From Acanthamoeba sp. SK_2022b (Eukaryota > Discosea > Longamoebia > Acanthamoebidae): a stretch of 64,000 bases of DNA. The notes beneath the pieces are model-generated. The model was not told where the DNA came from. It saw only the letters and a program-made list of their open reading frames with translations, and ran no database searches. The first letter of the stretch is position 1. Each line of letters starts with the position of its first letter. The stretch lies in contig JANDJZ010000023.1 in assembly GCA_027943245.1 (NCBI GenBank), positions 1-64,000 of the forward strand. Direction: 5' to 3'. Below are positions 1 to 64,000 of this stretch, piece after piece. Both the position numbers and the translations under genes were made by a program.

Positions 1-1803
1 GATGGACTTGACCTTGGACATCACCTCCTCGCTGGGCTCGTTGAGCGGCTCGGCCCAGTCCACTTTGACGTCAACATCTACGATGGCAGGGACACGGCCG
101 GGCGACGCGTCGCACAGGCGTCAGAGCCCCAAAGTCGTGGCGGCCGGGAGAGGGGAGAGGGGGGGGGGCACAGTACCAGCGAGCCGGAAGCCGGGCTTCA
201 TGATCTTGGCGTGGGCCTTGGCCGCCTCCTCGTGCGTGCCAAACTCGACAAACGCGAACCCGCGGTTTCGCGCGGTGTTGGTGGTGTCCTTCATGAGGGT
301 GATGGTGGTGAAGCCCTTGATCTTGGCGTTGCGGAGGTGTTGCTCGAGGTCGTCCTGCCGCCAGTCCTTGTCGAGGTGGCCCAGGAAGAGGGTCTGGTTG
401 TCGTTGGAGTGCACCACGCCCACCTTGCGCCCCTTGAGCATCGCGCCGTCGACCTGCTGCACCGCCAGCTTCGCGAACTTGGGGCTCGTGAACCGCACGA
501 ACGCGTAGCCCTTGGACTCACCCGTGGCCGTGTCCTTCATCAACCGAATCTGTTGTGCCACAGCAGCCAGACCGGTCGAGTCAGCACACCCAATCACAGC
601 CCATCACACAAAAACACCGACATCTTAAGGGTTAACGCGTTTGGGAGGAATGGCCACTTGCCTCGAAGATTTCGCCCACGTTCGCAAAGGCAGAGTAGAG
701 GTCGGCTTCGTTGACGTCCTTGCCGAGCCCTCCCACGAACACCTCCGACCCTCGAGGCGGCTTGCCCGAGGCCGAGGCGTCGGCGACGCCCGTGCCCGAG
801 CTCTCGGCGCCGTCGGTCGCGGCAGCAACAGTCGACGCGGTGGCCGCGGTCTGCCCTTCCGAGGGCGCTACGGCGGGCGCGCTGCCTTCCGTTGTGGCCG
901 CCATCGATTCGGACGGGGCGGCCGCGGCGTCTGCAGATGCGGCAGTAGAGTCGGCGGCGCCACCATCGGCGGCAACGGCAGGTGCAGGCTGCGCTTCGGC
1001 GGCAACGGCAGCGGCAGCGGGCTCAGCGATGTCATCGATGGCCATCGACGGTTCCGACGAAATGGCCGCTTGCGAGGCTTCGACGCCGACGCCATCCGCG
1101 CTCGAGCCCTCGCCACCATCGACGGCGGCGATGGCCTGCGCCTGCGAGTGTATGGCAGCAGCGGGCGCGCTATCGCTCTCAGTCGCCGCCGCGGCTGGCT
1201 GTGATGATGATAAGGCCATCGCGGAGGCCTCCGAGCCCTCGCCGCCATCCGCAGCGGCAGCGGGCTCGGAGGCGGGCTGCGCTTCCGTGGGAACGGCAGT
1301 GGGCGCGGTGCTGGCGCTTTCGGTGGCTGCCAAGAAGGGGGGCGCCTGCGAGGGCTCTGAGACGGGAGAGGTCTGCTGATCCTGAGGAGCGGCTTGGCGA
1401 GTCGAAGGGGGAGATGAAGTGACCCGAGAGGTAGCGAACAGAGGGGGCGCAGAGGTAGTTTGGCTCGAGGAAGGAGTAGGGGCAGTTAACGGAGGGAGGG
1501 ATTGTGTGGGAGTTTCGAGAGGGGAGGTTTCGGTCGTTTGTGATTCGAGGGGAGTGGAAAATTGATGGGGCGTCTGATCGGTCAGTATCGAATCGAGAAA
1601 CCCCTTCACCTCCTCGGGCGATTCCGCATTACGTGGTGCACTCACTGGCCCAACGTCCAAATTGAGATCTAATGGAGCTGTGGACGGCTGTTTGATGTTT
1701 GATGAAGTAAATATTATAGTTAAAACTCCAAAATTAAGGGACGATTAGTGCCTACCTGTGCGCCTTCCGTGGTACTCTCGTGTGGCGCGGTTGTGTCATC
1801 CAT
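1..1803 (-). CDS. hnRNP R/Q (SYNCRIP)-like RNA-binding protein, 3' end beyond window
   Basis: Exons read 5' to 3' on the minus strand: 1803-1756, 1687-662, 549-177 and 77-1, still open at the window edge (508 codons visible). Residues about 20-325 are an Ala/Ser/Glu/Pro-rich low-complexity region. RRM1 starts near residue 330 with RNP2-like SEVFVGGLGKDV and continues across an intron into RNP1-like KGYAFVRF. RRM2 follows with QTLFLGHL and RNP1 NRGFAFVEF, then the linker VDVKVDWAEP typical of hnRNP R/Q, which normally precedes a third RRM. The intron after exon 2 begins GCAAGT, a GC donor; the join restores the RRM core GEIFEIRLMKD. Likely a nuclear or cytoplasmic mRNA-binding protein. The RRM family is certain; the hnRNP R/Q assignment rests on the RRM2-linker wording. 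Confidence 0.85.
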
Positions 1804-1918
1804 TCGCCCAGCGTGTATGTGTTTTGATGTGCGCAGGATCGTTAAATGCTCTTTAAAATACAAGGCTGGCTGGAAATGTTTTGAGAAAAGCGTAACGTTT
1901 TATTACGCACAGTAATAG

Positions 1919-3291
1919 ATGCACGCCGTGCGAGTGGGCGAGGGTGGCCACGTGGAGCTGCTGGCAGGCGTGGCAGTGCCCGTTCCGGGGCCACACGAGG
2001 CGCTGGTTCGTGTCCGTGCGGTGGGCATATGCGGGACGGACCTCGAAATATGCCACGGCTCTATGGGATACTACACACAAGGCACATTGACCCTATTTAC
2101 ATTTTAAATAATAATAATAATAAATTATGAGAATAATCATGCTAATTGGCACCACTGCAGGGAAGGCCAAGTACCCGATCATTCCAGGTGCGTGCTGCCA
2201 GCCGTGGCTGTAAGACATGAAGGCAGGCTGTGTGCTCAGCGATCGCACTGGTGGACAGGGCACGAATGGGCCGGGGAGATCGTGGGCCTGGGAGAGAACG
2301 TAGGGACGTCGGAGCACAAGGTGGGCGATCACGTGGTGGGCGAGACGTGTCTGCCTTGCTGGAGCTGCAGCGACTGCTCTAGGTACGCCCTCCCTGCGCG
2401 ACGATCATTGTCACACACTCGCGGGGCGGGCGCACTGACCTCTCGTGTTCTGGCGCAGCGGCAACTACCACAGGTGCAGGGAGCGACGGGAAACCGGCAT
2501 CATGAACAAAGACGGGGCATTCGCACGGTACCTGGTACGTTGTCATCACGAATGACTACTCGCGGTGCTAAGAATGGCCATCCGCAGGTCTTCCCCGTGC
2601 GTATGCTGCACACGGTGGACAAGCGCGTGCCCTTCGACACCGCGTGCGTGATCGAGCCGTTGACTGTCGCCGTGCGAGCAGGTAACCTGACTGATGTCCC
2701 GTTTCCACTCTTTTCTCGAGCTCACCCCTCTTTGCGCTTCGCACGCATGTTTGCCACGGCAGCCAAGATGTCGGTCTCGGCGGGCGACTTCGTGGTCGTG
2801 TTTGGCGATGGCAGCATCGGCCTCCTGCTTCTTCTGGCGGCCAAGGCCTACGGCGCCCGCTCCGTGTTGGTCGTGGGCAATACGCCCAACCGCCTGGCCA
2901 AGGCCGCCGAGCTCGGCGCCGATGCCATGTTTGACTGCTCGTCGCCTTCGTCGCCCGACGCGCTCAAGGAGGCCATCCTCCAGTTGGGTCAGGGCAAGCT
3001 GGCCGATGTCGTGATAGAGGCGGCGGGGCACCCTTCGGCCTTCGAGTCGGCCCTCACCGCGGTCAAGGATGGCGGCCGCATCACCGTCCTGGTACCTTCA
3101 TCGCGCGCTCTCTCTCCGTACGGTTAGTCTCTCAACTCAGAGAACATTATCTCTTCTCTCTCTCTCTCTCTCTTCCCAATGCGTAGGGAGTGTTTGGTGG
3201 GCAGCGAGCGAGTGTGGACGTGGACCAGATCGTGTTGCGGGATTTGACGATTCGAGGAACCGTTGGAAGCCCTGGTACGCACGCACACACG

Positions 3292-3353
<62 letters not shown>

Positions 3354-3556
3354 ACGCAGCCAACAGCAATGATAGAGTCTGAAAATGGCGCTCCGTAGGG
3401 GTCTGGGCCGAGACGGTGGCGCTGGTCGAGGGCGGGAGGATCCCAGCGGACGCCATCATCACGCATCGCTTCGACGGTCTCACCCGCTTCAACGACGCGC
3501 TGGCCATGGTGCACTCGCGTGCCGACAACGTGATCAAGGCCATCATCTACCCCTAG
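1919..3556 (+). CDS. Zinc-containing medium-chain alcohol/polyol dehydrogenase
   Basis: Exons 1919-2081, 2161-2187, 2259-2382, 2459-2534, 2588-2681, 2763-3091, 3187-3274 and 3399-3556 give 352 residues, the usual family length. Catalytic zinc ligands are visible in ICGTD and PGHEWAGEIVG. The structural zinc lobe carries four Cys in CLPCWSCSDC with the last at HRC. The Rossmann nucleotide loop is VVFGDGSIG. The closest subfamily by wording is threonine/sorbitol dehydrogenase-like, so the reaction is probably NAD(P)-dependent oxidation of a secondary alcohol; the exact substrate is not determinable. The first intron uses a GC donor (AAG|GCACAT), supported because the join yields YYTQGKAKYP. Intron 7 is filled with a CA microsatellite. 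Only 115 bp separate it from the divergent RNA-binding gene. Confidence 0.9.
3284..3352. repeat. (CA)n microsatellite in dehydrogenase intron 7
   Basis: A nearly pure CA dinucleotide run with a few CG interruptions at its left end. It lies on the sense strand between the donor at 3275 and the acceptor at 3398. Confidence 0.95.
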
Positions 3557-3678
3557 CCATTCTCCCAGCTTGCCTCCTCCCGCGCGTTGGCCGTCCAACG
3601 CTGACCGTGTCTCTTGAGTAATATTGTGTTGCCGGATTGCGTTCAATGGCAAGAGGGTTGTACAGCGCGAGGTGGTCT

Positions 3679-5123
3679 CTAGGACTTGAGGAAAGGAAGG
3701 ACGTTGGCGAGGAAGTACTTGTCGAAGCACGGTGACGCGTAGTCATCGTGCGCGCAGTCGGTGGTGAACCGATGCAGCTTGCCCGCTTCATTCAATGACC
3801 TGGGACGATTCGTAGGGGGAGGAGCCATGTGAGGAGACGAGTCTCGGCGCTGGGCGACGCCACGAGTGGGGACGGAGGGCTACCTGAGACCGATGTAGTC
3901 GTACTGGTAGAACGGCTGCTGCTCAAGTGGGACCACAGTGTTGTCCGTGTTGTTGGCGTAGGTACCAAACCAGCCGGTCTCACGCGGGATGAGCACCTGC
4001 GCACGGTAAGGAGAGCGAGGTGGTGAGTCGTCAAGCTCGTGCGCGGTAGTGCCATGCGGGCGTACATTGTCAACGGTGGAGTAGGACATGATGAAGTTGT
4101 CCAGGGCCAGGACGTTCTCCTTGTAGGTGGGGTTCGTCTTGGATTCCTCGTTGTTGATGTCAGCCAGGAAGACGTCGCTGTTCTCATACACGTTGAGCGC
4201 AAACGGGTCTGCGATGGGCGGTGGGGTGGGTAAGTGTAAGTCTCGGGACGCAGCGGTGTGGTGAGAGAAGTGGCTCACTGCGCCAATAGCCCGCAAACGA
4301 AAAGAGGTCCTGCGCCCACTTCTGGTAGACACAGCAGTTGGCGATTTCATCAAGCGTCACGTTCAGGTACTGCATGTTGCCCACCTTCGCAAGCAAACCA
4401 AGCAATGACAAGCTGTCAGTCTACTGATTGTACTTGAAAGGTCGGTTGAAAGTGCGGTGGCCGCTACGCTACCTCGGGAACGCCGTAGACGCCCATCATG
4501 GGGGCCACCCAAGATACGAAGTTCTTCACCTGTGGTTTATTGCACCGCTCGAGGTAGCCCCGCATGAGGATGCCGCCCTGATCGGTCGACCCCGAAGTAA
4601 GCCTCATCAGCTAACTGATGAGGGCCGTGGAGAGGGATCTCGAGGCGCACAGCGGATGCCTGCTCCCTGGGAGTACTCGTACCTGCGATACGCCCATCAC
4701 ATTGATACCCCCCGCCAGCTTCGGATCGGAGGCGAGAGCCCGACAAATGAGGTCGACCTGCGAGGACACGACACTTGAGTCGCACATTACACACACACCA
4801 ACGACGGCTGCGGCGTCACCTGTTTGTTGCTGCCAGTAAAGACGGAGCCAATCTTGGAGCCGGTGACCTCGAGCGCAACGACGTAGATCCCGGGCAACTG
4901 CTGCTGCACCAGCTCCGTGATATGTTGCATGTTGGCGCTGGTATCAAGGATTCCTACCCCGCCCCGCGCGCAAGGCCAGTGATATCAGGAGGAGGAGGAT
5001 GAAGAGGAGGAACCTTGCGCCGTCGTGCATACCGTGCATGAGGACGAGGGGAGTGTAGGCAGCGTGGCCAGCGGCGACGAAGGCCAGAATTACAACACAC
5101 GAGAGCCACAGCGAAGCGGCCAT
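3679..5123 (-). CDS. PPT1: Palmitoyl-protein thioesterase (lysosomal type)
   Basis: Eight exons: 5123-5033, 4953-4820, 4757-4683, 4577-4473, 4384-4279, 4208-4066, 3996-3884 and 3799-3679, giving 295 residues (the human enzyme is 306). The start is chosen because it gives a signal peptide (MAASLWLSCVVILAFVAAGHA) directly before the beta-strand PLVLMHG. The nucleophile elbow GVSQG is split by intron 3, with Ser about residue 99. The block LERCNKPQVKNFVSWVAPMM is a PPT1 hallmark. Candidate acid and base are the Asp in DVFLADINNE and the His in TDCAHDDY. Predicted role: removal of S-palmitoyl groups from proteins in the endolysosome. It is transcribed in tandem with the prefoldin gene upstream. 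Confidence 0.93.
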
Positions 5124-5474
5124 GGCTACGAGGCCATTGGAGAGAGGGGAGGGTCAGAGTCGTACGGGACCGAGGTGAACCCCACCCCCCTCGCATCACT
5201 CCCTTCCATTTCGAGTGTTCACTCCAGGAGGCCTCCAACGGGAGCTAGAGGAGGGAGCGAATACCTGGTAGACCGATATCTCAACAACGTCAGAAGCTGT
5301 AGCGTGGGAGGACCTTTGGACCTGGCTGGCCTGTGGCTTGACAACCGACCGGAACGGTAGCGTGGAGCTCGGGGTTTGATGTGCCTTCCTTATCGAAGAG
5401 ACGCTCGTCCATTCCAATAATGGACAAAGATTATTTTAATTTTTACTTTATTGATAAATAAATGAAAAAGGCGG
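5124..5474. other. Intergenic spacer between prefoldin and PPT1-like genes
   Basis: About 350 bp expected to hold the 3' end of the prefoldin transcript and the promoter/leader of the thioesterase, both on the minus strand. I see no conserved coding block here and no clear TATA box. Confidence 0.5.
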
Positions 5475-6010
5475 CTACTGTGGCTGCTGCAGCTTGGTCT
5501 GCATCTCTACGATGAACCTGCGCTTTGCCGCCTGCTTCTTCTGCAAATCTTCGAGATTGGTCTCCAGCTTCTGCAGCTCACCCTGCATTGTTGACAGATG
5601 AATGCTTATTAAAAATTTGCTGGGCAGTGGGGAAGTGTGCAAAATCATGCACATGAGCAACGATTTCACTTATCGAGAAAGTGAGGCGGGTGTGGGTAAT
5701 AATGGAATTAAATCGATAAACGATGGGAGCGGGATGGGCGGGTGGGAACCTGAAGGAAATCAATTCGCTTGCCGACGTTGGAGGCGGCTTCCTTCTTCTC
5801 TTGCTTTACGAGCACCGGGCCGATAAGCTTGTAAATCCGCGCACCCTCGTCATCGTCTGCGATCAGATCGAGCTCCTGCTTCACTAACTCGTTTTCCTTC
5901 ATCTGCGCCACCAGCTGAGCGCGGGTGTTCATCATTTGCTGGCCCTCGTCCTGCATCTTGCGCAGAAGCTTCACCTCTTCCTCGAGCCGCTGAGCTGCTG
6001 CCTGTGACAT
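5475..6010 (-). CDS. PFDN6: Prefoldin subunit 6 (beta-type prefoldin)
   Basis: Two exons, 6010-5750 and 5582-5475, give 122 residues, typical for PFDN6 (about 125-130). The protein is a coiled coil throughout, with two helices flanking a short beta turn. Near residues 42-50 NELVKQELDL and then KLIGPVLVKQ match the beta-prefoldin hairpin, followed by the C-terminal helix with regular Leu/Lys heptads. Prefoldin is the hexameric co-chaperone that delivers unfolded actin and tubulin to the CCT chaperonin in the cytosol. A single 167 bp intron separates the hairpin from the second helix. Confidence 0.9.
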
Positions 6011-6095
6011 CTTTGTTGTTCGATTTCAATTTGATTTTGTTATGTTTTGTTTTTTCCTTTGTTTTATTTGGTGTTGGAAACTGCTCAGCCTGCAA

Positions 6096-6813
6096 TCAGG
6101 CGGACACCCACTGCAAACTGGAGAACTGAGCGTGCTCTGTGAGCGCGACTACGTTCTGAGACAGCTCCTCGAGACAGGCGTTCAGTTTTTCCAATTCCTT
6201 GATCCTGTTGTCCTTCTCGCTGGCCGCTCTGCGCAGGAGTGGAACTGTGTCAGACGCACACGGCCCAGTTGGCAACTGGCAAGCTGTAGAGGTGGGAGCC
6301 GTATGCATACGCCATGGCAGTGTGGATCTTCAGATTCACTGCGGCCTTCCTCGCCTTCACGGCAGCACTATATTCAGAGCGCCACAGCACGGGGGTCATT
6401 GCAATGGACACGTGGAGTACGACCGGCAGACAATCACCTGATGAGATTCTCTTGGTCCTTCAAGTGTGGGCTATTGGCCGAAAGGGCATTGGCCGAGTCC
6501 ACCAGCCTGCCTACCACACTTGACACCTCCTTCGAAATGTTGATCTGTGCGCACAACAAAGGGAAAAATGAACAAATATGAAAGGCAAAGAACGAAAGCG
6601 AAGAGGGGGCAGAGAGGGAGCAGAGAAAAAGAAGAGAAGAACGACCATGTCTTTTTGGGCGTGTGAAGAAGTGGCGGTTGCAAAGCGATCGATCAGGTCG
6701 GCCAACTCACCAGCGGTCTCCAGAAGCTGGTGGCGCGGTGTACCTGCTTGTGCGTTGCCTCCCAACTGGGCGGCCTCCACAGCATCTCGAATACTCGCTG
6801 CCGCGTCTTCCAT
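6096..6813 (-). CDS. Small all-helical protein, function unknown
   Basis: Exons 6813-6646, 6544-6438, 6367-6311 and 6228-6096 give 154 residues with consistent phases. The first donor (ATG|GTCGTT) is a weak splice site, so that junction is the least certain. Sequence is Ala/Leu/Ser/Glu-rich and looks like an antiparallel helical bundle; stretches such as SAAVKARKAAVNLK vaguely recall talin/vinculin-type bundles, but I do not recognise a family. No signal peptide or membrane segment. It lies 83 bp upstream of the 3' end of the next minus-strand gene. Confidence 0.65.
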
Positions 6814-6896
6814 CTTTCCTCACAAGCCACTTTTCGTTTTATTTATTCATAGTTTTTGTTGTATTTTCTTGTCATGTTCGCGATCACAGGAGCTCC

Positions 6897-9800
6897 CTAC
6901 AGCGAATTGTGGTACGACTGGAGAGTCTCGTAGATGCTCAAGAAGGAGGGACGCTGGCTGGGTCGGTCCACCCAGCATTGCTTCATGAGGGTCGCCAGTA
7001 CCTGTTGTTTCCGTGGGTTGGCCTCGGTGAGCACGCGTGCAGAGCGTGCCAAGAGACCACAGCGTACCAGCGGGCAAGCAGAGGTGATCGGAAGGGTCTG
7101 TTGGTCCTGCGACACTTGGAAGGCCACCATGAGATCGTCAACGCCCTCGAACGGCTCCCTTCGCTCCCACAACTCCCACAGTAGTACGCCTGGGTGGGGT
7201 CGGTCGCCGTAAGCAGCCGACACTCGTTTGGTCAATACTGCCACACGTACCGAACGACCAAGCATCGCTGCCTTCCGAGTATTTGTGCATCATGGCATCG
7301 GGGCTCATGTATCTTACTGCGCAGTCGTGTGCCATGATGAGTGTGCGCACAATTAAGGACATCTGAGATGGGGCGGTGGCTCACCTGGACCGATGAAGGA
7401 CGATGTGCCCGCTGTGTGCGTGTAGACACTCTCCTTGGGCTTCATGTGGCAGAAGGCAAAGTCGTTGACGTAGGCCCGCAAGCCGTCGCCCAGCAGGATG
7501 TTGCGCGACGAGATGCGGGAGTGGAGCACGCCCTCCCGGTGCAGATGCAAAATGCCGGCGGCGGCCTCCATGGCGATTTTGATGACCTGCTTCCACGTCA
7601 GGTCGAGCCTCGTCTTCCCGCGCAACGCCCCCTCCAGGCTTCCGTATCTGTAGTACTGGGTGACGATACACACATTCGGCAGCGTACTGGTAACACACGC
7701 GCGTGTGTTGTCATTAGCACGTTCGGAGTCAAAGCAGACCCAGGCCGAATTGAAACGGAGTTGAAACGAGGCCTGGTGTGCCAAGTGAGCAGGGAGGAGG
7801 GCAAGTCACCAGCAGGCGCCGATGAAGGAGGCCAGCGAGGGGTGGTGCGATAGGACGTGCAAGGCCGCGGCCTCCTTCTTGAAGAGATCCACCACCTTTT
7901 CGTCCATGTCGTCTTCTTCGAGCTTCTTCACCGCCACCAACGCCCCGCGCCACCGAGCCTATACATCCACGTCACTCGGCGCTGAGCGCTATCCCTCTTC
8001 CCCATTTCATCGCAGGCTAGGCGCCCACGCACGTTCGCACACGAGCGTCTCACTCACGGGAGGGGGGCGTACCAGGTAGACAGTGCCAAGCTGGCCAGAG
8101 CCGAGCTTCTCGAGGATTTGAAACTCGTTGAACATGATCTCGCGGAACTTCATCTTGGCCTTGGCCTCCTCGACGGTGAGCCTCTCCTGCTCGCTGATGC
8201 CGCCGGACGAGCCGCGCATGGACGTCGTCACAATCACGGACGGCGACGACGTCGAGGAAGCCTCCTTGGGCGTCGGGGCGTAGGCCGGGTTGATGGGGCA
8301 CGTCGCCCTCTGGCCGACGCTGGCCGTAACGTGCTGCGAAGACGAAGGCGTGCTCTCCACATAGCCGGCGGAGAAGTTGAAGGCGGGCGATGGCGACGTA
8401 GGGGAAGACGACGACGGCGAGGTGTTGGTGTAGCCGGCGGATCCCGAGGAGGACGATGAGGACGGCGGAGAAGTGTTGGTGTAGCCAGAGGCACCGCCGG
8501 CCGGTTGGCTGACCCTGGTGACCGCCTCGGGCGTCGGGGTGGCGTTGACGTAGGAGCCAAACGACGGCATGAACGAGGCGAGGACGCCTTGCGCGGAGGG
8601 AAGAAGCGCGGACTCGAGGGGAGACGTCTGGCCCAGGTCACGCGCGGAAAAGAGGGGAGACGACGGCCCCGTCATCATCTGCTCCATGCCGTGCGCTGAA
8701 AAGAGGGGAGACGACGGCCCCGTCATCATCTGCTCCATGACGTGCGCGGAAAAGAGGGGAGACGACGCCCCCGTCATCGACGCGAAGACCGCATCGGGAT
8801 TCGTGAAGAGATTGAACGTGCCAGAACCGGACCTGTCCCCGGCCCCGGCCCCGCCACTCCTGAGGCTTGGGATCGTTGGACGCGCGCCGAGCGTCTGATC
8901 GCGCGGTAGGAAGTGGTCCGTCGTAGTGGCTGGCGCAGACGGTGGCCCGTGCAGAAAGGGCACATGCTGCACCCTCTTCCCGTCGGGGCCCGTCGACGTG
9001 ATGATCACCGATCCTCTCGGAGGGCCTGCATCGCTGGCCGAGGAGCGAGACCCGGCGCCAGGAGAGGTGGTGCGCGAGGGTCGCGGATTGAAGCCCTTCG
9101 GAATATTCATCAGGTTGTAGTACCTGCACGTGCAGTGGAGCGCTTCAGCGTTCTCCGCCCAGAGGCATGATGAGTTTGATGGGGCGAGCGATGGGACGAG
9201 CACCTCGTGGCGATGTCGGAGAGCTGCTCGATGAAGGAGGGAGGAATGAGCGTGGAGTAGACCGGATTGGTGTTGTACTGGGACAGGAATTGGTTCATCT
9301 GCTCCTCGAATATGGGGCCCTTGGCTCTCAACACGTCGAGGTTTTGCGCATGCACGGCCTGATGCATAGGAGTTAAAAACAAAGGCAGAAGAACATCGGA
9401 GAGAGCCGTGACAGGTCTTTGGCGAGAACGCACGTTTTGGACGGCCATCAGCTCGGACTTGGACCTCATGTTGGTAATGGCCTTCTTGACCTCGTCCTCG
9501 CGCAGAATGGAGGGGGCTTCTCGTTCGTATCTCGTCAGCAGCGCCTGCACGTACACGCACCCAACGATGTATCAAGCCGACGACTCCCGGCGACGACCTC
9601 GACCTCGATCCGATGTCATGAAGAGGGGGGAGGCGCACCTCGGATTCATCGAGAAAGAGGCGAGCAGCCGCCTCCTTTCCGTAGATCTGCTTGAACCTCT
9701 GTATCTGCGCCTTGAACGCAGCGCCGTGCTGCGAGATCTTGGGACCGTCTCGAACGTTGAGCGCCTGCGTAGCAGCCACACACGTGTCAATGAGCTCGGT

Positions 9801-10890
9801 CAATCGTACGGTTGTGGCTTCATTCGACAGGCATGCGTGGACGCGCGCGGTGGATACCATGCTGAGTCGTGTCATGTCGTCCTGCTGTCGTATCTTGGCG
9901 ATCTCCTCCTTCACCTTGCTTGCGCGCAGTATGTTGTCGCCCTCCCTGTGAAGTCTAGACAGGAGTCGCTGCGCTTCGTCGAGGAACGAGCCCGCCAGCG
10001 GTTCCTGCATGCCCACGAGAAGGGCAAGTGCCGCCGGCCATTAGCACGCACCGGTGCGCAAGATCGACGAGCGGGCCAGAGGTACGTACCCCACCGTACT
10101 GTTGCGTGAAATCCCTGATCTCTTTCTCGAAGTTGTCGCCGTGTGTCTTGACTCCCTGCGCATCGCTCTGGCCCAGCGCCTGCAGTGGTTCGACAAACCC
10201 GAATGAGCTCACTGCTCCACTCAAGCTGATGACGACGACAACGACAACAATTCAACAATTCATCGAGCCGCGCATGCGCCGTACCCCTTCCAGCTTGAAC
10301 CAGGAGCCCTGTGACTTGATCCTCAGTATGGCCTTCTTCACTTGGTCTGCTCGTTGGAGTTGCGGCAACTCGGTCTCGTACTGCCTCAACAGGTCCTGCC
10401 GTCACACACGAGAGCACATTGTGATGAGATGACGTCACGCGTGGAATGCGCAAGCGATGAGGGTCGCTCCTCATGTGCTTGTGGGAGTGGACGTACTCGG
10501 GCCTCCTTCATAAGGGACTGTACGGATGGATTGTGCGTCGCGCCATGCTCCTTCTCAAAGTCGGCAATCTGTTTGGCAAAGACCGGTCCGTTCTCTTGCA
10601 CCTTGCGCAGGTCGCGCTGTAGCAGGCCCTGCCATTTGCGAGGGCAAGGTTTTGTTTTGTTGCAGTGAATTTTATCAATTATTATTGTTGTACAACAAGA
10701 AACAATTTTGTTTCCGTAGTTGTGGGAAAGAGCGAAAGCGGGGGGGGGGCTTTGTAGGCACCATGCGGAGCTGATACATAGGACCGTTGACGGCCTTGAT
10801 CTTCATCACCTCGCGCTGTAGCTCCTGCACAGACGTATTGCTCTTGAGAGTTGTACCACATACAAGCTCAGTGACCTGTCTTCGTACCAT
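6897..10890 (-). CDS. Tandem-repeat TKL-type pseudokinase (paralogue A)
   Basis: Fourteen exons: 10890-10762, 10628-10497, 10395-10285, 10179-10090, 10004-9858, 9764-9639, 9544-9434, 9358-9204, 9123-8073, 7958-7810, 7686-7385, 7316-7251, 7189-7068 and 7001-6897; total 931 residues. Residues 1-385 hold four to five degenerate copies of a ~79-residue helical repeat, each built from two exons. Residues about 385-650 are Ser/Pro/Thr-rich low complexity and include three copies of a 17-residue unit beginning MTGPSSPLF. The C-terminal kinase fold keeps the glycine loop (GSGQLG) and the VAVKK lysine (about 695). However, HRD is HSR (789-791) and DFG is DFA (809-811), so catalysis is not expected. 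The start at 10890 could instead be part of an unseen upstream exon, because ATG|GTACGA there is also a good donor. It shares a ~400 bp divergent spacer with paralogue B. Confidence 0.82.
8630..8790 (-). repeat. Three tandem copies of a 51 bp coding unit in paralogue A
   Basis: Three near-identical units translate to MTG(A/P)SSPLFSA plus a variable end. They lie in the low-complexity linker between the helical repeats and the pseudokinase domain. The near-perfect DNA identity suggests recent slippage or unequal exchange. Confidence 0.85.
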
Positions 10891-11291
10891 TTTGAGGAGG
10901 CCGAACAGATCGATTCCTCTGTCGTCCCTTCACACCACAAGCGGCCCGCTCAAAGAAAGAATGTTTTGCATATATTTTTTTCCACAATTTCTGGTTCTTT
11001 TCCGTCAGAGGCAACCACGCGTGGTGCACGGCCCTGGCTTGCCGCAGAGCTCCGACAGCCACAGCTTGTGTTCCCTGGCGCCTGCCGAGGGGAGCCTGCA
11101 GTTTGCTGGCGTGGCCTGGCGTGCATTACCACCAGCCCGACGTAAGGAGAGTACCACTGCCCGACTCAAGGTAAGCCTTTGATTTGCTATTGGTGCAAAG
11201 CTCGCCGTGATTGAATTCCAGGTACTGCTTTCCCTTCCTACTTCGTACTTCCCCGCCGTAGTACGGGCACACAACAAAAGGCCCAAGCAAC
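10891..11291. promoter_or_regulatory. Shared divergent promoter region of the two repeat-pseudokinases
   Basis: The 401 bp between the two divergent start codons must carry both promoters and leaders unless unseen 5' exons exist. It includes an AT-rich patch around 10965-10985. I found no canonical TATA box and no obvious mirror-image duplication. Confidence 0.5.
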
Positions 11292-14200
11292 ATGTCGGAG
11301 TGGCAAACGGCAGCGCAGCGCCTCGATTCCTATTCTCTCAGTTTGGTGCGTCGCGTTCCTTTGGTTCAGTTACGTTTTTTAAAAAATTAAAAAAAAGATT
11401 TATCATCGCGTTTATAGGATTTATTGACGGCCACAAGGCCCCTCTTTTTCTAACCAAAAAATAAAACCAAACCAGGCGTTAAGCCAACAGAACTTCGAGG
11501 CTGCACAACGCGAGGGACAACGGTTCGAGAACGAGTTCGGCATGTTCCAAACCCGCTTCGGCCACCTGCAGGACTCAGAACCGGCTGTGGGCAAGTTCAT
11601 GCAGGAATGTAACAACATGCTGCTCAAGTACCATGCCGAGATGCCCGCGCTCGAGCGCCAGCACGAAGCCACCACAGCTATCTCCAGCTTTCGCTCCGAT
11701 AACGTCCTGCACAACATCCAGCGGGTATTCTATCTCCACCACTGCCCACCGAGCGTTACGGAGCTTAATCCTTCGTTCTTTGATCGCTTTCGTTCTTTTT
11801 TGACCAGGCGATCAGCCAAAAGCTCGAGGCCGATATGACGCGTTACGGCGAAGGTTTTGTCGCCAAGGCCGAGGAGTTCCTCTTCGCCTACAGTTTGTAC
11901 GAGGATATCCCCCAAATGGCCACCTTCATCAGGGAGGTCAAGCAAACCGTCGCTTCGTTCCACAGGTATGGTGACCTTCCCATGAGTTGTGAACCCTTCG
12001 GACGGTGAGATTCAAACTCTTCTCCCTCCCCCCAAAGCGTCTACCCGCAAGTACTTCACGAGTCTGAAGTGCGCAAAGCGGTCAGCAACATCAAATCTGC
12101 TAACCACATGCACTTCCTCAGCATGGTACGTTACCACACTTGCCGCTCCCTGGCAATTGATAATGCGCGTACTGAGGCGCCTCGCGACTTCCCAGGGTCT
12201 CAACCAAAACCAATCCGACGAGATCTACTCCCATGGCCCAGCCTTTGAGCAGCAGGTCGACCAGTTTGTGGCCACCTACGCCGACTCCCCTTCCCGAGAC
12301 GCTCAAGACTTCATCACCCAAGCACAGGCACTTCCTTTTTTTTTTTTTTTTTTTTTTTTTTGATTGATTTTTTAATGGAGATGTTTAACGGCGGACGCTG
12401 GTGTATCCCTTACACACGCATAGGCTCTGCTCCAGCGCTACCGCACCGAAGGTCCGCTCATTCGCCACGCACATCTCGTCCAGAAGGAGATCAGCAACTT
12501 TAAGGGAGAAAATCACATGTTCAACCTCCAGATGGTACGCCTGCGCTTGCAGCCAGTCTTCGGTCCTCCCATCTGACGCCTACCTTGCCTCTCTTCTTTT
12601 TTTCTTTTAACCAAACCAGGCGCTCAACCAAAGGAACAGCGAGAGGGTCCTCGACTATGGTCCCAAATTTGAAGCACAGCTCGATGAGTTCCTGTCATTG
12701 TACGGATTCGACGAGAAGGCTCGGATATTCGTTGGCGAATGCAAGGTAGCCGCTCCCTCTCAGAGTTGAGAGTGTGGCACTTGTCTCCAACACGTGTGGC
12801 GCAGGCCCTGCTCGACAGGTACCACAAAGAGGGCCCGGCCATCACGTGGGAGGAAGAGGTCCGGCGGACCATCTCTGAGTTACGCAGCAAAAACAACATC
12901 CACAACCTCAGCATGGTATGTGTTGTGCTGGTGCCCCCCCCCCTCGAGGCCGCTTCGCTAGAAGTTTATCGCCTTCGCTATTTTCGAACATTGCTTTCTG
13001 GGCGCAGGGCCTGAACCAAAAGAATGCCGAGCTGGTGAAGATTCACGGGCCAATGGTGGAGGAGCAGCTGTCCCATCTAATCGCCACCTGCGGCAAAAAT
13101 CCAACGAAGGAATACAACTCGACGTTGAAGGAGTGGACCGTACGTCGCCCACTGGTTGCCCTGCTTTGTTGCGATTTGCTGGCATTATTGACACGCGGCC
13201 TGCGTAGGATCTCGTGGCGCGCTACAAGACAGTGGGGCCGGACATCATTCATGAAACTGAAACCAAGGAGGCTATCAGCAGCTTCAAATCGACCAATCAC
13301 ATGCACTTCCTGAGCGTGGTACCCAACCAACTCCAGGAGCACGTCAAATGTCTTTCTTGTCAACAATATGAAATGACGCAGTCCCAACACTATTGAACAT
13401 TGGTTTTGCTCGGACATTTGATGTGCAGGCTCTCACCCAACGAAACTCGGAGCAGCTCGAGCTGCACGGCAAGCATTTCGTTGAGCAGTACCAAGATTTC
13501 ATGTCCCGCTACGAGCATGACAAGTACGCCCAGGCGTTCGTCAAGGAGATCAAGGTTGGCCATTGTTCCCCCATTCGTGACCTCTCCCTTTGTGTTCGGG
13601 ACGCGGTGCAAGCCTCATCACGGTTTCGCTTCTCCAGTCGCTGTGCGACCGCTACCACAAGGAGGGCCCAGGCATCCTTAGAGACGAAGAAGTGAGGCAG
13701 GCCATACGCACAGTCAAGAGCTCCAATCACATGCACTTCCTATCCATGGTACTCCATTCGTGCGTCGGAGATCGTGTGCCCCCCCCACTTACAGGAGAGG
13801 GGTTGGTTTCGTGTGCGCAGTATCTGCAACAACGCAATCAGGAGCAGGTGGCAACGCACGGTCCCCCGTTTGAAGAGGAGTTCAACGACTTTATCGAACG
13901 CTATGGCGAGGACAAGGCTGCGGCTCAGTTTGTGAGGGAAGGCAAAGTACGCACCAACCCCCAACCCAACCCAACCCAACCCAACCCAACCCAACCCAAC
14001 CCAACCCAACCCAACCCAACCCAACCCAACCCAACCCAACCCAACCCAACCCAACCCATCATCTCTTCGCCCCAGGCCCTCATGGAGAAGTACAAGAAGG
14101 AGGAGCCGGGAATCAAGCGAGAAGATGAGGTGCGGCAGGCCATCTCGGCGATCAGGAGCACCAACCACATGCACTTCCTGTCGATGGTAGTTCCACGCAT

Positions 14201-15869
14201 GATCTTTTATGACCGGCTTACGTGCGCGTGCTGCAGCGCTCAGTAGGATTCACCTCTCTACCTCTCAGGGCCTCACCCAGAGAAACGCTGAAGCCGTGGA
14301 GACGCACGGTCCCAAGCTGAAGGAGCTCTACGAAGACTTCATGGGACACTATGGGCGCGACTCCTCTGCGCAGACCTTCGTACGCGAGATTAAGGTGTCC
14401 CTTCCCTACATTTCCACACGCTCTTCCTTCGACCGTGCCCCCACACAGAAGCGCTGAACCTTGAAAATGGATTACGGCAGGCCCTCGTCGAGCGGTATAA
14501 TAAGGACAGCCCTACCATCGTTCGCGAAGAGGAGGTGAGGAAGGCCATCAGCGATTTCAAGAGCCACAGCGAAACGCATTTCTTGTCGATGGTGCGCGCC
14601 TGTCCTCCTGCACTGTTGCTGGTGGCCCGTCAGTGGCTGACTGATCCACTCACGATATTCGATGACAATTTTCCCGGTGTGACCTTAAGGCCTTGACCCA
14701 AAAGAATGCGCAGAAGATCGAAGAGTACGGACCACGCTTGGAGGAGCGCTTTGCAGAGTTCATGCCCCAGTATGGCGCGGAGTCGACCGCCCAGGCCTTC
14801 GTCAAGGAAACCAAAGTACTTGGCCTTTATCTCCGCCACAAGCAAACAAGCAAACAACTCACATTTTGGTCTAATTCATGATTGTTTGGGGGGCAGAGCT
14901 TGCTAGAGAAGTACAAGCGCGAGGGGCCCGCGATCATTCGACAGACTGAGGTGGAGCAGGCCATCAGAGACCTCAAGGCCAACAATGACATGCATCATCT
15001 CAGCGTGGTGCGCATCTCTCTGACCTTTGTACAAAAAGAACGAAAGCGATAGGAGCTAAAAATTGCTCCCCACCAAAACCTCTGCAGGCTCTCAACCAAA
15101 AGAACGTTGAGCGCGCTGAGGAGTGCGGGGGCCGCTTTGAAGCCCAACTGGCGGCCTTCCTGCAGCACTACAGCAACGACGCCTGCGCCAAAGCCTTCAT
15201 CACCGATGCCCAGGTACCGCTCGAGCGACACCTCTCTCTCCCGCCCGTTCCTCATCTCATCCTCACCCGATGCCGTCCCCTTTCCTTTCCTCCCCAGAAA
15301 CTGCTTTCCCGGTTCCGGGAGATGTGTCCGCCCTGTACCGCGTGCCCGTCCTCGTCAGGTCCCTCCTACCCCGCCCCGTACGCGTCGGGACCGGCCGCCT
15401 ATCCCTGCCCCGACTCGCCCTACGGAGCCCCCTGTGGGGTGCCGCCCGTGTCCAGCGCGGCTCCGCACTATCCGCTCTCGGCTCCGGCGCCCTTCCCGCA
15501 CCACGCCATCCAACAGCAGCAGAGCTACAACCCTGCGCGACCACCGGTCCCGTCGTATGGCCTGCCGTCGCTGCCAACGCAGACAGCCCCCTACTACTCG
15601 CCCCCTGTGGCGGGCCACACGGGAGATCAGCAGTTGCTCGAGTTTCCGGCGCCCATCGCTCAGCAGCAGTACGCCGACGCGTCGCACTACTTCGCCACGC
15701 CCGAGGGGCTCTTCTCGCCCAACGCGCAGCAGCATGCCTACCCCTCCCCAGCGCAGCTGACCCCGCCTACCAGTGCCTTTTACGACCAGCAACAGCCACA
15801 ACTACAGCCATTCCAACCGCCACAGCAGCAGCCGTTCCAACCGCCTCACCAACAGTCATTCCAACATCC

Positions 15870-15904
<35 letters not shown>

Positions 15905-16829
15905 CATGGAATGCTTCGCCTCAGCCCGCTACGTCGATGCCGTCTCCACCCTCCTCTGTCGGCTCGCCTGCGCCGTCTCTCGCGACTCAGCCCAACGTAG
16001 CCCCGTCGCCCGCGCCCTCCGTTGCAACTGGACCGGCGGCCAACGACGAAGGCTACTGCGAGGTGCCGGGCGCGGTGCCGGCGCCTTTCCCGGGGGCACT
16101 GGTGAAGGGCGGCAAGGAGGCCAGCCCCGAGGTCGAGAGCCAGGGCCAGGAGGAGAAACGCAAGTCCGACGAGGACAAGGCCAAGGAGAAGTTCAAAGAG
16201 ATCCGCTACGACGAGCTGCACATCATCTCCAAGATCGGCTCAGGCAGCTACGGCACGGTCTACAAGGTAGACGCTACCTACCCGTTGAGCCTGCGAGAAC
16301 GTAGCAGCAGTGGGACGGGCCTCACACGATCGTGTTATGCAAATGTGCGTGTACAACCATCAGGCGTGGTGGCGCGGAACGATAGTGGCGGTGAAGAAGC
16401 TGGATGACGGCACAGAGATGACCAACGCCATGGTGGAGCTGTTCAAAAAGGAGGCGGCCGCCATGACCCTCCTCTCGCACCACCCTTCCCTGGCCAACTT
16501 CGTGGGCGCCTGCTGGTACGCGCATCAGCCGCGGCATTCGCCATCACCATCACCTTTCCCTTCCCCTCTCATTTCGTCTTGTCGCGTGCACTCGTCGGTT
16601 TTGTGTGTTTGGTATGTGTCGTGGGCAGCGAAATGCCGAACGTGTGCGTGGTGTCACAATACTACCGGTTCGGCAGTCTGGAGAGCGTGCTGCGCGGCCC
16701 CACGCGCGCCGACCTCCCCTGGAAGGCCTTCGTCAAGATGGCCAAGGAGACTGCCGCAGGTATGTGGATCATGTTATTTCCTGGCACACTCTGTGGTCGC
16801 CAACCCGATGAGGCGCATGTGACACAACA

Positions 16830-16904
<75 letters not shown>

Positions 16905-17647
16905 ACACACACACACACCATATATAGGCATCCACCACCTGCACAAGGAGGGCATCCTCCACTCGCGTATCGCGTCGCGCAACATCCTCGTGGGGGACGG
17001 CTGCCGGGCCTACGTCAACGACTTTGCCTTCTGCCACTTCAAGCCCAAGGAGCAGGTCTACGCCCAGAGCGCCACCCAGACCTTCCTCGGTCCCGGTACG
17101 CGCCCGCTCGCTGTCCCCGCAATTATTAAATTGTTTCCATTTTTACAACTTTTTTTTATTTTATGACCGTTGATTGGGCGTTTCGTCACAGTGAGGTACA
17201 TGAGCCCGGAGGCGATGATGCACAAGTTCTCCGAGGGCAGCGATGCCTGGGCCTTTGGTACGCTTTCGCGGGGGTGAGCTGCTGGCGTACTCGATGATGA
17301 CGCGTGTGTGCACAGGCGTGCTATTGTGGGAGCTGTGGGAGAAGAGAGAGCCGTTCGAGGGCGAAGACGAGCTCACTGTTGCCTTCAAGGTGGCGCAGGA
17401 CAAACAGACTCTGCCCATACCGCCCTCGTGTCCTGAGGTGCCTACCTCCCTGTCTGCTGCCGACCTCCCTCTCCTCCTCTCTGGCTTCTTTTGCCCTGGG
17501 CGACGCTGAGCTCGTGTGATGTGGGGGATGTGATGTCGCCAGGTGGTGGCGAAGCTCATGCGGGACTGCTGGCAGGAGCGAGCGAGCCAACGACCCTCCT
17601 TCACCGCCATTTTGGACACCCTGGAGGACTACTTCGCCACGCTCTAG
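11292..17647 (+). CDS. Tandem-repeat TKL-type pseudokinase (paralogue B)
   Basis: Twenty-six exons: 11292-11345, 11476-11724, 11808-11965, 12038-12125, 12196-12327, 12424-12534, 12620-12745, 12805-12915, 13008-13139, 13208-13318, 13429-13554, 13638-13748, 13821-13946, 14076-14186, 14269-14394, 14481-14591, 14690-14815, 14897-15007, 15088-15213, 15298-16266, 16364-16515, 16629-16759, 16928-17095, 17192-17257, 17316-17437 and 17543-17647; total 1352 residues. Residues 19-790 are about ten copies of a ~79-residue helical repeat. Each has half B (about 42 residues; core LNQRNxE, HGP, FVxExK) and half A (37 residues; core RYxxEGPxI, EEVRxAI, NHMHFLSM). A Pro/Gln-rich linker with polyQ follows. The kinase fold retains GSGSYG and K1116, but HRD is HSR (1211-1213) and DFG is DFA (1231-1233): a predicted pseudokinase. 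Exon 5 ends at a GC donor. Confidence 0.9.
12336..12361. repeat. Poly-T tract inside paralogue B intron 5
   Basis: A run of about 26 T on the sense strand, just after the GC donor at 12328. It may act as an extended pyrimidine tract. Confidence 0.9.
13960..14057. repeat. (CCAAC)n pentanucleotide array in paralogue B intron 13
   Basis: About 19 uninterrupted CCAAC units occupy most of the intron between the donor at 13947 and the acceptor at 14075. Although short C-rich arrays can resemble telomeric repeats, this one is intronic and flanked by correctly phased exons. Confidence 0.93.
15780..15905 (+). repeat. Coding CAG/CAA polyglutamine stretch in paralogue B
   Basis: Mixed CAG and CAA codons encode Gln-rich blocks (QPFQPPQQQ and then an 11-Gln run) in the linker before the pseudokinase domain. 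They remain in frame with both flanks. Confidence 0.85.
16830..16918. repeat. (CA)n microsatellite in paralogue B kinase-domain intron
   Basis: A long CA run on the sense strand directly upstream of the acceptor TATATAG at 16927. Confidence 0.95.
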
Positions 17648-17815
17648 ATGTCCTTTTTGTCCAATCCAAACATGTATACTTATCCCTGCTGAACATATTG
17701 GGGCTAACGTCGTTGGCTGTCCCGTTTGAGAGTGAAGGCGTGCTGGTGCCCCATGGGCGAAGTAGCCACAGAAGAAATGGTCGCGAAATGTTGGTGATTA
17801 TTTTTATCGAAAACT

Positions 17816-19495
17816 ATGCTGGCGCCTTCAGATGACAGAGACGAGAGGTCGGGACTGACGGTGCTGGTGACCGGCGGTACTGGCTTCATCGGGTCGCATC
17901 TCTTGCGGCGGCTCGTGCAATTGGAAGATGTGTGCAAGGTCGTGGGTCTCGTGCGTGCATCTAGCAACTACTCTGCTTTTCCCCCAGGCAGGCTTCCTCA
18001 CCCCCTCCTCCTCGCTCACCCAACTTCCCCTAATGGGCCGCCGCCACACTTGCCGAGCCAGACGTCCAAGTGCGCACGGCTGCGCTTGATAGCCCCGCCT
18101 CGCTGGCGGAGGCCGTGAAAGGGGTCGACGTCGTAGTGCACCTCGCCGCCATGATGGACTTCTACCCTCAAAACGTGCCTCCCCCTTCTCCTTTCCTCAT
18201 GAGGCGACGGGAGAGGCTCATGCCAATGGGCCTGCGCCGCTACCGTGTACTACGCAGGTGGCTGCCCTGTACAAGACCAACGTAGAGGGAACCAGGAACC
18301 TCCTCACGGCCTTTGCCGAAGCGAGGAAGGGCAGGGGCACCTTCATCTACATATCAAGCACCGAGAGTAACCAGCACACCCACTTTTCCCCAACGGTGTA
18401 GCGTGTTGATCTGTTGTCTCCTCCGTTACTTGTGCAACTGTCACACTCCACACACACAACTACGTACACACACAGCACTGGGTGGTGTGGAGAAGCCGCC
18501 AGGCGACGAGCAGACCGAGCTGCGACCCGTGTACGAGTACGGGCGGAGCAAGGTCGAAGCGGAGCGGGTGGTGCGCGAAGAGTCCAAGCGCCTGGGAGTT
18601 GACCACATCATCCTACGACCCACCGGTATCCACGCGCCTCCACCACCGCCAGACACATGCTTTTCTGGACCCGATCTGACCGTGTGCCCACACACCGCGT
18701 GCGCCGTGTGCCAGGCGTGCTGGGGCCGGGCGACTTCTTCACCATCTACGAGCTGATGGAGATGATCAACTCGGGCCTGCTCTGCTTCATCCCCGGCAGC
18801 GGACAAGCCCAGCTCATGTACACCCACGTCGACGGTGCGTGTCTGTCCTGCCCCTCCCTCCCATCAACTACTCGCGAATTGCGTCATCTGACCAGCGCCG
18901 CTCGCCTGTCGTGCGTCTGCGCAGATGTCGTGCAGGGGATCGTGAGAGCGATCGCGAAGAGGGAGGAGTGCAGGGGCGAGACGTTCATTCTGTGCCCTGA
19001 CGACGGCCTCACGTACCAGCGGTGGATCGAGGTCATCAGCGAGGAGCTGGGACGGGCGAGGCCCCTCCTCCACCTGCCCTTCCCCGTGGTCAAGCTCGCC
19101 ACCGCCCTCCTGGCGCCCATCATGAACCGAGGCAAGCAGCGTACCTTCATGTACCAGGCCTCTACCGGTTCGTGCCCCCCCCCATTCATTTATCTTATTT
19201 TTATTTTATTTTATTATTAACTTTAATATTTTAATTGCACAAACAAAACAACACTGCAGTGAGCCGTATGGCGGAGGATAGGACCTATTCCAACGCCAAG
19301 GCGCGCAGGCTGCTCGGGTTCGAGCCCGCGTACGGCCTCGAGGAGGCCATCCGCCAGACCGTGCGGTACAACCTGGACAAGGGCCACCTCGCCCGCCACT
19401 ACGTGTCGCCGGTGATGCTCTACGCCGCCGTGTTCCTCCTCCTGTTCCCCGCCGTGTGGTACCTCCTCGGCCTGGTCGACCCGCACGCGCACTGA
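17816..19495 (+). CDS. Extended SDR, 3-beta-HSD/epimerase-like, C-terminal membrane anchor
   Basis: Exons 17816-17987, 18062-18174, 18258-18366, 18476-18625, 18715-18834, 18925-19167 and 19260-19495 give 380 residues. The NAD-binding motif TGGTGFIG lies near residue 20. HLAAMMDF and ISSTE match strand 4/5 of extended short-chain dehydrogenases, and the active-site pair is YGRSK. The C terminus ends in a hydrophobic segment (about residues 358-374, LYAAVFLLLFPAVWYLLGL), suggesting ER membrane attachment as in sterol 3-beta-HSD/C4-decarboxylase enzymes. Family assignment is strong; a sterol substrate is an inference from the anchor. The first intron uses a GC donor (CAG|GCAGGC). It is convergent with the next gene, with only ~120 bp between stops. 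Confidence 0.88.
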
Positions 19496-19616
19496 GTGCC
19501 ACTGGCGATGTAAAGATAAAAGATGGCGAACGATGGTTTTATGTGATGGAACGTTACAGGAGGGAGGAGAGGAGAGGAGAGGAGAGGAGGGAGAGAAGAC
19601 AGAAGGGGGGGAGAGC

Positions 19617-22142
19617 TCAGACGGTTTCGCCGTCGAGGCTGATGGAGTCGGATTGGCGGCATTCGCGCAGGAAGCGGTTCCACACCTGCGGCCACATGTC
19701 CCCGACCTCGCTCGCCTCCAGCTTTCGCCTGCAGGCGAGGACAGGTGTGAGCGGCCGAGGCGTTGGTCGTCGAGAAGAGAGGGCAGGGAACATGCTTTGG
19801 AGGGGGAGTCAGGAGGGCAGGAGGGCAGGAGGGCGGCGTACTGGCGGAGTGCGTCGGTGAGCCATTCGCAGAGGCGCATGCCGAGCTCCTCCCAGGCCGC
19901 CTTCACGCGCTCGGAGAAGCCCAGCCACTCCTGCTTCTGCCGCAGCATCTTGCGCACCGAACGCTTCACGTCCGACGTCGCCTTCTCCAAGTTGTCCTGG
20001 ACGAGTGTCATCACACAGCATGCAATGTAAGCCCTACACCACACGGAGAGGGGGGGGGCTTGTGGCGCACCAGGTGGTTGCTCTCCACAGCTCGGACGAC
20101 GCGGGTGCGGAGTCCCTTCATCTTCTCGCGGAAGGCCCTGACCAGGATGTACCACACGCTCTTCTTCTTGACCATGCCGATCACCTGCACCGGCGCAGGA
20201 AGGCGCGCGACAACGCAACCCCGAGTCAGGGCGGCGCCTTGGGGGCTCTCCAGCCAGCCAGCAGTGGAGGGCCGAGACAACCATGATTATGATGGATTAC
20301 CTTGTTGTCGGCGTTGAGGTAGTAGACGACGCTGCCCTCCGTGCCGTGGGTCTGGCGAATGGACCGGAACAGGTCGTCCTGGTCCTTGGCGTCGTGTGAT
20401 GAGATCTGCATCGTTTCGAACCCGGCCTGCGCCGCCAGTGCCACACCTGCCCGCTCACTTTAGTCCTTTTTTTCCTATTATTTGATTTAATTAATTTATA
20501 TAATTACTTATTATTTATTTATTTAAACGAAAAATAATAATTGGTGTGAGCGAGAGTGGAGTGCGGCTGCGGTACCTTCTTCGATGTCGCAGCAGAGGAG
20601 GGACACGTCGCTGGTCGAGGTGAAGGCGATGAAGCGGAACGTGGAGCGAGGGAAGGTGAAGAGCTCCACGTGCTGGTGCGTGACGTCGAGGTACTCGAAC
20701 GTGGCCGTGTAGTGCTTGGCGCTCATCTCCTCCAGGAACCCCTGGAACTTGGCCTCGCCCACTCTCCCGTTGACCTGCGTTTGGAAGAACGCCCGCGCCA
20801 GTCTAGCGCAACACACACGACACACTGGCGTAAGGGAGGAGGAAGGGCTGCAGGCCGGTGAGGACGGGGGGGGGGTACCCTTTGGCATGGCGGAACTCGG
20901 CCTCGGGGTAGAGGTCGACGTGGGCCGCCGATCCCACGATCAGGTGGACCAGCTTGCTCCCGAGCACGGGGAAGAGCTGGCCGCCGACCACCGCCACGCC
21001 CAGGTGGGCCGAGTCTCCGTTCTCCTTGGACGAATTGACGAGCCGCACCGCACGGTCGCTGCTCTCTGTTGGTTGATTGGTTGTGGTTGATTGTGGTTGG
21101 TTGGTTGGTTGGTTGGTTGGTTGGTTGGTTGGTTGGGCGAGATCCGCAAAGGAAAGGAGGGGAGAGGCTACCTGTGAAGTAGTGCTGCCAGCGCGCTCGA
21201 AGCGTGTTGGTGTCGGCCCCATCGTCCTCGTCAGAGAACTGTGTGGGGAGCAGAGAGGGCAGAGGGCTGCGTTTAGCACAAAGAGTCCCTTCAAGGAAGA
21301 GAGGATGGGGGCGGAGGTGTACCTCGGCCAGGTCGTCGTCGTCTCCGGGGCCGCCGGTGAACTTCTTCATGGCCGAGACGACGATCTGGTACTGGCACCC
21401 GCCGCGGTCGTCTTTGGTCTCCAGAATGCACAGCCCTCGCGCCACGTACTTGCTGCGCCATCCACCCGCCCGCCCAGCCACCAGCCACCAACAAAGGTGA
21501 GCCAAGCGGGCGGCGATCGCGGGCGGTGCGGCCACTCACCCCCTCCCACCCAATAAATAACGGGAGACACCGGCGCGCCAGGCGTTACCGGAGCGGAGGG
21601 AAGGCGTCGTAGACGTCGTCGTCGAGGATGCGCGGGCCTCGGCCCCTCCGCTTGGGTGGCCTGATGGAGATGTCTGCGTACGAGCGCGCGTAATCGTTTT
21701 GTTGTGTGTGAGAGAGAGAGACGAGAGTGCGCGCACGAGTGTTGGGGGGGGGGGTGCCAGTGATGTAGGCCTCGCAGGGGAGGATGCCGTCAGGGACAGG
21801 CGTGCGACGCAGCTGCGAACCGGAAGAAGAGGAAGATTAAGAGTCGAGTATGGAGAAAGCTGTGCGAGGAGGAGGAGGCGATGACGGGCGAGACGTGCCT
21901 TGAGGAAGGGGTGGCTGGCAGCCCAGCCCAGCATGTCCTTTGCCCCCATGGAGGCTGCACACAGCGTACACGGCACACCACCAAAGACGCGTGAGGCCGA
22001 GTCCAGCTGCCCACAACGCACGGTTTGGGGAGGGGGGTAGTGCACCAGGGCCTTGATTGACAAGCTGCAGTGCGCGCTTGTAGTCGAACGACACCTTGCT
22101 CTTGGACCACCTTGCCAGCACCTTTTCATGTAGGGAACTCAT
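19617..22142 (-). CDS. Predicted RNA-ligase-like nucleotidyltransferase
   Basis: Twelve exons: 22142-22052, 21954-21899, 21812-21758, 21673-21589, 21452-21323, 21238-21172, 21065-20879, 20802-20576, 20446-20301, 20184-20071, 19996-19842 and 19728-19617; total 474 residues. Motifs in ligase order: motif I KENGDSAHLGV with candidate adenylated Lys175; VLGSKLVHLIVG shortly after; FRFIAFTST as a possible motif III; EGSVVYYL (Glu336) as motif IV; and GMVKKKSVWYILVRAFREK (Lys354-356) as motif V. This order is that of T4 Rnl1-like covalent nucleotidyltransferases. The natural substrate (tRNA, mRNA or other) cannot be told. The first three introns all need GC donors, which is unusual. No kinase or phosphodiesterase domain is fused. 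Fold assignment by eye only. Confidence 0.72.
21095..21136. repeat. (TTGG)n tetranucleotide repeat in an RNA-ligase-like gene intron
   Basis: About ten TTGG units on the plus strand, read as CCAA on the sense strand. They lie in the intron between exons ending at 21172 and starting at 21065. Confidence 0.92.
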
Positions 22143-22490
22143 TGCTTCTTTTTGGAACTCTTTGCTGGCAAACGTGGGAGTGTATGGGCTCGTTTGTGTG
22201 TCTCGCTCCTTGGCCTCGGTGTGGCTTGCCGTGCGCTTCGTGCTCACAGAACGCAAGCAGAAAAAAATGAAAACTTATAAATCGGAAACCGTTCACGAAA
22301 CGGAAAGCGCCCTACCCGCGCTTGCTGCCAGTGCGCCTCAATAAATGGTGCGTGGGGGTCTCAGACTTGCATACGCCGCCGAGGTGGCCCGGGCGTGTCA
22401 CGCTAACACTTCGCGCACACCGACGCACCGACGGGCGCCCGGCGTTCGGGCCTTGCTAAGCCGAAAGATAACGAAAAAGAAAACGTTTTC
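22143..22490. promoter_or_regulatory. Promoter/leader of the RNA-ligase-like gene, left flank of transposon
   Basis: This spacer plus the 22 bp at 26611-26632 would have been the original divergent promoter between the ligase-like gene and MED8 before the transposon inserted. No conserved coding sequence seen. An AG-rich patch lies at 22460-22485. Confidence 0.5.
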
Positions 22491-22493
22491 ACT

Positions 22494-22510
22494 GGGGGAG
22501 TTGAAAATAG
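22494..22510 (+). repeat. Left terminal inverted repeat of Harbinger element
   Basis: Sequence GGGGGAGTTGAAAATAG, preceded by the ACT target-site duplication. Confidence 0.85.
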
Positions 22511-22649
22511 GCCCGCTAAATTTGGGACCCTCTCTAAGTAAGAAAAATGACCGTAGCTTTTCGCTAAGTCCACCAGCCACCAGTCATTTTTCGCCCACAC
22601 CGCCCGCCAAGTTTGGACTTAGGAAATTGACAAACGCAAACACCGGGGG

Positions 22650-24442
22650 ATGGACGCAGAGACGAGCGGGCCCCGAGTGCGGCCGGCGCGCACACGCGGC
22701 AGCGAGGAAGAAGTCGAGGACAGCCCTGAGGAACAACGGCCAACCAAGCAGCGGCGCACCGCTCCAGTACCGACCCCCCCAACCGTGGGTGGGGGGGCCG
22801 CCCTGCCCACCAACAGGGCAAATAGAAGCGGCAACGAGATGCTGCTAGAGGTGGCGCAGGCCATGCAGCAGCAGGTGCTGGAGCAGCAGGCCCAGCTCAA
22901 GGTCCTCTTTGGTGTGGACGAGGGCTGTCGGGCAGCCTTCCTCCAGAGCACCGCCGAGCGCCTGAGCACAACGCCCGCACAGGCCGAAGCCGCCCTTCAC
23001 GCGGCACTTGCTCCTCCCACTGCCTCGCTCACCGCCTCCATGGCGCCACTCCTCTGGCCACCTCTGCCGCCGCCGCCGCCACCCTCCGTGGTCGATCGGA
23101 ACCTTGCTGCTCTTCTGGTGCCGCCGATGCCAATCATTGAGGTGCCCTTCGCGCTCTTTGCACTGCCGCCGCCGCCACCACCCTACTTTGCAAGCCTGCC
23201 ATCGCACGCAATCATGCGGCACCTCTTCCCCAAGCTCCTCCTCCTTGAGGCAGCTGAGCGTGCTGCTGGTGACGCACAGGACGTGTTCAGCCGTTGGCGG
23301 AAGAAATCCACCCTCTTCTTCGAGCTTGTGCACTGCACCATCGAGGAGTTTGTCGACATGCATGAGGCACTCAAGGACTCCATCGCCAAGCCGCGACCCT
23401 CAATGACCAAGGGCCGTGGCGAAGAGGAGTGGAGTGGTCGCACCAAGTCGGCCGTGCTCACGACTGACAATCGCCTCCTTCTTCTCTTATTCTGGCTCGC
23501 CTCCTACCCGACCTACAGCGTCATCGAGTCAATCTTTGGCGTGGACAAGTGCTTCATCTCCCGTGTACAATCTACTCCCCTTTCTGGTCTTCTTATTTGT
23601 CCAGCTAATGGGTGTGTTGAAATGTGGGGTCTCAGGATCTCTTCCACATGCTCGTTGTTGTCTTCAAGGGCTTCCAGCACGAGATCTCCTGGCCAAGCGA
23701 GGAGCACCAGAAGAGGCTTGAGGGCACATTCCCTGACGTGTCCCCAACCACAATCTTCTCCATGGACTTCACCACCCATGCAATCTCTGAGCCACGCAAG
23801 GGTGTTGAGCATGACTACTTCCGCAGTGACAAGGGCAAGCACTTTTTCAACTCTCTTGGCCTTGTCGACTATGCTGGCCTGTTCCTTGACTTTGAACCAG
23901 GATTTGCTGGTCGTGCCAATGACCAGCGTAGCTGGACCCTCTCTGCAGTCGGCAGTGGTGAGCTACCACTTGGTGAAGGTCGTAATGGTATGCTCCTACC
24001 CCCAAAATTCTTATTGGTATCACCCCTTACACCACTACCCAGGGAGTGTCCACTCACTCCCTCTCCAACAACTCAATGCAGGTGTTGCAGATGGTGGGTT
24101 TTCCAAGAGTGACCCTCGTCTGATCACACCATATGGGGGAGTATGCCGTTCACAGACAATCAAGGTATTGTTATTTATTAGAATGTAAAGAGATATATTT
24201 CATGTAACAATATGTGTCAACAATGGCAGGCATCACGGTGTGGTGTTGAGAATGTTTGGCATGACATCAAGGCCATGTTCCCAATCCTGCGTGACAAGTT
24301 CCACCATGGTCGAGGCCTACAACCAATTGTGGCAAAGGTGTGTGCACTCCTCTACAACCGACTTGTAAGACAACGAATTGCCAACTCTCTTCACACTTTT
24401 GATGAAGCTGATGGAGGGTTCTTTGACTCCAGGAAGCCTTGA
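22650..24442 (+). CDS. PIF/Harbinger transposase (DDE_Tnp_4 type)
   Basis: Exons 22650-23564, 23636-23987, 24082-24164 and 24230-24442 give 520 residues. The N-terminal ~130 residues are low complexity with a Gln-rich helix. LLFWLASYPTYSVI resembles the pre-catalytic helix-turn-helix of the family. Catalytic residues fit D349 (SMDFTTHAIS), D426 (GVADGGF, before LITPYGG) and E457 (GVENVWHDIK). The conserved FEPGFAGRANDQRSW block replaces the usual GSxHD. All three acidic residues are present and no stop or frameshift interrupts the model, so the enzyme could be functional. Confidence 0.88.
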
Positions 24443-24540
24443 AAATAAAAACTCATTAGACCTTTTGCAAACAGAGCATTTGTGGTAAACACTTACTGTT
24501 GTGTCTGGCATGTCTGCTGCTGATCCATGTTCCTATGATG

Positions 24541-24720
24541 CTCATGTCATGTCATGTCATGTCATGTTGTGTCTGTGTCATGCCATGTAATGCCATGTTG
24601 TGTTGTGTTGTGTCATGTCATGTACTGCCATGTTGTGTTGTGTTGTGTTGTGTTGTGCCATGTTGAGTCATGTTGTGTCATGTCATGATGTCAAGTCATA
24701 TTGTGTTGTGTTGTGTCAGC
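24541..24720. repeat. Degenerate CATGT/TGTGT pentanucleotide minisatellite
   Basis: A block of imperfect 5 bp units (CATGT, TGTGT, CATGC) fills much of the 432 bp between the transposase stop and the start of the Myb-like gene inside the element. Apart from this I see no feature in that spacer. Confidence 0.9.
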
Positions 24721-24874
24721 ACATCTCTTAGTTTTTGAAACAAAACCTGTGTTGGCAGCCAAATTAGAGTAATCTCTTCGAAAAAGATCTTTTTTTCTTG
24801 GAATTTTTTCGATTGAATTGCTGTTGTCAGGCGTTTCCTCTGCTTCGTCCTGCCAAAGAACCTCAACACCCACG

Positions 24875-26224
24875 ATGGCCACACCAGCCAAGACGATTAC
24901 CAAGAAGACAAAGATAAAGACAACAAAGAAGCCACGCGCCACCTGGACACTGGATGAGCTCCGTGTCCTCACCCAGTTGGCCACCAAGTATCAAGGGAGT
25001 GAGCGCCAATGGACTCTCATCCGAGATGATTTGGTCAAGGCAGGCTACAATAAGCGCACGAACGACACCATCAAGCGTCGGTTCCACCTTCTCCTCAATG
25101 AGCAACGCACATCATCAACCACCATCTCCTCTACAAAACCACAACGCCCCAGCCCTAAGGTACCTCCTTTGTCTTTTCTACCCATCTACTGAACATGAGT
25201 CTCTGCCCCACCTGATCCATTTGACATTTTTCCCGTCGGCTTGCAGGAGCGCTCAGCTGCGACAGTCAAAAGTTACGAGATTGATTTCGCCGAACAATGT
25301 GATTCTCTCCTCTCTGCTGATTACTTTGATTGGTGCCATGAACAAGGTATGACCACAGAAGTGTTATCAATAATGTGATCTAATGTTGAGGTGGCCATTA
25401 CAGGACACTTGATCCCACAAGCACAGCTTGTGGCATTTCGCGCTGCCAACCCAGACTTCGATCTGCAAGCAATTGAATCAACAAACGGTGCGAATGTGTT
25501 GAAATTAGATTTAGATTTGACCATGTTAACTTAATGCATGGGCGTCAATACAGAGCTCCTTGCATCGTTTGAGGCCAACACAGGTGTGGCCAACAGCACA
25601 CAAACACTGGACGGTGATGCCAATGAGGACTCTGACGAGGCCAGAGAAGAGACGCCTCGCAGGCGTGGCCCTCGCCGTCTGCTCCCCACAGCGTCCATGG
25701 TCGACCTCCTCACCAAGTACGACACCGAGGAGGTCCGCCGCACAACAGCCACCTGCCCAGCACCTGCTGCCACCACGGCACAGCTCTCTGAAGTGCGACG
25801 GATCAGCGATGAGGATGCTGTTCGTGTGGCGAGACAAAAGGAAGTGCTGGACTTCGTCAAGCAGCCGTCAACGCGCTACGACAAGCTTCTGTCTGAGCAG
25901 GAGGCCATCCTTCACCGTGTTGCCGACATACCAGAGCTCACCCGAGTCAACCTGCTGCTTTCGATTTCGTTTCTTCGCCAGCAGAGTGAGTTCATGAGTG
26001 CAACGTTCAACATTGGCCGGCCATCCAGTGAGCTAGACGACCGGCTCAGCGCTGCCCTTGAGCGCTCTGAGGTGCAGCTGTCGGCCAGAGCTGCGACATC
26101 GAGCTCGTCTTCCTCTTCATCAGCCAGCTCCTCAACCTCGACGGCTGCCTCCGAGCCGTCGCTCTCCAGCCAACACGACAACCCCGATGACGATAGTCTT
26201 CTCTTCGAGTCGCCCTTCCTCTGA
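24875..26224 (+). CDS. Harbinger-associated Myb/SANT-like protein
   Basis: Exons 24875-25159, 25247-25346, 25404-25487 and 25554-26224 give 379 residues. The N terminus is basic (KKTKIKTTKKPR), followed by a SANT/Myb-like trihelix: WTLDELRVLTQLA, WTLIRDDLVKAG and DTIKRRFHLLL, with the spaced Trp residues of the fold. The middle and C-terminal parts are acidic and Ser-rich. In Harbinger transposons such a protein binds the transposase and helps its nuclear import and terminal-repeat binding. The ATG at 24875 is the first in frame; no earlier start is visible. Confidence 0.83.
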
Positions 26225-26590
26225 GCAGTAGGGGCTGGCGCGAGCAGTGGGTGTGGCGCTGGCGGCCAACGGGAGCAAGGGCGGCAACAGCACCGGAGCA
26301 GCTTCCAAGCGGGTGGCGGCCCCAAGGCGAGCAGTGGGTGTGGCGCTGGCAGCAACGGCACTCCACTACTTGCGCTGGCTCCGGCAGTGCGCCAGCGGCG
26401 ACGGCAGCGACGGTGGCGACGGCGGCCATGGCGTCCCGCGTGTGCGATTGATTTATGAATCAAAAAATATATTTTACACATTTTTATTTATATATTTTAT
26501 TCCACGATAAGAATTTAGAGGAGCCCGCCATGAGCGGTATTTAGCGAACCTAGCGGACCCCTCTAAGTTTCCAGAGCGAAACTTACCGGT
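26225..26590. other. Right non-coding end of the Harbinger element
   Basis: About 365 bp between the Myb-like stop codon and the right inverted repeat. The first part is GC-rich (26230-26440). It then becomes AT-rich around 26455-26515, plausible for a 3' untranslated region. No reading frame with family features. Confidence 0.5.
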
Positions 26591-26607
26591 CTATTTTCAA
26601 CCCCCCC
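26591..26607 (-). repeat. Right terminal inverted repeat of Harbinger element
   Basis: Reads CTATTTTCAACCCCCCC on the plus strand, the complement of the left end with one mismatch. It is followed by the ACT duplication at 26608-26610. Confidence 0.85.
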
Positions 26608-26632
26608 ACTTCGTTTCCATTTCAACAACAAG

Positions 26633-28489
26633 ATGGAGGGGTCGGCAGCACTTGCATCGATGAAGGCCCACGTGGATCGCATGTGGGCGGCCATGGCCGC
26701 AATGAACGAGACACTGGCGCACCCCACGCCCAATTGGTACATATCCACAATTGTATTTAATTTTAAGTCCTTTTGATCCAAATGCTCAACAGAAAGATCG
26801 TTCATTCGTAGGAAGGATCTGCTGGGCCAGTACTCTGTGCTATCTGCCCAGTTTCACATTTTGTTCGACGAGCTGAATCGAAAAGACTCCATCATGTTCC
26901 CCAGCCTGGCCGTCCATCCCAAGAAGACCATCCCCGAAAACCCAAACCACAGTGCGCTGCTCCCCCCCCCCCATCATAGCGCACCTGCTCTCTTCGGGTT
27001 TCGGTGGCTAACGCTCGCCCCCGGCCACCCAGTACCGCTGCTGCTGCGGTCGAAGGCACTGCCCGAGACCGAAGAGCGTGAGAAGAAGCTCACGCAGGAA
27101 TTCCTCACCACGCACGACATCACCACCAAGACGGAGGAGCACAAGACGGAACTGGAGGTAACCCTCAGCCCATCGCTACTCGCGTCGCTTGATGAGCCTC
27201 CAGGCTAACGGCGTCGCCAATGTTTCTTCAAACGGCGGGCAGACGAGAGTGGCAAGCTTCAACGCCATGTGCGATCAGCTCGAAGAGCACTTCGAACAAA
27301 GCCGAGGAAGGTGCAGCCTGCTGAGCTGATTTTTTATTATTTATTTATTTATTTATTTATTTGTTATTTGTTATTTTAAGCGGTGTGGCGCGCGTGCGTG
27401 TACTGATGCACGAGACTCATGCGCCGCTCGCTCTGCGCAGCTACGTGTTCAAAACGAAACGGGAGGAGATACCGCTCGAAGACAATAGCCTGCACCTCAA
27501 CACTATAATCGAAGCCATCATGACGGGCAAAGGTAGGCACACGCCCCACTCGCCACTCGCCAGGCTGGATTGTGGTTAGCAGCGTCTGAGTCAGTGGCAT
27601 CGTTCGGTCTAGGGATCGGTGGGGGGCTGCCACCAGCGGTCGTCTCGCCCATCTCGCCCATCTCGCCATCCGTGACATCGCCTGGTACGCGTCGTCGTGT
27701 TGTCGGCAGTGAACTGGCCCGACCCTCGCCTCACCCGCGCCCACCTCTCGCAGGCTTGGGGTTGGGCACTCCGATGCGAGGACCGGGGGGACAGCCGCCG
27801 CAGAAGCGACAGGCCACCGGCCCGGGAATGCCGCAGGGCGCACAGCCCACGACCGCCGGGCTGCCGCCGATGGGCGTACCGGGCGGCGCTGTTGGTGGAA
27901 CGATGGCGCAACAGGTCAAGCCTCCGTTCATGAACGTTCCACCGAACATGGCCAATCAGCAGGCACGTCACATGTCGTATACCGTGCCGCGGCGTTGGCA
28001 CGGCCTTCGCCTCTGGCCGTTTAACCAACGCGTGTGAGCGACCCGTCATGCAGGCCCGAAGGCAGATGCCGCCGCAACGGCCTCAGCCTGGCATGGTGCA
28101 GCGGCCGATGGGCAACATGCCCGGTGCAGCTCCCGTGCCACAGCAGCAGCAGCAGATGGCGGGCTTGCCGCAAGGCGTGCCCACGCAAATGTACGGCCAA
28201 CCGCCTCAGATGCCAGGTACACCTTCTACCCTCCCCCTTTTCGTTGGGGAACTCTCTTGCACGTCGTTGTTGTCATGGCGCCTGGATGTGGCAAGCCCCC
28301 GCCATGTAACATGCCTGATCTTTGGGCTACACAGGCCAGCAGCAACGACCACCAGGCGTTGGGCAGCCGCAGTTCGCCCCTGGGGCTGTAAATATGATGA
28401 ACCCGCAGCAGATGCAGTACTACCAGATGCAGCAATACCACCAGCAGCAGCAACAACAACAGAACCAACACCAGCCGCCCGCCATGTGA
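26633..28489 (+). CDS. MED8: Mediator complex subunit 8
   Basis: Exons 26633-26736, 26812-26951, 27033-27157, 27204-27310, 27441-27532, 27754-27962, 28054-28216 and 28335-28489 give 364 residues. The N-terminal helices carry the MED8 signature WKDLLGQYSVLSAQFHIL and the downstream LLLRSKALPETEEREK. The C-terminal half is Gln/Pro/Met/Gly-rich low complexity, common in amoebozoan Mediator subunits. MED8 sits in the Mediator head, bridging TBP-binding parts of the complex to RNA polymerase II. The intron after exon 6 needs a GC donor (CAG|GCACGT). A transposon ends 25 bp before this start codon, counting the target duplication. Confidence 0.87.
27331..27376. repeat. (TTTA)n low-complexity tract in MED8 intron 4
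   Basis: Imperfect TTTA/TTAT units just after the donor at 27311. Confidence 0.8.
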
Positions 28490-28592
28490 GGCTCTTTTGT
28501 GTCGACAGCTGTTCAGGAAGGTTTTCGCTCTGCAGGCAACGCCGAAATCAAGAAAGAACAATAAAGATAGGCCAGCAACAAGCCCCTCTTCG

Positions 28593-30430
28593 ATGAAGAT
28601 GGCAGCACCTGCGGCTTCCGGCATGCCTATGGCCCCTCCTAAAAAGAAGAAATTGCCGCCATTCGTGAGCAAATTATACACGATGGTGAACGATCCAACT
28701 ACCAACAACATCATCAGCTGGGGCGACCTGTCGACGCGAGATTCGTTCGTCGTGCATCGAGTAGAGGACTTCACGACCGACATCCTCCCGCTCTACTTCA
28801 AACACAGCAACTTTTGCAGCTTCATTCGACAGGTCAACACGTACGGCTTCACCAAGACCAGCCCCGAAACGTGGGAATTTCAGAATCCATTCTTTGCCCA
28901 AGGTACAGCGAGGACCTTCATTCTTTCATCTTACACGCGTGTTATGTTCAACGCCTCCCTCTTTTTGGAACGTTGCGCGTGAGTCGTCTCCTCATTTTGT
29001 GCTCTCATCTTTCGGCTGAAGGACGTCCGGATCTGCTGGAGCGGATCGAGCGCCGCACATCGGTCAAGCGCTCGTCCGAGAAGGAGGAGCACGGAGAGCA
29101 AGACGAGCACCGGCTGCTCAAGCTCAGCAAGACGGCAGAGCAGGTGGAGCTGCTGACGCGCGAGAACAAGAAGCTCGCCGATGAGCTCACCAAGGTCCAG
29201 CAGGAGAGCGTCATGAACGAGCAGCTCGTCAAGCAGTTCCTCCTCGAGCTCAAGGCCTCGAAGCAGCGCCAGCGCGAAATGCAGGAACGCGAGGAGAAGC
29301 TGCTCGGCGTGCTGCGGGACATGGCCGGCGGCAGCGGCAGCGGCAGCAGCAACCCTGCCCTGGCCCACCTCCAATCCCACCACGACCACCAGACCGGCGC
29401 GGCCGCCCAGCCGAGCCGTATCCAGATGCCCCCGAGCGTGCACCGCCATCCCGTGGACGTGCTCGACCTCCACGCGCAGATGGGGCCCTCCGAGGCCGAC
29501 TTTGACCTGGAGGCCTACATGCTCAAGCTGGGCCTCTCCGCCGCCGAGGCTCACCAGCAGCAGCCCCAGCACCAGCAGGCCCAGAGCTACAACCCGCCGT
29601 CGCCCTTCCAGGTGCCTCTGTCGCAGTACTCCACGCCTCCGTCCACTCCGCCGCAGCCCTCCGCGCAGACCTATGCCCACTCGCCGGCGACCCCGCCTCC
29701 GTCTCCCGGCTTCCACTGGAACGCCGCGCCCGCCTCTCCCTCCTATTTCTTCAGCAGCGACAGCGCCGACCAAACGGTGAGTCTTTCCCTCTCCTCCTCT
29801 CGCTGCCGGTGAGCCACACGGGACTGCGTGAGTGATCCCTCACCGGTTGTTCGTCGCGCGCTCATACAGTTCAAGTTTGGCGAGTCTTACCTGTCCAATG
29901 CCGTCGGGGAGGTCGGTTGGCCCACCCACTCCTCACTCGCGCAGAGCGTCAAGCAAGAGCCAGGTGCGCGCGTTGTGTTGTGTCACCTTCCCCCGCTCTC
30001 TTGCTTTCCGCTGTATCCGGAGCCGGAGTCTTTCCGCTGGTGGCTACGATCCTTTGTTATTGTTATTGAGTGTTATTTATTTATTGGCCAACGCTTGCGC
30101 TTCGCGGCAACGCGGCGCTTCGCCCCGTTCTGGAACGGCGTCACTGACACTGACGCTCGGTGGTGCACAGTGTGTCACTCCGACGCGCAGGACTACGACA
30201 GGGCGTCGTGCGAGGAGTTTCTGGAGCGGTATCTGGACAGCACTGCGGCCACCTTCTCGGTGTCGCTGCCGCAGACGCCCGACAGCATCTCGAGCATTTC
30301 CACCACCTCGACGCCCGCCAGTTCGCCCTTTGTCTCGTCGTCGCCGTTCGTGCCGCACCACGACCTCTCCGGGCTCATGGACGAGCAGCTCCGGCACTGG
30401 GATCGGGCCAGCGAGGGCCACAGCTCTTGA
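28593..30430 (+). CDS. HSF: Heat shock transcription factor
   Basis: Exons 28593-28902, 29022-29776, 29870-29963 and 30171-30430 give 472 residues. The HSF DNA-binding domain runs from PPFVSKLYTMVND (about residue 20) through the signature YFKHSNFCSFIRQVNTYGF to FQNPFFAQGRPDLL. It is followed by a long Leu heptad coiled coil (about residues 125-210) for trimerisation and a Gln/Ser/Pro-rich C-terminal region likely to contain activation segments. It would trimerise on heat stress and bind nGAAn repeats. It is the only clear sequence-specific transcription factor of the host in the window. It starts 103 bp after MED8 ends. Confidence 0.93.
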
Positions 30431-31018
30431 GCCCCCGTCGCCGCTGCTCGCGAGGGCGTCTCCTGGCCTCCCGGTTGGCGAGCGGGGACTTTTGTACATA
30501 ATTTTCAAATTACGACCAATAACGCGAGTACAATAAACAATTAGAGACCATTCATGATTTGTGTAATTCTGTCGGCGGTTATAGTAGAGTGCGGCTGTTG
30601 GCTTCAATCTCCCGACTGGCGATTAACCGAGGCCCTATTAGGGCTAAGAAAAGAGCCAACTGGCTAGCTGTTGGAGCGTGCTGCCCAGGTGGCGAGTTCT
30701 GGGCAGGAATAGCTCACGGCCGTTTTATGGGGAGCTAGGATATCTGCTACACCGCGGCAGTGTGCCATTGGCGGGTGACCCAAGTCGGACTTTTACCGAG
30801 CAGTACGCGACTACTCTCGCCGTGACGCCGAGTGTTGGAGGGGACAACCTCCCGTGAGTTCTCGGGGATGCCTACCGTTGGGGGTACCCAACCCCCCCTC
30901 ATCCTTTAAAAGGCACCGCCCAGGCCTTGTCCATTTTATCAACCAACACAACAACACACAGCTAGCCTAAGAGCTCGCCAGCCTCGTCTTTTCACACACT
31001 ACCACTACACACAACACC
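30431..31018. promoter_or_regulatory. Hairpin-rich spacer and TATA-bearing promoter of the small gene at 31019
   Basis: This 588 bp gap has no conserved reading frame. Between 30630 and 30895 several short perfect or near-perfect inverted repeats are packed together: GCCCTATTAGGGC at 30632, CCAAC/GTTGG arms at 30656-30674, GCCATTGGC near 30765, and GTTGGGGGTACCCAAC at 30877-30892. A TATA-like TTTAAAA at 30905-30911 follows, about 110 bp before the start codon. Confidence 0.45.
30532..30537 (+). terminator. Candidate polyadenylation signal of the HSF gene
   Basis: AATAAA about 100 bp downstream of the HSF stop codon. This is a plausible poly(A) signal by position; no transcript evidence is available. 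Confidence 0.4.
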
Positions 31019-31303
31019 ATGAGGCTTCCTACTCTCCGCCGCAGCAACGACAGCTACGTCAAGGTCGAGACCACTCCCGTCGACGAACACACCGAGCAGG
31101 CGCTCCTCAAGTGGCAGGAGAAGCTCAGCGCCGAGAAGCCGACCGAGGAGCTGCCCTTCGCCAATGGCAGCAAGGCCTCCTCCGTCCGCTCTCCGCGTGC
31201 CGTTATAGCCGAGCGCGGCATCAAGAAGCACCGGGACAATGCCCAGGTCACTGCCATGGCCGCCCTCTACGCCGCCAATCCCGACGTCTGGCTCAGCCGC
31301 TGA
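31019..31303 (+). CDS. Small intronless orphan protein, 94 residues
   Basis: A single exon with a good start context (ACACCATGAGG), preceded by a TATA-like box at 30905. The product is hydrophilic and basic at both ends (MRLPTLRRSND; ERGIKKHRDN), with a central acidic helix, and ends ALYAANPDVWLSR. No signal peptide, membrane segment or recognised domain. Lack of introns in this intron-rich genome and the strong core promoter suggest high expression or a young gene. Coding status is inferred from clean frame, start context and GC-rich third positions. Confidence 0.6.
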   Translation: MRLPTLRRSNDSYVKVETTPVDEHTEQALLKWQEKLSAEKPTEELPFANGSKASSVRSPRAVIAERGIKKHRDNAQVTAMAALYAANPDVWLSR

Positions 31304-31637
31304 ACGGAGTCTGAGCCACGCACATGTGGACCCTTGCACATACCCTCCCCTCCGCCGCGCCCTGCCCTCGGTCCCTATATCAGACACCGGGTGTGCACCA
31401 AACGCGGTCCCATGCACATAGCCATGTAAACGAGATATACCTTAAGCACCTGTACCATAAAACACATATTTCCCGCCAATTCGCAACGTTTTTTATTTTC
31501 TTTTTTCTTTTTCTTTTGCATTTAGTAACGCGCACGTACCGCAGCGCAAGATCGCACCCACAAGAGTGCTGCTGTTCGCTGCAAGCCACTGCATCCTCCT
31601 CGCAACATCCTAAACAAACCCCCAATTCCTTCTTCCA
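31304..31637. other. Spacer between two small intronless genes
   Basis: About 330 bp containing the 3' end of the first gene and a T-rich stretch (31488-31522), then the leader of the next. Nothing else recognised. Confidence 0.45.
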
Positions 31638-32075
31638 ATGCGATCCTCTGTGGGAAACGCCGCAAGGTGCGCCACATCGGCCGCAGCATCTGCCCGAATC
31701 TCATCTCTGAGCCTCTATCGATCTTCCGCCTCTACGTATCCCATTTTGCGATCATCACCCGCACGTACCTATGCCTCATCATCGTCGGTCCCTCCTCGGC
31801 CCGGCTCCGAGGATCTCCAGCCGCCCGCAGGCGCGAAGGAGGGCGATGTCGATTATACGGAATACCTCGCCAAGATGGACAGGCTCGAAAAGCCCAAGGG
31901 TGGCCTGCCACGGGCCAACAAGATTGCAGCTCTGCTCACTGGCATCCCCATGCTCATGATCCTCTATCACATGCTTTTCCCTACCCCCATCGAAAAGAAC
32001 GAGTGGTACCAGCTGGAGCAGGAGCACAGGGATCGCATGGTCAGGGCCATGGAGGAGGCCAGCTCCAAGAAGTAG
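31638..32075 (+). CDS. Probable mitochondrial single-pass membrane protein, 145 residues
   Basis: Single exon. The N terminus (about 50 residues) is rich in Arg, Ser and Ala with almost no acidic residues (MRSSVGNAARCATSAAASAR), a typical mitochondrial presequence. A hydrophilic segment with DYTEYLAKMDRLEKPKGG follows, then one predicted membrane helix (about residues 94-111, IAALLTGIPMLMILYHML) and a charged C-terminal helix ending EEASSKK. This layout fits a small inner-membrane or respiratory-complex accessory subunit, but I cannot match a named family. Confidence 0.65.
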   Translation: MRSSVGNAARCATSAAASARISSLSLYRSSASTYPILRSSPARTYASSSSVPPRPGSEDLQPPAGAKEGDVDYTEYLAKMDRLEKPKGGLPRANKIAALLTGIPMLMILYHMLFPTPIEKNEWYQLEQEHRDRMVRAMEEASSKK

Positions 32076-32257
32076 TCACCCACGCCCTCCCTTGTCTCGG
32101 CCGGCCACCATTCTCTTCTCTTCTTGCAAATACACTCCACTTCTCTTGCCCTGTTTTAGTTTACAACCAACCCAAGACATCTGCCAACCAGCCACCTTAA
32201 AACACTTGAGGGGCAGCCCGCAGCTGCAGTTCAACCCAGAGCCGTTTGCTTTGCGTG

Positions 32258-33525
32258 ATGGCAGATGGGCTAGCTGTGGACGGCGTGTCGGAGCCAGCGC
32301 GTCTGGTCGCGCAATGCTGTGGGTGGATAGCCAACCACACCGAGGTGTTTGATTCGCTGGCAGGCCTGCCCACGGAGCTACGCCAGGCCGTGTTGCTGTG
32401 CCTGTTAGAGCGAGACCTGCTCAACGACCGCACCTTCAGCCTCCTCTTTGCCCCTGAAGGTTACCCCCCCCCTCCCTCACAAATGGCAGCAAATAGAGGA
32501 GGACTGAAAGCGTTGGTGTAGCGGGCTTTGGTAGCTTGAGTCTGGTGGGCTGTGCTGGCCTGAGCGATGTGGGGTTGTGCCGCTTCTTGGACGAATGCCA
32601 CCACTCGCTCACCGAGCTCACCCTCTCCCGCTGCCCGTACTTGCCCCTCCCCTTCCTCCTCGAGAACACAGCGTGATGCACCTCGCCACTTCTCCTACTG
32701 ACTCCTGAGGGGCAGGCAGGTATCGGGACCCTCTCTGCAGCGCGTGGGCCAGTTGTGCACTGGCCTGCGCTCGCTTCGGCTCCATCTCCTCTCTCCCCAC
32801 CTTCAAGAGAGCGACATCGTCGCCCCCTTGTTCGCGTCGGCGGCCCTGTCTGCTCAGCTCACCACGCTCGAACTGAGCGCGTGCCCCTACCTCTCCGACC
32901 TCTCTCTGCATGCCATCGTACGGCCCACCGCCACGCCCATGTGCTGACAGTCGCGGCGAGGCAGTCGTCATCGACCAAAACGCTAACGCTGGTCTCGCCC
33001 GAGCAGACACAACACCTGAACCACTTGGACACGCTCAAGTTGAACCGTAACAAGGGCATCACTCACTGCGGACTCGTCCATCTTGCCACGTATGACGTCA
33101 TCTCCGCCCGAGGACAATCGGCCTGTGCGATGGTGATGACGATGGCGATTGCGATGTGTGCGTGCGCGTGTGCAGATCGGAGGTGGGCGCTCGCCTCACG
33201 CGACTCGAGTGGAACGCCAACTCGCTGCGAACCATTCCTCCAGAGATCGGTCAAATGACCGCCCTCGTCCACCTTTCGGCGTGCTCCAACGAGATCGCCA
33301 GCGTTCCGCCACAGCACGGCCACCCTCCTCCTCCTCCTCCTCTTACCCTGCAAACGATGCCCTCGCCGTTCGTCTGGCTCATCGCTCGCTCTCGTTTCCT
33401 CAGGATCGGAGACCTGAGGAACCTGAGCGATCTGCTGTTGTTCTGCAACGTGATCAGGGAGCTGCCCGATGAGTTGTGCGCGCTTTCCCGCCTGAAGACA
33501 CTTGACCTGAGTGACACCTGGGTAG

Positions 33526-33591
<66 letters not shown>

Positions 33592-35242
33592 GCGTGTTGA
33601 CCGTATCTCTTGCCCCTCCTCTCCTTGGCCAAAGACTACGCAGCTTCCGTCCCGCTTGGGCGACTTACAGAGCCTCGAGAAGCTCTGCTTGGACGAAAGC
33701 GACCTCGAAGCTCTTCCCTCGTCCATCGCCAGGCTGACTCAGCTCACCGTACGTCGAGCTCCTCCTCCTCCTCCTCCTCCTCCAGGCCCTAACATGTCGC
33801 GATGGGGCGGGGGGGTGGCACGCGCGTAGACTCTTTCACTGGGAAGCACTCGGCTGGCTTGCTTTCCTTCGTATTTGTGTGACCTCACCCAGCTCCAGAC
33901 ACTCGACGTCAGCGACCTCGCGCTGGAGCTCCTCCCCGAGGAGATAGGCCGCCTGGTTTCCACCCCCTCCCCGCCCCCCTCCCCCCAATCCCCAATCCTA
34001 TGTTTGTCTGCGCGAGCTGATCCGACCGATGGACAAACGCGAGAGCCATCTCACCGAGTGCGGCCGCAGGTGAATCTCACCAACCTCGACGTGACGGCCA
34101 ATTTCCTGCCGTTTCTCCCCGAGGGCCTGTTTCTCCTGACGAATCTCAAGAAGCTCGGCATCGCTCACAACTCCCTCGTCGACCTGCCCGCGGGTGCGCC
34201 TCTCCTCCTCTTGGGTTTCCATCGGCGCAGTGTTCACCGACGCAAGCTCCCCTCTGGCGGTGATGTCATTGGCGCAGATATCAGCAAGCTGAGCAGCCTG
34301 ACGCTGCTCCCGCTCGAAGGCAACTCTTTCCCAGCAGTGCCGGCCTCACTGACCGCCCTGCGCAAGCTCAAGGTCATCTCGCTGGGCAGCTACGGCGAGG
34401 ACGAGGAGATGGACTGCACCGTGCTCGAGCGGGTCACGGGCGCCCAGGGGGGAGCGGGCGGGCGAGACTCTCCCGCCCCCCACTTCCCCGATCTGCGCGC
34501 CCTGAGCCTGGAGGAGGCCCGGCTGACGACGGTGCCCCCCTTCGTTTGCCGGATGACCGCGCTGGCCGCCCTCTCCCTCGAGAACAACTCGCTCGAGTGC
34601 CTGCCCCCCGAGCTCACGCAGCTGCAGCGGTTGCAGGTACCCCACTACCCCGCACGACTGCCTACTCGCGAGGCCGAGAGGTCCACAACTCACAACCCGT
34701 CGGCAGGCACTCAACCTCGCCTTCAATCCGATGTTGAGCGGGTTTCCCCCCCAAGTCCTCTGTCTCGGCCAACTTACTGAACTGGGGTACGACCTCAGCT
34801 CGTGTGGAAGAGAGCAAGCTCAGCTCGTGTTGGGAGAGGAGGCGTGAGCCTAAAAACACCAACCCGCCAGCCTAGCGTACACGAACCTGCAAGAGTTGCC
34901 CGATGACTTCGTTCGGCTATCGCGTCTGCGCAACCTCTACCTGTGCGGCAACCAATTACGGTACGCTTATCTTTATGTTCTTCTTCTTATTATTACTACA
35001 CAAGGCTCATCATCGTCTTGTCGTCCAACGCATAACATAGGGAGGTGCCCCGGCCACTGCTCGGCACGACCACGCTCGAAAAGGTGGACCTCGCCCAAAA
35101 CCAGGTGGCCAGCGTCGACGAGGACACGCTGGCGGCACTCCTGCTGATGCCGCGCCTCTTCGAGCTCTCCCTGCGAAATAACCCGGTCGGCAACGACCCA
35201 CGGCTCGCCGCCGTGCCGTGCATTCTCGTGTGCGGAGAGTGA
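32258..35242 (+). CDS. Leucine-rich repeat protein
   Basis: Thirteen exons: 32258-32459, 32522-32672, 32716-32917, 33007-33089, 33176-33313, 33404-33521, 33644-33748, 33893-33955, 34070-34193, 34278-34636, 34707-34786, 34871-34960 and 35041-35242; total 638 residues. The first third has irregular, Cys-containing repeats (LSLVGCAGLSDVGL, LELSACPYLSDLSL) resembling the F-box/AMN1-type LRR. From about residue 210 typical Shoc2-like LRRs follow (IPPEIGQMTALVHLSACSNEI, LPSSIARLTQLT). No kinase, TIR or membrane segment. Probably a cytosolic scaffold. The intron after exon 5 uses a GC donor (ACA|GCACGG). Exon boundaries at 32672/32716 are the least secure. Confidence 0.82.
33531..33588. repeat. (CA)n microsatellite in LRR gene intron 6
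   Basis: A pure CA run on the sense strand starting seven bases after the donor at 33522. Confidence 0.95.
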
Positions 35243-35421
35243 GAGGAGAGGTATCGGCGGAAATGGTGAATAAATAAGCTGGCCAGTACTGGACGAGACC
35301 GGGTCCTGGCCCTGCGTGATCCTCTCTCTCTCTCTCTCTCTTTGTATTCCTCTCTCGATGTCTGCTCGGGCGCCTCCTTTGCCTGCGCGCTCGGATGCTG
35401 GGCGCCGGAGCGGGCCGGCAT

Positions 35422-37322
35422 TTACTGGTCGAGGGCGGAGAACGATGCCAGTTTCTGCTTCAGCGCTTGAACGAGACCGGACATGAGGGCGGGGTAGTCG
35501 CTGCCCGATTCGTAGACCGACAAGATGAGGTACAGGAGGTCCGTGTCGCGGACGCCTGTCCGGAGGGGTGGAGCACGAGCGACCGTTAGTCTCTGGCGCT
35601 GCCTCACGCGAACACACGCATGCACACTCTGCGTGGTTGATGGTGTTTACCTTTTGGCGTCTGCAGACTCTTGGCAAGGGTGTGCATGTACTTGGAGGAA
35701 AACTTGTCCTGCGCCAATCCGGCCACATGCCTGGCAAACAATTAAGTGTGAGTTCGCTTTTTCCTTTAATGATAATAAAAAAAATGGAATCAAATGCCAA
35801 ATTATGTTTTAAAAAAAATAGAATGGGAGAGTTCGGTCGTTGCGCGTTAAAACAATAAAAAAAACCATAAAAAAACAAACATACAAAAAAATAAATAAAT
35901 AGGTGCCCGTGTGTACCTGGCGTTGCACGAGAAGAGAGGCACGCCTTTGGAGTGGCCGGGACTACACTCGATGAAGTCCTCCCCAAAGCACGTGATGGCG
36001 ATCTCCTCCACAGCGCTGCCTCGCGGTGGCGAATGCTTGACCATGAATGCTGTGGCCAAGCAAAGCAAAGCAAAGCAGGGGCGAGCGCATATGGTGAGGT
36101 CGAGGATGGCCTCTCTCACGCACGCACACACGCACACACTGTCGATGAGAGAAGGCGGGGTCAACTTACTGATTCCCTCTGGCACGAGCTCGAATGTGGC
36201 GACTACGTCGACGACTCGTCGCTCCTCCTCATCGTCCAGCTCGTCTTCAGCTTCTGCCCCGTCGCCGCCATCGACCAGATCGCCCAGCAGCGTGGCCAGT
36301 CCGGCTGCCGCGGCCCCCGCGGCCCCGCCAACGGGCGCGCCGACGATCGCGCTGCCTCCGGAGGGCTTGAGCGGGGCCAAGCGGGCAGCGACCGAGTGCC
36401 AGCGAGACCGGAGGAAGCGGCGAGGGAAGGCGACGACGTTGACGTAGTCGTTGAGCTCGGTGGGGAGGACGCCAGAGTACTCGCTGCGCTCGTCGAGGGC
36501 GTGGTCGAAGATGGCGAAGGCGCAACAGGTGCGGAGCGACCAGGCCTTGGTGCGAGAAAGCGAGGCGTCCAGCTGGCCGACCCGCGCCTGGAGCGCGCGG
36601 TAGTGCTCGTCGCGCCGCAGATGCGCGCGGGTGCGCTCCTCGCGCCGTCCGTTCTTGAGGTCCTGCAGCAGATGATCGAATCGCTGAATGCTCTTCTTGG
36701 CTGTTCGTCGCCGCACACGATGCTGGCGCATGAGGCCCTTGGCTTTGTTGTGGTGTTGATGATCGTCGGTGGATGAGGTAGCGGTCGTGGCAGAGAGTGT
36801 TTGAGATGAGGTGTTGGATGGTGTTGTACTGCTCGAAGAGATGGCAAGAGATGAAGAGGAGATAGAAGAAGAAGCTGGTGGAGGCCGCTGCGTGGTTTGG
36901 CGTGTGGCACTGCTGGCTAGCTCCTCGAGATCTTCGTAGGCGTAGACGAGATTTTCAAAGGAGAAGAGCGAGTCGAGCTTGGCTGCAAGGGCAAAGGCCT
37001 TCTCGGGCGACGCAAGAGCCGTTTTGCCCGCGTGATAGCGTCTCAGGATTCGCAGCCGCTCTTCTTGAAATCGCAACACATCCTCGAAGAATTTCAATGC
37101 GACGGCGCGTCCTCGGTCGCTGTTTCTCTCGACCCCTGCGGAGAGGAATGAGGCAAGTTCTCCGTAGAAGGCTATTTCGTCCGTCATCTGCCCACCAGCG
37201 CTGCCACCTACGCTGGTATCGTGACAATCGATGGACCATTCCTCTTCTTCGCCTTCACTGTCAATGTCAAAACCTGTGAGGCTTTGCTTGGGCAATCGTT
37301 GCCGAGGTCTCCCCTTGTCCAT
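35422..37322 (-). CDS. Unknown protein, 499 residues
   Basis: Exons 37322-36170, 36049-35917, 35730-35651 and 35555-35422. The start is the first in-frame ATG (MDKGRPRQRLPKQS). Residues about 45-130 are helical and acidic/basic mixed (FFEDVLRFQEERLRILRRYH), followed by a Ser/Thr-rich spacer, a basic helix (RVRRRTAKKSIQRFDHLLQ) and a compact globular part with CCAFAIFDHALDE. A Gly/Ala-rich loop then precedes the C-terminal region VKHSPPRGSAVEEIAITCFG. I recognise no domain. No signal peptide; the hydrophobic Gly/Ala segment near residue 350 is too rich in Gly to be a confident membrane helix. Confidence 0.7.
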
Positions 37323-37956
37323 GCTCGCCCTGCCGCCCTCTGCTGGATCAATCGCGAGGATGCACGTTGGCTGTGTTTGCACGCACCAACACAGCTCTCG
37401 TTCATTGTAACTGGAATGCAAGATATTTTTGCGTAATTGATGCTATTTGTGGTGAGCGAATCAGAAAAAGAAGCGACAGATTCATATGCCAACAAATATC
37501 CCAGAGCGTAATATTTATTTCTCTTTTTTGGAATTTTACAAACAATGATACAACAAACACGTCGCCATCTCCACTCGGGCACGGTCGCCTCTCCGTATTT
37601 GGGCGGCCCGCCTTGCCGTGCCTTCCTTCTCGATCCCTCGCCCTCGCCGCCTTTCTCCCCTGTCCCTTCTTCCAACCTTCTCCTCGCTTTGCCTGCCGCT
37701 CGCTTCGATTCCGCTTCGCTTCTCGTTCGTCCTCTCTCCCTCTCGTGTTTTGTGGGGCCTCGCTGCCGATGTCGCTCGCTGCCGCAGTCGTGGATGTTGG
37801 GGGGTTCAAGAAATCGTCGAGAGCATTTTAAACATTACGTTACGTTGGCTTGGTGGCCTCTCCCGCGATCCACAGTGCAGAGCAAGGGGAGGTGAAGTGA
37901 ACGATCGGAGAATGAAACGGAAGCGCAGAGCGGGCAGACCCACAGTGGAGTCGATT
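37323..37956. other. Spacer: leader of the unknown gene and 3' end of the LRR gene
   Basis: About 630 bp. The part near 37480-37560 is AT-rich, and 37570-37760 is pyrimidine-rich on the plus strand (purine-rich on the transcribed minus strand). Open frames here are random-looking Ser/Pro/Leu strings and have no family features. Confidence 0.45.
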
Positions 37957-40827
37957 TTACGACGACTCTGTGTGTGTGGACACCAAACGCACAAGAGGGC
38001 AGGAGAAACAGCACAATGAGCGACGCGCTTGGAAAGATACAGCGACAGATAGATAAGGGATCGGGTTTTACCCAGGGACTCTTGGAGTCGGTCGCCGAGG
38101 TAGTTGAAGACAGCCTGGGAGCCTCCCTCCGTGATCTCTTGGGGAATGTCCTCCAGAGGATTGTCGTCCATGCCGAACAGCCTGCGCAACGATCAAAGCC
38201 GTGAGCACTATCGGCTGGCGATGGCCACCACTAGGGCTACTGAATGACAGAGAAGAGAGAACAGGTGCGCCTTACCTCAGGTTGTCCAGGTTGTAAAGAG
38301 TATCGGGCAGATCGTTGATATCGTTATCGTTGAAGGTCAGAACTTCGAGGCCCTTCATGCCTCCCATCTCGGTCGGGAGCTCGGTGAGCTTGTTCTCGTC
38401 CAAGTTCAGCTCGGTAAGCGACAAAAGCTGTGGTAACAGTACAGGTTGCCGTGTAAGCAAAAAGTGTTACAACTACAAGCCCCCCCCCCACTACGGTACC
38501 ACGCCATTGACGATGAATGGGAGAGCGTACGCTGCCAATTTGGGACGTGAGCGTCGTGAGCTTGTTGTAGTTGAGGAGGAGGCATGTGAGGCCAGTGAGT
38601 TTGCTGCGGTTTACGCCCAAGCAGGCGATCGTTAGGCCAACGAAGAAACACCGTAGGGCCGAGGCGAGCTCAAGGAGACTACGTACCCGATCTCCGGGGG
38701 CAACTCCTTCAACAGGTTGCCGCCCAGGTTGAGCTTCTTGAGCGAGGTAAGGTTGCCAATCTCAGCGGGCAGGGCGTTCAGCATGTTGTCGTTGAAGTCG
38801 AGCAGCCGCAAGTTCACGAGTTGTCCTGAACGCGGGGAAAAGGGGCACGAGGTCAGCTACACTTGTGGACCAGAGCACGGCAGCAGCTGTTCACGCACCG
38901 ATTTCGGGAACGAGGTTGGTCAGCTCGTTCGCCGACGCGTGAAGCTCGTGCAGGTTGGTGAGCATGGCAATGGAGGGAGTGAGCTTTGTGAGCTCGTTGC
39001 TGCTGATGTCGAGCACGCGCAGACCTAGAAAGCCGCAAACGTTAGACATCCGCAGCTTGGTGTAGGTTTTGAGACAGTGGGAGGGGGCGTACCAGGGAGC
39101 ATGACAACCGATCCCAGATTGCTCAACTGATTGTCGTTCAGGAAGAGCTCCTCAAGCGACTTGAGCTGTCCCAGTTCGTCGGGCAGTTCGGCCAGCATGT
39201 TCCTGCTGAGGTAGATCTTGTGGAGGTTCTTCAGCTTGGAGATCTCAGTCGGGAGTCCGGTCAGCCTGTTGCCCTCCAAGTCAAGCTCCTCGAGCTGAGC
39301 CAGATCGCCGATCTCACGAGGCAGCTCCTTGATGTGGTTGTACTTGAGGTGGAGACGCTTCAGGCTCTTGAGGTTGCCCAGGCCTGGTGGAGAGCGTGGA
39401 GGAGGCTTAGAATGCTACCGTAAGAGATGCTGCACACAAAAGACGTACCCTGCGGGAGGGTCTCCAAGTTGTTGTACTGGATGTCGAGGTTCTCGAGCTT
39501 CTCGAGCTTGGCCACAGAAGCGAAGGAGCTGATGGAGTTGTGCTGCAGGTCGAGCACCTGCAGCATCGAGAGCTGACCCAAGCTAGCGGGCACAGCCGTG
39601 AGCTTGTTGTTGCGCACGCTCAGCGCCTAGGTGTCCAAGGGGCAGTCATCGTTGTTAGTGTTCGTGGTACGGCTTCTTCCGCGCAGCGTGCTAAAAACAG
39701 CAGGCAGCCACGTACGTCCAGCTTCTTGAGATTTTTGATTTCGTCTGGAAGATTAGTGAGCTTGTTGAAGCGCAGGAAGAGCTTCTTGAGCTCGACCAAG
39801 TTGCCAATCTCTGGCGGGATGGCAGTCAATTTGTTGAACCTGCCGACAACGAATCCCGGTGATTAGGAATGAATCGACCCATGAAGTAGGCAAAGCAAAT
39901 CGGACCTGAGATCGAGCATCTGAAGATTTTTCAGCTTGCCCACTTCAGGAGGGAGAGTCGAAATGCTGTTTTCGTTCAGGCCCAGCGCGGTCAAGTTGGT
40001 GAGCTTACCTGTGGCGCAAATTTGGGGGGGGGGGGCTGTCAGAGTGAAATGCCGAAGTGGAGCGCCATTAGCACGGGCCGCCAACACGTACCAATGGCAG
40101 GCGGGAGGGCGGTGAGCTTGTTGTCGTAAAGGTTGAGGATCCTCAAGTTGGTGAGAAGTCCAATTTTGTCGGGAAGAGTCGTCATCTCCAACCTGTTGAG
40201 ATCGCACAGCTCCATAGTCTTACACACGTCTGCGCCCTCCGTGAGGTTGGCAAGGTCCTCGAGGGTGAGTTTCGTTTGTGAAGGTGCAGTCAATCGGGCG
40301 GATCCCTTCCTCTTGTCACTCTTCTCGAGCTTTTGTCTGTTCTTCTTCTCCATCTTCTCCTTCTTCTTGCGCTCCTGTTCCTCCTTTTTTTGCTTCTTCT
40401 TTCGTTCCTTCTCCTGCTTCTTCAGTTCCTTGACCGAGGGCGCAGGCGAAGCAGGCGTCGCCTTGGGCGTTGCCTCTGTGGCCGATGTTGCCGCTGGCGA
40501 TGGGCTTGATGTAGCAATTGGGGTGGAAGAGGCAGCCGGTTTCCCACCATTCTCCTTGGCCAATGCTTTCAATGGCTTACTCTTCTCCTCTTCCTCTCCC
40601 TTTCCTCTTCCATCCTCAGAGTCGTACGCCGATTCGTCTTCGGAGGCCTCCGAAGTCGAAGTCATTCCATCACCCCGCGAGGCTTCATACTCCGCCAGCT
40701 TCCTCTTCCATTCCTTCTCCTTCTCTGCCAGCTCTCTCTTCTGTCGTTCGAGCTCCTTCTTTTCCTTCAACCATTCGGCTTCCCTCTTCTTCCATTCCTC
40801 CTCCATCTCTGGCTTGTCGTCATTCAT
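37957..40827 (-). CDS. Coiled-coil plus Shoc2-type leucine-rich repeat protein
   Basis: Exons 40827-40092, 40008-39906, 39839-39716, 39626-39449, 39383-39093, 39024-38899, 38825-38687, 38603-38531, 38427-38276, 38181-38072 and a final 11 bp exon 37967-37957; total 680 residues. Residues 1-190 are a Lys/Glu coiled coil ([20 protein letters not shown]) with a Ser/Pro/Ala spacer and a strongly basic stretch. About 18 LRRs of 23 residues follow (e.g. [21 protein letters not shown]), the Shoc2/Ras-suppressor class. The last exon (four codons including stop) is inferred because reading through the donor at 38071 gives implausible sequence; it is the weakest part. Probably a cytosolic signalling scaffold. 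Confidence 0.82.
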
Positions 40828-41309
40828 CTTGGCCCAAACCTACAGTTCAAGCGAGTGAGGCTGCGTTAATCATCAAGCCCCGTCTTGCGGAACCATTCAT
40901 TTGACCCATTTCTCTCGGATCCTTCAATTTTTCACTACCCGCGTTACCGAGCACACAATTCCAAAGTTACAAGCACCACCAGCTCGACAAGGAGGTGGAA
41001 AGGTACCCTTTGGAGGTAGGTACAATCTACTACTTTGATTCGTTGCTGGGCTGAACAAGGGGATGTGAGCGAAAGGGGAAGCCCGAACAACGCGCAAACA
41101 CAACCTGCTCGCACCGGTGCGAGCGAAAAGTGGGGTCCGCGCAACCGCCTCAATTACCTTATTGGTTGGATGTGGAAATTTCAACTGGGCGTGGTTGCGC
41201 CATTGGAGCACCACGGTCTCCAAAATATTTTGTCATTACTTGAATTCCATTCTGCGCCAAAAACTTCATTTAAAAAAAAACAGGGATAAAAATAACACAA
41301 GCTTAAGGC
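40828..41309. promoter_or_regulatory. Divergent promoter between LRR and MaoC genes
   Basis: About 480 bp. A possible untranslated exon boundary (TGTAG acceptor) lies just upstream of the LRR start at about 40842. An A-rich run at 41269-41300 precedes the MaoC start. No TATA box recognised. Confidence 0.45.
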
Positions 41310-42215
41310 ATGAGGCGAGCAGGGCAAGCGCTGCCGATAGCGAGACGCACAGCTCGCTGCGCACAAGCACGGCCACTCGTGGCAAACGCGCGTCGCTGTG
41401 CATCGACGTTGGGCCGGTTCTCACCAACGGTGCCTGTTCTGCTTTTGCTGGTTTGCGCGTTCTTTTTCTCTGCGCCTCGCTCACCGCCCACGGCGCCCAC
41501 ATCGCGCAGGAGCCGCTCGCTGTTGGCGATTGGTCGGAGACGCACAAGGTGTTCGACCTACCAGAGGTGGCCCAGTTCGCTGCACTCTCGGAGGATATCA
41601 ACCCAATCCACCTGGACGATGGTACTGCTGCCATCTCCGCCCGACCTGCCTCAGCGCTCACCTGCTGCCATCTCCGCCCGACCTGCCTCAGCGCTCACCT
41701 GCTGCCTCCCTCCCCCCGCAGCCTATGCGAAGAAGACGCGCTTCGGAGGGAAGATCGTGCACGGGATGCTGTCGGCTTCCCTGTTCTCGGGCATACTGGG
41801 CAGCCAAATACCCGGTACCGCCTTCGCCCTAGTATGGTGTGGAGCGCGGTCGGCGGCTGATTGGTGCCTGCCTCCTCCCCTCTCCAACTTGGCGTGCTGC
41901 TCCCACGCACGCGGCGCAGGTGCGATCTACGTCTCACAGAGCCTCTCGTTCAAGGCGCCGATCTACGTCGGAGAGAAGGTCACGGCCAAGGTGGAGGTCA
42001 CCGCCATTCACCCCTCCAAGCCCTTCGTCACCTTCACCACCCGGTGCCTCAACTCCAAAGGTTGGGTCAGTCTCCCTCCTCTCTCGTGCGCGGCCTCACT
42101 TCTTCTTCCTCTTCTCTGCGCAGGCGGAGTGTGCATCGACGGCGAAGCGGTGGTGTACATTCCTCACCAGCACAAGAACAAGGACAAGAGCAAGGATACG
42201 AAGCACGGCGACTGA
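41310..42215 (+). CDS. MaoC-like (R)-specific enoyl-CoA hydratase, mitochondrial
   Basis: Exons 41310-41429, 41510-41621, 41722-41814, 41920-42060 and 42124-42215 give 185 residues. The first 40 residues are an Arg/Ala-rich presequence without acidic residues (MRRAGQALPIARRTARCAQA), indicating mitochondrial import. The hydratase-2 motif is LSEDINPIHLDD with the catalytic pair D69 and H74, followed by GGKIVHGMLSASLFSG. This hot-dog-fold enzyme hydrates trans-2-enoyl thioesters; in mitochondria it most often serves type II fatty acid synthesis or beta-oxidation. The Lys/Asp-rich tail (KNKDKSKDTKHGD) is unusual but has no assigned role. Confidence 0.9.
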   Translation: MRRAGQALPIARRTARCAQARPLVANARRCASTLGRFSPTVPVLLLLVCAFFFSAPRSPPTAPTSRRSRSLLAIGRRRTRCSTYQRWPSSLHSRRISTQSTWTMVLLPSPPDLPQRSPAAISARPASALTCCLPPPAAYAKKTRFGGKIVHGMLSASLFSGILGSQIPGTAFALVWCGARSAADWCLPPPLSNLACCSHARGAGAIYVSQSLSFKAPIYVGEKVTAKVEVTAIHPSKPFVTFTTRCLNSKGWVSLPPLSCAASLLLPLLCAGGVCIDGEAVVYIPHQHKNKDKSKDTKHGD

Positions 42216-42308
42216 GGCATCCGGTCTTACTTACGAAGTAAAGCTCTTGTTGTGTGTCGTCGTTGTCGTAGTCGTCGGGTACTCTACGCGACCCGCGTGT
42301 GCACTCTA

Positions 42309-44760
42309 TCATTCGCTCGTGGTCGCAACGCCGCTGCCGCCGGCGATGATGGCCTGCACCGAGGGATTGCGCGGCGCCGCGTCCCTCCTGAACGTCCTGT
42401 GCGCGGTCCACACAGACACAACGAAAGGCAAAGGAGTCAGCAATCGTCGAGAAAGGTGATGATGATGATGATGATGATGACGACAAAGCGAGGAAGGGGA
42501 GAGGAGGTCGAACCTGCACACGTCCCAGTAGTGCGGTACGCCCCTCTGCTTGAGGAACTTCCTGGCGTCCTTCTCGCTGGGGAAGACGTCCACCTGGAAG
42601 TTCTTGAACGCCGCCTTGAGCACGGTGCCCTCCCACACGAGGTCGCAGAAGTTCTGCTGCCTCTCGGGCTGCTTGGGCTTCTCCTCCTTCTCGACCTCCA
42701 TGCCTTCGCCCTCGCCCTCGCCCTCGGGCTTGGTGAAGTCGTTCCAGTCGATCCGCCGCATCATCAGCTTCTTGTACCGCTCGATCGCCCGGGGCCCGCC
42801 CTCCACCAGCACCAGGCAGCAGCCCCTATAGAGCACCGCGCAGCCCGTGAGGAAGTTCTGCTGCGCGTTGACGTCCACCTTGTACCTGCCAGCACAGCCC
42901 CACCACTCGGTCGTTCAATACCTCCACACACAAGCACACACACACACACGGAGAGAGAGAGAGAGAGAGATGAGGTGAGACGCACTTGTGCCTCTCGTCG
43001 CTCAGGTTGGTGACGCGGAAGAGGGCGACGTGGGTGATGAGGCTGGTGTCCTCCTTGAGCTTCTTGAGCTTCTTGAGGCGCTTCTGGTCGGGCGTGAGCT
43101 TCCGCTCCTGGTTCCGGGCGTCGTGGGCCTTGGCCCGCTCCTCCATCTCGGCCCGGACCATCTTCTCGATCTGCGTCGGGTCTTGCACGGCCTCGGTGGT
43201 GAGCACCTTCATCATGTTGGAGATCTTCATGCGGTTCTTGGGCGGCGGGTCGAGGCCGAGCAGGACGCGCTCCTGCTGCTCTCGCTGCTTCTCGGCCCGC
43301 GCCCGCCGCCTCATCTTCTTCTGCTCCGCCTTGGTGAGCTTGAGCGGCATCGGCCCGGGCGGGGGCTTCTCGGTGGGCGGCGCCAAGACGACGGGGTGCT
43401 CCACGAGGTGCGTGATGCGCCGCTCGTTGATGTTGCCGGCCACGGCCGCCGGATCGGTATCTCGGGCCTTCTCCTTGCCCTTGCCCTCCTCGTCCGCCAC
43501 CACAACCATCGCGTCCTTCCCCTCCTGCTCGCCTCCCTTCTCGTCGGCCGATGTGGGTTCGTTGCCGTAGCGTTCCTTGCGCAGGAGGAGCGGCGCGTCC
43601 CACCACTCGACGTCGGGCACGGGCTCGTCCTCCTTGTGGATGATCTCCTCGGCTTCCTTGCGCAGGCCACCGAGCGGCATGAGGGACTTGTCTCGAGGCA
43701 TGTCGCTGTCGAGGCCCTCGTCGGCGGCGCCCATCGAGCTCTCGAGGAGCTCCTTGGCCAGCTTCGTGCGCATGCGCTGAGCCTTCTTGACGTAGGTGCC
43801 GGCTTCGACAAAGTTGAAGGCTCGTCGCGGACGGACGAGCTTGGGCGCACGCATGCGCGGGTCGAAGTAGGGGTTCTTGGTGGGGTCGGTCTCGATGGCG
43901 GGCGATTCGAGCTTGAACAGCTCCTCCCGCTGCACTCGCTTGTTGATGGCGAGCGTGGCCACCACGGGCGCGCGGCCCGACGAGATTACTCGGCCTTGGT
44001 CGTCGATCTCTCGGCCTTCGGCGTCGAGGCGAAGAGGACGCGGCCCAGCCCCGCCAGAGCTGATGGAGGGAGGGAGAGCGGATGCCGCCACAGAAGGCAC
44101 AACCATGCCAGGAGGGAGGCGCCCTTGCAAAGCAGCCAATTTGGCATTGATCTTGCTCTGTATCTCGGCCATGACCCTCATCTTCTCAGCGGCAGCGGGA
44201 TCTTGCGCCCCACCGCCGGCAGGGACGGCCGGCCGCACGGGCTGCTGGGTGAGGGGTGCTGCTGGCGTTGCAGCTGGGGCTGCCTTCTGCTCCTGGGCCT
44301 TCTTCTGCACTTCCACCCTCAGCTTCTCCTTCATCGCGCGCAGAGCATCGAGATTTAAGCCCGGGAGGATTGAGGAGGCTGTGGGCTTCGCCGCAGGCGT
44401 AGGAGCTGCAGCGACGGGGACCGAAGCGGCCGCGGGGGCCGATGGGGTGGCTGATTGGAGGGAGGGGGCGTTCTCAATTTTCGATCCATTTTCATTGGCA
44501 TTCTTCTCCTGCTGGTCATTGCCAGAAGCGTCACTCTGTTTGTGTCGCTTCTCCTCCTTTCGTCTGCTGTCCCTTTCTCGGCTCCTTTCCTTGCTTCTGC
44601 TGCGCTTTCGATCCTTCTTGTCTCCATCTCTGTCCCTCTCGTCCCTCCTCGACGAGCGGTGCCTGTCCCTATCCTTGTCCGATCTGCTGCTGCGGTGGTC
44701 CTCATCACGCTTCCTCTTTGAAGAGGACGATGAGGAGGAGCGATCGCTCCTGCTCGACAT
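42309..44760 (-). CDS. PRPF3: U4/U6 small nuclear ribonucleoprotein Prp3
   Basis: Exons 44760-42986, 42885-42514 and 42396-42309 give 744 residues. The N terminus is an Arg/Ser/Asp-rich region (RSRSKERSRERDSRRKEEK). The PRP3 domain includes NPYFDPRM, RAFNFVEAGTYVKKA, VPDVEWWDAPLL and LTKAEQKKMRRRARAEKQ. The C-terminal domain (YKVDVNAQQNFLTGC, then IDWNDFTKP) is the U4/U6-contacting region. Prp3 clamps the U4/U6 duplex in the tri-snRNP. A 133 bp divergent spacer separates it from peptide deformylase, and it is convergent with the MaoC gene. Confidence 0.95.
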
Positions 44761-44893
44761 GGTGTGATGGACAATCAAAACGGGGGTGTAAAATGTCCTT
44801 GACTCAACTTTTCTTCAACTTTCCCTAACCTTTTCATTCATCGCCGGCACCACCTTCATTTTATCACAGATTGGTGAAGAAAGGCACCGGTCC
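44761..44893. promoter_or_regulatory. Compact bidirectional promoter, PRPF3 and peptide deformylase
   Basis: Only 133 bp separate the two divergent start codons, so both core promoters and leaders must fit here or reach into coding sequence. No TATA box; a TTTTATCACAG stretch lies at about 44859. Confidence 0.55.
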
Positions 44894-45803
44894 ATGGCAA
44901 GCCCCGTCGTTCTCCTGGGCGACCCTCGTCTGCGTGCTGTAAGCGCTGCTGTGCCCGACGTTGCCGATCCCCAATTTGTCGAGGAACGGCGTACTCTCGA
45001 GGCCACCTTGCAGAAGGTAAGGTGCACTACCTCCGTGCCGGGGCCCCTTCTTGTGGGTCGTGGCGACCCTCGCCAGTGCGCTTAGGTGATGCGGTCCCAT
45101 TCCGCTTTTCATCCGAGTAGCGGCAGCCCCTCACTCTCACCTCCACCGGCAACCTGCAGTTTCGTCAGGACAATGGGTTCGGTCGGGCCATCTCGGCGCC
45201 CCAGATAGGCGTCAACAAGCGACTGATCGCGCTTGACCTTGGGAAGGACGGCGGGGCGTTCTGCATGACCAATCCCATCATCACCCATCGATCGGGTGAC
45301 ACTTTCACCATGTAGCCCCCTATCCCAGCCCCATCTTCTCTGGGAATCTCACCCTCTCCTCGCGTGCTTGGGCAAGGTGGGACGATTGCATGAGCTTCCC
45401 GTGGCTCCTGGTCAAAGTGCGGCGTCACAAGAGCATCTCTGTCGAGTACCAAGACGAACAGGGCAACACCAAGAAGTGGGACAACATCAACCAAGCCGTG
45501 TCTGGTAGTTGACTTCGTCTTTGCCTTGGCTGTGCGTGTCGTTCTCATCAGTTGCTTGCTGCTTGTCTTCAATCGATTATTACAGAGCTACTGCAGCATG
45601 AGATCGACCACCTTGATGGTATGATGCCTTCCAGGTGACGTGAAACTCAAAGCAGAGGCCAACATTCTGCCCATAATGGCTTAGGCGTGCTGGCGGTTGA
45701 TCGAGCCGTGACTAGCAAGGACGTCATCAGTCGCGAGGTCTACAGCTCCATGCGCGCTCAATTTGATGCCGAGGTGGACTACCACATCACCCCCACCATC
45801 TGA
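44894..45803 (+). CDS. PDF: Peptide deformylase with variant motif 2
   Basis: Exons 44894-45016, 45160-45311, 45377-45504, 45586-45618 and 45685-45803 give 184 residues. Motif 1 is GFGRAISAPQIG (residues 47-58). Motif 2 is WDDCMSFP, in which the metal-binding Cys96 is kept but the usual Glu-Gly before it is Asp-Asp. Motif 3 is HEIDH (139-143), the zinc/iron site. The enzyme removes the formyl group from initiator Met of proteins made in organelles. There is no obvious targeting presequence, so its compartment is uncertain. The start is the first ATG and directly precedes the conserved LGDPRLR element. Confidence 0.9.
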
Positions 45804-46029
45804 CCTCACCCCACGCCGCTGTCACCGGCGGTACCACGAATCGTTCGGCCCGAAAACCGCCCACTCACGACTCTAGTGCGCACGAACAGGCAAGTAGAGC
45901 GAGAGGTTGATGTTTCAAGGAAGCCATTTATATCATAAACAGCTGGTGATGCTCTTACAGTGCGGGAAAGGGGAGAGTGGAGGTGGTGAGAGGAGGGAGA
46001 GAAGATCCGCGCGCGGCCGAGTAAGCTCT

Positions 46030-47148
46030 TTACAGGGGCTGCACGAGGGAGGGCAGCGGACGACCGTCGTTCTGCGGAAGCTGCGGGGGCTGGACAGGCG
46101 TGGCGGGGGTGGGGGCGGGGCCGGCGAGGAGGCCAGGCGGGGCGGCGTGCAAGGCGCGCTGGAGGGAGACGAGGCTGCCGTCGTGCAGGCCGACCTGGCC
46201 AAGGGTGAGCTCGAGGTCGGAGAGGTGTTCGGCGTGGGCGTCCGCGAGATGCCAGAAGAGCTCGACCTTGTGGGGCGGGTGGAGGAAGCGACCGCAAACG
46301 GCGCGTCGCACGGTCTTGATCTGATCGAGTGGCGAGAAGGTGAAGCGGTGCGTTTCCCTGTCCGACGTCCGTCCGCTGTTGATGGGCAGCACGAGGAGGG
46401 TCACCGGGTAGAGCTCGACTTGGAGGCGCTGACGCACGCCCACGCCGATGACGGGACGGGGAATAATAGGTCCGCCCCCGTACCACGAGTAGAGGGCCTT
46501 CCACGCGAGGGCGGGCACCGCTACGCAATCTTTGCCTTCGATCAGGCCGGCCTTCATCTCGCGAGCTCGGCAGAGCGCACGCCGCATGAGCGTCTTGTCA
46601 AAGTGGGCCAGGTACTCCAGAACGTCGACGTTGAGCTGCGGGGCCGCGGCGGCTTCGGTCTCGCTCGCGTGGCCCTTCTTCTGCATGTCGAGAACGCGCA
46701 GGGCGCACAGCTCCATGAGGCTGGGGCAGCCCTTGTCGGGACAGAGAACGAGGTTGTTGATCGGGCCAGGCCGAGTAGCAGATGGGAGAGGTGACGATGA
46801 AGCGTAGGAAGTGGCATCAAGGCCGGCGTAGGCCTTCCAAGCGTTCCACCAACCCATGGCAATGACGAAGCACGTCTGGTTGGGGCGCAGGCGCTCGGCC
46901 ATAGCGTTGAGGATGAAATCCCTCTCCTCCTCGCGCGAGGGCGAAGAAGGGAAGGTCGCAGGAGCCATCGAGGCAGGAGTGGAAGTAGCAGGGCTGCTGA
47001 ATCTTCGTTCCCTCATCCTCGAAGATGAAGATGCAGATGCATCGGTGTGTCCCCGCTCGGCGGCGGTGTCATCAGCAAAGCGCACGGAGTTGTTGGTAGA
47101 GGCGGTGGTATGCTCCACGTCCATGGGCTCCACGGGGAGGGTGTGCAT
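46030..47148 (-). CDS. DUSP and ubiquitin-like domain protein without a protease domain
   Basis: Single exon of 372 residues from the first in-frame ATG. Residues about 1-70 are disordered and Ser/Thr-rich. Residues about 70-265 form a DUSP domain as found at the N terminus of USP4/11/15: CFVIAMGWWNAWKAY, RPGPINNLVL and WKALYSWYGGGPIIPRPV. A ubiquitin-like region follows (RFTFSPLDQIKTVRRAV, VELFWHLAD, LHDGSLVSL). The protein ends in a Pro/Gln tail and has no cysteine-protease boxes. It may act as a ubiquitin-pathway adaptor. The frame stays open upstream of the ATG, so a short upstream exon is possible. Confidence 0.8.
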   Translation of the reverse strand: MHTLPVEPMDVEHTTASTNNSVRFADDTAAERGHTDASASSSSRMRERRFSSPATSTPASMAPATFPSSPSREEERDFILNAMAERLRPNQTCFVIAMGWWNAWKAYAGLDATSYASSSPLPSATRPGPINNLVLCPDKGCPSLMELCALRVLDMQKKGHASETEAAAAPQLNVDVLEYLAHFDKTLMRRALCRAREMKAGLIEGKDCVAVPALAWKALYSWYGGGPIIPRPVIGVGVRQRLQVELYPVTLLVLPINSGRTSDRETHRFTFSPLDQIKTVRRAVCGRFLHPPHKVELFWHLADAHAEHLSDLELTLGQVGLHDGSLVSLQRALHAAPPGLLAGPAPTPATPVQPPQLPQNDGRPLPSLVQPL

Positions 47149-47703
47149 GCTGCTCGCTGAGTTTGAAGTCGTCGTCGAAAGGAGAGAGAGCTTTATGGCC
47201 AGCGACGGTGATGAGGGTGCGTTTACCTCGTTTCGTTCTTGTTGCTTTCTTGTTGCTCGCCAAAGCCCACGCCGGACACGAGGTGCCAATCGGTCACGTC
47301 AAAAGCGGTGCTTTCTTCGGCATTTCGGTAAAGAGGGCGACAGCACCTCGCCAAAAACTCGGAGCTATCATCTTTCTTTCTTTTCTTTTCATCGGGTTTT
47401 TATTGAGCCTAGCACTACGCCCCTTCCGGCGTTTCACTTAACAGCGGTGCCGCCTGCTCTAACTCGGAGCTATCATGTAGCAGCGTGCCGTACGTGCGAC
47501 CATCATCGAGATTTCGTGGGTTGCAAGGCATCAACCACTCAGATTGCGTTCGCTTCTTGCCGAGGATCCTCAATTTTACCAGACATCAACATAGCTTCAT
47601 ATCTGACATATTTTGAAATCCAAACTTTTTTCTTAGCATTTATTTTTTCCTCTCTGTGTTCGGTGCAATAGATCGTGAGGGCGATAAGGGCTGGCCCACA
47701 GGG
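47149..47703. promoter_or_regulatory. Divergent promoter between DUSP and F-box genes
   Basis: About 555 bp. It includes a pyrimidine/T-rich tract (47369-47402) and an AT-rich region (47600-47660) close to the F-box start. No tRNA or conserved coding sequence seen. Confidence 0.45.
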
Positions 47704-49657
47704 ATGGAGACAGCAGACAGTGCGCCAGCAACGTTGGCGGTTAATTTATCATTGCTCGATTTGCCATATGAGCTGCAGCTGATGATTATCGAGCACCTGT
47801 CCCCACAAGACCTGTGCCGCTCGTTAGCCCTCGTGTGCAGAGAGCTGTACGCCTTACACGCCAATCCACACCTCTGGCTGCGACTTTTCAAACAGCTGTT
47901 GGCCTCGCCCCGCCTGGCCGTCACGCGTCCATCTGGAGGCGAAGTAGCCAGAACTTCAGAGCAAGCTGATGCGGCACACGAATGGGTGATGACGGCAGAT
48001 GAGGGAGCGAATGAGACGGCGCTACTTGCCTCCATATCCTCGCCAGAAGCACGGTTGCCTGCGCCACGATCACCAAACGCCTTTATAAAATCAAGGAACA
48101 AGAACGGCGTGCCCAGCATCATCGAAGACGAAGGAGCGGCCACAGCGACAAGGCAGCCCGCTTTCGGCGACGTATGGTTGCTTCACGCACGCTGCATCGT
48201 TAGCCAGGCACTCAAAGATGGCTTGATAATCGATTGGAAGCAGGAGTTCCTCCAGCGAGCGGTTCCTCCCCCTCCTCCTATCCGCGGCTTTGTCTTAACG
48301 GTATAGCTCACACGCGCTGACGTGGTGCCTGGCGTGCAGTCCTTTTCGGTTTTGATAGTGGCGCACCACTCGGCGCACCAAGCCTACGGGTCGAGGTATG
48401 ACCTCAATCTTTATCGACAGCTGAAGAAGGTGGGCATACCCATCGTGGACATCTGCCACCCGGATTGTGTCGAGCAGGACACGCTGGTTACTGGTGCTCA
48501 CTCCTTCTCGTCTTTCTTCTCAAGAGGTGCCTGCGCAGCGCTCTGTGTCGGCTTTGTATCTGAACTTGACCGACACAAACGTGCGTCTGTTCTTGAAGCA
48601 GAGGACCGCAAGTGCGCAGATGCCGAGCTGGATCCGACGGACCGATACGTCGCGTTCGAGTGGGAGAAGATTAAGCAGTACAGTGCCATCTTCCTTTTCT
48701 TTGCCACGGCGCCCAGTGCCGAGAACTCGGTACCGCGCATGCCTTGACCGAGAGTCGAATCGAGAGATGAAGCCCACCCTCCTTCGACGTTGTCGGTTGC
48801 ATCTGTGCGTGCCCGTGGTGGCCGTCGACACAGATCAAGATGGGGGACATGCTGTACGATTTTCTACGGGACGGCGGTGGCCTGGTGATGGGTTGCTATT
48901 CCTACCTGGACTGCAACGAGCTGCACGGCAAGTGGTCGCAGGTCTTCTACCCGATGGCCAGCTCCGACTACGGCTCTGGCTCGAAGAATGTACTGCCGCC
49001 CGCCCTCGCGCCTGCTCTCCTCCGTTCGTTGAGCGCTGACGTGGGGCCGGCTTTCCTCTGGGGCTCAACCACTCGCCAGTGGGAGACAGGCAAGTATCTG
49101 GGTGCCCACATCGCCGATCACCCGATTATGGTCGGGGTCAAGGACGTGACCATCGCCCGCGACAATCGCTGCGAGTCCCCGCTGTCGAACGGAGCCATCT
49201 CCGTAGCCGAATACGGTGCATTGACTCTGCGCGTTTGCCCCCCCCCCCAAGCGTAGGTGCCCGGTCCGTGCTTACTCTGGGTGGTGGTGGTGGTGGTGGT
49301 GGTGGTGGTGGTGGTGGTGGTGGTGGTGGTGGTGGTGGTGGTGGTGGTGGTGGTGGTGGGCGACTGGGCAATGCAGGCGACGGCGTTCCATTTGTTGTGC
49401 TCTTGGATTCCGAAGCGAACAAGCACAACGCCGCCGCCGCGTCCAGTCACGACGAAGAGTGCGAGTACGAGAGCGCACGGTGGGGCTCGACGGTGTACAT
49501 CAACCTCTTCCCCGTGGCCAAGAGCAGGAAGGAGTCGGGCTGGTACGAGGCGTCGACCGACATTCCCATTCTCTTCCGCAACGCGTTGTGTTACGTCTCG
49601 CGGAAACGGACGAGCGGCTGTAGCTCATCTATGGCCCTACCACCGCTTCCCTTCTAG
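47704..49657 (+). CDS. F-box protein with a glutamine-amidotransferase-like half
   Basis: Exons 47704-48300, 48340-48493, 48602-48729, 48834-49215 and 49377-49657 give 513 residues. The F-box is near residues 16-60 (LLDLPYELQLMIIEHLSPQD, then LVCRELY and WLRLF). Residues about 200-510 begin with a beta-strand VLIVAHHSAHQAYGSRYDL and contain YDFLRDGGGLVMGCYSYLDC, the arrangement of class-I amidotransferase-like/ThuA folds, in which the Cys would be at the elbow. The F-box would recruit an SCF ubiquitin ligase; the second half may bind a ligand or substrate. The intron after exon 2 could be retained in frame, so that splice is less certain. Intron 4 is almost entirely a TGG repeat. Confidence 0.75.
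49278..49359. repeat. (TGG)n trinucleotide repeat in F-box gene intron 4
   Basis: About 27 uninterrupted GGT/TGG units. Read as coding it would give polyglycine; it lies between a donor at 49216 and an acceptor at 49376, and the spliced product joins smoothly (VAEYGDGVPFVVLLD). Confidence 0.93.
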
Positions 49658-50064
49658 TAAACACGTGTACCACCACCCCACAAATCCCGTTTTCACCCCT
49701 CTCCCCCGGTCTTTGCTGTTCTCTTGCTGTCTGGTTGGAGATCGATCACCGTGCCAACAACCAACAATCGAGTGATCGAGAGCAGGGATAATGATGGCCT
49801 GAGTTCTACTTGATGGTCTCTTGAGATCAGCAAGAAGGGCGGAGGCGTTGTTGGAATGGAGCGCGTGAAGAGAGGGACTGCCTGCGCGAGAAGTGAAATT
49901 TCGGCAGAGGCGGGCAGCTGCAGCGAAAAATTGGTCCAAGCAGAGCTCTGTTGATTTCGGCGGGTGATGGTGTAGTGGACGAGGTACAGCCGCCCTGCCT
50001 ATTAGAATTGCAGTCTTGTACGTTAATTTGCCAACGAGGCACAAGCCCGACTGGAGGAGGAAGA
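49658..50064. other. Spacer between F-box and site-1 protease genes
   Basis: About 400 bp holding the 3' end of the F-box transcript and the promoter of the protease. No TATA box or coding block recognised. Confidence 0.45.
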
Positions 50065-53000
50065 ATGCACGCATCCATTCGTCTGCCGACTCTCGTCGTG
50101 GCCCTTCTGTTCCTCTGCCTCTTGAATGGATCTACGGCGAATGGCGAGGGCCTGCCTTTCCTGGCCCGCAACGTGTCCTCCATTCATTCAGGAGGAGCCA
50201 ACTTGGCCAAGGAAGCCACAGTGAAATCTTCAATCGTAGATAATGGTATTGCTTTCTCGAAGAATTCCTTGCTCCTGTTGATCACAGTGCATGTCTACCC
50301 ACTCATCCCCCTCTTCAGAATTTTTGGTCATTTTTAAGAGGTACATGCCGCACAACCAGCACAAGAGCCTGATAGCTCGAATCTTGGGCCAGCTCGTAAA
50401 GTGGGAGCTCATAGAACGCGAGAATCCCGGCCAATCTCTGCCCAGTGACTTTGCTGTGATCAAGGTTCTGCATCACCCACACCGTTCCTCCCAACGTAGC
50501 GTTCGAGCTGAGCGGGACTTCATTTTGTGATCTTAGGCCAAGCCGCTCTCGGGTCAGAGCGTGGCGGACGCCTTCATTGTGCCGCTGTCGCGAGATGCGG
50601 CTGTCAAGCACGTAATCCCCCAGAGGCGCTTCATCAATATACTCAGCGCCGAAGAGGAGGACGCCGAGGACGATGTAGTCAACGCCTTCTCCTTCGACCC
50701 CTTCTCCGTCGAGTTCAAGGGCAGGTGCAGTGACCATCTGCCCGCACACAGTGGCCTCTGTTACCAAGTGTGTTGATCCCCTCTCCCTCTCTCGCGAATG
50801 CAGGAAGCATTCGTCGTTCTCGGAGGAGGAGGGCCACTCCACGTCGACCATGCGCCGCCTCCATTCGTCGTTGATCCAGGTGCCTCACCTGTTCAAGGCC
50901 GACTACCTCTGGGAGCGAGGCTTCACCGGTGCGCTGAATCGCCCTCACGCTGTGTCACGCTGTGCGCCGACGTTGTGTCCGACGGTCCGGTAGTAGTTGC
51001 AGCTCACGCCACATCGCGTTTGGTTGCTGTGCGCTGTGCGTAGGCCGAGGGGTAAAGATCGCCATTTTCGACACGGGCCTGCGCAAGGACCACCCCCACT
51101 TCCGGTTCATCCGTGAGCGCACGAATTGGACGGACGAGAACACGCTCGACGACGGGCTCGGTCACGGCACCTTTGTCGCCGGTGTCATCGCCAGCCAGAG
51201 CGAGTGCCTCGGGTTCGCGCCCGATGTCGACATCCACGTGTTCCGCGTCTTCACCAACGATCGCGGTACGGCGACCTTTGCCTATCGCCCACTGGCTCTC
51301 CTTCGTATCACCCCCTCACTTGCTCACCTCACCCACTCCCTCGATCGTGCAGTGTCGTACACGTCGTGGTTCTTGGACGCCTTCAACTACGCCATCCACA
51401 CCAAGATGAATATCCTCAATCTCAGCATCGGGGGCCCGGACTTCATGGACCTGCCCTTCATCGAGAAGGTGTGGGAGATGAGCGCCAACAACGTCATCAT
51501 AGTTTCGGCCATCGGCAACGATGGTCCACTCTACGGGTAAACCTCACCCCATTCTTCGCCTCGCCTCGGCCTCTTAAGGGTTTTCTTGCACGTGTGATGT
51601 TCACGCTGTGTTGCTCTACAGCACGCTCAACAACCCGGCGGACCAGAATGACGTGATCGGCGTCGGCGGCATCACCTACCGGGACAAGATCGCATCGTTC
51701 TCCTCCCGTGGCATGACCACCTGGGAGCTCCCCAACGGCTACGGCCGCGTCAAACCCGACATTGTTGCCTACGGCAAGGGAGTTTCGGGCTCCCGCGTCT
51801 ATGGCGGCTGTCGGTCGCTCTCCGGGACCAGCGTCGCGTCTCCCGTGGTACGCGCAATGCTCACTCACACTGTGCGTTAATGGATTGAATGGGGTTGCGC
51901 TCACGCTCTCTGCGGCTGCTGCTACTATTACTACCTTAAGGTGGCGGGAGCAGTGGCGCTGCTGGCCTCCACTGTCGCCGAGAACATCCGGTGGGACGTC
52001 ATCAACCCGGCGTCGATGAAGCAGGCCCTCGTCGAGTCGGCCGAGCGTCTCGACGAGGCCAACATATTCGAGCAGGTACTCTCCTCGTTCATCTCGCCAA
52101 TCAAGCGCAAGTCTAACCGCGAGTCTAACCGCCACACACCACGACCACGACGCGCCAGGGTTTTGGCAAGCTCAACATCATAGGCGCCTATCGGATACTG
52201 CAGGAATACAAGCCCCGCGCGTCGATCATCCCCAAGATGCTGGACCTGACCAACTGTCCCTACATGTGGCCCTATTGCACTCAGCCCCTCTACCACACCG
52301 CCATGCCGGTCATGGTCAACGCCACCATCCTCAACGGCATGGGCGTCGTCGGCAAGGTTGTCGGCACGCCGCAGTGGAAGCAGGGCAAGAACGGGCACCT
52401 GCTCGAGGTACGTGTGGCCCGCGCGCGCACGAAGCGCGTGGAAGTTGCTCACCGCCAGCCGCCCACGGCCCACGCAGCTCTCGTTCGCCCATCCCGACCG
52501 CATCTGGCCGTGGACCGGCTGGCTGGGGATCTACGTCAAGGCCAGCGAGGAGGCCAAGGACTTTGAAGGCGAGGCCGAGGGCATCATCTCCGTCACCATC
52601 TCCTCCCCCGCCGGCCCCGGTAGGCCCGCTCCCCCCCCCCCCGGAGCCCGCCCACGCTCGGCCTCTCACAGCTCTGCGCCCCCCCCCACCACTCGCGAAC
52701 AATGCGTGCGTGCAGGCGAGAGCAAGGAGCGCGTGAGCGTGATCGAGGTTCCTCTGCGTGTGGGCATCATTCCCACGCCACCCAGGGAGAAGCGCGTCCT
52801 CTTCGACCAGTTCCACAACCTGCGCTACCCCGCGGGCTACTTCCCCCGCGACGCCCTCTGGGTCAAGGTTCGCGACCCTTCCCCCGGTTTTGCCTTTCCG
52901 CTCAGCTGCCACACTGCGCCTGCGCGACAGCTGGTGTTGTGCGCGTGCTCACGTGCTCTCTCTCTCTCTCTCTCTCTGCGCAGAACGAACCGTTCGACTG

Positions 53001-53764
53001 GAACGGAGACCACATCCACACCAACCTGCGAGACATGTACACCTACCTCCGATCGCAAGGTAGCCCTCTCCCCATCCCTGCTGCCGCAGCCACCCGACCC
53101 GTGTGTACGATCGGCTCGTGACCCTCACGCTCCTCCCTCCCTCCCTCCCTCTCTCTCTCTCCGTGGGGGCAGGCTACTTTGTCGAGGTGCTCGGGGTGCC
53201 CTTCACGTGCTTCAACGCGTCCAACTACGGCACCCTCCTCATGGTGGACCTCGAGGAGGAGTACTTCCCCGAAGAGGTCCAAAAGCTTCGGCAGGTGCGC
53301 CGATCTCCTCCCTTCCCCTCCTCTCCCAAGAGTCCAGCCCGGCGCTCTGTCTTTGTGTTATTTATTTATTTATTTATATTTTTTGGGGGGGGGGTTTCGG
53401 TTGGCAGGATGTGGAGGAGAAGGGGCTCTCGGTGGCCCTGTTCGCCGACTGGTACAACGTGGACGTGATGCGCAAGATCAAGTTCTTTGACGAGAACACC
53501 AAACAGTGGTGGACCCCCGCCACCGGGTAGGCCTCCCCCGTCTGTCCACCTCGCGTGAATGCCAGCTAAGCCCACGTGCGGCGTGCGTGCGTTGTGTGTT
53601 TGGCCAAACAGAGGAGCGAACGTGCCGGCCCTGAACGATCTGCTGGCGTCGTGGCGCATCCAGTTCGGCGACCGCATCTTTGACGGCGAGTTCAGCCTCG
53701 GGCAAACGGAAGACCAAGCCACGGTTCGTGTCCCCCCCCCATCACCATTATCTCAATGCGCGCG

Positions 53765-53840
<76 letters not shown>

Positions 53841-54490
53841 GTTGTGTTTGGCGTCGCCTGCGTCTGATCAGGGCGTTCCCCTCCCTCGCTCAGTTCGCGT
53901 CGGGCACGTCGATCGCGTCTTTCCCACGCGGCGGTACGATCGTGAGCACCACGCTCGACGACCAAACCGAGGAGATCCTCCGCTCACGCAACGTCAAGGA
54001 CAAAGTCCCCGTCCTCGGCCTGTACGCGCCCCGCGCTCCTCTCTCCCCTTCCTCTCCTCTCCTCTCTGCCCATCTTGTTCATCACGCGACCGTGTGTGTG
54101 GGCAGGCTGTCGATTCGCCGCTTCAACGCTACCAACGCGCACGGCGGCCGGATCGCCGTGTTTGGCGACTCGTCATGCCTCGACACGGCGCACCAGCGAA
54201 CGCCCTGCTTCTGGCTGCTGGGCAAGGTCCTCCAGTACACCAACCGGGGGCTCATCGACGAGAACGCGTTTGGCGGCGACGTCATGCACCTGGACCAGGC
54301 CGACTACGTGTCGTCCCAGCTGGTGCCGCCCGGCCGGCTGCCCTACGCCGAGAACGACCTCAAGAAGTTCTCGCGCGTGCTCGACTCCAAGGCCGTCTAC
54401 CGCATGCCCCACTGCGAGACGCGCGACTACGCCAAGTTCAAGAAGGAGGAGAACGTCGTTGCCATCACCTGGGAGGTAGACGGCGCCCTC

Positions 54491-54555
<65 letters not shown>

Positions 54556-54918
54556 CCGCAACCGCAGTTGAACACGTGCTACGCAAGCTGACGATGCGCC
54601 GGCCTCGATCTCTTTCGTGCAGGACCCCAACACCATGAGCACGGACCTGGACGACGACGGCTTCAGCTTGAGCGACACCATCGGCCCCGACGCCGCTCTG
54701 ATTCGAGGTATGCGCCAGTGCGCTAAACACCTCATCGACACCACCCTCACCTCACCTGTGCCCCCCCCCCTCTCTGTGTGTGGTTCGGTCCAGACAACAT
54801 CGACGGCTACATCGTGCCCTACTTCCTGGTGGTGGGCGTGGTCGTCTTCCTCGTCTACGCCACCGTGCGAGGGCGCAAGGACCGCATCACGGCCAAACGG
54901 GACGTCCACAACGTCTAA
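50065..54918 (+). CDS. MBTPS1: Membrane-bound transcription factor site-1 protease (subtilisin family)
   Basis: Nineteen exons: 50065-50245, 50319-50464, 50537-50724, 50804-50928, 51044-51265, 51353-51536, 51622-51847, 51941-52075, 52159-52407, 52478-52619, 52716-52867, 52984-53059, 53173-53294, 53408-53526, 53612-53723, 53894-54021, 54106-54475, 54623-54707 and 54794-54918; total 1028 residues (human 1052). A signal peptide ([13 protein letters not shown]) is followed by a propeptide with a processing-like RRLHSSL. The subtilase triad is D223 (IAIFDTG), H254 (GLGHGTF) and S419 (LSGTSVASP). The luminal region matches S1P closely ([37 protein letters not shown]). A single membrane helix lies near residue 992. 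It resides in the Golgi/ER, cutting membrane-tethered factors and other precursors at R-x-x-L-like sites. Confidence 0.96.
53767..53840. repeat. (GT)n microsatellite in site-1 protease intron 15
   Basis: GT run on the sense strand between exons 15 and 16. Confidence 0.95.
54491..54554. repeat. (CA)n microsatellite in site-1 protease intron 17
   Basis: CA run on the sense strand, starting soon after the donor at 54476. Confidence 0.95.
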
Positions 54919-55480
54919 TCCGCGCGACTCTCTCCCCTCCTCTTCCTCCTCTTCACCTGCTCTTATTCCTACTTTCCCACTTCCCCTCATCCTCCTCTCA
55001 CCGCGCCTGGCCACACTTCCCACGACGAACGTACCGACATCTTCACCGGTGGATGCGCGCTATCCCCTTCCTCCTCGGCTCTCTTCGGCTTCACCCGCCT
55101 CCCGGCCACCCGCGCTCTCTCCCGCTACTACTCTTATCGTTCGGCCGGTGCTGGCCCTTCACCTTCCCGACACAGCACCCCCGTGTATTTATTTTTGTGC
55201 ACTCCACGCTTAGACTGTAAAATACAACCACACGCTCAACCCACACACTGGGTACTAGTGTGCTTGTCAAGCAGAGAGGCGCGTGTCCATTACCTTTTCC
55301 CCTCGCGATTTCCTTCTTTGCGCACTAACGCCAACCTCCAAAGGAACGCTTGTGTCTAATGGGTGAACGATGCATTGTTGTGTGTACAAGGTATAACGGA
55401 TTCCATAAATACAAGAGAGAGGGCTAATGTAGCCCGCTACATCTTCTTTGTCTGCGTTGTCTTGGTCCTGGGCTGGCTGC
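54919..55480. other. Convergent 3' spacer, site-1 protease and unknown gene
   Basis: About 560 bp, pyrimidine-rich on the plus strand until about 55160. TGTAAAATACAACC at 55216 is a possible 3'-end region. No gene recognised. Confidence 0.45.
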
Positions 55481-56245
55481 TCAATAGTACTTGAGCATGG
55501 GCTTCTCGTCGCTTTTCTTGCCCTTGCTGTTCTTGTGCTTGAAGGGCTTGGCGACGTACTTGCTGTTGGTTTCGTACTTGTCGCCGGTGCTGTAGGATCG
55601 CGAACGAGCGCTCTTGCGCTGCTCGTGTCGGACCCACTCGAGGCCGTGCTCGTTCTCGTCTCCGATAGCCTCGGCGTCTTCGTCGTGGGCCGTCGCGCGA
55701 ATGACCTTGGGCCCCGCCATCCGGGCCAGCTCCTCGGGGGTCTCGATCTCGGGCCCGCCCACCTGCTGGCCGTTCCGCATGTAGTAGTCGATAGCGGCCG
55801 CCTGCTTGTACTTGCGTCGCTCGAGGTAGGCCTCGGAGACGCGCTGCTCTTCGAATCCAAGCCACACTTGATCGGCGTCGTTGGGGTGGACCGGCGCTAC
55901 GCGAGCATGACTGCGGTAATCTTCATCATGTTGGTCCCACCGGGTGCCCGATGCAGCTACCCGCTGACGTTGTTCCCTCTCCTCTTCCTCTTTCTTGAAC
56001 TTGGAGTAGGAACGAGGCGAGATGAGGTGGCACATGAGGTTCTTCGACTTCATCTTGATGGTGCCATAGCTCTGTACCGTCGCCTGAGACGGGAGGTGGT
56101 CGTTGTTGGTGCTCCTCGGGCTCAGTTGGTGTTGGCCGTTCCCCTCCAAGCTCGGGTGCTGGTGGTACTGTTCGATCTCATCTTCGCTTCCGGACGAGTA
56201 CGCGTAGGTGTCGCCCTTCGACAACTTCAATCCTGGGATCTTCAT
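55481..56245 (-). CDS. Unknown hydrophilic protein, 254 residues
   Basis: Single exon starting MKIPGLKLSKGDTYAYSSGS. The whole product is hydrophilic and charged, with a middle helix (KFKKEEEEREQRQRV), a conserved-looking core VWLGFEEQRVSEAYLERRKY and a basic C-terminal tail (SKGKKSDEKPMLKYY). No membrane segment or recognised domain. The frame stays open upstream to an ATG at 56536, but that extension is low-complexity and reads like leader sequence, so I prefer the internal start. Confidence 0.65.
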   Translation of the reverse strand: MKIPGLKLSKGDTYAYSSGSEDEIEQYHQHPSLEGNGQHQLSPRSTNNDHLPSQATVQSYGTIKMKSKNLMCHLISPRSYSKFKKEEEEREQRQRVAASGTRWDQHDEDYRSHARVAPVHPNDADQVWLGFEEQRVSEAYLERRKYKQAAAIDYYMRNGQQVGGPEIETPEELARMAGPKVIRATAHDEDAEAIGDENEHGLEWVRHEQRKSARSRSYSTGDKYETNSKYVAKPFKHKNSKGKKSDEKPMLKYY

Positions 56246-56790
56246 CTTGGGTTGTGTATAGGTTTTGTGTTTCTCTCGGCTGGGCTCGAGGCGTGTTCTT
56301 CGTGTCACGGAGGGAGACAAAGGTGAAAGGCGGAGTAGCTGAGAAGTAGAGGGAGGAGGTCTTGGAGCGTTCTTGCTGTACGTCGTACAGGGGCAGGTTG
56401 AAATGAATGACCAAAGCGGGAGTTTGGCTTTTGTAGGTTGAAGCCCCAAACGGCGTGCTACGAGACGCCAGCAAAGAACGAAGACGCCAGCTGACGAATT
56501 GGAGCGAAATTTAACCGAGGGCGCTTCGACCACCATTATCTGAACCCCCGCACCGTAACGCCACAGGGCACTTTCGCGTGCTCTTCTTCGCTTAGCAGGC
56601 GGGCCCTGTTCATGATTGCCTTGTCGGCCAAACGGTCTGCGGTGAGGTGACGTTTATGAACGACACCGGTGGCACTCTTGCGAAGCCGATACATAAAAAA
56701 AAAATGTGATCCCACACACCACTTCTCTTCGTTCTTTTTCGCTTTCTTCTTGTCTTCGTTCTTTTCTCTCCCTTTTGTCTTTTTTTTTCT
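56246..56790. other. Spacer between unknown gene and polyprenyl synthase gene
   Basis: About 545 bp on the minus-strand transcription path: leader of the 254-residue protein and 3' end of the synthase. A poly-A run at 56696 and a T-rich tract at 56730-56792 are present. No coding features. Confidence 0.45.
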
Positions 56791-58930
56791 TCAGCTGGAG
56801 CGAGACAGGACCTTCTCCGTGAGCCTGGCCAGCGCGTCCCGGTATGGCGAGGGCGCCAACTGGTTGATGGTCTCCACCGCCTTGTCGCAGTGCTCCCTAC
56901 ACACACGCCGTCGCGCGCACACCAGAGTGGGTCATGGAGTCCGCGGTTGACACCATTCGACGAGGAGAACGTACTGTGCGAGGGCGTATGTGCGCGCGAT
57001 GCCCTGCGACCGCTGGACCAGAGAGAAGGCCTTCTCCACGTCTCCCTCCTCCTTGAATCCGCGCTCCACAAGTGCGCGCAGCTCTCCAAACTCCTCCATG
57101 GCAAACAACACTGCGCGGATCGTTGCCATGAGCACGCACGGCACTGCCGAGAAGAGAGAAAGAGAGCGAGCGAGCCTGGCGAATCGCAGGAGGCGAAGGG
57201 TGTACCGGGAGCGGTGGCCAAGCCAAGGGAAAGGTCGACCGCAGCGGGCTTGCCCAGGTCAGAGGTCGTTCCGGTGAAGTCCAGCATGTCGTCCACAAGC
57301 TGGTGCAGCGTAGCGAGGGCGAGTCAGCTCAGCTTGGCACTACGCAAGGGCGCGCGGGCAAATGGGAGGGGGGGATACACACCTGGAAGGCGTAGCCGAG
57401 ATGGGCGCCATAGGCCTTGGCGACGTTGATGGTGGCCCTGTCTGCTTCGCCCAATATGGCGGCACAGCTGCAGCACTTCTCGAGCAGCGAGGCGGTCTTG
57501 AGGTACGTTTTCCGCATGTAGTAATCGAACTGTGTCATCTCCTTGCCCTCGTTCTCCACGTTGGCTGCACTCATTGGCACACTCGATACCATCAGAGGAT
57601 GCTCGCACACTCAATACCAGCAGAGCCCAAGACACAGAAAATAGTATATTTATATTTATATTATTAACATCATAATAAAATGGGGAAAAAAAGAGGACCG
57701 TACTGCGCATCTGGAAGAACTCTCCCTCGACTAGGTCAGCGATCATGGTCGACAAAAGCTCCGTCACTTCGTGTTCCCTGTGTGAAAGCGAGCGAGGCAC
57801 GCGGTGAGACGATGGACCGCACGCGGAATGCGTGTGGCCGGGGTGCGACTGACTGACCTGAGGCGTGCGATCTTGACAGAGGCCCGGGCAAGAAGGAAGT
57901 CGCCCGCGAGGACGGCCTTCTTGCTGTCCCACACCTTGTGCGCCGCCGGCATGCCGCGGCGGGTCTCGGCCTGGTCGATGATGTCGTCGTGCATGAGGGA
58001 CGCCGTGTGGATCATCTCCATGATCTCTGCCAAGCTGAACTGTCGGTCAGACACTGCGCACGCCGACCACCAACGCATAGACCCGGTGTCAGTGCGACGG
58101 CCAATCGCGAGCCGGGTTGGCACAGTTGTGATGTGCGTGTGCGTGTGCGTGTGCGTGTGCGTGTGCGTGTGCGTGTGCGTGTGCGTGTGCGTGTGCGTGT
58201 GCGTGTGCGTGTGCGTGTGATGTGTGTAAGTACCGGGAACGTCGGTGGCGTTCTCGGAAGCGGAAGCGACGCCAGGGAGCGCCGAGTGGTTTTGGGCGTT
58301 GAGGTGTACGGCGATGGCCTTGGAGGTGAGGAGCACGAGCACGGGTCGGATGCGCTTGCCCTGTAGCTTGAAGAAGTAGCTGGCCACCTTGGCCAGCAGG
58401 GGCCGCTCGGTGACGGCCTCGATCTGCTGCTGAATGCTGCCGTTGAGGCTCTTGACCTCCTTCTCCACCAGGCGCAGGGCCACCTTCATCGGGTCCTCCT
58501 TCTCCTCGGCCACGGACGGCATCGCGCGACGCAAGAGGCCCTCGACCACCGATGAAGCGCTTCCGTGGGCGGCGTTGGGCGCGTCGAGATCGAACGTCTG
58601 CCGTCGGTACTTGGACACGAACTTCTCCAGCGCCGAGCCCTCGACCGGCGTCTGCGCCGGCGTGGCCGTTGCCAGGTCCCGCCTTGCCATCGACTGTGGA
58701 ATTCATTCGCCACATGCGAGAAAACCTCCCGTGGATGAGAATGGCAAGAGATCGGGAGGGTTGGAGAAATGAGATGAGGATTTGCTGGTGATGGGGGGTA
58801 CCGGAAGGGAGGAACGCAGCGTGGTGGAGGTGCAGCTGCGCGCTACGCCGTAAGTGCTCTGTGTGGCGGAGGTGGCCATGATGCGGCCGCCCAGTCGGCT
58901 CATCGTCGAACGATACGCCATCTTCCTCAT
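56791..58930 (-). CDS. COQ1: Long-chain polyprenyl diphosphate synthase (ubiquinone side chain), mitochondrial
   Basis: Exons 58930-58802, 58693-58234, 58053-57858, 57777-57704, 57564-57383, 57299-57206, 57143-56975 and 56896-56791 give 469 residues. The N-terminal ~45 residues (MRKMAYRSTMSRLGGRIMAT) look like a mitochondrial presequence. The first Asp-rich motif is LMHDDIIDQAETRRG (D219, D220, D223) and the second is LVDDMLDFTGT (D350, D351, D354). KLQGKRIRPVLVLL is the isopentenyl diphosphate-binding region. The enzyme condenses isopentenyl units to make the solanesyl/decaprenyl-type tail of ubiquinone; exact chain length cannot be read by eye. Intron 2 contains a GTGCGT repeat. Confidence 0.92.
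58132..58219. repeat. (GTGCGT)n hexanucleotide repeat in COQ1-like intron 2
   Basis: About 14 units of GTGCGT on the plus strand (ACGCAC on the sense strand). Confidence 0.93.
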
Positions 58931-59214
58931 CTCTCTAATGATAATCTTCCGGCAATCGATTGGCTTGCGATTCTCTTCTTGTGGCCTCTTCTAAACCTTC
59001 AACCCTTTCGCCTTCCCAGAAGCCAGCGTTGGTGATGAGTTGGGGACACCCAAGGATCCTTTACCACGAATTTGGTCGATTTACGAAAGCACACAAAGGA
59101 AAACGAAGACGAAGCGAGCCCGGAGTCCCAAGCTACACCGGAGTTGAATTAATTCTTAAACTTGTTTCGTAACTATTTTAACAAATGTTTCGTGGGCCGT
59201 GGGTACGGACCTCC

Positions 59215-61100
59215 TCACGCCTTGGCCTTCTTGCCCTTCTTGGTGTCCTCCTTGCTGGGCTTCTTTTCGTCTGACTTGCTGCTGGCCTTCTCGTTAGACT
59301 TGGCGTTCTTCGCCTTGGCCTTCTCCTTGTTTTCGGCGGCCGCCGGTTCCTTCTTCTTCTCTTCGGGCTTGGTCTCTTTCTTGGCCTTCTCCTTGTCCTT
59401 CTTCCCGTTCTCTTGCTTGGGCTCTTCAGTGACCTTCTCCTTCTTCGTCTTCTCCTTCTTCGGTTCCTTGCCGTTGGGCTTCTCCTCTTCGGGCTTGTTC
59501 TCCTTCTTGGCCTTCTCCTTGTTCTGCTCCTGCTTGGGGGCAGCCTCTGTCGCCTTCTCTTGCTTGGGCTCCTCGGCGGCCTTCTCCTTCTCTTCGGGCT
59601 TCACTTCTTCCTTCTTCTCCTTCTCCTTCTCCTTCTCCTTCTCCTTCTCCTTGCCTTTGCTTTCCTCCTTCTTCTCGGTGGTGAGCTCGGCGTAGAGGGA
59701 CTTGAGCGCGTCGGTGATCCTGTCGAACGGAGGACGCACCTTCGGGTTGGCGTCAATACACTTTGCAGTCTGGGCCAGCCATCAGCCAAGCCATCACAAA
59801 ACGCAAACGCAAACGCAAACGCAAACGAAAACATGCATCAGTCTCGACGCATTAGATGGAGTGCCGTTGTGGGGAAAGTGTGGGTACCAGTTCCCACAGC
59901 TCGATGGGAGCGTCGGCGGGAATCTTCTTCTTGAGCTCCTCGAAGTCCTTGAACTGGAACTCCTCCTTCTCGGTACGCGCGGGCGGGCTGCCGCGAGTCA
60001 ACAGGGAGTAGAGGACGAGGCCAAACGAGTACACATCGGCGTCGTCCATGTAGGCCTTCCTGTTCAGCGGCTCGGGTGCCACCCTTCAAAGAACGAAAGC
60101 GACCCCCCAACCACACGAAAAGCGATGAGGACAAGAGCGAAAAGCGACAAGACAAAAAGCGATGCGCGCAGGAGGGAAACTGGCGCGCACCAAGTGGTGT
60201 AAGTGGTGCCGACCTTGAGGTTGGCCGTGGAGAGCGTCCGAGTGAGTCCTTTTCCGAATGTGGCTGAGGAGAAGGCCTGGGCGGCCACCGAGCCCCAGAA
60301 CACCAGGTCGCCCACCTTGACGCTGGAGTAGTCCTTGCCCACCTGTTTTTGCGCGATCGAGAAAGAGGGCCCAGCAGCGCCGTCAGCCATTCAACATCGA
60401 CCGCACGCGCAAACACTCACACTGGACGAGAGTTCAGCAAAGGCGGTACCAGGAGAACGTTGGAGGGCTTAAGGTTCTGGTGATGCACGCCCCGCTTGTG
60501 GAGGTAGGCCACAGCCTCGCTCACCTGCTGCGCGATCTTGACCCTGCATTCGCGAGACACAGTTGTGGCGCAGGTGAGCAGCCACACAATATATAACATG
60601 TGATGAGAGAGGGAGAGGCAACAGGCGAAGCAGCGAATGACGAATGAAAGGGGATAGCCAACCTGAGAGGCCACGGAAAGTCGGCCTCTTCGTCGCGCAG
60701 GAGGGCCAGAAGTGGCGTAGCGTCCTTGACGTATTCGCAGATGAGGAAGGCCTCGTCGCCATTGCGCACCATGTCCAACACATGCACCAAGTTGGGGTGA
60801 GATAGGGACCTGCGCAATCCAATGTAGTGTCAGTAGCTTGGCTTTTTGATGTTTTCTAAGTATAGGATTATAAAAGAGAGGTGTAAATGAGGAGTTCTTA
60901 GCGTGGAGTTGGTGGAGGTGAGGAAATGAGTACTTGACTTCATAAAGCTTCTTCTGGAGGAAGCGTTGGACGATGGGGGTGTCGGCGGCGACGAGCGTAG
61001 AGTCGAGCTTCTTGATGGCCACTGCGAGCTGACCGCCAAACCAGCTGGTGCCCTCCTTGATACCCTCTCCCACCGACAAACTGCTGTACTGGATCTCCAT
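59215..61100 (-). CDS. Pseudokinase with Lys/Glu-rich C-terminal tail
   Basis: Exons 61100-60934, 60809-60663, 60543-60450, 60342-60191, 60083-59888 and 59769-59215 give 436 residues. The kinase fold is recognisable from LAVAIKKL (K30), SHPNLVHVLDM, FLICEYV, VHHQNLKPSNVLL, WVAPEPL and DADVYSFGLVLYSLL. The catalytic Asp of HRD is Asn (HQN, 126-128), the glycine loop is lost, and the DFG position reads DLV (VKVGDLVFWG). Phosphotransfer is therefore unlikely. Residues about 275-436 are a highly charged tail made of KEK and KPEE-type repeats. The start is the first in-frame ATG (MEIQYSSL); the frame is open upstream. Confidence 0.85.
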
Positions 61101-61758
61101 CTGTGCCCTGCTCACTGCTCTTTCTTGCGAGACTTGGTGGTCGGCCAACAAAATTATGGATAGTCTTGCTATTATTAATAATAGCGTCTATTAACGCGTC
61201 GACAGATAACAGGTAAGCACAAAACAATGCCGCAGGGAGTCCGAGTGCCTTGTTGTAACCGAATGTTAGGGGTCCAACTTGGCATCTGATACATCGCCTG
61301 TCGGTCCCAAAGTGGAGCAAATCAAGCGACACAAGCCTGAAAAGAGGCGCGTTTAAGATGGCGCCCCGTGTTATGCATAAGGACACGCCAATTTTGGCAA
61401 CTGCCCAATGGCGCTCCCCCCCTCCCCCCATGCTTGGCTTATCTACGCCGTTTGGCGGCCTTCCTCTTTCTTCGTCAAGTTCGTACGAACCTTTACTTTC
61501 ACACAGACCTTTGCAACGCTCCACCACCTCTGCCTTCGGTCTAGTCTTATCTCACGAGAGTTCCTCGCCACTTCTGCCACTGTCCCACATTGCCACAGTC
61601 CTTCACAGCCCAACTCACGTGTTCCTTCATAGCTAAAGCGACAACCGGCTACAGCCAGGAGAGACCCGAGGAGACTACGAAACTACAACGAGGCCAGCAG
61701 CCGCTCACCAAAAACTGTCACGCTACACGTAGCCTAAGAAGCACCTCCACCAGAAACG
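61101..61758. promoter_or_regulatory. Divergent spacer between pseudokinase and small orphan gene
   Basis: About 660 bp. AAGATGGCGCC at 61356 resembles a YY1-type core and lies in a plausible promoter position. An AT-rich patch lies at 61150-61190. No coding features. Confidence 0.4.
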
Positions 61759-62142
61759 ATGGCGACAGCAAGCAGCGCGCCCTACGTGGTCGTGTTTGCC
61801 AACAACCAGCAGGTGTTGAAGGTGCTCGAAGACGTCGCCTCCACAGACTCAGTCAAGCCGCCGCTGCCCCACCACGCCACCATCAACAACGACTTCTTCT
61901 GCAGCATGGAGAAGGTGAAGGAGAGCTTCATGTCGGCTCTGGTGGTGGGTTGCCTGACCGTCGTAGAGGCTGTCGCCAACGGCTTCGCTCCTGCTAATCC
62001 GTTGGAGGACTACGCTGTCAAGCTGGCGAGCTACGAGAGTAGGCGCAGAGAGGAGGACGTAGCCACGATGAACGAGAGCTGGATGCCGTCGTGGGGCTTG
62101 GGCGACCTCTCCTACTACGGCGACGAAAGCACCTCCTACTGA
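61759..62142 (+). CDS. Small intronless orphan protein, 127 residues
   Basis: Single exon with good start context (GAAACGATGGCG). The product begins MATASSAPYVVVFANNQQVL and contains a moderately hydrophobic helix (SFMSALVVGCLTVVEAVANG). It ends in an aromatic, acidic tail (WMPSWGLGDLSYYGDESTSY). No recognised domain. The tail with Trp and Tyr between acidic residues might be a short binding motif. Like the gene at 31019 it lacks introns. Confidence 0.6.
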   Translation: MATASSAPYVVVFANNQQVLKVLEDVASTDSVKPPLPHHATINNDFFCSMEKVKESFMSALVVGCLTVVEAVANGFAPANPLEDYAVKLASYESRRREEDVATMNESWMPSWGLGDLSYYGDESTSY

Positions 62143-62494
62143 GCCACCGCAGAACGTCGAGAGCGAAGAGGCACAGTTTTGGAAGGCCATCGGCCGATGG
62201 GGTCGACGACATCAGAGACGAGGAGGGACACGGACAAACGGACAGGTGTGCGGGCGAGACGCAAGCTGACAGCTTGTCACCCGTGCCTAGAGTCAGGAGA
62301 GGGTCCTGACACATGTAAATGTATACCATCTTTTCCTACTGCTATGTTCGTTTTCCACGAGGCACTGTGACACGATTCACGTGCGGTATGCTCTGAGACT
62401 TGAAAGGTGGCGCTTCACGTTCGGGGCTTGATTTGGCAACTTTTGTGTGGGAGAAGATGCCAGACAGAGGGGCCAGAGGGAAGATGTACAATGG
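62143..62494. other. Convergent 3' spacer at the right end
   Basis: About 350 bp between two stop codons on opposite strands. No conserved sequence recognised. Confidence 0.45.
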
Positions 62495-63074
62495 TCAGCG
62501 CAGAGGCGTGAGGGTGCGTTCGTTGGGCGTGGGCTGCAGCTTGCCCTCCATTTCGCCTGATCCGCCCATGTCCACTTCGACGACGTCAGTGCTCGGGTTC
62601 ACCACGTCGACCCGCTTCCTAGCTTCGACTTCCTCCTCCTCCAGCTTTGTGCCGCTTTCAACTGTTCGCTGCTGGTGGTTGTCTTGGAGTCGGTCGTGTC
62701 CCTTCATACTGGTGCGTTGCTCGGTCTCCTCAGAGAGGTGGCGACGCACCGCCATACGGCTCAGCGCTGTGCCACTGTCGCCGCTGCACGCGTGGTAGGT
62801 CGGGTGGGGCCCGCTGTTGCTGCTCAGGAGCGGCACGAAGAGACTCTCCAGGTCGCCCCGCTTGCCGCCGGTCGGGCTCGAACCGTGCTGCTCGACAAGT
62901 GCCCCGCGATTGTTGAGGTGCGGGCGCCGGCCGTTCTCCTCATCCTCCTCTTCGACCATCACGCCCTCCTCCTCTTCCACTTCGAGCTGCCTCGAACGCC
63001 TCTTCTTATTGATCGCCGCCACCCACCAGTAGAATGCAAACATGGGTGTAGACACCTGTGTGTGTGTGTGTGTG

Positions 63075-63130
<56 letters not shown>

Positions 63131-63925
63131 TGTTAATGCGAGCCGAGTGAGGAGGAGGCTGATGGTGCGCACAGCTACAACGGCAAGGAGGTAGCCCGCG
63201 GACAGGGCGAGGAGTAGGGAGAGCGGCTGCCCCAAGCCCAAGCCAAACAGTGTCGCGTATAGCGTTCCGAACACGACGCAGTAGATCGACGCGCTCAGCC
63301 CGCTCAGCATGAGAGGCCCCACCGCCCCTTCCCCGAAGATCAGCGATTGGCGCTCCTTGCGTTACCACAAACTAGACATCAGCATCTACCTGCGGTAAGC
63401 CTCTCTCCTCGGTTGACCCACACGCCTACCAGGCAGGCCAGCGCCAGCGCGGGGAACCCAGCGGCAATGCCTGACGGTGTTGGGTGTAGAGAGGCATATG
63501 TGAGGGCTGAGCAAAGCGAGTGTAGAGACACAGTATGGGGTTACCAGCAAGCGTGGGGTCCCAGTTGGAGACCAGCACGGCCGCGCCTACCACGCCGGCA
63601 GCCAGAGCCGCGCGTAAGGCGTAGGTGCGTGTCGACACGCATTGCGGGCCCCTCATCAACTGCCCCGGCTTCATGCACGCCGTGGGAGCGCTTAACTGGG
63701 GAACGCGAGCGTGTCAGCAGAGCAAGCGAAACCCAGGCGAGAGACAGGGGCGGCTCACGGCGAAGTTGAAGACGAGGGCGGCGGCGCCGATGGATTGTAT
63801 GGGGAGGTGAGCCACGCGCTGCAGCGCGCCAATGGCGAAGTAGCACACGATCGCCCCCGACAGCCAGCTGACCAGCGAGCTCACTACCTGCACGATCCAC
63901 GACAGGTCGGACAGGGAGGAGATGT
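62495..63925 (-). CDS. Polytopic membrane protein, 5' end outside window
   Basis: Visible exons: 63925-63759, 63695-63545, 63470-63390, 63327-63140 and 63055-62495; the upstream part continues beyond the right edge. At least five hydrophobic segments are seen, including WIVQVVSSLVSWLSGAIVCY, ALAAGVVGAAVLVSNW, GFPALALACLVGVWV, SASIYCVVFGTLYATLFGL and LSLLLALSAGYLLAVVAV. A long hydrophilic, acidic C-terminal tail follows (about 170 residues with EVEEEEGVMVEEEDEE). The last intron needs a GC donor at 63139; reading through would instead encode a His-Thr tract from the CA repeat. Family not recognised; a transporter or vacuolar membrane protein is possible. Confidence 0.65.
63057..63129. repeat. 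(GT)n microsatellite next to the membrane-protein exon
   Basis: GT on the plus strand, CA on the sense strand, directly upstream of the acceptor at 63056. Confidence 0.93.
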
Positions 63926-64000
63926 CTGGTCGCGTTAACGTACGCACTCACCACTTACCACCACGACACCCATCCCCATTCTCGCCCACACTCACGCACG

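What the first reader, a model, noticed from the sequence alone, without database searches (positions are those of the whole stretch)
6897..17647. Head-to-head paralogues combining an unrecognised ~79-residue tandem repeat with a TKL pseudokinase
Two adjacent divergent genes share the same architecture: tandem helical repeats, a low-complexity linker, then a kinase fold. Their kinase-domain introns sit at the same positions and phases (for example after VYL/VYK and after GAC). The repeat (half B with LNQRNxE, HGP and FVxExK; half A with RYxxEGPxI, EEVRxAI and NHMHFLSM) matches no domain I know. Paralogue A has four to five copies, B about ten. A scaffold or receptor-like signalling protein is an inference.
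Basis: partly seen in the sequence, partly recalled or inferred. Interest (0 to 1): 0.85.

Follow-up and report, generated by a model that had tools for sequence, protein, structure and literature searches.

The report
Helical-repeat pseudokinase scaffold gene pair
Two neighbouring genes of an amoeba-like genome encode proteins that join an undescribed array of helical repeats to a kinase that has probably lost its activity, and one also carries conserved tyrosines of the kind that SH2 proteins grip, so they look like assembly platforms for signalling rather than enzymes.

Summary
A (minus, 10890-6897, 14 exons, 931 aa) and B (plus, 11292-17647, 26 exons, 1352 aa) are divergent paralogues: helical repeats, linker, kinase domain. 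Transcript-sized contigs from unnamed sources hold orthologues P0001 and P0070 as uninterrupted frames, so repeats and kinase are one product. The HRD aspartate is arginine in all four proteins; 19 of 19 other full-length kinase domains examined here keep HRD, and the altered loop occurs in this genome only in this pair. No credible family match was found for the repeat; in this genome it was found only here. AlphaFold2 gives a confident unit of 10-, 22- and about 39-residue helices; no solved structure matched at E<=0.001. Repeats are orthologous in order, 10 of 10 and 4 of 4. A's seven linker tyrosines are all conserved, three as YxN; B shows no such excess. Best reading: cytosolic pseudokinase scaffolds, A probably with phosphotyrosine docking sites, analogous to but not members of the PEAK family. 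Function is inferred.

The parts
9204..10890 (-). Gene A exons 1-8: helical repeat region, about 4.5 copies (three complete)
   Evidence: spliced model; HMM domains; orthologous frame P0070; model of P0070
8154..9123 (-). Gene A exon 9, greater part: linker with seven conserved Tyr (Y335, Y336, Y525, Y548, Y565, Y588, Y615); Y525, Y548 and Y565 are YxN in both A and P0070
   Evidence: P0070 linker pLDDT under 50
6897..8153 (-). Gene A exons 9 (end) to 14: pseudokinase domain and stop
   Evidence: Pfam PK_Tyr_Ser-Thr 177.6 bits; splicing
7500..7523 (-). Gene A altered catalytic loop HSRISSRN (HRD Asp replaced by Arg)
   Evidence: pattern; motif list
11292..11345 (+). Gene B exon 1, tentative start
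   Evidence: not covered by P0001
11476..15213 (+). Gene B exons 2-19: ten helical repeat copies (nine complete)
   Evidence: orthologous frame P0001, model of P0001 copies
15298..16185 (+). Gene B exon 20, greater part: Pro/Gln/Tyr-rich linker
   Evidence: 163 identities over 268 aligned residues with P0001
16186..17647 (+). Gene B exons 20 (end) to 26: pseudokinase domain and stop
   Evidence: Pfam PK_Tyr_Ser-Thr 190.2 bits; splicing
16960..16983 (+). Gene B altered catalytic loop HSRIASRN
   Evidence: pattern; alignment of the B domain to EGFR
10891..11291 (.). 401-bp upstream region shared by the two divergent genes, if the tentative start codons are right
   Evidence: distance between the two tentative start codons

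Best explanation
A and B are cytosolic pseudokinase scaffolds. The N-terminal helical array gives a rigid, position-specific binding surface, or an oligomerisation rod. The linker carries short docking motifs; in A these are tyrosines whose YxN context suits SH2 domains once a genuine tyrosine kinase has phosphorylated them. The C-terminal kinase fold keeps the ATP-site lysine, the glycine loop and the DFG aspartate but lacks the catalytic base, so it most likely acts as a binding or allosteric module and not as an enzyme. Shown: architecture, linkage of repeats and kinase in one frame, loss of the HRD aspartate, order-preserving conservation of repeats, conservation of linker tyrosines in A. 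Inferred: absence of activity, phosphorylation, SH2 binding, scaffold role, cytosolic location.
For: Intron-free orthologous frames on contigs of 4086 and 2746 nt, with intron-bearing forms of P0001-type exons in P0146 and P0147. HSR in 4 of 4 pair members against HRD in 19 of 19 other full-length own-genome kinase domains examined, and in the 4 exon-split relatives inspected (three need an inferred splice within HRD). The pattern for HSRI[..]SRN has two hits in 44.9 Mb, both in this pair (its backward-read control has four). The kinase is the most conserved part (93.4% for A, 94.9% for B) although its base is lost; repeats 80.0% and 68.4%; linkers 56.2% and 60.8% of aligned residues. A linker: 7 of 7 Tyr conserved against 136 of 324 residues overall, hypergeometric 0.002, a test chosen after seeing the data. 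37 SH2 matches in this genome, which are exon pieces and not a gene count; A. castellanii is reported to have 22 PTKs, 12 PTPs and 48 SH2 proteins (PMC4053784, section 'Cellular response' read). Confident helical array. No membrane-like window outside the kinase core.
Against: No binding, phosphorylation or activity data. B's linker tyrosines are not better conserved than the rest (10 of 14, p 0.16) and B's linker has no YxN, so the phosphotyrosine part rests on A alone. YxN also occurs in the kinase fold of all four proteins (YVNDF), so the motif itself is not rare. Two of A's seven linker Tyr (Y335, Y336) lie at the helical tail and may be structural, and the two YTN sites may be copies of each other. 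Only one orthologue of each protein was available. The 19 comparison kinases were picked as the best matches, form largely one clade and include two identical pairs. Some kinases lacking canonical residues are active (WNK is named in PMC4718504, passages seen). The kinase part of the only full-length model was poor.
Confidence: 0.5

Rival explanations
1. Pseudokinase as allosteric partner: the A and B kinase domains bind and switch a related active kinase (for example one of the HRDIAARN kinases of the same genome), with the repeats only serving to bring two molecules together.
For: The pair groups with active-looking kinases L043, L044 and L046 at 92/90. The kinase domain is the most conserved part although its catalytic Asp is lost.
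Against: Nothing shows an interaction; the grouping is moderate, long-branched and uses stitched exon pieces. It does not explain the individually conserved repeats or A's tyrosines.
Confidence: 0.25
2. Still an enzyme: the kinase uses an unusual mechanism without the HRD aspartate and phosphorylates substrates held by the repeats.
For: By eye, the VAVK lysine, a Glu in the alphaC region, the Gly loop, the Asn of the catalytic loop and the Asp of DFA are kept in 4 of 4 proteins (sequences; loop motifs).
Against: The catalytic base is replaced by arginine in all four, and DFG has become DFA. Asp166 is described as the catalytic base (PMC4718504, passages seen).
Confidence: 0.1
3. Cytoskeletal or membrane-cortex linker: the array is a spectrin-like rod that spaces the linker and kinase-fold end along actin or the cell cortex, with signalling secondary.
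Confidence: 0.12

Closest known systems
PEAK family pseudokinase scaffolds (PEAK1, PEAK2/Pragmin/SgK223, PEAK3)
   Same: Disordered region with a pYxN-type SH2 docking motif ahead of a C-terminal pseudokinase, plus a helical part that could bring molecules together. PMC10279719 passages: N-terminal IDR with SLiMs, YSNL matches the Grb2 SH2 consensus pYxNx, dimerisation through SHED.
   Different: Here the helices form a 79-residue tandem array at the far N-terminus. Both proteins end about 7 residues after the kinase profile. No row named PEAK is among those listed (many rows carry no name). Probably convergent.
HRDIAARN kinases of the same genome (L043, L044, L046)
   Same: Closest kinase-domain relatives by tree (92/90); L044 also breaks near VYK and GP|V in its tblastn alignment.
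   Different: They keep HRD, across an intron; no repeat matches fall in them.
Spectrin repeats
   Same: Elongated three-helix tandem array; best broad structural alignments.
   Different: 79-83 residues per unit with helices of 10, 22 and 36-39 residues, no conserved Trp, no Pfam spectrin match over its cut-off.
Vertebrate ACK1 (TNK2) and other tyrosine kinases, MLK1/MAP3K9
   Same: Kinase-domain homology; ACK1 proteins follow P0001, and MLK1 has E 2.1e-46 among solved chains.
   Different: Active kinases (recalled) with other accessory domains; similarity covers about 20% of the B query.

Membership tests
Pseudokinase (protein kinase superfamily) | Complete protein kinase domain | tested here: met
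   PF07714 190.2 bits (B, profile 2-258 of 258) and 177.6 bits (A, 2-258 of 258), cut-off 23.1
Pseudokinase (protein kinase superfamily) | Loss of at least one of beta3 Lys, HRD Asp, DFG Asp | tested here: met
   HRD Asp is Arg in A, B, P0001 and P0070; definition from PMC4718504 passages
Pseudokinase (protein kinase superfamily) | No phosphotransfer activity | not testable with these tools
   needs an assay
TKL group | Groups with TKL and not with tyrosine kinases | tested here: inconclusive
   Outside eight animal-type TK rows at 100/100 and with own-genome kinases, but no curated TKL references; placement open in the first tree
PEAK family | SHED helices flanking the pseudokinase, including C-terminal helices (recalled) | tested here: not met
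   Kinase profile ends at residue 1345 of 1352 (B) and 924 of 931 (A); no room for C-terminal SHED helices
PEAK family | IDR with conserved pYxN SH2-docking motif | tested here: met
   A only: Y525, Y548 and Y565 as YxN, also in P0070; B linker has none; phosphorylation untested
Spectrin repeat | Unit of about 106 residues with a conserved Trp (recalled) | tested here: not met
   Unit 79-83 residues; 3 Trp in the 782 residues of the B repeat region
Spectrin repeat | Spectrin three-helix fold | tested here: inconclusive
Curated repeat families with a Pfam model (ANK, TPR, HEAT, ARM and others) | Pfam match over the curated cut-off | tested here: not met
   None of these families is listed up to E 1 for B, A or for the first member and the tally of A4. 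Only Nrap_D3 passed a whole-protein cut-off (25.1 against 23.1 bits), with no single stretch passing and a 39-residue best stretch, judged spurious; it stayed under (20.8)
Receptor kinase | Signal peptide or transmembrane helix | tested here: inconclusive
   Hydropathy scan only: the highest windows lie in the kinase core and the first 40 positions peak at 0.46 or less; no dedicated predictor, and first exons uncertain

The most novel reading that the evidence does not exclude
An amoebozoan lineage has evolved on its own a PEAK-like phosphotyrosine scaffold: a pseudokinase fused to a new class of 79-residue three-helix array, whose A form recruits SH2 adaptors through three YxN sites written by amoeba tyrosine kinases. 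It would be a non-metazoan hub for the large SH2 repertoire of these amoebae, and its repeat would be a new alpha-solenoid or rod family.
Probability: 0.3. Interest if true: 0.7.

Novelty: new variant of a known kind. Interest (0 to 1): 0.5.

Why it matters
A. castellanii is reported to have an SH2:PTK ratio of about 2:1, the greatest among the eukaryotes compared there, and the authors find the cellular functions of its pTyr circuits difficult to predict (PMC4053784). If the window is from such an amoeba, a protein with tyrosines kept fixed in an otherwise fast-changing linker is a concrete, testable docking candidate outside animals. The pair also looks like a case of kinase death before gene duplication (shared HSR plus the tree, by parsimony), and its repeat has no credible match in Pfam or NCBIfam and was not found in the prokaryote and virus collections scanned with two short peptide patterns each, so it may be lineage-restricted.

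Tried and rejected
Repeat in other genomes: a profile search of about 5.8 billion proteins found only P0001, P0146 and P0147 at E<=1, and the search with A found P0070. These searches are not exhaustive: and the B search did not list P0070, and the A search did not list P0001, although the two are known relatives; so absence from the lists is weak evidence. P0146 is an intron-bearing piece in which three exon stretches are identical to P0001; in P0147 (JGI contig) one checked exon is identical and another, by eye, nearly so. Scans of prokaryote and viral contigs confirmed none (66 and 175 pattern hits, 0 confirmed). The own-genome search used four of B's copies as query, so very divergent copies could be missed.

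Weak library hits of the repeat (Nrap_D3, DUF7398, SAM_EPH, Spectrin_SYNE1, a pyruvate kinase model and others) were rejected: short or scattered stretches, under cut-off except the Nrap_D3 total, and mostly not shared between members. A PDB profile hit to an internal virion protein gp14 had E 0.15 and was rejected. Structure searches of the whole P0070 model were dominated by kinases, so four repeats were folded and searched alone.

Phosphotyrosine reading for B: not supported by conservation. Trees: 14 of 16 chosen database proteins gave rows (P0029 and P0089 did not pass the overlap filter), and 19 of 20 own-genome loci were used (L035 is gene A itself); for five long-branch rows (P0026, P0028, P0054, P0083, P0128) were dropped and four stitched own-genome kinases added. 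Literature: searches listed no title or abstract start on this repeat or gene pair; papers seen beyond listings: PMC4053784 (passages and one section), PMC10279719 and PMC4718504 (passages).
Full report
What is there. I rebuilt both genes by hand from splice sites. A lies on the minus strand, 10890 to 6897, with 14 exons and 931 codons; B on the plus strand, 11292 to 17647, with 26 exons and 1352 codons. All introns are GT-AG except that B exon 5 has a GC donor. The tentative start codons face each other across 401 bp. Each protein has an N-terminal repeat region (A residues 1-333, B 1-782), a linker (A 334-657, B 783-1078) and a kinase domain of 274 residues at the very C-terminus.

The models are confirmed from outside. 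The protein search with B returned P0001, 1316 aa, on a 4086-nt contig, and the one with A returned P0070, 862 aa, on a 2746-nt contig. Both are uninterrupted reading frames that align through the exon junctions of my models; within repeats and kinase the only gaps are at the N-terminus. The contigs are too short to hold the genes with introns, and intron-bearing versions of P0001-type exons are seen in P0146 (three checked exon stretches identical to P0001) and P0147. The first exons are not covered, and the true start codons stay open.

The repeat. An HMM from eight B copies finds ten domains in B and five in A; A's total score is 180.9 bits against at most 8.7 for 1000 shuffles of its repeat region. 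The nine full copies of B share 36.7% identity on average (maximum 55.7, 36 pairs), A copies with B copies 29.2%. Between the two sources, copy i of B matches copy i of P0001 best in 10 of 10 cases (60-79%) and copy i of A matches copy i of P0070 best in 4 of 4 (68-87%). The arrays are therefore old, stable in number and individually constrained, which suits a surface with position-specific contacts better than a spacer (inference). In this genome a search with four B copies gave 21 matches up to E 10, all in this gene pair.

The kinase. All four proteins read HSRI[AS]SRN where kinases read HRDxxxxN, and DFA for DFG. The HMMER alignment of the B domain to EGFR puts the arginine on the catalytic aspartate. 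The beta3 lysine (VAVKK) and the glycine loop are kept (sequences). Of the 19 other full-length kinase domains taken from this genome, 19 have HRD and DFG; they are the best-matching ones, largely one clade, and include two identical pairs. The four exon-split relatives inspected also have HRD, three of them across an intron. A DNA pattern for the altered loop occurs twice in 44.9 Mb, in these two genes, against four hits for the pattern read backwards. The tree groups B with P0001 (99/97) and A with P0070 (100/96), so the duplication, and by parsimony the loss of the aspartate, precede the split of the two sources; the pair's nearest relatives are the HRDIAARN kinases L043, L044 and L046 at 92/90, outside eight animal-type tyrosine kinase rows at 100/100, with long branches. 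Yet the kinase is the most conserved domain: 93.4% (A) and 94.9% (B), against 80.0% and 68.4% in the repeats. A kinase without its base kept this tightly is probably used for binding or allostery (inference).

The linker. Linkers align poorly (56.2% and 60.8% of aligned residues, with 123 and 37 gap columns), but in A every tyrosine is kept, 7 of 7, where 136 of 324 residues overall are identical (hypergeometric 0.002; the test was chosen after seeing the alignment). Five of them sit beyond the helical tail, and Y525, Y548 and Y565 are YxN in both A and P0070 (YVN/YIN, YTN, YTN). YxN also occurs in the kinase fold of all four proteins. The consensus of the Grb2 SH2 domain is pYxNx (PMC10279719, passages). 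In B 10 of 14 tyrosines are kept, not more than expected (p 0.16), and there is no YxN in the linker. This genome has 37 SH2 matches, counted exon by exon, and A. castellanii is described with 22 PTKs, 12 PTPs and 48 SH2 proteins (PMC4053784). Whether the window is Acanthamoeba was not established here.

Mechanism. I think the proteins are cytosolic scaffolds. The helical array holds or assembles partners, the linker displays docking motifs, which in A are probably phosphotyrosine sites, and the pseudokinase adds a regulated binding surface. The nearest functional analogue is the PEAK family, which joins an SH2-docking disordered region to a dimerising pseudokinase. Membership is not claimed: the C-terminal dimerising helices of PEAK proteins (recalled) have no room here, since both proteins end about seven residues after the kinase profile. 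A receptor is unlikely on a hydropathy scan.

Verdict. The repeat appears to be an undescribed, possibly lineage-restricted family; the combination is a new variant of a known kind, the pseudokinase scaffold. The phosphotyrosine reading is a reasoned lead for A only.

Noticed in passing
13963-14057 and 16832-16903: Two introns of gene B hold long simple repeats: a 95-bp (AACCC)n run, telomere-like in look, and a 72-bp (AC)n run; a third holds a 26-base T run at 12336-12361.
   Followed up: no
5708-6025: Minus-strand frame that looks by eye like a prefoldin subunit 6; recalled resemblance, not searched.
   Followed up: no
17816-18118: About 170 bp downstream of gene B's stop a plus-strand gene opens with an NAD-binding epimerase-like motif (VTGGTGFIGSHLL), by eye only.
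   Followed up: no
33096-34777: Plus-strand frames with leucine-rich-repeat-like text (SLGSTRLACFPSYLCDLTQLQTLDVS), by eye only.
   Followed up: no
L044 (G000:C1038:33000-36500), L043, L046: Related kinases with an intron inside the HRD motif, between Arg and Asp or within the Asp codon; possible catalytically intact sisters of the pair.
   Followed up: partly
G000:C913: Five SH2 matches on one contig (starts 12451, 15634, 26708, 41270, 88720), a possible SH2 gene cluster.
   Followed up: no
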